Assembly: GCA_003697365.1 (NCBI GenBank)
Contig: RFGP01000157.1
Coordinates: 1 to 36,596, forward strand
Direction: 5' to 3'
DNA from: Chloroflexota bacterium
Lineage (GTDB): Bacteria; Chloroflexota; Anaerolineae; Aggregatilineales; J027
DNA length: 36,596 nt
Positions within the stretch are counted from its first letter, which is position 1. Every line of letters begins with the position of its first letter. Positions 1 through 36,596 of the stretch are shown in pieces. The notes under the pieces were generated by a model. That model was not told where the DNA came from. It ran no database searches and saw only the letters and a list, made by a program, of their open reading frames with translations. The position numbers and the translations under genes were made by a program.

Positions 1-1025
1 CGCAAAACTTCGTTGCCGCTGCGCCCGTCTGCACTTAAACGGATATTCATCGGTTTACGGCGACGTGGTGCCTGAATCAACCAAGCACTATCCGATTTTT
101 GCGCATCTAAGCGTGTAGAGCCATGCAACAAACGCTCAAGGCGGCGACGACGACCCTTAGCCTGAGCCGTGTTTTGCCCCGCAATATTGCGTCGAATATA
201 TTCTTGCTCTTTTTCAATAAAGGCCCGTTGCGCTTCGTATTCTTTGAGCCAACGTGTATACCGCGCTTCTCGTTGTTGCAAATAGTGGCTATAGTTACCT
301 TGATAAACCTCTAGCTCACCATAATCTAGTTCCCATATTGTTGTAGCTACTTTGTCCATAAAATAACGATCATGGCTTACAAACAATAAAGCGCTTTCAA
401 GGTCTTTCAAATATCCCTCTAGCCATTCAACAGCTTGAATATCAAGGTGATTCGTGGGTTCGTCAAGCACTAGTAGATCGGGCTTTGTCACTAGCAAGCG
501 CGCTAGAAAAACGCGCGTTTTTTGCCCGCCAGAAAGCTGCGATAAAGGACGATGAAAATCATCTTCTTCAAACCCTAATCCTTGTAAAACGCGCTTAATT
601 TCATATTCATAGGTATAACCGCCCGCATGTTCAAAGGCTTCTTGTAAGCCTCCATAGCGCGCTAAGATAGTATCTTGTTGCTCTTGATGAGCCAAATTAG
701 CTAATTGTTGTTCAAGCTCTATAAGGCGCGCTTGCATATCTAGCAGCGTTTGAATGCCTTTAAGCATCTCTTCATAGATAGTATGCTCACCGAAGAGCTC
801 TGGTCGTTGTGGCAAATGTCCAATTGTTAATCCACGTTTTAACTGCACAGAACCATCAGTGGGCGCATCTAATCCAATGAGCACATTAATGAGCGTTGTT
901 TTGCCAACACCATTTGGTCCCACCAATGCTATGCGCGCACGATGCGGTATTTCTAGTGAAATACCACTAAAAACTTCATCTGCTCCAAAAGCCTTACTAA
1001 TATTTTGCGCAGTGAGAATCGACAT
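1..1025 (-). CDS. ABC-F family ATP-binding protein, partial (C-terminus beyond window start)
   Basis: Reverse-strand translation from ATG at 1025: MSILTAQNISKAFGADEVFSGISLEIPHRARIALVGPNGVGKTTL...LSGGQKTRVFLARLLVTKPDLLVLDEPTNHLDIQAVEWLEGYL...FVSHDRYFMDKVATTIWELDYGELEVYQGNYSHYLQQREARYTRW. Walker A, LSGGQ, Walker B and the linker are typical of ABC-F. Not in the ORF track because it runs off the edge. Confidence 0.93.
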   Translation of the reverse strand, partial: MSILTAQNISKAFGADEVFSGISLEIPHRARIALVGPNGVGKTTLINVLIGLDAPTDGSVQLKRGLTIGHLPQRPELFGEHTIYEEMLKGIQTLLDMQARLIELEQQLANLAHQEQQDTILARYGGLQEAFEHAGGYTYEYEIKRVLQGLGFEEDDFHRPLSQLSGGQKTRVFLARLLVTKPDLLVLDEPTNHLDIQAVEWLEGYLKDLESALLFVSHDRYFMDKVATTIWELDYGELEVYQGNYSHYLQQREARYTRWLKEYEAQRAFIEKEQEYIRRNIAGQNTAQAKGRRRRLERLLHGSTRLDAQKSDSAWLIQAPRRRKPMNIRLSADGRSGNEVL

Positions 1026-1066
1026 GAATTAGCACATTCTAAATTGCTATTTAAGTTACCAAAAGT

Positions 1067-1302
1067 GCGCCCAAAGCCCCTAGATTTATCTATGGGGATG
1101 TAGGGCGTTTGACACCTTGATGGCTTTATTTTAGAATAATTATAAGAATTCGCTATAGGTAAAATCAGGAAGTCCTGAGAGTGTATAGTGAAGAAAACGG
1201 GTTGGGGCATCAACCCTGTCGGAGACGGTGTAAGACGTGTTTCGCACGCTACCGTTGTGGATGGCAAGAATCCCCTGCCTTTAGGCATGGGGAGTATGTC
1301 AA
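1067..1302 (+). mobile_element. IS200/IS605-family remnant lacking most of tnpB; retains left-end hairpin, tnpB 3' end and right-end hairpin
   Basis: Left end gcgcccaaagcccctagatttatctatggggatgtagggcg (1067-~1116). Right end cccctgcc-ttta-ggca(t)gggg with bulged T followed by agtatgtcaa (~1272-1302). The + frame at 1200 translates GWGINPVGDGVRRVSHATVVDGKNPLPLGMGSMSTYH*, resembling TnpB C-termini. Confidence 0.75.
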
Positions 1303-1335
1303 CTTACCATTGAGGCATTATAACGAAAATTTGTT

Positions 1336-1383
1336 ATAAAAAAACACTAAACCCCAGCTCATTGAAGTTTTGAGGGGGTTTAG
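1336..1383 (-). terminator. Rho-independent terminator for the FHA gene
   Basis: Inverted repeat ctaaacccc...gggg(g)tttag. On the minus strand the stem is followed by TGTTTTTTTAT. Confidence 0.75.
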
Positions 1384-1515
1384 CAGTTTGGGAGCAACCG
1401 AAAATGGTTATGGGGGGTATAAACCAACTTGGTTGTTTTGTGTCATTAATATAGCATCTTGAAGCAATAACAACATGACGCAATAACCATTGTTCCCCCA
1501 CGTGTAGGTGACAGC

Positions 1516-2181
1516 TCAGCGATTGTTTGGTGGAACGCCGGGGCGGCGATTATGGAAAATAAGGCCAAACCCTCGTCTTGTCGTAATATACTCGTGATCA
1601 GGATCAGCTTCATGTAGGCGCTTACGTAAACGACTGACCAATGCATCCATTGCCTGATCGCTGACCATCATACCTTCGCCCCAAACATGCTGACGGATTT
1701 CGTCACGAGTGACAACGACACCTTCGTTGCGGAGTAGCAGCTGTAGCAGTAAAATTTGACTAGGACTTAGTGGAGGATCAAGCCGTTTATCGTTGATGTA
1801 GCCTTCACCACGTTCAACATCAATGCGCAAACCAACATTCAGATATTGTTCAATGTCAATCTGAGAGGTTGTGGCTGGATCATCAAAAATGAGCGTAACT
1901 GTATCGGCAATTGTAAGCTCATCATTCGCACGTAATAGGTATTTTTGTTGAGGTACCATTCGTTCTTGATTTAAGAAAGTACCGTTTCGACTATCTAGAT
2001 CGCGCACTGTCAATTGGCGTTGATCAAAGTCAATTTGCAGATGTTGGCGCGAAACACCTTCGGTGTCTAGAACATAATCACATTCACGGGCACGCCCGAT
2101 GACAAAAGGAAATCGTGAAAGTTCAATTTGTCCGATGACATCATTGTTCATTTTAATATAAAAACAAGGTGCAGTCGGCAT
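1516..2181 (-). CDS. FHA domain protein with C-terminal winged-helix (OmpR/PhoB-type) DNA-binding domain
   Basis: FHA core FPFVIGRARECDYVLDTEGVSRQHLQI...LDSRNGTFLN; C-terminal LSPSQILLLQLLLRNEGVVVTRDEIRQHVWGE...SRLRKRLHEADPDHEYITTRRGFGLIF. Confidence 0.9.
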   Translation of the reverse strand: MPTAPCFYIKMNNDVIGQIELSRFPFVIGRARECDYVLDTEGVSRQHLQIDFDQRQLTVRDLDSRNGTFLNQERMVPQQKYLLRANDELTIADTVTLIFDDPATTSQIDIEQYLNVGLRIDVERGEGYINDKRLDPPLSPSQILLLQLLLRNEGVVVTRDEIRQHVWGEGMMVSDQAMDALVSRLRKRLHEADPDHEYITTRRGFGLIFHNRRPGVPPNNR

Positions 2182-2319
2182 GGCTTATCTGCTCCGATGC
2201 ATAAATGTACATTCATTTAGATAACTAAGTATGCCGCAAAATAAGCAAAATGCGATATGCGTCATTATGACGGCTCTCCCACGTTTATTATGCAAAATCA
2301 TAGAAAAAGGAAGGTATAA

Positions 2320-3234
2320 ATGCGTATTATTATCACCGGAGGAACAGGTTTAATTGGTACCGCACTCGCTACACATCTGGTAAAAGCAGGGCATGAGGTT
2401 TATAGCCTCAGTCGTAAGCCCAGTGCTCATACCGCCCCTAGCGGTGTAAAACTTCATAAATGGGATGCGAAAACTGGCGAAGGATGGAGCGAACTCATTA
2501 CTGAAGACACAGCTATTGTAAACCTCGCTGGTGCTGGCATAGCCGACAAACGCTGGAGCGACGAGCGCAAAGCCGAGATCATCAACAGTCGGATTAATGC
2601 TGCAAATGCTGTCATCGATGCCGTACAAAGGGCAGGTATTAAGCCCAAAGTAGTTATCCAAGCCTCTGCAGTTGGCTATTACGGAAGTGATGTCGGCGAT
2701 ACTGTGCTCACAGAAGACTCTCCAGCAGGGCATGATTTTCTAGCAGATGTTTGTGTACAATGGGAAAATGCCATCCAACCAATCATTGAACAAGGTGTAC
2801 GTGTCGCTATTATTCGCACTGGTGTTGTACTGAGCATGTATGGCGGGGCATTTCCACGTCAAATATTGCCATTCCGCCTTTTTGTTGGCGGGTCGATCGG
2901 CAACGGCGAACAATACTACCCATGGATTCATATAGATGATGAAGTAGCTGCAATCACGTTTTTGCTCGAAAATGAAAATGCATCAGGCCCCTACAATCTG
3001 ACAGCACCACATCCTGTTACCAATCAAGAATTCACCCATGTTTTAGGGCGTGTGATGAAGCGCCCTGCTGTCTTTCCTGTTCCTGCAATGGTTTTCAAGA
3101 TATTGTTCGGTGAAATGTCAGTAGTATTGCTTAAAGGGCAAAATGCACACCCTGCCCGCTTAAAAGAAGCAGGGTTTACGTTTGCACATCCTGAACCTAC
3201 TGAAGCAGTCGATCATCTTCTTCATCATACATAA
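2320..3234 (+). CDS. TIGR01777 family NAD(P)-dependent epimerase (YfcH/SDR39U1-like)
   Basis: [34 protein letters not shown]...[12 protein letters not shown]...[12 protein letters not shown]...[25 protein letters not shown]; family hallmark motifs. Confidence 0.92.
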
Positions 3235-3253
3235 GCGATAAATACTTAAAAGA

Positions 3254-3286
3254 AAAACGACCCTCACAAATTAAGAAGGGTCGTTT
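3254..3286. terminator. Bidirectional terminator between convergent genes
   Basis: aaaacgaccct...agggtcgtttt stem flanked by A-run and T-run between the 3234(+) and 3308(-) stops. Confidence 0.85.
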
Positions 3287-3307
3287 TATTTTGCCGATTA
3301 AGTACCC

Positions 3308-4456
3308 TTAACGATCAGAAAGTGGCACCCATGGCTTGTCAATTTCGCCCACATAATTTGCTTTAGGACGAATAAGGCGATTGTCGGCCCATTGTTCCAT
3401 GATGTGTGCTGTCCAACCGGCCATGCGGGACATCGCAAACAAGGGGGTCATCATATCGGGTTCAATGCCGATGGTGTATAGCACAATTGAACTGTAATAG
3501 TCTACATTGGCATATAGAGCACGTTCTTGGAAGTACTCATCAGCACGCGCCAAACTTTCAAGTTTTTCGGCAATATCATACCATTTACGGTTGCCTGAAG
3601 ATTCTGCTAATGCTTTGGCACGTACTTTCAAAATCGCGGCACGGGGGTCTGGTGCTTTATAAACACGGTGACCAATCCCCATAATCTTACGACCTTTTTC
3701 CTTGACTTCGGACTTGAACCAATTTTCAACATTTTCTGGCTCACCGATTTCAAAGAACATCTTCATAGCGGCTTCATTTGCGCCACCGTGCTTTGGCCCC
3801 TTTAAGGCACCAATTGCTGAGGCCACAGCACTATGCACATCAGCATCAGTACCGGTTACAACACGACTCGTAAATGTGCTCGCATTAAAGCCATGATCAG
3901 CCAGTAACACTAAATAAACGTTAATAGCGTCGATCTCGGTCTCTGTGGGTTGACGATCTTTGAACATATAGACAAAGTTCGCTGCCAAACCTAAATCAGT
4001 ACGAGGCGCAACAGGCTCTAGACCTTCACGAATGCGTGCCCACGCAGCCACCACCGTAGGAGTTTTAGCAATAAGACGTACGGCCTTATTCATATTAGCC
4101 TCAGGGGTGCTGCTAGCTGCTTCAGGATCAAGCATCCCTAAAATAGCAACCACTGCTTGTAAAACAGCCATTGGATGAGCATTCTTTGGCAGTTGTTTCA
4201 TGATATTGATAACATCAGGTTCAACCGCCGCTTGGTTTGCAATGCTCGCCGTAAAGGCTTCAAGTTCGCTTTTATTGGGCAAGCGATTATTCAATAACAA
4301 ATATGCTACTTCTTCAAAAGTAGCATTTTCAGCTAAATCTTCGATGCGATAGCCTAAATAGTACAAACGCCCATTTTGGCCATCAACTTTACTTTTGACG
4401 GTATCAGCAACGATAACATCAGCAAGACCTTTGCTAGGGGCTGGTGCATTACTCAT
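3308..4456 (-). CDS. gltA: Citrate synthase (citrate/2-methylcitrate synthase family)
   Basis: Start trimmed to MSNAPAPSKGLADVIVADT (ATG at 4456, RBS aaaggag upstream). Motifs GRLYYLGYRIEDLA, LKGPKHGGANEAAMKM, IMGIGHRVYKAPDPRAAILK, MAGWTAHIMEQ. Confidence 0.93.
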   Translation of the reverse strand: MSNAPAPSKGLADVIVADTVKSKVDGQNGRLYYLGYRIEDLAENATFEEVAYLLLNNRLPNKSELEAFTASIANQAAVEPDVINIMKQLPKNAHPMAVLQAVVAILGMLDPEAASSTPEANMNKAVRLIAKTPTVVAAWARIREGLEPVAPRTDLGLAANFVYMFKDRQPTETEIDAINVYLVLLADHGFNASTFTSRVVTGTDADVHSAVASAIGALKGPKHGGANEAAMKMFFEIGEPENVENWFKSEVKEKGRKIMGIGHRVYKAPDPRAAILKVRAKALAESSGNRKWYDIAEKLESLARADEYFQERALYANVDYYSSIVLYTIGIEPDMMTPLFAMSRMAGWTAHIMEQWADNRLIRPKANYVGEIDKPWVPLSDR

Positions 4457-4785
4457 GGATGAAAATACTCCTTTACGATTTCCGAACATTTTTACTTTGA
4501 GAAAATCAATACAACTAACATCGAGGGAAAACATATGTTTTTCTTCTTACCAGAATTTGATCTGGTAGGAAGCCCTAAATGAGTATAGCATTGTGCAATC
4601 AGCACAATCAATGGATTTTAATTGCTAAGCAACACCTAATCTATATGACATTTTGCCTAAATTTGGGCAATGATTAATAACGGGGATCAATTTTGAACCC
4701 AAAACCCTATTGCATCATATTATCCTTGATAGGCGATTATCAAAACAGCGCTGTATTTGAAGAGAACGTTTAGAGAGAATTCTGT

Positions 4786-7700
4786 ATGCCACCAGTTGTG
4801 TTGTCCATAGCAGAAAGATATTTGCGGCCCGCGTTAGTTTCAACCACAAACTTCATTAGTTGGGCACCGCGTTTAGCCATTGTGCGCCTTGTCGCAAAAT
4901 GGCGTTCACTTTTAACTATTATTGTTGGTGTAATCTTAGGAGCAGGCATTGGTGCCATGGTTCCGCTTTACACCACAGCGGTTGCTCAAGTTGGTTTGGT
5001 ACAACGCCTTGAAAATGAAGCCGCACATGATAGCAATATTCGTTTAAGAACCTCTTTCAAAGTAATTGATTTCGCTTCTAAAGATGATTTCATTGCTGCC
5101 ATTGAATATCTCGATCAAGTAGTTCGTACATCAGCAGAAAAATATTTAATCGGCGAGCCCTTTGAAGGATGGCTACGAGATGAAAACATTATTACTTATT
5201 ATCGTAGCGCACCAATGGGAGTTTATGACCCCGCCGGTGATCCGCTGCAACAATTAAACCCTGCACGTGATACAGACTATGCACGTACCCATCTTTTATG
5301 GATGGAAGACTGGGAAAACCAAGTTCAAGTAGTTGAAGGGGTTCTTCCTTCTGAAAGTGAAGTTCCTGATGGGGCAGTCTTCAATGTCGCTATTAGCACC
5401 CAAGTAGCGAATGAATTCGGCTTGAAAGCGGGCGATCTAGTGACGATTGATGAGCGCCTTGATAGAAATGGCCAGCCCAAAGTTAGCCCCTTCCCTACTA
5501 GCCAGCCCTTTATTGTCCATATTAGTGCTGTTTTTACTCCAAAAGATGAAAATGCCTCTTATTGGATGGCAATGCGAGTTACAGACAATGATCCAGAAAA
5601 ATTGGATTCACCTTTGCGCGTTGTCTCCATTAGTTGGCCTGCTGAATTTTGGATGTTTACTACTCAGCAAAATGTTCTTGATTCACTAGATTATGTGCCT
5701 GAAACGCTTCCCACTATTGGTTGGCGGTTTTTGTTTAACTATGAAGCACTACCCTATACCACTATCAACGAAGCACGGGAACGTCTGCGTGAATTTCAAA
5801 ATGAGCTGTCGTTTCGTCTAGATTTTGATAATCGGGACATTATTGAACAGTTTCGTTTGGCAGAAGAGAAGAAAAATCTTGATCTGCGCTATGAATATCA
5901 TACGCGCCTCATCGACTATAGCAACACCCGCGACAATACTGATAGCGGTATCTTACAAGATTACAACAAGCAGCAATCCGTCAATTTTGTGCCCTTCCTA
6001 ATTCTATTGCTCGAAATTGGTGGATTAGTCTTACTCTTTTTACTCATCACAGCCGCCCTTGTAAGACGTGGAGAGCGCCGCGAAATTGCGATGTTACAAA
6101 GTCGTGGGGCATTTGATGGGCAAATTTTAGCCTTGCGCAGCATCGAATCTCTTTTAATTTGTATTGCAGGAGCGTTCGTTGCCCCATTTTTGACACAAGC
6201 GTTATTGCAAAGTCTAGCACCAACACTTATTGGCGTAGAACGTTTTCCTCTACCCATTACCAATACTGTTTTCGTTTGGAGCTTTGCATTAGCAGGGCTA
6301 ACCTTCATTGCCCTAACTGTATCGCTTGTCCCTACGCTACACTTACCTCTTATCACCTATGGTGGAGCAGCACTGCGTAGTAACACCCTTTCATGGATTC
6401 AGCGCTACTATGTTGATGTCATCGTCGGCATTGTTGCACTTGGTGGGTTCGGCATGTTAATTTTCCGAGACACGCCGCTTTTCGATGATCAAAGTGTTGA
6501 TCCGCTTTTGGTGCTAGCACCAGCATTGTTGTTCATCAGCTTAGCGAGCTTTGCGTTGCGCGCGTTTCCATTCATCACTCGTCAAATTGCATATTTTTCA
6601 TCGAAACGCTCCGGCATTCTAAGCGCATTAGCATCATGGCAACTGAGCCGCGAACCACTACATTATGGGCGTATTACATTTCTACTTGCCCTAGCCATTG
6701 GCATCGGTTGGTTTGCAATGACCTTTCAAGCAACTGTACAACGTAGCCAAAAAGATCAAGCGGGCTACCTTGTTGGCACTGACATACGACTTAGCGAAAG
6801 AGATACTCGTCTAAATGTTGATCGGGTACATGAACCTTCATATTATGAAAGTTTTGAAGAGGTTGAATCTGCAGCCATTGGGTATCGGCAGCGTATCAGT
6901 CTCTTAGGGCAAACGCGCAATACGCAAGGCACTTTTTATCGTGCAGGAGAAGTGCTTGGGGTAGATTATGCCGAAAACTTAGAGTCCACTATTGGCGGCT
7001 GGCGCTCTGATTTAGGCGAAGTTCTGGTGCCGCGTGGGCCAAACCAAGCTGCACAATTACCGACCGTTGGACAGACTTTGCCCATCACACCTAATAAAAT
7101 CGGCATCTGGGTTCGCCTACAAAGACAAACAGGATTACAACAAGTTAATGCTGCTTTGGCTTACACCAACATACTTTCCCGACTAACACAAAGAGTGCGA
7201 TTAGGTATCCGTCTACAAGATTCAACAGGTGCTTGGATTGTACTGCCCTTTAAGCAAGTAAGAATTGAATATCTACGAAACGATGATCCTGCTTTACAAC
7301 CTACAGATGTGAGTAGTTTACTGGACGCACCGGGCTTTGGTGCTGCATCGCACCAAGCAAGTGGTTGGGTCTATTATGAAGCAGACCTAAGTTCAATACC
7401 CTATACTCCACAGGGCAACTTGCGGCTGGTTTCTATTTATTGGGAACATCGTAGCACAAATAATGGCCCTGATTTTGGGTTGCGCATGTCTTTAGCAGAT
7501 TTAACATTATTTGATGAAGCTAATACGCCATTCCCGCTAGAAATATTAGCACAATCAGGCTGGCAATTCGTAGAAGATGCAGGTGCTGAAGCACGTGGAG
7601 ACGTAACAGTTGGCTTTGATGATCCATTACGAGACGATGTATTGTGGGTTGATTTTAGTCAAGAAGCGCAACGTACTCGTGTAGGGATCAACCTAAATTA

Positions 7701-8532
7701 CCCTGATCCCATTCCAATGCCGGCCATTGTCAGTAGTTCGTTTGCTACCCTTCAAGGCATTGATTTTTCACAACCTTCGACAGTAGTACCTGTAGATGAC
7801 GTTGGCGGAATTCGCATCTTCATTGAGCCGTTAGCTACAGTGGAATACTTTCCATCACTGTTTAATGAACAAAAGCCCTTCATTGTTGTTGATGTTCATG
7901 AGTTGATGTATACGCTAAATCAACGACCATCTGCGCAATATTACCCCAATGAAGCATGGTTAAACCTTGTAAATGATGATGTTTCAGTGAATGAAGTCAA
8001 TGCGATTGTTGACAAAATCGTTAGCAGTGATGATGGATTCATTCACACTCGCATTGTCAGCTATGCTCAAGAATTTGATGATCTTGAAGCAGATCCATTA
8101 GCTATAGGATTGTTAGGGTTAATGTTCCTAGCATTTTTGATCGCATTAGTGTTGAGCATCGTAGGATTATTAACATATGCTGCTTTAACCGCACAAGCAC
8201 GCCGCAGTGAATTCGGCGTTTTGAGAGCATTAGGATTAGCATCATCAAAATTAGTTCAAGGGCTTATCCTAGAACAATTTATTGTTGTCTTGATCGCTGG
8301 CACAATAGGTTCGTTTTTGGGCGCAGTTTTAGGTGAGTTTGTTGTGCCTACACTAGCGCTTGGGACAACTGGCGAAGGCGTAGTTCCGCCCTTTATCACC
8401 GAAGTAGAATGGAACGCTATTGCTAACTTCTGGTTAATTATGAGCGTTGTGTTGCTCTTCGTATTTTTAACCTCGTACTTCTTGATACGCCAATTATCAC
8501 TATCGCGCACATTGCGATTGGGTGAGGATTAA
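4786..8532 (+). CDS. Giant FtsX/MacB-like ABC transporter permease (paralog 1)
   Basis: 1248 aa; N-terminal TM, ~300 aa periplasmic domain, TM block with RRGERREIAMLQSRGA, second periplasmic domain, C-terminal FtsX TMs (AQARRSEFGVLRALGLASSKLVQGLILEQ). Confidence 0.88.
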   Translation: MPPVVLSIAERYLRPALVSTTNFISWAPRLAIVRLVAKWRSLLTIIVGVILGAGIGAMVPLYTTAVAQVGLVQRLENEAAHDSNIRLRTSFKVIDFASKDDFIAAIEYLDQVVRTSAEKYLIGEPFEGWLRDENIITYYRSAPMGVYDPAGDPLQQLNPARDTDYARTHLLWMEDWENQVQVVEGVLPSESEVPDGAVFNVAISTQVANEFGLKAGDLVTIDERLDRNGQPKVSPFPTSQPFIVHISAVFTPKDENASYWMAMRVTDNDPEKLDSPLRVVSISWPAEFWMFTTQQNVLDSLDYVPETLPTIGWRFLFNYEALPYTTINEARERLREFQNELSFRLDFDNRDIIEQFRLAEEKKNLDLRYEYHTRLIDYSNTRDNTDSGILQDYNKQQSVNFVPFLILLLEIGGLVLLFLLITAALVRRGERREIAMLQSRGAFDGQILALRSIESLLICIAGAFVAPFLTQALLQSLAPTLIGVERFPLPITNTVFVWSFALAGLTFIALTVSLVPTLHLPLITYGGAALRSNTLSWIQRYYVDVIVGIVALGGFGMLIFRDTPLFDDQSVDPLLVLAPALLFISLASFALRAFPFITRQIAYFSSKRSGILSALASWQLSREPLHYGRITFLLALAIGIGWFAMTFQATVQRSQKDQAGYLVGTDIRLSERDTRLNVDRVHEPSYYESFEEVESAAIGYRQRISLLGQTRNTQGTFYRAGEVLGVDYAENLESTIGGWRSDLGEVLVPRGPNQAAQLPTVGQTLPITPNKIGIWVRLQRQTGLQQVNAALAYTNILSRLTQRVRLGIRLQDSTGAWIVLPFKQVRIEYLRNDDPALQPTDVSSLLDAPGFGAASHQASGWVYYEADLSSIPYTPQGNLRLVSIYWEHRSTNNGPDFGLRMSLADLTLFDEANTPFPLEILAQSGWQFVEDAGAEARGDVTVGFDDPLRDDVLWVDFSQEAQRTRVGINLNYPDPIPMPAIVSSSFATLQGIDFSQPSTVVPVDDVGGIRIFIEPLATVEYFPSLFNEQKPFIVVDVHELMYTLNQRPSAQYYPNEAWLNLVNDDVSVNEVNAIVDKIVSSDDGFIHTRIVSYAQEFDDLEADPLAIGLLGLMFLAFLIALVLSIVGLLTYAALTAQARRSEFGVLRALGLASSKLVQGLILEQFIVVLIAGTIGSFLGAVLGEFVVPTLALGTTGEGVVPPFITEVEWNAIANFWLIMSVVLLFVFLTSYFLIRQLSLSRTLRLGED

Positions 8533-8538
8533 ATCAAT

Positions 8539-11500
8539 ATGTTGGGATTACTTACGCGAGCTTTCAGTAGCCCGTTACAAGTTATCATATCAATACGTGG
8601 CTTTTTCATTGTTTTATCAACAATGGGGCGCATTGCCTTTAAGCGAATGGGACGTGAATGGCGTTTGCTATCCATCCTATTATTTGCAGTGTGTCTCATT
8701 ACAGGGTTCTTTGCACTAGGGCCGCTGTATATTCGCACAGTTACAGAAGTAGATTTGCGTTACGCCCTCAATAACGCTTCTGAGCTAGATAAGCGAGTGA
8801 CAATTATTAGCAATGCTGCCCTAGAGCAGTCGGATCAAGATATTATTGAACAAGAAATTGGTGCTTTGGTAACAAATGTAGAACGATTCAAACGCACTAG
8901 CTACTCTCCACCAGAAGCTGCAGACAGTCAAGGCGCAACAGGAATCAGTGCAACTGCTGTATGTGGTTTCAACTTCACACTGGGTGTTGATGTGCTCGTC
9001 ACTGGCACAGGCGCTAATAACCATTGTTATCAGACTTTCGCGTTTGAAAATTTAGCGGAAAAAGTGCGTGTTATTGAGGGGCGCTTGCCAGTTCGTGGGC
9101 CCACACCAGAAATGGTTGATCCAACTGGTCTTACACTTGCCCAACAACAAGAGTTACAGATTGGCATTTATAGCCGTGCACAAGTTGAAGCCGTTGTAAC
9201 CAAAACAGTTGCAGAATTGGGAGAATTAGAGATTGGCTCACGCTTTTATATTGGGAGCCTAATGCCAAACGAACGGGCCATTTCCATTGTGAAAATCGTA
9301 GGCATTGTTGAGCCTATTGATCCTAATGATCCATTCTGGTTTGGAAATGCTATGTTCCTTGAAGGAGCATTAGTAGACACAAGTAACTTCCAACAACGCT
9401 ATGACTATGGATTGGCTTTTCACCCTGATGCTTTTGAAGATTGGGTGAAACCAGTTTTGCCCTCCAATGTGAGCACTAACTATATATGGGTATTAGATAC
9501 AGACACAGATCGCATCACAAGTACAAATGCAGAACAATATCGTGATCGCCTAGCCCTGTTAGGGCGTACCCTAACACGCGAAGATCGCAGTGTAAGCGTC
9601 ACATCTGGGCTGCTTTCGATTTTAGCCGGCTATGAAAACCGTGTTGGAGAAGCACAAGGGCCAATTATCCTTCTCTCTGGTGCAGTATTAGTTTTGATGT
9701 TGTACCACCTTGTAACAACCATAAATCTTGTTTTGCAAGAACAAGGTCGCGAGTGGAGTACCATTACTTCACGTGGTGGTAGCACCTTGCAACTCTTCAC
9801 TATGCAAGCCTTCACGGTATTGCTCATTGCTATTATTGCTGCAATTGTTGGCCCATTGCTAAGTCGTTTATTTATGATGTTTTTAGAAATCAATGGCCCA
9901 CTTGCAGATACACTAGCGGGTGTAGATGTTGGAACAGTCTCTATTCCAACAATTTCACTGCTCTTAAGCATAGGCGCGGGGCTTGCTAGTTTTATTGTGC
10001 TCAGTTTTCCGTCAATTACAGCGGCTCGTGAGAGTTTGTTACGCTTAAAGCAAGCGACATCTCGCCCCCCCACAACGCCAACATGGTCTCGCTTCTTCCT
10101 CGATTTCGTGCTGATTATTATTGGTGTCTTGTTGTTATTGCGTCTATATTTAACGGTAAGTGGCGAACGCAGCCTGAGTAATTTGCTAAACGATTTAATC
10201 AAAGACCCTGCAGGTGTGATCCGCTTTATCGCAGACAACGCCTCTGCCAAAGGTGGCTTGTCTGACCCCTTTAACTTGATTGCGCCTGCCCTAATACTCA
10301 CAGGTTCTGCTTTGCTTTGGTTGAGAATTTTTCCGTTGCTTATGAAAATTGTCGCGCGTTATGCATCGCGCAATACAAAATTGGCCATGCCGCTTGCAGT
10401 TTGGAATGTAGAACGTGATCCCGGCCATTATGCGCAACTTGTGCTATTGCTAATTGGAACTTTAGCGCTAGGAACTGCTAGTCTGGGATTGCAACAAACA
10501 CGCGATGTTGGTGGTTGGAAAGCCGCATTAGAAGAAACCGGTGGCACCGCACGATTAACTATTGATCCTAATACAGGACGTTATGAAGATTTCGATTGGT
10601 TGCGTTTAGATGGTGTCACTGATGCCATTCCTGTAATCTACACACAAGGCGAGCCATCTCGCTCGACACGAGGAGATATTACAGTTATTGGCATTGACAC
10701 AGAGAAATTCATAGAAACTTTTCCTGAATTAGTAGATGAATACGAGGCATTACCAGATACTCCCTTTACTCTTGCTGGCGTTGAACTGCCAACTGATAGT
10801 ACTCAGCTTCAAGTACAAGTATGGTCGTCCTCACAAATTTCTGTGTTACCTTCTGTTAGGGATGTAGCAGACCCCGATGTGCCGCCAACAGTGATCATCA
10901 ATGCCTATGTACAAGATGCAATCGGCGTGCCCTATCGCATCCAACTCACACAAAGCATCTTAAATACAGATACTTCAGGACAAACGAGTAATAATGCATT
11001 GCCTCCAACCCCCACCGATCAATGGTTAACCTTTAGTGGCACGCTCCCTACGAATGCGGTTTTGCCATTACGTCTGTGGCAAATTGGCGTACAAAGTACT
11101 CTTTTTGAGCGTAGCTTCACACACACTATTTACCTTGATTATTGGCAGGTCGTAGATGCTAATGGCACAGCCACAGTTATCGCTCAACAAGAAGATACAA
11201 CAATTTGGCAACAAGCTCGATCGAGCTATCCAAACCCACCACAATCTTTGCTAGAAAACACAAACACCGCCTTAGAAGTAGACAGCTTTGCTCTAGTTGA
11301 TGTTTTGCCAGATAATCAACCAATTTATGACGGACAAAATGCACTAGCACTCACTTATACGCGCCGCCTTAGACCGTCAAGTAATGAGCCTAGCTTATCA
11401 TTAAACTTACAGCCCCTGCCGCGTATACCTGCTATTGTATCAGATGAATTCACTGCGATTGATAATCGCCTCAACTCGCCGCTACTTCAAGTTGGAGACA

Positions 11501-12243
11501 CCTATGATTTTGGGGTTGTCTATCCTCATGGAACTGCTATCTTCAACATTGAAATTGTCCATATTATCGACACTTTCCCAACCTTAAATGAAGACATCAT
11601 CGATCAGCGGTTCTTTGTCATTCTTCCTTATGAACTAGCACAAATAGCATTAAATCAATCTCTAGTAGGACAGTCTTCAAGAACCCATGCAGCTGATGCC
11701 AATCAGGTTTGGCTTCAACTTGATGAGCGCCAACCTACACAGGCCTTGAAAACAGAACTCCAGCAAATCTCAATGGTTACAGATGCGATATTTGCTTGGG
11801 ATAGATTTGGTCAAATCTTACGCGAGCCGTTGCCTAGTGGTGTGGCTGGAATGTTATTTGCCGGCTTTTGGGTGAGTTTTGCACTTAGCCTATTGGACTT
11901 TGCTTTCTACATTGTCGTTACTGCAAAACAACGCGCTTTCACCTTTGGTGTATTGCGTTCACTAGGCTGGAATGCCAATAATATTTGGCAAATGCTGTTG
12001 ATTGAGCAGATCACTTTAGTAATTCCTGCTATCATCATAGGTAGTATCTTAGGAGCAGGTTTAGCCTATCTACTATTGCCTTTCTTGTCATTAGTGGGTG
12101 GTGTGGTCTTGCAAATTCCAATTTTAAGCCTGCTGTTGTTAATTCTAACATTAGTATTTGGCTTCGTTATCTTGCTCATATTCACGGCATTATGGCTACG
12201 GCAGATGAGCGTCAATCAAGTTTTACGTTTGGGTGAAGAATAA
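8539..12243 (+). CDS. Giant FtsX/MacB-like ABC transporter permease (paralog 2)
   Basis: 1234 aa; same architecture as the preceding ORF: EQGREWSTITSRGGSTLQLFTMQ and AKQRAFTFGVLRSLGWNANNIWQMLLIEQ; ends LRLGEE (paralog LRLGED). Confidence 0.88.
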   Translation: MLGLLTRAFSSPLQVIISIRGFFIVLSTMGRIAFKRMGREWRLLSILLFAVCLITGFFALGPLYIRTVTEVDLRYALNNASELDKRVTIISNAALEQSDQDIIEQEIGALVTNVERFKRTSYSPPEAADSQGATGISATAVCGFNFTLGVDVLVTGTGANNHCYQTFAFENLAEKVRVIEGRLPVRGPTPEMVDPTGLTLAQQQELQIGIYSRAQVEAVVTKTVAELGELEIGSRFYIGSLMPNERAISIVKIVGIVEPIDPNDPFWFGNAMFLEGALVDTSNFQQRYDYGLAFHPDAFEDWVKPVLPSNVSTNYIWVLDTDTDRITSTNAEQYRDRLALLGRTLTREDRSVSVTSGLLSILAGYENRVGEAQGPIILLSGAVLVLMLYHLVTTINLVLQEQGREWSTITSRGGSTLQLFTMQAFTVLLIAIIAAIVGPLLSRLFMMFLEINGPLADTLAGVDVGTVSIPTISLLLSIGAGLASFIVLSFPSITAARESLLRLKQATSRPPTTPTWSRFFLDFVLIIIGVLLLLRLYLTVSGERSLSNLLNDLIKDPAGVIRFIADNASAKGGLSDPFNLIAPALILTGSALLWLRIFPLLMKIVARYASRNTKLAMPLAVWNVERDPGHYAQLVLLLIGTLALGTASLGLQQTRDVGGWKAALEETGGTARLTIDPNTGRYEDFDWLRLDGVTDAIPVIYTQGEPSRSTRGDITVIGIDTEKFIETFPELVDEYEALPDTPFTLAGVELPTDSTQLQVQVWSSSQISVLPSVRDVADPDVPPTVIINAYVQDAIGVPYRIQLTQSILNTDTSGQTSNNALPPTPTDQWLTFSGTLPTNAVLPLRLWQIGVQSTLFERSFTHTIYLDYWQVVDANGTATVIAQQEDTTIWQQARSSYPNPPQSLLENTNTALEVDSFALVDVLPDNQPIYDGQNALALTYTRRLRPSSNEPSLSLNLQPLPRIPAIVSDEFTAIDNRLNSPLLQVGDTYDFGVVYPHGTAIFNIEIVHIIDTFPTLNEDIIDQRFFVILPYELAQIALNQSLVGQSSRTHAADANQVWLQLDERQPTQALKTELQQISMVTDAIFAWDRFGQILREPLPSGVAGMLFAGFWVSFALSLLDFAFYIVVTAKQRAFTFGVLRSLGWNANNIWQMLLIEQITLVIPAIIIGSILGAGLAYLLLPFLSLVGGVVLQIPILSLLLLILTLVFGFVILLIFTALWLRQMSVNQVLRLGEE

Positions 12244-12287
12244 GCGCGCGTTAAGATTCGCTCGCAAAAAGCATTGAAGGAATCTAA

Positions 12288-13172
12288 ATGATGAGTGCCT
12301 TTATTGAGTGTGAAAATCTAGTCAAAATTTATAAAATCGCTGATCTCGAAGTAGTAGCACTACAAGGGTTGGATTTGCGCGTAGAAAGTGGAGAAATGAT
12401 GGCTATTATTGGGCCATCAGGTTCTGGAAAATCTACCCTCATGAATATACTAGGGGGCCTAGATGTGCCAACAGCTGGTAATGTTCATGTAGGCCCTTAT
12501 AACTTGTTAGAGTTAACAAGGCGCGAACAAACATTATATCGTCGGCGTGAAGTTGGGTTTGTATGGCAACAAACAGCCCGCAACTTACTTCCCTACTTAA
12601 CTGCTAGGGAAAATGTTGAGCTCCCTATGGCGCTCAATGGCGTATCGCGTCGTGAACGCCGTGACAGAGCTATTGACTTATTAACGCGAGTTGGCTTGGC
12701 CAACCGCTTAGACCATCGCCCTGATCGTTTATCGGGTGGTGAACAACAACGTGTCGCAATAGCTGTGGCTATGGCGAACCAACCAAGTTTGCTTCTTGCT
12801 GATGAGCCTACAGGCGAAGTTGACAGCGAAGCCGCAGACATCATTTTTCAAGTGATGCGTACGCTACGCGATCAACTAGGTGTAACAATCATTATCGTCA
12901 CACATGATATGCATGTAGCCAACCGAGTAGACCGTGTTGTTGGTATGCGTGACGGCCGCACAAGTACAGAAATTTTGCGCCGTCGTGATGGCGATATGTT
13001 GGTAAGTGACGAAGAATACGCCATTTTGGATCGAGCAGGACGTTTACAACTTCCCGAAGCCTATATCGAAGCGCTTGATATGGAAGATCGGGTGCGTTTG
13101 CGCCTACAAACTGATCGCATTGAAGTTTTCCCGCAGCATGACTCTGAAACAGTGCAAGAATCAACAAGATAG
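12288..13172 (+). CDS. ABC transporter ATP-binding protein (MacB/LolD-like)
   Basis: Walker A GPSGSGKST, signature [33 protein letters not shown]-loop IIVTHD. Confidence 0.95.
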   Translation: MMSAFIECENLVKIYKIADLEVVALQGLDLRVESGEMMAIIGPSGSGKSTLMNILGGLDVPTAGNVHVGPYNLLELTRREQTLYRRREVGFVWQQTARNLLPYLTARENVELPMALNGVSRRERRDRAIDLLTRVGLANRLDHRPDRLSGGEQQRVAIAVAMANQPSLLLADEPTGEVDSEAADIIFQVMRTLRDQLGVTIIIVTHDMHVANRVDRVVGMRDGRTSTEILRRRDGDMLVSDEEYAILDRAGRLQLPEAYIEALDMEDRVRLRLQTDRIEVFPQHDSETVQESTR

Positions 13173-13184
13173 GATTTTGATCTT

Positions 13185-13991
13185 ATGAGCAATGGTTTTT
13201 CGAGCGGAATTGAACCCATCATTAGCATACAAAACTTACATCGTATCTATCACCTTGAAGGTGAAGACATTCATGCTGTGAACAACATTACACTCGATAT
13301 ATGGCCGGGATACGTCACAGCTATCGTTGGTCGTTCAGGTTCTGGAAAAACAACACTCCTCAATCTCATCGCTGGGTTGGATGACCCTACGGAGGGGGAA
13401 ATTCACATACTTGGCCGCCGCTTATCATCATTAAGCGAACCTGAGCGCCTTAAAATGCGCTTATATGAAATTGGTTTTGTCTTCCAAAGTTTTGGACTAA
13501 TGCCCCTCCTCACGGCTGCTGAAAATGTCGGCATTCCTTTGAGAATGCGCGGCACAAATCCTATTGAACGCGAACAGGCTGTTGCTGAAGCACTTGAATG
13601 GGTTGGCTTGTCGCATCGTGTCAAACATCGCCCTTACGAATTAGCAGGTGGTGAGCAACAACGAGTAGCTATTGCACGTGCGCTTGCATCTAACCCGCGC
13701 CTAATCCTTGCGGATGAACCCACAGGGCAATTAGATACGCGCACAGGTCGTCGTATCTTAGATTTATTACGTCGACTGGTGATTGAACGAGAAATTACCG
13801 TTGTCATTGTAAGTCACGATCCTCAAGTTATCCAAGAAGCTGATGTTGTGCACGAATTACGGGATGGGCAACTGATGGAAACCCGCATCAAAGATGGTAT
13901 TGTCTTACCCGATGGTAGCAGTGGAAGTATCCAATTTATGGAAGATGCTCAAACTGCTTATGAAATTCCTCAAGCATCTTCAATAAATTAA
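13185..13991 (+). CDS. ABC transporter ATP-binding protein (MacB/LolD-like)
   Basis: Walker [10 protein letters not shown], signature [33 protein letters not shown]-loop IVSHD. Confidence 0.95.
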
Positions 13992-13997
13992 TGAAAG

Positions 13998-14025
13998 GGT
14001 CTTGATCGGTTTTGTGGTCAAGACC
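13998..14025 (+). terminator. Stem-loop downstream of ABC operon, probable terminator (weak T-tract)
   Basis: ggtcttga...tcaagacc 8-bp stem just after the 13991 stop, followed by tccccatttatgaattttt. Confidence 0.5.
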
Positions 14026-14066
14026 TCCCCATTTATGAATTTTTCATGCATTTTTCCTTAATTCTA

Positions 14067-14095
14067 TTGCAATTATCCTTTCCATCTCATACACT
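14067..14095 (+). promoter_or_regulatory. Possible sigma70-type promoter for cpaF-like gene
   Basis: TTGCAA - 17 nt - TACACT upstream of ATG 14141. Confidence 0.35.
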
Positions 14096-14140
14096 GAAAA
14101 TTATTAATGTAAAATTTATCATTAAGGGAGATTCTCTGAG

Positions 14141-15604
14141 ATGGTGAGAAATCGGCAAACTAAACCCAAGCGAATTCTTTTAGAAAACTTGAATCAAAAT
14201 AATAATCATAACGGCGTAGAATTAGCTGATTCGGATGCTGATAGCTTTGGTGTAGAATCTGAAACTCAACAGCCTGAACCTGTTTATGTTCCCCCACAAA
14301 AACGACGCACAAGTCCTAAAGTAGCTGAACTGCGTAAACGATTACGCCATAAGCTCCTTTCGACTCCTGATGAATTTGATGATATGTCTGTAAATGTAGC
14401 CGAACATCGACAAATTGTTATTGATCGCCTCCGCACTTTATTGCAAAAAGCGCAAATTCAAATCACACGCGAAGAATATCAAGAACTTGAAACCGCTTTA
14501 ATCTACGATTTGCTAGGATTTGGCGCAATTGAACCACTGGTGCAAGATCGCTCTTACAGCGAAATTATGGTAAATGGGCCTGAAGTCGTATTTGCTGAAT
14601 ATAAAGGTAAAATCAAAGAAACTGATGTAGTCTTTGACGATGAAGACCATTTACAGTGGACAGCTCAACGCATTGTACGCCCCTTACAGCGTACCCTTGA
14701 TCGCTCGAATCCAATGGTTGACGCTCGTCTTCCAGATGGTAGTCGTGTACATATTGTTATGCCCCCTTCTGCATTGCAAGGCACCACGATCACAATTCGG
14801 AAATTCCCAGAAAAACCACTAAGTTGGCAAGACTTAGTACGCTTTGGTTCAATGACTGAAGAAGTGGCGATGTTTTTAAAGGCCTGTGTACAAATACACC
14901 TGAATATCGTGGTGTCTGGTGGTACAGGTTCTGGAAAAACAACATTATTGAATGTACTGAGCTCATTCATTCCTGATGGAGAGCGCATTGTTACTATCGA
15001 AGACTCTGCCGAACTACAACTGCAACAACGTCATGTCGTTCGATTAGAAACCTGTCCGCCAAAGAAAGGTTCAACAGAGGGGGCATTGACAATTCGCGAT
15101 CTCGTAAAAGGTGCTTTGCGTATGCGTCCTGATCGAATTGTGGTGGGTGAAATTCGTGATGGTGCTGCGCTTGACATGCTCCAAGCTATGAACACTGGTC
15201 ACGATGGATCATTAACTACAGTTCATGCCAATAGCCCACGTGATGCCGTAGCACGGCTAGAAACTCTTGTTTTGATGGCAGGTATGGATTTGCCCGTAAA
15301 AGTTGTTCGTTCACAAATTGCTTCAGCAATTCATATGTTCGTACAGCAAGCGCGTCTAAAAGACGGCAGTCGCAAGATCGTTCAGATCACTGAACTACAA
15401 GGCATGGAAGGTGAATTCGTTACCTTACAAGATATTTTTGTTTATACTCAGCCGGGCGAAAAACCCCTTTCGCCAAGTGCCGAAGGTGGCGGCATTTTAA
15501 TGCCAACCGGTTTGCGTCCTAAATTTGCTGAACGTTTTGAAAGTGCAGGTATTCGCCTTCCGCGCGATACTTTTGGTACAGCATCAACATTCGGTTCACG
15601 CTAG
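14141..15604 (+). CDS. CpaF/TadA-family secretion ATPase
   Basis: [120 protein letters not shown]. Confidence 0.95.
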   Translation: MVRNRQTKPKRILLENLNQNNNHNGVELADSDADSFGVESETQQPEPVYVPPQKRRTSPKVAELRKRLRHKLLSTPDEFDDMSVNVAEHRQIVIDRLRTLLQKAQIQITREEYQELETALIYDLLGFGAIEPLVQDRSYSEIMVNGPEVVFAEYKGKIKETDVVFDDEDHLQWTAQRIVRPLQRTLDRSNPMVDARLPDGSRVHIVMPPSALQGTTITIRKFPEKPLSWQDLVRFGSMTEEVAMFLKACVQIHLNIVVSGGTGSGKTTLLNVLSSFIPDGERIVTIEDSAELQLQQRHVVRLETCPPKKGSTEGALTIRDLVKGALRMRPDRIVVGEIRDGAALDMLQAMNTGHDGSLTTVHANSPRDAVARLETLVLMAGMDLPVKVVRSQIASAIHMFVQQARLKDGSRKIVQITELQGMEGEFVTLQDIFVYTQPGEKPLSPSAEGGGILMPTGLRPKFAERFESAGIRLPRDTFGTASTFGSR

Positions 15605-15640
15605 AACGCTGAACTCCCTTTTCAGAGAATCAAAAGAAGG

Positions 15641-15669
15641 CCGCACAACAAAACCGTGCGGTTTTTTTT
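15641..15669 (+). terminator. Rho-independent terminator
   Basis: ccgcac aacaaaacc gtgcgg followed by ttttttt. Confidence 0.9.
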
Positions 15670-15749
15670 AATCTTTAAAGCAAGAGTTTCTGCTAACATA
15701 ACTCCTGTTAACGATGATCACAAAGCCTATAAAGGATGTTCTTTATTAA

Positions 15750-17723
15750 ATGGATCGATCAGCACTACAATACAAAGCAAAACTCGCATTGCAACGCTTA
15801 GGTTCAAGGATTCATCCTGAACTTACTGCACTTTCCAAAGAAGAGCAGGATATATTCCTTAAGCGCCTAGAGCAGCACATGCCAGATATATTAGAGGCGC
15901 TGCTACAGCTATATGGCAACGAATATGACTTTTACTACCATCTTGAGCAGGTATTATTAACTGCTGCACAATATTATGCTGCTCGCTCAAAAGATTTGCG
16001 CCAGCTCGACAGCGAACGAGAAACAACTCCTCATTGGTTTCAGTCCAATCAAATGATCGGGGGCGTGATCTATGTTGATTTATTTGCTAAAAATTTAGTT
16101 GGAGTACGCGAGAAAATCCCCTACTTCAAAGAACTAGGCTTAACATATCTACACTTAATGCCACTTTTTAAGGCTCCTGAAAAGAACAACGATGGCGGGT
16201 ATGCTGTCAGCAGCTATCGTGAGGTAAATCCAAAACTTGGTACAATGCAAGAATTAGCTGAGCTCGCGCAGGCACTACGTAAAAACAACATCAGTTTAGT
16301 GATAGATTTTGTCTACAACCACACTTCTGATGAACATGAATGGGCGCAAAAAGCATTAGATGGCGATCCGTATTATCAAAATTATTATTATATGTTCCCA
16401 GATCGCACTCTGCCTGATCAATATGAAGTTCACCTAAGAGAAATCTTTCCAGAACAAGCACCGGGCAGTTTTACCTATCGTCCAGAAATTGATCGGTGGG
16501 CATGGACAACGTTCAACACTTTTCAGTGGGATTTGAACTATCGTAACCCTGAAGTTTTCCGCGCAATGTTAGGGGAAATGTTATTCCTTGTAAATAACGG
16601 CATAGAAGTTTTACGACTTGATGCGGTTGCATTTACATGGAAAGAGTTAGGCACAAACTGTGAAAATCTTCCCCAAGCTCACACCATTATTCAAGCGTTT
16701 GCTGCAATCCTAAAAGTCGTTGCGCCTTCTGTACTTCTTAAATCAGAAGCAATCGTTCATCCTGATGAAGTAGTTCGTTATTTTGGTACAGGAGACAAAG
16801 CAGGCAAAGAATGCCAACTTTCATACCATCCATTGTTGATGGTCTTGTTATGGGATGCTTTGGCCACACGCAAAACAAATATGCTGTATTACGCTATGCA
16901 ACACCGCTATCGCATTCCAGATGATTGTGCTTGGGTGAATTATGTTCGCTGTCATGATGACATTGGCTGGGGATTTGCTGATGAAGATGCAGCTCAATTA
17001 GGAATGAATGGATATGATCATCGACAGTTTCTGAATCAATTCTACACAGGAAAGTTTGAGGGCAGTTTTGCGCGCGGCTTACCTTTCAACTACAATCCTA
17101 AGACAGGTGATATGCGCATTAGCGGCATGACAGCCTCATTAGCAGGTTTAGAAGCGGCGCTAGAAGCAAATGATCCTGATGAAATAGCAATGGCTATTCA
17201 GCGCATTGCACTCATTCACAGCATTATTTTTAGTATTGGCGGAATTCCACTTTTGTATTTAAATGATGAAATCGGCGTTTTGAACGATTATAACTATGAA
17301 AATGATCCCGCTAAAGTTGCTGACAATCGCTGGGTGCACCGCCCTGCTGCCGTTTGGACAAAATACGAACGTCGCCATGATCCCAATACTATTGAAGGCC
17401 GTGTTTTCGTTAAATTTCGCCAACTCATCCAGCTACGCCAATCATTGGTTGGGCTTAGTGATCAGGATATGAAACTCATCTATGTAGATAACCCGCATGT
17501 TTTCGCTTATATACGTGGGTTTGGAAAAGCCGAACGTGTACTTGTTCTCGCCAATTTTTCCGAGCATTCACAAACCATTGATGCGCACCTACTTACAGCA
17601 TATGGAATGCGCCTTGATGTGATCGATTGTATTAGTGAACAGCCCCCTAGCGTTGATGGCGAATCTATTCATCTTGCGCCCTATCAATACATGTGGATTA
17701 TTAAACAAAATGTTGGAGACTAA
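15750..17723 (+). CDS. Amylosucrase (GH13_4-like)
   Basis: TTFNTFQWDLNYRNPEVFRAMLGEMLFLVNNGIEVLRLDAVAFTWKELGTNCENLPQAH...LKSEAIVHPDEVVRYFG...AWVNYVRCHDDIGWGFADEDA; resembles Neisseria polysaccharea amylosucrase motifs as I recall them. Confidence 0.88.
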   Translation: MDRSALQYKAKLALQRLGSRIHPELTALSKEEQDIFLKRLEQHMPDILEALLQLYGNEYDFYYHLEQVLLTAAQYYAARSKDLRQLDSERETTPHWFQSNQMIGGVIYVDLFAKNLVGVREKIPYFKELGLTYLHLMPLFKAPEKNNDGGYAVSSYREVNPKLGTMQELAELAQALRKNNISLVIDFVYNHTSDEHEWAQKALDGDPYYQNYYYMFPDRTLPDQYEVHLREIFPEQAPGSFTYRPEIDRWAWTTFNTFQWDLNYRNPEVFRAMLGEMLFLVNNGIEVLRLDAVAFTWKELGTNCENLPQAHTIIQAFAAILKVVAPSVLLKSEAIVHPDEVVRYFGTGDKAGKECQLSYHPLLMVLLWDALATRKTNMLYYAMQHRYRIPDDCAWVNYVRCHDDIGWGFADEDAAQLGMNGYDHRQFLNQFYTGKFEGSFARGLPFNYNPKTGDMRISGMTASLAGLEAALEANDPDEIAMAIQRIALIHSIIFSIGGIPLLYLNDEIGVLNDYNYENDPAKVADNRWVHRPAAVWTKYERRHDPNTIEGRVFVKFRQLIQLRQSLVGLSDQDMKLIYVDNPHVFAYIRGFGKAERVLVLANFSEHSQTIDAHLLTAYGMRLDVIDCISEQPPSVDGESIHLAPYQYMWIIKQNVGD

Positions 17724-17725
17724 TC

Positions 17726-18376
17726 ATGCGTAAATTATTGCTTTTTGCTGTAACTTTAGGGCTGCTCTTTAGTAGTTTATATCTTCCCCAAGCGGCCCCT
17801 CCGTCAACTCAAGCGCAAGAGGATACTAGCACTTGCCGCTTTAACCTAAAGATTACTCAATTCCGCGTGCTAAAAGATATGGGCGATGGTCTATTTGACG
17901 GGCAAATGGAAGTTAAAGTTATCATCTCTGTAAGCAATGGTCAACTTGTAGTTGATCGTTATATTCCCACTGATGGGAGCATCAAACTCGATAAAGATGA
18001 AGTGCAAACTTTAGAGAATATCATTTTTAGTCTACCTGCTGCTGATGTCATGACAATTGAAGTCCTAGCAATTGAGGTGGACGACCTGCCAACAATTTTT
18101 GGCGTTGGCATTGATGATGCATTTATAGGTCTGGGAAATGCCATTCGCGCATTAGGCACAGTGGGTGAGACTATTGATGGTGTTATTGATTCTGCGGTGG
18201 GCTCACTCAGAAACAGCATTGCAGGCGACGACACAATTACGGATGACACTTTATATCTTTATGCAGATGACTGGTGGAATGCTGGCGAAACGCAGGTTCA
18301 TGTCTCAGCTGATGGTAATTTTGAGTATACTTATTTTGTCACCATTTACGGATGTAGTACAACACGAGGTGCATAA
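17726..18376 (+). CDS. Secreted protein of unknown function
   Basis: N-terminal signal peptide MRKLLLFAVTLGLLFSSLYLPQAAPPSTQAQ; starts 3 nt after the amylosucrase stop; no recognised domain. Confidence 0.7.
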   Translation: MRKLLLFAVTLGLLFSSLYLPQAAPPSTQAQEDTSTCRFNLKITQFRVLKDMGDGLFDGQMEVKVIISVSNGQLVVDRYIPTDGSIKLDKDEVQTLENIIFSLPAADVMTIEVLAIEVDDLPTIFGVGIDDAFIGLGNAIRALGTVGETIDGVIDSAVGSLRNSIAGDDTITDDTLYLYADDWWNAGETQVHVSADGNFEYTYFVTIYGCSTTRGA

Positions 18377-18377
18377 T

Positions 18378-19229
18378 ATGGACAATCCAAAACTTCTTGT
18401 GAGCACAGATTGGCTAGCAAAACATTTAAATGATGAAAATTTGAGGATTGTTGATATTCGGGGCCATGTCTTACCTGCTACAGAACCTCCACCACATTAT
18501 TTTAATCATGCCGATGATTACGCCCAAAGTCATATCCCCAACGCAATATTTATAGATTGGGTTCACGAAATCACTGATCCTAATGATCCGCGTCATGCAC
18601 GTATTGCATCACCTGAGCGCTTCACGGGTGTAATGCGTCGCTTGGGCTTAAACTCAACAACACAAGTTGTCGCCTATGATGATGCCAACGGCATGTTTGC
18701 AGCGCGTTTATGGTGGGCTCTGAATTACTATGGACATCATCAAGTCGCCGTTTTAGATGGAGGATGGCAAAAGTGGATCGCTGAAAAGCGGCCAACCACA
18801 AATATCATCCCACAAATCACACCTACAGATATTCAAGCCGTGCCAGATGCGAGATGGATTTATGATGATGAGCAAGTGTTGGCAGCATTAAATACTGATA
18901 CTGTACTCTTAGATGTACGTTCAGAAGCTGAATTTTTAGGACAAGCATCACGCGCCGCGCGTGCAGGGCATATTCCGAACGCAATCAATTTACCGCGCTC
19001 AGAGCTCATCGATGCCAATGGTATGATGCTATCTCCCGAATTATTGAGGCAAAAATTGCATCAATTAGGTTTAACTAACTCTGATCAAAAAATTGTCACC
19101 TATTGCAACAGTGGGGTGTCAGCCAGTTATGGCCTCTTGGCGCTAAAAATCGCGGGATATGAGAATTCTGCGCTATTCGATGGCTCTTGGAAAGCATGGG
19201 GAAATGATTTCACTAAGCCTATTGCTTAA
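18378..19229 (+). CDS. Sulfurtransferase with tandem rhodanese domains (SseA-like)
   Basis: Start trimmed to MDNPKLLVSTDWLAKHL; N domain ...VAYDDANGMFAARLWWAL; C domain VLLDVRSEAEFLG...IVTYCNSGVSASYGLLALKIAGY with catalytic Cys. Confidence 0.92.
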   Translation: MDNPKLLVSTDWLAKHLNDENLRIVDIRGHVLPATEPPPHYFNHADDYAQSHIPNAIFIDWVHEITDPNDPRHARIASPERFTGVMRRLGLNSTTQVVAYDDANGMFAARLWWALNYYGHHQVAVLDGGWQKWIAEKRPTTNIIPQITPTDIQAVPDARWIYDDEQVLAALNTDTVLLDVRSEAEFLGQASRAARAGHIPNAINLPRSELIDANGMMLSPELLRQKLHQLGLTNSDQKIVTYCNSGVSASYGLLALKIAGYENSALFDGSWKAWGNDFTKPIA

Positions 19230-19375
19230 ATTGTGCAAAATAGATAAATCAACAGGCCTTGATATAATCTTTCAATAAACAAAGTCTCCTTAACCCAAAT
19301 ATGAAATAATTTAAATCAAAACTACAATCCTGCAAAATAATTCAAATCAGCACTATTGTTTGCGGGGATTTTACT

Positions 19376-19404
19376 TTGAATTTGTAAGACTTGTACAATT
19401 TATA
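19376..19404 (+). promoter_or_regulatory. Candidate sigma70-type promoter of the glnA leader
   Basis: TTGAAT - 17 nt - TTTATA, immediately upstream of a strong RBS/short ORF. Confidence 0.45.
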
Positions 19405-19425
19405 CAGTGGCAAAAAGGAGGAAGT

Positions 19426-19500
19426 ATGAGGTATTATATCCGTTATGTTGTTGCAAACGCCATGCAACAACACAAAGGAACCGCGCAACGCCTATCATAA
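19426..19500 (+). CDS. Possible 24-aa leader peptide (MRYYIRYVVANAMQQHKGTAQRLS)
   Basis: ATG preceded by aaggagg Shine-Dalgarno and candidate promoter; ends TAA at 19500; lies in the glnA leader. Confidence 0.4.
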   Translation: MRYYIRYVVANAMQQHKGTAQRLS

Positions 19501-19616
19501 TATCATAAGTTCGCCAAATTTATGACGTTCGCAGTTCCCCGAAAGACAAGGACAGATACTATACCATTAAATTTGAAACTTGACCAGAGTGAGTTTTGAA
19601 AAAATTTCAATCTCAC
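19447..19616 (+). promoter_or_regulatory. Structured RNA leader upstream of glnA (three predicted stem-loops)
   Basis: gttgttgca/tgcaacaac (19447-19471); ggaac-gcg-aacg/cgtt-cgc-gttcc (19477-19538) enclosing tcataa/ttatga (19503-19525); gtgag-ttgaaa/tttcaa-ctcac (19589-19616). Confidence 0.45.
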
Positions 19617-19704
19617 AAGCTGATGATGTTATTTAACATTTTCTGGTGCGGATTTCGCGCTATTGTTTAATTTTTTATACATAAATTTTCAAGGAGATTT
19701 TTCA

Positions 19705-21135
19705 ATGTCATTGGACTGTAAGACCCCTGCTGATGTGATGTCTGTTATCAAAGAACATGATGTTCAATTTATTGATGTGCGTTTCACGGATGTACCGGGA
19801 ATGCAACAACACTTCACTGTGCCAGTGGGCAGTTTCGATGAAGACGCATTTGAGGAAGGATTAGGGTTCGATGGGTCATCCGTTCGGGGCTTTCAGCAAA
19901 TCAATGAAAGCGACATGTTGGTGATCCCTGATCCCACAACGGCTTTTCTCGATCCCTTCACGGCTCATCCCACGCTAGTGCTGATTGCAAATGTGAAAGA
20001 CCCAGTAAGTGGTGAATGGTATACTCGCGATCCGCGTTATATAGCACAGCGCGCTGAAGCCTATCTGCGCGAAAGCGGCATTGCGGATACAGCATACTTT
20101 GGCCCAGAAGCTGAGTTCTTCTTGTTCAGCGATGTTCGTTATAGTCAAGGTGTCAATCATGGTTATTACTATATTGACTCACCAGAAGGTTCCTGGAATA
20201 CAGGCAAAGAAGAAGGGCCAAACTTAGGTTATAAGCCTCGCCCCAAAGAAGGATATTTTCCTGTTGCCCCCAGCGATAGCTACCACGATGTCCGCAGTGA
20301 GATGGTGCTGTTGTTAGAACAAATTGGCATCGAAGTTGAAGCACATCATCATGAAGTCGCTACCGGCGGTCAAGCTGAAATTGACTTCAAATTTGGCACA
20401 CTTGTTAACACCGCAGATCGCTTGATGGCCTACAAATATATTGTGAAAAATGTTGCTCGCCGTCATGGATTAGCTGCAACATTTATGCCCAAGCCACTCT
20501 TTGGCGATAATGGTTCAGGTATGCATGTTCACCAAAGCCTTTGGAAGAACGGCGATACATTATTCTTTGATGCTGAAGGATATGCTGGTTTGAGCCAAAC
20601 AGCCAAATATTACATCGGTGGTCTGTTAAAACATGCACCAGCGCTGTTGGCACTTACTTCCCCCACAGTGAACTCATACCATCGTTTGGTGCCGGGCTTT
20701 GAAGCCCCCGTAAACTTAGTTTACTCACGACGCAATCGTTCAGCAGCAGTGCGTATTCCAATGTATAGCAACAGTCCAAAAGCTAAGCGCATCGAGTTTC
20801 GCTGTCCAGACGCTTCCTGCAATCCTTACCTCGCATTTGCCGCTTTGCTCCTTGCTGGTCTAGATGGTATCAAGAATCAAATTGATCCCGGTAAAGGTGT
20901 AGATTTTGACTTATACGATCTGTGCCCTGAAGAACTGGCAAAAATTCCTTCTGTACCTGCCACATTAACAGGTGCTCTTGATGCCCTTGAAGCCGACCAT
21001 GAATTCTTGCTTGCGGGTGACGTGTTCACAACTGACTTCATCGAAAGTTACATTGATTACAAACGTACAGTAGAAGTTGATCCGATCCGTTTGCGCCCAC
21101 ATCCCTATGAGTTCTTCTTGTATTTCGACATTTAG
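19705..21135 (+). CDS. glnA: Glutamine synthetase type I
   Basis: Start trimmed to [11 protein letters not shown] (RBS aaggaga). Motifs [79 protein letters not shown]. Confidence 0.97.
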
Positions 21136-21164
21136 GCTTTACCTCTCTTTGTCGTGTTCGCTTC

Positions 21165-21199
21165 GGGCCAACCTAAGTTGGCCCCCTACATTAGTGTAG
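21165..21199 (+). promoter_or_regulatory. Two adjacent stem-loops in glnA-amt intergenic region
   Basis: gggccaac-ctaa-gttggccc (21165-21184) and ctaca-ttag-tgtag (21186-21199); no T-tract. Confidence 0.4.
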
Positions 21200-21281
21200 A
21201 TGTCGCTCCCTAGTTAGATTAAGCATCACAGTTCAACACATAAAACTTCAAGATATTTTTTAGAATTTAGGAGAGTTCAAA

Positions 21282-22571
21282 ATGGATGCCAATACTGAAA
21301 TCATCGTTTTAAATGTTGGTATATTATGGTTACTCATTTCAACAATATTAGTTTTCCTTATGCAGGGTGGATTCCTCGCACTTGAAGTTGGTTTAAGCGA
21401 AAAGAAAAACGTCGTTAATGTTGCTGTCAAAAACCTAACAGATGCCGGTTTATCTATCCTCCTATATTGGGCAATTGGTTTTGGTCTCATGTATGGTGCA
21501 ACTGAAAGCGGTATCATCGGTACGGACAACTTCTTACCAGATATTGGTCAAGGAGGCGGAGACCTCGCTATTGCATTCATCTTTCAAGCTGTATTCGCTA
21601 GCACCGCAGTCACAATTCTTTCGGGTGCAGTTGCTGGTCGCATGAAATTCTCCAGCTACTTATGGGTTGTTGTGCTGATTTCTGGCTTCATTTATCCCAT
21701 CTATGGGCACTGGGTATGGAATGGTGGTTGGTTAGCAGAACGCGGATTCATCGACTTTGCAGGATCAACAGTGGTGCACAGCGTTGGGGGTTGGGTTGCC
21801 CTAGCAGCATTAATTATTATTGGTGCACGTAAAGGTCGTTTCAATGAAGATGGCAGCGTTAATGATATGCCAGCCTCAGACTTACCTTTAGCCATGTTTG
21901 GTGTCGTTATCCTATGGTTTGGTTGGTTTGGCTTTAATGGCGGCAGCCAACTAGCATGGTTCACTGTAACCGATCAAGGCACGCTAGAAGCCAGCTCCGC
22001 AGTGCCCGGTATTGTAGCCAACACATTAATTGGTGGCGCTGCAGGTCTTGTTGTTGCACTATTCTTAGGATGGCTCGTCAGCGGGTATCCCACAGCTGGT
22101 GCGATTGGAAACGGAACCCTTGCAGGTCTTGTGGCCGTAACTGCCAACTGTCAAGCGATTGATGCATCTAGTGCTGTTATTATCGGCGGTATTGGTGGCG
22201 CAATTGCCATTGGTGTTGAGCAGCTACTACTTCGCCTGAAAATTGACGATGTCGTTGGCGCTATTCCCGTCCACCTAGCAGCTGGTATCTGGGGAACATT
22301 GGCATTTGGTATTTTTGCACAAGAGCAATACCTCGCAGCAGATGGTGGTCGTGGTGGTCAAATTATGGTGCAACTACTTGGCATTGGTGCAGCTGCTGTT
22401 TGGACATTTGGCGTAACCTTTGTTGCCCTATGGTTACTCAATAAGGTTGCCCCACTACGTGTAAGTGAAGAAGAAGAGGAAATGGGCCTCAATGCAGAAC
22501 ATGGATTGTTGCCTGTCGGTACAACAGCAACAGCTCCATCTGCGGCTGCTCCCGTTGGCGCAATGGATTAA
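21282..22571 (+). CDS. amt: Ammonium transporter (Amt/MEP/Rh family)
   Basis: FLMQGGFLALEVGLSEKKNVVNVAVKNLTDAGLSILLYWAIGFGLMYG, IYGHWVWNGGWLAERGFIDFAGSTVVHSVGGWVALAALIIIGARKGR, GWFGFNGGS, IPVHLAAGIWGTLAFG. Confidence 0.96.
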   Translation: MDANTEIIVLNVGILWLLISTILVFLMQGGFLALEVGLSEKKNVVNVAVKNLTDAGLSILLYWAIGFGLMYGATESGIIGTDNFLPDIGQGGGDLAIAFIFQAVFASTAVTILSGAVAGRMKFSSYLWVVVLISGFIYPIYGHWVWNGGWLAERGFIDFAGSTVVHSVGGWVALAALIIIGARKGRFNEDGSVNDMPASDLPLAMFGVVILWFGWFGFNGGSQLAWFTVTDQGTLEASSAVPGIVANTLIGGAAGLVVALFLGWLVSGYPTAGAIGNGTLAGLVAVTANCQAIDASSAVIIGGIGGAIAIGVEQLLLRLKIDDVVGAIPVHLAAGIWGTLAFGIFAQEQYLAADGGRGGQIMVQLLGIGAAAVWTFGVTFVALWLLNKVAPLRVSEEEEEMGLNAEHGLLPVGTTATAPSAAAPVGAMD

Positions 22572-22582
22572 GATATAAAAAA

Positions 22583-22721
22583 GCGGGAGATCCCCTTTCA
22601 TCCCATACCATAGGAGCTTGCCGGCCGCCGAAGGTTTTGGGTGAAAGTGATCTCTCGCCACCGATAGCATACCCTATTGGTGGCGAAACCTCACCCACGA
22701 GTTTTATTTTCGCTCGTGGGT
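22583..22721 (+). promoter_or_regulatory. Three consecutive stem-loops between amt and gltB
   Basis: H1 gcgggagatc..ctttcatccc/gggtgaaag.gatctctcgc (22583-22604 / 22639-22658); H2 cgccaccgatag/ctattggtggcg (22656-22685); H3 acccacgag/ctcgtgggt (22693-22721). Confidence 0.55.
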
Positions 22722-22785
22722 TGTGGTGTCTAAACAAATGAAAATAGATAAAAGTGCTTCATAATTAAAAGTACCCAATTGTTTT

Positions 22786-22808
22786 GAACAGAATAAGCTG
22801 TTCTTTTT
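22786..22808 (+). terminator. Attenuator/terminator-like stem-loop upstream of gltB
   Basis: gaacag-aataag-ctgttc followed by ttttt. Confidence 0.45.
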
Positions 22809-22891
22809 GCATCTCTCAACAACAAAAGATAAGCAGAGAAGCGTTTTTTAACCCAAATAAATATAGTAAGTATCTTTAGGAGAAAGATGTT

Positions 22892-25800
22892 ATGGATGTT
22901 CACCAGCAAAACCAATGGCTTCGCACCGATATAAGCGCCCCTTATGGCCAAGAGCACGATGCGTGTGCGCTTATCCTTAGCATTCGTAAGCATGGTGAAA
23001 GTACTTATGGAACACTAAAACGCGCCCTCCAAGCACTTGCACGCATGGGACACCGCACCGGTTTTGTCGATGGTGAGGGCGATGGTGCTGGTGTCCAAAC
23101 AGACATTCCGCGTCAAATTTGGGCACAACGACTCAGTACAGCAGGGCTTCGTTCTTCAATAGCTACAGATACCCGTTTTTGGGTTGGGCATTGCTTTATT
23201 CCTCAAGGTGTTGATTATGAGACCTTCAGCCAAGAGTTAAGCATGGCTTTTAACTCAGCTGGCCTGAATTTATTACTAGATGCTCATGGGCGCACTCGTA
23301 TAGAAGCATTAGGTCGTCAAGGGCGTGCAGCAGCACCGCAATTCATTCAACTAGCGGGTTTTGCCGAACATGCCGATGATTTAAATAAACGATTATTTTC
23401 GATTCAAACGCATTTAGAAACAACCTTGCCTATTCATTTTGCTTCGCTAAGTAATTCAACTGTTGTTTATAAAGTACGTGGTTCAGTAGAAGCGTTGCCA
23501 CGCTTTTATCCAGACCTGCAAGATCGCAACTATTCTACGGCAATGGCCTTGTGTCATGCGCGCTATTCAACGAACACAGCTTCTAGTTTTGAGCGCGTAC
23601 AACCTTTTGCGCTTTTAGGTCATAATGGTGAAATCAACACCATTCAACGCTTCCGACAGGAAGCTCAACAAATTGGTGCAATTCTTGATCCCAACAATTC
23701 AGATTCTCAAGACATTGATCGCACACTACAAACCTTATGTGTCAACTATGGGCTGACCATAGTTGAAGCAATGGAGATGATCTTCCCACCAGTCCCGCAT
23801 GAAGTCGTTAACATGCCGGATGCTTTGCAAGCAGTTTATACTCGACTACGACAAGCCTTTGGGCCATTTGCGCAAGGGCCAGCGGCAATCGTGGCACGTT
23901 ATGATGATCTAGCTATTATTAGCGTAGACGCGCTGGGGTTGCGCCCCATGTGGTTTATTGATACTGAAAAGGAATATATCTTTAGCTCTGAACGGGGTGT
24001 TGTGCCTTTAGAGACAATGGTTGCAGATGCTCGCCCACTAGCGCCAGGCGAAAAAATGGCAGCGCGGGTTACTCGTGGCCAAAAAGTAGAAATCTTCAAC
24101 CATGACGATATTCGTCAACATGTCATGAAGCAAGCCTTCCAACGCGAAGTGCCTCAATTTGCTGAACGATATTGGGCTTCTTGGGGCCCCAGAGTACGGG
24201 TTGAACCTTCAACAGTGACACCACACTTGATGCCCCCTGCTCCTCGTCAAGAGACTTATCATGATGTTGCAGTGATGGAAGCAGAGCCTTTAACACTACC
24301 AGCAACAATGCCCTATCGCGTTGCAGAAACTAAAATTGATTCCACAATTCTTGCTGCCACAGGCTGGAATCGAGAGCATTTACAAGAAATTAATTCGATG
24401 GTCGAAAGCGGAAAAGATTTAGTTGGCTCTCTGGGTTATGATGGGCCACTTGCCGCCATTGCCCAACATCGCGTGAACTTGGCCGATTTTTTCAAAGAGA
24501 CTGTTGCCGTAGTCACCAACCCCGCTATTGATCGTGAGCGTGAATCCGAAGTGTTTTCAACGCGCACCATTCTTGGCGCTCGCCCACAGATTGGCATGGC
24601 TCCTCATCCTGATGATATTGTCATTGAACTGGACACACCGCTATTGTCAGGAGGACACGTTGAGCTAGGTGGCCCTGAAGTTGGCCAAAAAATCGCCAAC
24701 TATCTTGGCACAGCAACTATTGAACAAATTGCAGCAGAATTTGGCGGGCACTACGCGATTTTAACGCTAGGTGTATACCCCGATGAAACAGTCGAGTTAG
24801 CTCTAGAGCGTTTGAAAGAACAAGCCATTTCGGCAGTTCATGAAGGCGCGCAATGTATTTTCCTAGATGATGCCGAAACTATGGAATTTGGGCTTAATTG
24901 GCTTGATCCGCATTTGGCTACTGCTGTCGTCAACAAAGCACTTGCGCGGGCAGACCATCAGATGAATCTACGGCGACGTGTTGCACTAGTCGTGCGTAGC
25001 GCAGCCATACGTTCTTTGCATGATGTTGCTCTACTTGTTGGTTTAGGTGCAGACGCTATCAATCCATACGCGATGTTAATTACAGCCATTGGTGCAGACA
25101 AACAAAGTTTTGGCGATGTGTCTGCTGATGAACTCATTGAAGCACAAAAACGAGTGCTCAAAAATCTAACTGTTGGTCTAGAAAAAGTCATTTCCACTAT
25201 TGGCTGCCATGAATTGCGCGGATATGGCAGTGTCTTTAGTTCGATAGGTCTAGCGCCTGAAGTGGCCGCTGTCCTTGAAACCCCCAACTATTTTGGCAGC
25301 CCAGATATTGGTCTCACATGGAATCGTCTCAACCAAGAAGCCATAGAACGTGGTGCGGAAATACGGGGCGAAAGCATCGGCAAAATTGCACATGTTGATC
25401 GCTTCTATCCCAAATTTTGGAAGAAAGCAGAAGCCGTTGCTGCTGGCGAAATGACTGTTGAAGAATTTATTGAAGTCTATCGTGAGCTTACGGAGAAAAT
25501 TCCTGTTGCTTTGCGCCATACACTAGATTTCAAAGCTATTCAAGCCAATATCGATCCTGATGCGGTTGATCTCAGCGTTGATATTCATGATCTCCCGCTC
25601 ATGATCAGCGCGATGTCGTTTGGCTCTCAAGGTGAACTTGCCTATCGTGCCTATGCCGAAGCCGCCGAAAAATTGAATATTGTTTGCATCAATGGCGAAG
25701 GTGGCGAGCTCCCCGATATGCTCGGCCGCAATATTCAGAATCGCGGGCAACAAGTCGCTTCTGGACGTTTTGGCGTGAATGCTCAATTCCTTAATTCAGC

Positions 25801-27532
25801 ATATGTTTTAGAGATTAAAGTTGGGCAAGGCGCTAAGCCGGGTGAAGGTGGTATGCTACCAGCATACAAAGTCACCCCACAAGTTGCCGAAGCACGTCGT
25901 ACCAATCCCTATATTCCGCTCATATCGCCTTCCAATAACCATGATATTTATTCAATTGAAGACCTAGCGCAATTAATTGAAGAGCTGAAAACTGTCAATC
26001 CCTATGCCAAAATATCGGTCAAAGTCCCTGTTGTACCCGGTATTGGGCTCATCGCCGTAGGAATTGCCAAAGCAGGCGCAGATGTCATTGATATTACCGG
26101 ATATGATGGCGCTACTGGAGCGGCGCGTCGTCATGCGTTGCAGTACGTTGGTTTGCCTACAGAAACAGGTGTCCTACAAGCACATCGCGCCCTCATTGAG
26201 GCCGGTCTACGTCACCGTGTGGAGCTATGGTGTGATGGGGGCATGAAATCAGGGTCTGATGCTGTTAAGATGATCTTAATGGGCGCTAATCGTGTTGGCT
26301 TTGCCACGATGGCAATGGTGGCTGTTGGCTGTACGATCTGTCGTAAATGTCATGAGGGAACATGTCACGTTGGCATTACGACACACATCAAAACTGTAGA
26401 AGAAGCCAAAGCCAAAGGTCTCAAGAGTTTCAAACCCCGTGATTATGAACTAGCCGTTCAAGGAATTGTCCGAGTTTTCCAAGCTATTGCTCAAGAAATG
26501 CGTCAGATTACAGCACAGCTTGGTGCTACTCGCCTACAAGATTTAGTAGGACGAGCAGATTTATTAGAACAAGTACGTTGCTTAGACCAAATCGATCTCT
26601 CCCCTGCTTTAGTGCATATTCCTGACAAACGTCATTATCATACAGACATTCAAGGCGGCCGCCGCCTAACTCGCCCGCGCAACACGCTCACCAAGATGAT
26701 CACAGATGTGATGATGTCCACTATTGCCGATGATGAGCGTGAGGCAACCTATCAAGATGAAGTTATGGCACATGACCGTGCGCTTGGCTCCCATTTGGCG
26801 GGCGAAATTGTGCGTAATCGTGAGATTGCTGATAAGGTTGAGCGTTTTAACTTACGTTTTGGACCATCTTCTATTGCCGGTAATGGCTTAGCAGCATGGA
26901 TGACAGATAAACTCGACATCTTGATCGAAGGCGGTGCACAAGATGGCGCAGCTAAGAGTGCCAATGGTGGCCGTGTGGCGATCATGAAAGGGTTAAATCA
27001 TCTTGGTGAACGTATCGACGGAAGCGTAGGCAAGAGTTTTGCCTATGGCGCGCAACGTGGCATTTTGATCGTACAGGGAAATGCTGATTCACGTGCGTGC
27101 ATTCGTCTATCAGGAGCAGACGTTATTTTTGGCGGAGAAATCACTGCACCCATCGATGAAGAAAACATTGGTACAACAGCAAATCTTAAAGGTTTTGCCT
27201 GTGAGTATATGACTTCGGGCCGCGTGCTGATCATGGGCGATCCGGGGCCGTATGCATTTGCAGGAATGACGGGCGGTGTCGTCTATCAATGCCTAACGCC
27301 GGACTTTGGCTTTGATGAACGCGCATTGATGCGCCGTTTTGCCAATGGTTCAAGCGTCACAATTCAGCGCATCGATGAAGATGATATTTGCCAAATTCAA
27401 GAATTGTTAGGGCACTACATTGCCGCACTAGAAGAAACCGCCCAACCCGAAACAGCAGAGCGTATCCGTAATCTCTGCAAACCCACTACGCTTCAAGAGC
27501 GCTTTGTAAAAGTCGTTCCCATTACTCACTAA
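22892..27532 (+). CDS. gltB: Glutamate synthase large subunit / single-subunit GOGAT
   Basis: GATase start EHDACALILSIRKHG after short propeptide; SMSFGSQGELAYRAYAEAAEKL, KPGEGGMLPAYKV, FATMAMVAVGCTICRKCHEGTCHVGI (Fe-S cluster), GXGXG-type C-terminal region (YGAQRGILIVQGNADSRACIRLSGADVIFGGE...). Confidence 0.95.
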   Translation: MDVHQQNQWLRTDISAPYGQEHDACALILSIRKHGESTYGTLKRALQALARMGHRTGFVDGEGDGAGVQTDIPRQIWAQRLSTAGLRSSIATDTRFWVGHCFIPQGVDYETFSQELSMAFNSAGLNLLLDAHGRTRIEALGRQGRAAAPQFIQLAGFAEHADDLNKRLFSIQTHLETTLPIHFASLSNSTVVYKVRGSVEALPRFYPDLQDRNYSTAMALCHARYSTNTASSFERVQPFALLGHNGEINTIQRFRQEAQQIGAILDPNNSDSQDIDRTLQTLCVNYGLTIVEAMEMIFPPVPHEVVNMPDALQAVYTRLRQAFGPFAQGPAAIVARYDDLAIISVDALGLRPMWFIDTEKEYIFSSERGVVPLETMVADARPLAPGEKMAARVTRGQKVEIFNHDDIRQHVMKQAFQREVPQFAERYWASWGPRVRVEPSTVTPHLMPPAPRQETYHDVAVMEAEPLTLPATMPYRVAETKIDSTILAATGWNREHLQEINSMVESGKDLVGSLGYDGPLAAIAQHRVNLADFFKETVAVVTNPAIDRERESEVFSTRTILGARPQIGMAPHPDDIVIELDTPLLSGGHVELGGPEVGQKIANYLGTATIEQIAAEFGGHYAILTLGVYPDETVELALERLKEQAISAVHEGAQCIFLDDAETMEFGLNWLDPHLATAVVNKALARADHQMNLRRRVALVVRSAAIRSLHDVALLVGLGADAINPYAMLITAIGADKQSFGDVSADELIEAQKRVLKNLTVGLEKVISTIGCHELRGYGSVFSSIGLAPEVAAVLETPNYFGSPDIGLTWNRLNQEAIERGAEIRGESIGKIAHVDRFYPKFWKKAEAVAAGEMTVEEFIEVYRELTEKIPVALRHTLDFKAIQANIDPDAVDLSVDIHDLPLMISAMSFGSQGELAYRAYAEAAEKLNIVCINGEGGELPDMLGRNIQNRGQQVASGRFGVNAQFLNSAYVLEIKVGQGAKPGEGGMLPAYKVTPQVAEARRTNPYIPLISPSNNHDIYSIEDLAQLIEELKTVNPYAKISVKVPVVPGIGLIAVGIAKAGADVIDITGYDGATGAARRHALQYVGLPTETGVLQAHRALIEAGLRHRVELWCDGGMKSGSDAVKMILMGANRVGFATMAMVAVGCTICRKCHEGTCHVGITTHIKTVEEAKAKGLKSFKPRDYELAVQGIVRVFQAIAQEMRQITAQLGATRLQDLVGRADLLEQVRCLDQIDLSPALVHIPDKRHYHTDIQGGRRLTRPRNTLTKMITDVMMSTIADDEREATYQDEVMAHDRALGSHLAGEIVRNREIADKVERFNLRFGPSSIAGNGLAAWMTDKLDILIEGGAQDGAAKSANGGRVAIMKGLNHLGERIDGSVGKSFAYGAQRGILIVQGNADSRACIRLSGADVIFGGEITAPIDEENIGTTANLKGFACEYMTSGRVLIMGDPGPYAFAGMTGGVVYQCLTPDFGFDERALMRRFANGSSVTIQRIDEDDICQIQELLGHYIAALEETAQPETAERIRNLCKPTTLQERFVKVVPITH

Positions 27533-28527
27533 AGCGATAATGCTTCAATGCGCACGCCGTCTGCGTGGGGCTTAAATGGCAACACGCGGCGGCTTTTTTT
27601 TGTGAAAATATCTTCCAACGTTGCCTGCTGTTCAGGAGCAGAGAGGACAATGGCACAATCACCGCCCCCTGCCCCTGAAAGTTTAGCACCATAAGCACCG
27701 TGCATCTTGGCAGTGAAGACAATATCCGCTAGAGCTTGTGTATCGACACCAAGCGCATGTAATAAACCATGCTGAATATACATCAGCTCGCCTAATGTTG
27801 GCCAGTCTTGTGCTTCTATGGCAGATTTGCCACGCTCAACAACATTGAGCATCGCATGAATAATAGGCTCAATAATAGCAGGGTATTGATGATAACGTGC
27901 TTGAACTTGCTTAACCAAGTTCACCGTGCCCGCTTTGGCTTCACTATAAACTAAGAGAAGCGGCAATGCATCAACGGATAACTGAACCACTCGACGCGGC
28001 ACTCGGTTGACGTAGTAAATAGTGCCCCCAAATATTGCAGTGGCGAGGTCTGCTCCTGAACCTAATGTTTGTACGCGCTGAATTGCCTGAAGCCCCATCT
28101 CAAAAAGCGTCATACGATCAAGATTAGAAGAAAATATTTGAGATAACGCATATAAAGTTGCCGCTACGACAGCAGATGAACTCCCCAATCCAAGCTCTGC
28201 ACCAAAATCACTTTGAGTGCGAACCGAAAAACACCCATGCAATGGCATTTGCTCATGAAATAGGCGAAAACAACTCTCAATAAAGCTGCTTTTGCCTGTA
28301 TACGTTTCTCGGTTCAGTACTTCTGCCAGAGGAGACTCCCAATGTTCTAAGCCAATATCAGGTGCATGAATTTTTAGTTTGGCTTCTGCTTCAGAGTCAT
28401 AGGTTAAACGCAATCTAAGCCGAGAGTCTACTGCCGTCAACAAAGCGTGACCATCAAACACAACGGCGTGCTCGCCTAATAAGAATAGTTTTCCCGGCGC
28501 TGAAACTGTGACTTGGCGCTTTACCAT
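27529..28527 (-). CDS. Mevalonate kinase-like GHMP kinase
   Basis: Start trimmed to MVKRQVTVSAPGKLFLLGEHAVVFDGHALLTAVDSRL; GLGSSSAVVAATLYAL; LSGAGGGDCAIVL motifs. Confidence 0.88.
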   Translation of the reverse strand: MVKRQVTVSAPGKLFLLGEHAVVFDGHALLTAVDSRLRLRLTYDSEAEAKLKIHAPDIGLEHWESPLAEVLNRETYTGKSSFIESCFRLFHEQMPLHGCFSVRTQSDFGAELGLGSSSAVVAATLYALSQIFSSNLDRMTLFEMGLQAIQRVQTLGSGADLATAIFGGTIYYVNRVPRRVVQLSVDALPLLLVYSEAKAGTVNLVKQVQARYHQYPAIIEPIIHAMLNVVERGKSAIEAQDWPTLGELMYIQHGLLHALGVDTQALADIVFTAKMHGAYGAKLSGAGGGDCAIVLSAPEQQATLEDIFTKKSRRVLPFKPHADGVRIEALSL

Positions 28528-29210
28528 CCTGCGATCTCCTGTAACTCTTCTGGATCGTGTAATAAGAAGCGACGACCGTCTAAGCCTATAAAGCCTTCTT
28601 CTTCCCATTCCCGCAGGACTTTACGAAGATAATCTGTATCTAAACTCAATGCACGGGCAATACGTTCTAGGCTAAAATTGGTGCTGATAAGTCCTGTCCG
28701 AAATGTACCATCATCTTTTTCAGCTAGAAACAGTAACAATGAAGCAATACGCGCTGGGGTATTGTGAGCTGCAATCTCACGAACCTGTAAGTTTAGTTTG
28801 CGTAGTCGTCGGCTCAATTGAACCAAAATTTCCAGCGCAATTGAGGGATGAGTATCGAGATACTGAAAAAAAATATCACTATCCAAAGCAATGAGGACAG
28901 TATCTTCTTTTGCAACTCCACTGGCTAGGCGTGGTTGATGACTAATAGTTGAAAGTTCTCCGATAAGATGGCCGGGCATGACTGTTTCAAGAGTCAAGTG
29001 CTCCCCATCATCATAACGACGAATAATCTGCACAGCGCCAGATTCTACTAGATAAATTGTTGTCGCCATGTCATCTTGTTTGAAAAGATAATCGCCCGCA
29101 GCCACATGAACCAATCGGCATTGTGCAGCCAACTCTTCCAGAGCTTCAGCAGGAAGACTATTAAACAAATTAAGTTTTTCGAGCTTTTCGCGGGTAACTT
29201 TAGCATCCAT
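28521..29210 (-). CDS. Crp/Fnr family transcriptional regulator (cyclic nucleotide-binding domain + HTH)
   Basis: MDAKVTREKLEKLNLFNSLPAEALEELAAQCRLVHVAAGDYLFKQDDMATTIYLVESGAVQIIRR...GELSTISHQPRLASGVA...; HTH region FSLERIARALSLDTDYLRKVLREWEEEGFIGLDGRRFLLHD. Confidence 0.92.
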   Translation of the reverse strand: MDAKVTREKLEKLNLFNSLPAEALEELAAQCRLVHVAAGDYLFKQDDMATTIYLVESGAVQIIRRYDDGEHLTLETVMPGHLIGELSTISHQPRLASGVAKEDTVLIALDSDIFFQYLDTHPSIALEILVQLSRRLRKLNLQVREIAAHNTPARIASLLLFLAEKDDGTFRTGLISTNFSLERIARALSLDTDYLRKVLREWEEEGFIGLDGRRFLLHDPEELQEIAGW

Positions 29211-29279
29211 ACTAGAACGATCCTTCACTTTAAGACCCTTTCCTTCTATTATTATGATAAAGCAAGACGAAAGATACAC

Positions 29280-29744
29280 ATGAGCAAACCAATCTTCACA
29301 ATCCCCTCACGAAATGAACGCCATATTTATTGGGCTGTTTTCTATGGCGTAATTATCTTAATATGGCTCTCTACTGAAAGCACTTATATGCCGCTCACTG
29401 TACTTTTGGGTGCGGGCTTGGCTTTTGGTGTTTTGATGTTAGCTATCTTATACCGTTTTGGTGGTATATCATTATCTCTGCAACAGTTTTTAATAGGCGC
29501 TTCATTATTTGGTGCGCTTGTGGGGGCAATGGCTGTGCCCAGTACTTTTCTTTTAATGTTATTCAAAAATGTACAACATTCTCACTATTATGCGCCTGAC
29601 TTTCCTAACACCACAATATTAGATTTGTGGCAGCGCCTTCCATTTTGGACAGTTGCAGGAACACTGCTGGGTTTAGGTTGGGCATTATGGATCATAGCCA
29701 CCTATATTGATAGAGAAGATGAAAATGCATCTATCCCGTCGTGA
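29280..29744 (+). CDS. Small integral membrane protein, unknown function
   Basis: Start trimmed to MSKPIFTIPSRNERHIYW; four hydrophobic segments; stop TGA at 29742-29744 lies inside the next ORF. Confidence 0.65.
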   Translation: MSKPIFTIPSRNERHIYWAVFYGVIILIWLSTESTYMPLTVLLGAGLAFGVLMLAILYRFGGISLSLQQFLIGASLFGALVGAMAVPSTFLLMLFKNVQHSHYYAPDFPNTTILDLWQRLPFWTVAGTLLGLGWALWIIATYIDREDENASIPS

Positions 29745-30561
29745 TTTTTTAAAACTCATTGGTGTTTCAATCAGCAGTGCGTGGGTATATGGCATAGGCT
29801 TTGATGATATACTTCCCTTATCTATGGGTCGCCTTTTTGCCCCCACACATCTGCGCCAATTTCCTAATGAACACAGTCCGAGTATAAAGTTACTATGGCC
29901 AGATAGCACCCACCCCATATTGAATATTGCAGGTGATTGGATACGCATTCAAGAAGGGTACATTCCTAAGACGGCGATTCAACCAATGTTTGCACCAACC
30001 GAACCTTCTCCTACGACGATAGAACACCCTATATGGGTAGAAGTTGTTGCGCCTTCTGTTGCGCTACACTCTTATGCAGATGCAGATGCGCCTATTCGAT
30101 TCAATATTGGACACGGTGGATTGCTATACATCGAACACAGCCTATGCAACGATCATGGTCAATGGTGGCTGCGCTCTACTCAAGGCTGGCTACAAGCAAG
30201 CTGCGTTCAAATAATTAATCTACCGCACGGCAAAGCAGACTTTGACATTGAGCTCATCATTTCTCCTCAACAGAACAATATTCATGTTATATATGGCAAC
30301 CATACTATAGTATTAGAAGCCTGTTTTCCTAAAACCCCTATACAAGGGCAAACATTACAACTTTGCCCACTCAATTCAAAGCATCTATGGGCTATGAAAT
30401 TGGGCGATAAAACATCGCTTTATGGCACATTTGAACACAATACTTTCAGTAAGTTAAGAACTTCACCAGACCATTGTGTAGAATTATCAGCAGTCGCAGC
30501 AAGGTGGCTATATTACCAAGCCTTGCGGGCACAAAATATCAAAATTGAACTATTGACGTAA
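29719..30561 (+). CDS. Tat-exported protein resembling a degenerate L,D-transpeptidase (YkuD) with SH3-like N-terminal region
   Basis: Twin-arginine signal MHLSRRDFLKLIGVSISSAW; GDWIRIQEGYIPKTAIQPM (SH3-like linker pattern); LYGTFEHNTFSKLRTSPDHCVELSAVAARWLYYQAL resembles the YkuD pattern IHGTYWHNNF...SHGCVNLSPEDAKWLYEW. Confidence 0.55.
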   Translation: MKMHLSRRDFLKLIGVSISSAWVYGIGFDDILPLSMGRLFAPTHLRQFPNEHSPSIKLLWPDSTHPILNIAGDWIRIQEGYIPKTAIQPMFAPTEPSPTTIEHPIWVEVVAPSVALHSYADADAPIRFNIGHGGLLYIEHSLCNDHGQWWLRSTQGWLQASCVQIINLPHGKADFDIELIISPQQNNIHVIYGNHTIVLEACFPKTPIQGQTLQLCPLNSKHLWAMKLGDKTSLYGTFEHNTFSKLRTSPDHCVELSAVAARWLYYQALRAQNIKIELLT

Positions 30562-30630
30562 TAACTTATGGCTTTCACCCTATCTATAATCTAAAGCATA
30601 GTTATCAACAAGACACGAGGTAAGGCAAAC

Positions 30631-32754
30631 GTGGAAGCAGAAAACCTGAGTATAGGACTAGCATTTTTAGCAGGCTTGGTCTCATTTATCTCACCATGTG
30701 TGTTACCGCTTGTCCCTGCGTACATTGGTTATATGGGGGGACGGGCAACAAATGAAGCCTCTAAAAGCGCTCAACAAAAATTCACTACATTTATTCATGG
30801 CATATTTTTTGTCTTGGGCTTTACATCATTCTTTGTCGGATTTGGGTTGCTTACATCAGCGGCATCATCATTTTTGAACACCATCGGAGTGGACATTCCT
30901 ACATTACTCGTCCGACTAGGTGGTGTAGCAGTTATCTTTTTTGGTTTGTACGTCATGCGAGCACTAGACCCAATTTTTAGCGCTCTATTACGCCTTACAG
31001 ACAAATGGAAAACAGAATTCTTGCCCGCCTTGCTCTTTTCAATTATTGTTGGTGGGTTATTATTCCTATACCTATTTTGGGCTTTTGGGGGTAGCTTTAG
31101 CAACAATTTTAGCACTTGGGAATCGCAACGACCCGCCATGTGGGCAGCGGTGTTATGGCTAGTCTTACTAGCATTATTCCGCAAGCCTCTCAATGAAGCG
31201 ACCAGTTTAGGTGATTTCTGGCATCGCGTCATCGAAACCCTACAAATGGCCCTCACTAGCGATACACGTCGAATGCAAGTGGCTGGGAAAAATAATAGCT
31301 ACGGCGCATCTTATAGTCTTGGCTTAGTATTTTCTGCAGGTTGGACTCCATGCATAGGCCCTGTTTATGCTGCTGTCTTAGCACTCGCTGCTGATGCCAC
31401 CACAGGAAGTTCACTCTTCACCGCAGGTATATTACTCACCGCATACTCAATGGGATTAGGCGTTCCGTTCCTGTTAACGGCTCTCGCCTTCAATCAGTCT
31501 ACAAGTGTGATGAAACGCCTAAAGCGCAACATGCGCAAAGTTGAACTTGTAAGCGGTATGTTATTACTTGTCATTGGTGTGTTGATTATGTCTGGCGGGC
31601 TTACGAACTTGAGTGCTAGTTTTGCCAGCGATGGCGCAGTCGCAGACTTCTCGTTCCGCCTAGAGGCTTGCACAGCTGGTGCATATGAAGGCCGTATTGA
31701 TCTAGAAACCTATCCAACCTGTATAGCAAAAGGTGTAGATAAACTCGAAGACTTATATATAGCTTCCGCTAAAACACAGAGCACCTATACGGGGCCATAT
31801 GTTTTTCAACCTGCCCCCGCTGATGCAAAAGAGGGACTGCTAGTTGGTGACATAGCGCCCAATTTCACGCTCACAACACTTTCAGGGGAAACAGTATCGC
31901 TAGCAGATTATCGTGGACAAGCTGTGTTAATCAATTTCTGGGCAACATGGTGTGGCCCTTGCCGACGCGAAATGCCTGACTTTAATAGCATTTATGCTGC
32001 TGAACAAGATCGGGGATTTGTGGTGCTCGCTATCAACCAAGAAGAAAGTGCTGAACAAGCTCAAGCCTTCGCAGAAGAGTTTGAAGTCTCTTTTCCAATA
32101 TTACTAGATGAAAGTGGAGAAGTTGGACAATTATATCAAGTGCGGGGTTTGCCCACCTCTTACCTCATTGACGGTAATGGCATCATTCGAGCCTTTCATC
32201 CCGGCCTTTTGGCTGCTGCTGATTTATACGAAGACTTGGCACAGTTTATCCCCACTACAGAACCTTTTGCCTTCCAAAATCCGCCAGCTGACGCAATCGA
32301 AGGACTAGAAATAGGGAATGTAGCACCTAACTTCACACTCACAACACTTTCAGGGGAAACAGTATCGCTAGCAGATTATCGCGGACAGGCTGTATTGATC
32401 AATTTTTGGGCAACATGGTGTGGCCCTTGCTTGAGGGAGATGCAAAACTTCAATACGGTTTACTTGAATGAAAAAGAACGCGGTTTCACAATTCTTGCAA
32501 TTAATTTAGAAGAAAGTGTTGAGCAAGCTCAAGCCTTCGCAGAAGAATGGAATATCGCCTTTCCTATTCTCCTAGACGAACAAGGCGATATTTCACAAGT
32601 TTATCAAGTGCGAGGGCTACCCACTAGCTACCTTATCGATGGGCATGGGATTGTGCGAGCTGTTCATGCAGGAATTTTGACTACAAATACGCTTTATGAA
32701 GATTTAGCCCAATTTGAGCGCGGCAACAATACAGAAAATAATGTTCAATCCTAA
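30631..32754 (+). CDS. CcdA/DsbD-like transmembrane thiol-disulfide transporter fused to two TlpA/ResA-type thioredoxin domains
   Basis: LAFLAGLVSFISPCVLPLVPAYIGYMGG and FSAGWTPCIGPVYAAVLALAA (CcdA cysteines); NFWATWCGPCRREMPDF and NFWATWCGPCLREMQNF. Confidence 0.92.
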   Translation: MEAENLSIGLAFLAGLVSFISPCVLPLVPAYIGYMGGRATNEASKSAQQKFTTFIHGIFFVLGFTSFFVGFGLLTSAASSFLNTIGVDIPTLLVRLGGVAVIFFGLYVMRALDPIFSALLRLTDKWKTEFLPALLFSIIVGGLLFLYLFWAFGGSFSNNFSTWESQRPAMWAAVLWLVLLALFRKPLNEATSLGDFWHRVIETLQMALTSDTRRMQVAGKNNSYGASYSLGLVFSAGWTPCIGPVYAAVLALAADATTGSSLFTAGILLTAYSMGLGVPFLLTALAFNQSTSVMKRLKRNMRKVELVSGMLLLVIGVLIMSGGLTNLSASFASDGAVADFSFRLEACTAGAYEGRIDLETYPTCIAKGVDKLEDLYIASAKTQSTYTGPYVFQPAPADAKEGLLVGDIAPNFTLTTLSGETVSLADYRGQAVLINFWATWCGPCRREMPDFNSIYAAEQDRGFVVLAINQEESAEQAQAFAEEFEVSFPILLDESGEVGQLYQVRGLPTSYLIDGNGIIRAFHPGLLAAADLYEDLAQFIPTTEPFAFQNPPADAIEGLEIGNVAPNFTLTTLSGETVSLADYRGQAVLINFWATWCGPCLREMQNFNTVYLNEKERGFTILAINLEESVEQAQAFAEEWNIAFPILLDEQGDISQVYQVRGLPTSYLIDGHGIVRAVHAGILTTNTLYEDLAQFERGNNTENNVQS
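31870..32381 (+). repeat. Internal tandem duplication of the Trx-domain coding segment (unit ~468 nt)
   Basis: Identical 44-nt string ctcacaacactttcaggggaaacagtatcgctagcagattatcg at 31870-31913 and 32338-32381 (offset 468 nt), with near-identical flanks. Confidence 0.9.
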
Positions 32755-33280
32755 GAAGCACACACGGCTTCAAAATTTAGCGGCTCTAGGAGCAATATTC
32801 TCAGTCATAGCTGCTTTCGCTATTCTATGGCTTGCGGGCTTGCCAGATGTGCCACGTTTGGAGCGAGCCCCCGCATTTACTGCACTTACTATCGATGGGC
32901 AACGCCTACAAATTACTGAACAGCCTAATCAGCCTGTTGTGCTTAACTTTTGGGCAACATGGTGTGTGCCATGTGTGACAGAGATGCCACGCTTAGAAGC
33001 CGCTTATCGTCAATATCATATTCAAGACAACTTACTCATTGTTGGTATTAATGCCGCAGAAGATGAAGACACTGTGCGCGCATGGCTAGCAGAACGTGAT
33101 ATAACATTTCCTATTGTGCTGGATCAGTTTCGCGAGTTAGAACGTGCTTATCAAGTTGGCGGAACGTATCCGACCACAATTTTCATTGACAAAGGTGGTA
33201 ACATTGTGCGTGTGCATCGTGGCATATTAACAGAAAAAGCCTTAGCACAAAACTTGGCGAGCATCGGAGTAAAAAATTAA
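32741..33280 (+). CDS. TlpA/ResA-like thioredoxin domain protein, membrane-anchored
   Basis: MFNPKKHTRLQNLAALGAIFSVIAAFAILWLAG anchor; VVLNFWATWCVPCVTEMPRLEAAY; start overlaps the preceding CDS. Confidence 0.88.
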   Translation: MFNPKKHTRLQNLAALGAIFSVIAAFAILWLAGLPDVPRLERAPAFTALTIDGQRLQITEQPNQPVVLNFWATWCVPCVTEMPRLEAAYRQYHIQDNLLIVGINAAEDEDTVRAWLAERDITFPIVLDQFRELERAYQVGGTYPTTIFIDKGGNIVRVHRGILTEKALAQNLASIGVKN

Positions 33281-33295
33281 AGGCAAATTTGTGTT

Positions 33296-34165
33296 ATGAA
33301 TCAAGAATCTATACAAGAAAAACTAAATGAACGTTTCCAAAAACAATTTGATCGCAATACAAAGCGCCGCCGTCTTCAATTACGTGTGCTTCAAAATTGG
33401 TGGTTGATTGCCGTGTTGATTTTAGGGATTTATGCAGGTCTTCCCATTGCTGCACCAGTGATGATGAAGGCAGGCATTACTCAACCCGCAGAGACCATCT
33501 ATAATATTTATGGCTTCGCTTGTCATCAATTCGCTTTTCGTTCAGTTTTCTTATTTGGTGAGCAAACATTTTATCCTAGAGAATCCGCACAATCTAACCT
33601 TACCTCTTTTGAAGCACGCGCTGCCCAATCTGAGCAATTTCGGGCAGAGTATAGTCGACAAAGCGGCATCCCCCTAGATGAATTAACCCCTGAGCGTTTA
33701 ACGAACGAACTCACCATTTGGAGTCCTGAATTACAGTTTGCAGCGCGGAACTTTGTGGGCGATGAACAAATGGGCTATAAAATAGCGCTTTGCCAACGTG
33801 ACATAGCGATATATCTAACGATGGTCATTGCAGGGGCCATATACGGCTTATTTTTGCGCCGTCGTTTGCGTCCTGTTCCCTTATGGTTATATGTTTTGCT
33901 AGGGCTGGGGCCGATTGCGCTTGATGGCTTTAGCCAACTTTTAGGTTATCCGCCGTTTGAACTGTGGGAACCAAGAGAGACAACACCATTCTTCCGTATT
34001 CTGACTGGGTCATTATTTGGCTTGATGAATGTGTGGTTAGCTTTCCCATATTTGAATGCTTCTATCCAAGAGAGCATCGAAAGTCTTTCGCGGCAACTTG
34101 AACAAGCCAAAGCAGAATTCCACGCTATGCTAGAGCGTACCAAAGCCGCCACACAAGAAAGCTAA
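33296..34165 (+). CDS. DUF2085 family membrane protein
   Basis: IYGFACHQFAFRSVFLFGEQ; ALCQRDIAIYLTMVIAGAIYGL; LGLGPIALDGFSQLLGY pattern typical of DUF2085. Confidence 0.82.
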   Translation: MNQESIQEKLNERFQKQFDRNTKRRRLQLRVLQNWWLIAVLILGIYAGLPIAAPVMMKAGITQPAETIYNIYGFACHQFAFRSVFLFGEQTFYPRESAQSNLTSFEARAAQSEQFRAEYSRQSGIPLDELTPERLTNELTIWSPELQFAARNFVGDEQMGYKIALCQRDIAIYLTMVIAGAIYGLFLRRRLRPVPLWLYVLLGLGPIALDGFSQLLGYPPFELWEPRETTPFFRILTGSLFGLMNVWLAFPYLNASIQESIESLSRQLEQAKAEFHAMLERTKAATQES

Positions 34166-34172
34166 AATGCGC

Positions 34173-34205
34173 GAAGCGTGTTCTGAAAATACTAAAACAC
34201 GCTTC
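34173..34205. terminator. Terminator hairpin between convergent genes
   Basis: gaagcgtgtt...aacacgcttc perfect 10-bp stem between stops at 34165(+) and 34213(-). Confidence 0.75.
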
Positions 34206-34212
34206 ATTATAT

Positions 34213-34776
34213 TTATAACAAGTTATTTCTTAGATAATTAAAAGGCGCTGTAATATCAAAATAAAGCTCCAAAATATCTGCCTCATTATCACTTGTGCGC
34301 GGCATGACAGATAACACATCATAAAAAACGCCGTCTTCTTCAACCAACGCTTGCCTCTGCAGACGCAGCCCCATTACACTTAGAAGTGTATATTCTTCAG
34401 CCACAGCTACAACTTCCCATGCGCTACCGATTGAGCGCCCATCGCCACTATTAAAAATCGCGCGCAACATTCCTTCAACAAAAGCATGATGCATCGCTGC
34501 GAGATCGTGTTGCTCCAATTGAGAATAAACATAATCAAGCAACATGCGAACTTCTAAATCCATTGGGTTTGCTTCTAAAAGGTGTTCGCACATCTGCGCT
34601 ACCTCTTCAAAGCTCGTGGCACTGTTCGTTTGCCCCATCAACTTATGATAGGAGTAATGTGCAGTAGGCTCGTATATATCGCTTTCAACATAAGCCTGAC
34701 GCAAAACGACAAAATCCGCCTCTTCAGGATTTTCAAAAGCGGCTTGAGCTAGAGCTAAAAATTCTTCTCGGTTCAT
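34213..34776 (-). CDS. DUF4919-like protein
   Basis: VLRQAYVESDIYEPTAHYSYHKL..., CEHLLEANPMDLEVRMLLDYVYSQL, MLRAIFNSGDGRSIGSAWEVVAVAEEYTLLSVMGLRLQRQALVEEDGVFYDVL, LYFDITAPFNYL; recalled family pattern. Confidence 0.75.
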   Translation of the reverse strand: MNREEFLALAQAAFENPEEADFVVLRQAYVESDIYEPTAHYSYHKLMGQTNSATSFEEVAQMCEHLLEANPMDLEVRMLLDYVYSQLEQHDLAAMHHAFVEGMLRAIFNSGDGRSIGSAWEVVAVAEEYTLLSVMGLRLQRQALVEEDGVFYDVLSVMPRTSDNEADILELYFDITAPFNYLRNNLL

Positions 34777-34818
34777 TTATTTTCCTCTAAGCTAGATTGA
34801 TTATACTTTACCGATAAC

Positions 34819-34860
34819 CGCGCCCAAAGCCCCCTGCTTTAGGCATGGGGAGTATGTCAA
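34819..34860 (+). mobile_element. Minimal IS200/IS605-type palindromic end (collapsed left/right end)
   Basis: gcgcccaaagcccc identical to the 1067-1080 left end, joined to ctgctttaggcatggggagtatgtcaa, near-identical to the 1275-1302 right end. Confidence 0.65.
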
Positions 34861-34892
34861 ATACTAGCATATCGGAAAACAGGACAGTTGCC

Positions 34893-35387
34893 ATGCAATT
34901 TTTTAATCAATATTCCTATCTTTGGATGGCCCTAGCCTTTTTAGGAATTGGGCTCATAATGTTGTGGCGCTGGAAAGCGAGACCAGCATGGTTACGCGCA
35001 ACAATAGCCATTGCACTCATTGTTGCTGTAATAGGAGTTAATTTTGCTTTTCGCTATCCAGAGACCAATCTGGAAACAACTCAAGATGTTGAGACCATCC
35101 TTCAGAATGGGCAACCCACATTTTTGATGTTCTACTCTAATTATTGAGTAGGCTGTATGGCGAGCTTGCGCACCGTGCGTGCGCTTCAAGAAGATTTAAG
35201 TGATGAAAGCATCAACGTTTTGCTGATCGATATTCATAGTGATGTCGGAGCTAAACTTCGCCAAGAATATCGTGTCCGTGTAACCCCAACATATATTATT
35301 TTAGACAATGCCAAAACCGAACAGTGGCGTGGCAACACAGTTCCCAGCAAATCAGAGATTTTGCAGCGCGTCCCTTTTGAACCATAA
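34893..35387 (+). CDS. Membrane-anchored thioredoxin-like protein with in-frame TGA at first CxxC position; candidate selenoprotein (UVGC) or nonsense-interrupted gene
   Basis: ORFs ending at 35147 and starting at 35157 share a frame (34893 and 35145 both divisible by 3). Continuous reading: MQFFNQYSYLWMALAFLGIGLIMLWRWKARP...ILQNGQPTFLMFYSNY[TGA]VGCMASLRTVRALQEDLSDESINVLLIDIHSDVGAKLRQEYRVRVTPTYIILDNAKTEQWRGN. Trx fold hallmarks FYxxxUxxC and cis-Pro VTPTYI. Confidence 0.7.
35165..35190 (+). promoter_or_regulatory. Candidate bacterial SECIS stem-loop
   Basis: GCGCAC (35168-35173) - CGTGC loop (35174-35178) - GTGCGC (35179-35184), extendable by CTT/AAG across a 3-nt bulge; loop begins 27 nt after the TGA; G at second loop position. 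Confidence 0.5.
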
Positions 35388-35429
35388 CGAACCATAGAAA
35401 CATTTAAACCATTGATAAAACTCAAAAAT

Positions 35430-35456
35430 CTGCTACGATAGCAATATTTGTAGCAG
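35430..35456 (+). terminator. Stem-loop downstream of thioredoxin-like gene, possible weak terminator
   Basis: ctgctac...gtagcag 7-bp stem after stop 35387. Confidence 0.4.
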
Positions 35457-35457
35457 T

Positions 35458-35486
35458 TTGACATTTTGTAGAAAATATGTTCTAAT
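35458..35486 (+). promoter_or_regulatory. Sigma70-type promoter for ABC exporter
   Basis: TTGACA - 17 nt - TCTAAT upstream of the GTG start at 35546. Confidence 0.6.
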
Positions 35487-35545
35487 CTGTATGTTGCCAC
35501 ACACTCATATTTCATCACATAATACTAAGTACACGAGGGGGTCTC

Positions 35546-36596
35546 GTGCTATCACAAAAAAGCGAATTTACAGTTAGTGATGCCTATCAATTCAATCGTC
35601 GTAACGCCCTACTGTGGATATTATCTCATATTTGGCGTTATCGTCTTTACGCGCTAACAACATTTGTGATGTATGTGCTCACTTATTTCGCATTTTCACA
35701 AAGTTCGGTCTTCTTTGGGCGGGCTGTCGAAGCAGTTGTTACTGACGGAGATCGTACCCAACTTCTGAACATTGCGCTGATCATCCTTCTATTACGTGTT
35801 GCTGATGGTGCATGTAGTCTGATTGGCGGATTAGCAGGAGAAGTAGTTGCTCAAAACTTTGAAGCTGATGCTCGTCAAGAACTTTATGCCAGCCTACTAG
35901 AAAAAAGTCAAACTTTTCATGATCGACAACGTGTGGGCGACATTATGGCACGTGCAACTGAGGATGTTCGACAACTTAACGGGATGATCAGCCCGGGCGT
36001 TAACTTCATCTATGAAACCTTTTTGGGCTTTCTCATTCCGATTACACTGATCGGTTTCATAGATTGGCGATTGATGGCCGTCCCGTTGGTGTTTACTTTG
36101 GTTTACATTGTCGCAGTTAGAGACTACTTCAAGCGCTTAAGTCCAGCAATTACCAACCAACGCCTTGAATTTGGCTTGATGAACGCCACGCTTGAAGAAA
36201 GCATCTCTGGCATAGAAGTGGTTAAAGCGAGTACGACTGAAGATTTTGAACGTCTAAAATTTCGGCGCAGAGCAAAGGCCTTTCGTGATTACTTTGTAAA
36301 GCAAGGACAAGTTGAAGCCGCATATATGCCCATCCTGCTATATGCCATCTCAGTTGGTTTTGTCTTTCTACATGGCGTATCACTCTATCTGGGGCAAGAG
36401 ATTCGTCTGGGCGACTTAATCGCACTCATGGGCGTTTATAATGTGGTCAGCTTTCCGGCTTTTATATCGCTGTTCTCGCTATCATTGCTCCAAAATGGTT
36501 ATGCTGGTGCAAAACGCATCCTTAACATCATCAAAGCCGAGACTGATCTTGACCAAAACGAAAACGGTATAAGCAAAACAGTTGAAGGTGAAATCA
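35546..36596 (+). CDS. ABC exporter (type 1 transmembrane domain), partial at window end
   Basis: GTG start after gaggggg: VLSQKSEFTVSDAYQFNRRNALLWILSHIWRYR...GDIMARATEDVRQLNGMISPGVNFIYE...NATLEESISGIEVVKASTTEDFE...; typical ABC exporter TMD. ATPase domain lies beyond the window. Confidence 0.88.
   Translation, partial: MLSQKSEFTVSDAYQFNRRNALLWILSHIWRYRLYALTTFVMYVLTYFAFSQSSVFFGRAVEAVVTDGDRTQLLNIALIILLLRVADGACSLIGGLAGEVVAQNFEADARQELYASLLEKSQTFHDRQRVGDIMARATEDVRQLNGMISPGVNFIYETFLGFLIPITLIGFIDWRLMAVPLVFTLVYIVAVRDYFKRLSPAITNQRLEFGLMNATLEESISGIEVVKASTTEDFERLKFRRRAKAFRDYFVKQGQVEAAYMPILLYAISVGFVFLHGVSLYLGQEIRLGDLIALMGVYNVVSFPAFISLFSLSLLQNGYAGAKRILNIIKAETDLDQNENGISKTVEGEI

Follow-up and report, generated by a model that had tools for sequence, protein, structure and literature searches.

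A predicted selenocysteine-containing, membrane-anchored thioredoxin-like protein encoded across an in-frame TGA in Chloroflexota

Introduction

On contig RFGP01000157.1 of assembly GCA_003697365.1 (Chloroflexota bacterium), two adjacent open reading frames lie in one frame and are separated by a single TGA, which falls on the position that the first cysteine of a CxxC motif would occupy in a thioredoxin. The locus thus raises the question of whether this TGA is read as selenocysteine (Sec) or whether it marks a decaying gene, an error in the sequence, or a codon that has acquired another meaning. Thioredoxin-type selenoproteins with a UxxC motif are well known (PMC1794560, PMC13188914). We analysed the whole 36,596-nt stretch (hereafter the window), which is contig C166 of a MAG (G000; 3.1 Mb, 95.9% complete, 220 contigs), and set the locus beside its homologs in other genomes of the same class.

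Results

The frame runs for 164 codons from ATG 34893 to a TAA at 35385-35387, and its sole in-frame TGA (35145-35147) is codon 85; with this codon read as U the product is MQFFNQYSYLW...FLMFYSNY-U-VGC-MASLRTVRALQ...VTPTYIILD... (164 aa). The original prediction had described two same-frame ORFs split by this TGA, a TGA at the first residue of a thioredoxin CxxC with the second cysteine intact, a cis-Pro motif downstream, and a readthrough product of about 164 residues; the coordinates and motif were confirmed, the second cysteine codon being TGT, the proline being Pro132 within VTPT, and the whole forming one 164-codon frame. The ORF caller gives the upstream half as 34845-35147, with its start at ATG 34845. 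Because an N-Q-[YF]-S motif four residues past ATG 34893 is nearly invariant in alignments of the homologs, and because AGGA stands just 5' of that codon, ATG 34893 is the likely start of the gene rather than ATG 34845. The features of the gene are as follows.

34893-35387, plus strand: predicted selenoprotein gene for a 164-aa, two-TM, membrane-anchored thioredoxin-like protein with a UVGC active site (frame; Pfam PF13098 and PF00085; homologs)
34914-34970, plus strand: predicted TM helix 1, residues 8-26 (AlphaFold2 model, mean pLDDT 91.6)
34986-35048, plus strand: predicted TM helix 2, residues 32-52, preceded by a loop rich in K and R (AlphaFold2 model; loop charge in the family)
35073-35369, plus strand: thioredoxin-fold domain, residues 61-159, cis-Pro at 132 (Pfam, AlphaFold2, Foldseek)
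35145-35147, plus strand: in-frame TGA, predicted Sec codon, residue 85, first UxxC position (TGA or Cys codon in 61/61 distinct homologs)
35154-35156, plus strand: TGT, resolving Cys, residue 88 (invariant in alignments)

Homologs were present in 42 of 61 genomes (the MAG itself and 60 relatives), and a scan of named genomes with one peptide pattern, which sets no bound on the family, returned 42 loci, each one bearing a Chloroflexota or Anaerolineae-type label; there was no match on plasmids. With duplicates removed, 61 distinct homologs were left, in which the codon aligned to the TGA of the window is TGA (27), TGC (23) or TGT (11) and nothing else, a pattern in line with the proposed exchange of Cys for Sec at exactly this position. 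Cys88 and Pro132 are invariant in the family alignments. Because the aligned codon is TGA in 27 and Cys in 34 of the 61, a chance origin of the TGA is excluded. In G001, a genome of the same genus, this codon is likewise TGA. A sequencing or assembly error, which could be suspected in a single MAG contig, is unlikely because the same TGA is found in independent assemblies from other studies, and we regard its probability as negligible. The scattered nonsense mutations that the original prediction had named as a mark of decay were looked for in close relatives: those that were read each keep a single open frame, and the domain contains no further nonsense codon.

A larger sample gave a similar picture: of 299 genomes of the class, 151 have the family, and among the matches listed most contain one TGA. 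Regions picked from this sample and read had TGA at the first UxxC position in 19 of 20 cases; the exception, L106 (G006:C7:184000-185200), is a degraded copy with its TGA outside the motif, in a genome with no selB over cut-off. L093 (G193:C3:308600-309900), one of the 19, has a frame disrupted after UxxC and is apparently broken. Second TGA codons were considered as further Sec codons and rejected, those in G277, G304 and G175 being terminators and the one in G328 lying upstream of the protein's likely start. We also observed a shorter relative of the family (L028, L036-L038, L040, L041, L080, L095 and L107), whose members apparently have a single TM helix. TGA again occupies the first position of the active site (YSNLUTxC and similar), and most members tested have a GUG-loop hairpin like that of the main family.

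In a tree calculated after masking of the Sec/Cys residue, the Sec/Cys label requires nine changes, eight of them forced by well-supported branches. Where motif and selB status had been verified, all 12 relatives with UxxC and 10 of the 18 with CxxC have selB (Fisher p = 0.007, a value to be taken as a guide only because the genomes compared are related). Within one set of closely related Sec homologs, dN/dS was 0.13-0.28 before the TGA and 0.02-0.14 after it; the low values after the TGA thus indicate that this stretch is under selection as protein.

ORFs of the window seldom end in TGA (2 of 23), as had been stated, and this rarity would also suit a reading of UGA as some standard amino acid through an altered code or a suppressor tRNA. 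Against such a reading, the homologs have only Cys at the TGA codon and never Trp or another residue, TGA still terminates some genes, and tRNA-Sec, selA and selB are present; we consider it exceedingly improbable.

To the original case we can add a hairpin of the bSECIS type. In the published bSECIS model a stem of 4-16 bp carries a loop of 3-9 nt, G occurs within the first two nucleotides of the loop, and the loop lies 16-37 nt after the UGA (PMC13188914). The hairpin in the window, with a 6-bp stem and the 5-nt loop CGUGC, falls within these published limits:

35168-35184, plus strand: bSECIS-type hairpin GCGCAC[CGUGC]GUGCGC, loop starting 26 nt after the UGA, G second in the loop

Only 0.3% of synonymously recoded sequences did as well (p = 0.003). 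Hairpins that conform to the model occur in 24 of the 27 Sec homologs, and 19 of these 24 stand in just the place of the window's hairpin, each centred on GUG (in one case GUC), while their stems differ in sequence (for example GUCCGGC/GCCGGAU, AGCCUAUC/GAUGGGCU, GGCCGCUG/CAGCGGCU). At fixed positions 84.7% of pairs are formed in Sec homologs, whereas Cys homologs form 51.3%; when the Sec set was shuffled synonymously, 60.5% of pairs formed and none of 400 shuffles reached the observed value, and a control with slid arms formed at most 43%. When the 3' arms were dealt out anew, 0 of 5000 arrangements reached the observed pairing, and the same held with near-copies removed. The strict model found no hairpin in the closest homolog, that of G001, nor in the close relatives L013 and L016. 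Plain MFE of a 61-nt stretch did not differ significantly from dinucleotide shuffles (z -0.43); the significance of the hairpin is taken from the codon-aware test at a fixed distance from the UGA in place of plain MFE. An Rfam scan of the window, which did not bear on bSECIS, returned no family over threshold.

The Sec reading implies a genome equipped to make and insert Sec. Of the genes that the original prediction had listed for a search, selA, selB and tRNA-Sec were found in the assembly and selD was not; a lack of SelB and tRNA-Sec had been named as a refutation, and all such conditions that were open to a check here spoke for Sec. The tRNA-Sec scored 75.1 bits (cut-off 47) and has the anticodon TCA (ARAGORN), and selB (342.6 bits) and selA (549.3 bits) adjoin on contig C87. 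No selD exceeded the cut-off in the MAG, the best HMM match (25.9 bits; cut-off 125) lying in a 772-aa ORF, and a search of the genome with the SelD protein of a relative gave no match. In G001, which has selB, selD was not found either, and both genomes are fragmented MAGs. Among 43 genomes with selB over cut-off (relatives, together with the MAG itself), 39 have selD; the remaining four comprise both genomes from the genus of the window and two that are 80-87% complete. The simplest reading is that the missing selD in this genus reflects assembly gaps; that the genus makes Sec via SelA, SelB and tRNA-Sec with a divergent or replaced selenophosphate synthetase and no recognisable SelD appears improbable. 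The selD genes of the selB-positive relatives mostly carry an in-frame TGA of their own. No further selenoprotein was found in the MAG among AhpC/TSA-fold or Fdh-alpha-like proteins.

One could still envision a pseudogene, in which the Cys codon of an ordinary membrane thioredoxin was mutated to TGA (a single change from TGT or TGC) in a gene now decaying, and the failure to find selD would be in keeping with this. Such a history would have to account for the TGA that the ortholog in G001 and 25 further distinct homologs share, for frames that are otherwise open, for low dN/dS after the TGA, for a conserved hairpin and for the association with selB; moreover, decay in this family looks like the degraded copy in selB-negative G006, with its TGA outside the motif. 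We therefore consider a pseudogene very improbable, and neither of the options that the original prediction had left standing, pseudogenisation and sequencing error, is supported given the TGA/Cys pattern of the homologs and the independent assemblies.

The AlphaFold2 model (mean pLDDT 91.6) has two TM-length helices and a thioredoxin fold. Foldseek returned thioredoxins (E about 1e-6) and also the DsbD C-terminal domain, and the Pfam families over cut-off were PF13098 (Thioredoxin_2, the best match) and PF00085 (Thioredoxin); the fold, a [U/C]xxC at the start of a helix and the cis-Pro are traits of the thioredoxin superfamily. An N-terminal TM anchor had been proposed, and a membrane anchor is indeed predicted, formed by two TM helices (residues 8-26 and 32-52) rather than one. 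Across 34 homologs the loop between these helices has a mean of 3.2 K+R and 0.1 D+E. Since positively charged loops lie on the inner side of the membrane (the positive-inside rule), the modelled thioredoxin domain is most likely on the outward-facing side of the membrane.

The neighbouring genes that may bear on function are the following.

30631-32754, plus strand: fusion of a CcdA-type (DsbD_TM) membrane domain with a pair of TlpA/ResA domains (WCGPC in both); may supply electrons
32714-33280, plus strand: membrane-anchored TlpA/ResA-like protein, WCVPC; upstream neighbour
35546-36596, plus strand: ABC exporter, ended by the contig end, downstream; ortholog in the same place in G001

The two TlpA/ResA domains of the first ORF stand in tandem and are closely similar, each with WCGPC. 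Also upstream of the selenoprotein gene lie a DUF2085 protein and then a divergent DUF4919 gene. Behind the G001 homolog, with TGA at the same codon, stands an ABC exporter that shares 54% identity with that of the window, and so the two loci are, as judged from their sequences, most likely orthologs in the same place. The proximity to CcdA is seen in the window only. Elsewhere, a clade composed mostly of Cys homologs (L014, L017, L050-L068, L070, L072) has a conserved gene order, its genes named by eye: a MurJ-like flippase, an MBL-fold hydrolase, the thioredoxin, a phosphoglycerate-mutase-like gene and, further down, a signal-recognition-particle-type GTPase. We rejected this operon as a clue to function, the Sec homologs nearest the window not being in such an operon.

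Discussion

Given the frame, its TGA, the homolog pattern, the hairpin, and selA, selB and tRNA-Sec, all of them read from sequence, the locus at 34893-35387 very probably encodes a genuine selenoprotein in which the TGA at 35145-35147 is read as Sec, as the original prediction proposed. We infer translation, topology, substrate and electron donor. A ribosome would meet UGA at codon 85, where the stem-loop 20-37 nt downstream would recruit SelB with Sec-tRNA(UCA) and Sec would be inserted, giving a 164-aa product whose thioredoxin fold bears the redox site U-V-G-C. The two N-terminal TM helices, with the positive loop between them, would anchor the protein, its thioredoxin domain most likely outside. 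Such a protein is most likely an extracytoplasmic thiol:disulfide (or peroxide) reductase, in which Sec85 would attack the substrate and Cys88 would resolve the intermediate.

For re-reduction one could envision a CcdA/DsbD-type relay, for example through the nearby CcdA-TlpA fusion. This electron donor is a guess and the step tentative, because the further Sec homologs that were examined have different gene neighbourhoods. Alternatively, the selenoprotein might be reduced or used in some other way, for instance as a peroxidase-like or detoxifying enzyme coupled to the ABC exporter. The conserved thioredoxin-exporter gene order in the genus, together with a CcdA neighbour seen in the window only, would favour such a use; however, about 160 bp separate the selenoprotein gene from the exporter, and in most other Sec homologs checked no such exporter comes after the gene, so that this second route is possible but doubtful.

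A membrane-anchored thioredoxin family that is a mosaic of Sec and Cys forms is thus common in Chloroflexota, occurring in about half of the sampled genomes of the class, and standard gene calling cuts its members in two. With at least 8-9 Sec/Cys changes and with gain or loss of bSECIS, the family is a good natural system for Sec-to-Cys conversion, and it suggests that thiol chemistry on the outward-facing side of the membrane of mostly uncultured Chloroflexota can use selenium.

Among known systems, the window protein shares the thioredoxin fold, the place of UxxC and a PF00085 match over cut-off with the Sec-Trx (PF00085, UxxC) of the 2026 prokaryotic selenoprotein inventory (PMC13188914), but it has two N-terminal TM helices and SNYU-x-[GA]-C in place of a WCGPC-type motif; it also does not reach the model of classical soluble thioredoxin (TIGR01068; 21.7 bits, cut-off 96.8). 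Set alongside by description, the Sec thiol:disulfide interchange protein of that inventory (PF13098, UxxC; PMC13188914) shares UxxC and the best Pfam match. Other seleno-thioredoxins, namely SaoT (NF040730), TsoB (NF045694), UGC-type TlpA and WAxxUGC (NF041054), are likewise selenoproteins of the thioredoxin fold; TsoB and WAxxUGC gave weak matches far below cut-off and SaoT none. No NCBIfam model, those of named selenoprotein families included, reaches its cut-off with the window protein, 34 members of the family scanned with NCBIfam gave general thioredoxin-type matches only, and the text of the 2026 inventory (PMC13188914) does not mention Chloroflexota. Judged by NCBIfam and the main text of the published work, the window protein therefore probably represents an unnamed family of a known kind of selenoprotein. 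It resembles the DsbD C-terminal domain (itself among the structural matches), TlpA and ResA as membrane-tethered extracytoplasmic thioredoxin folds, and differs from them in having no W before the motif, in having Sec for Cys, and in standing unfused to CcdA.
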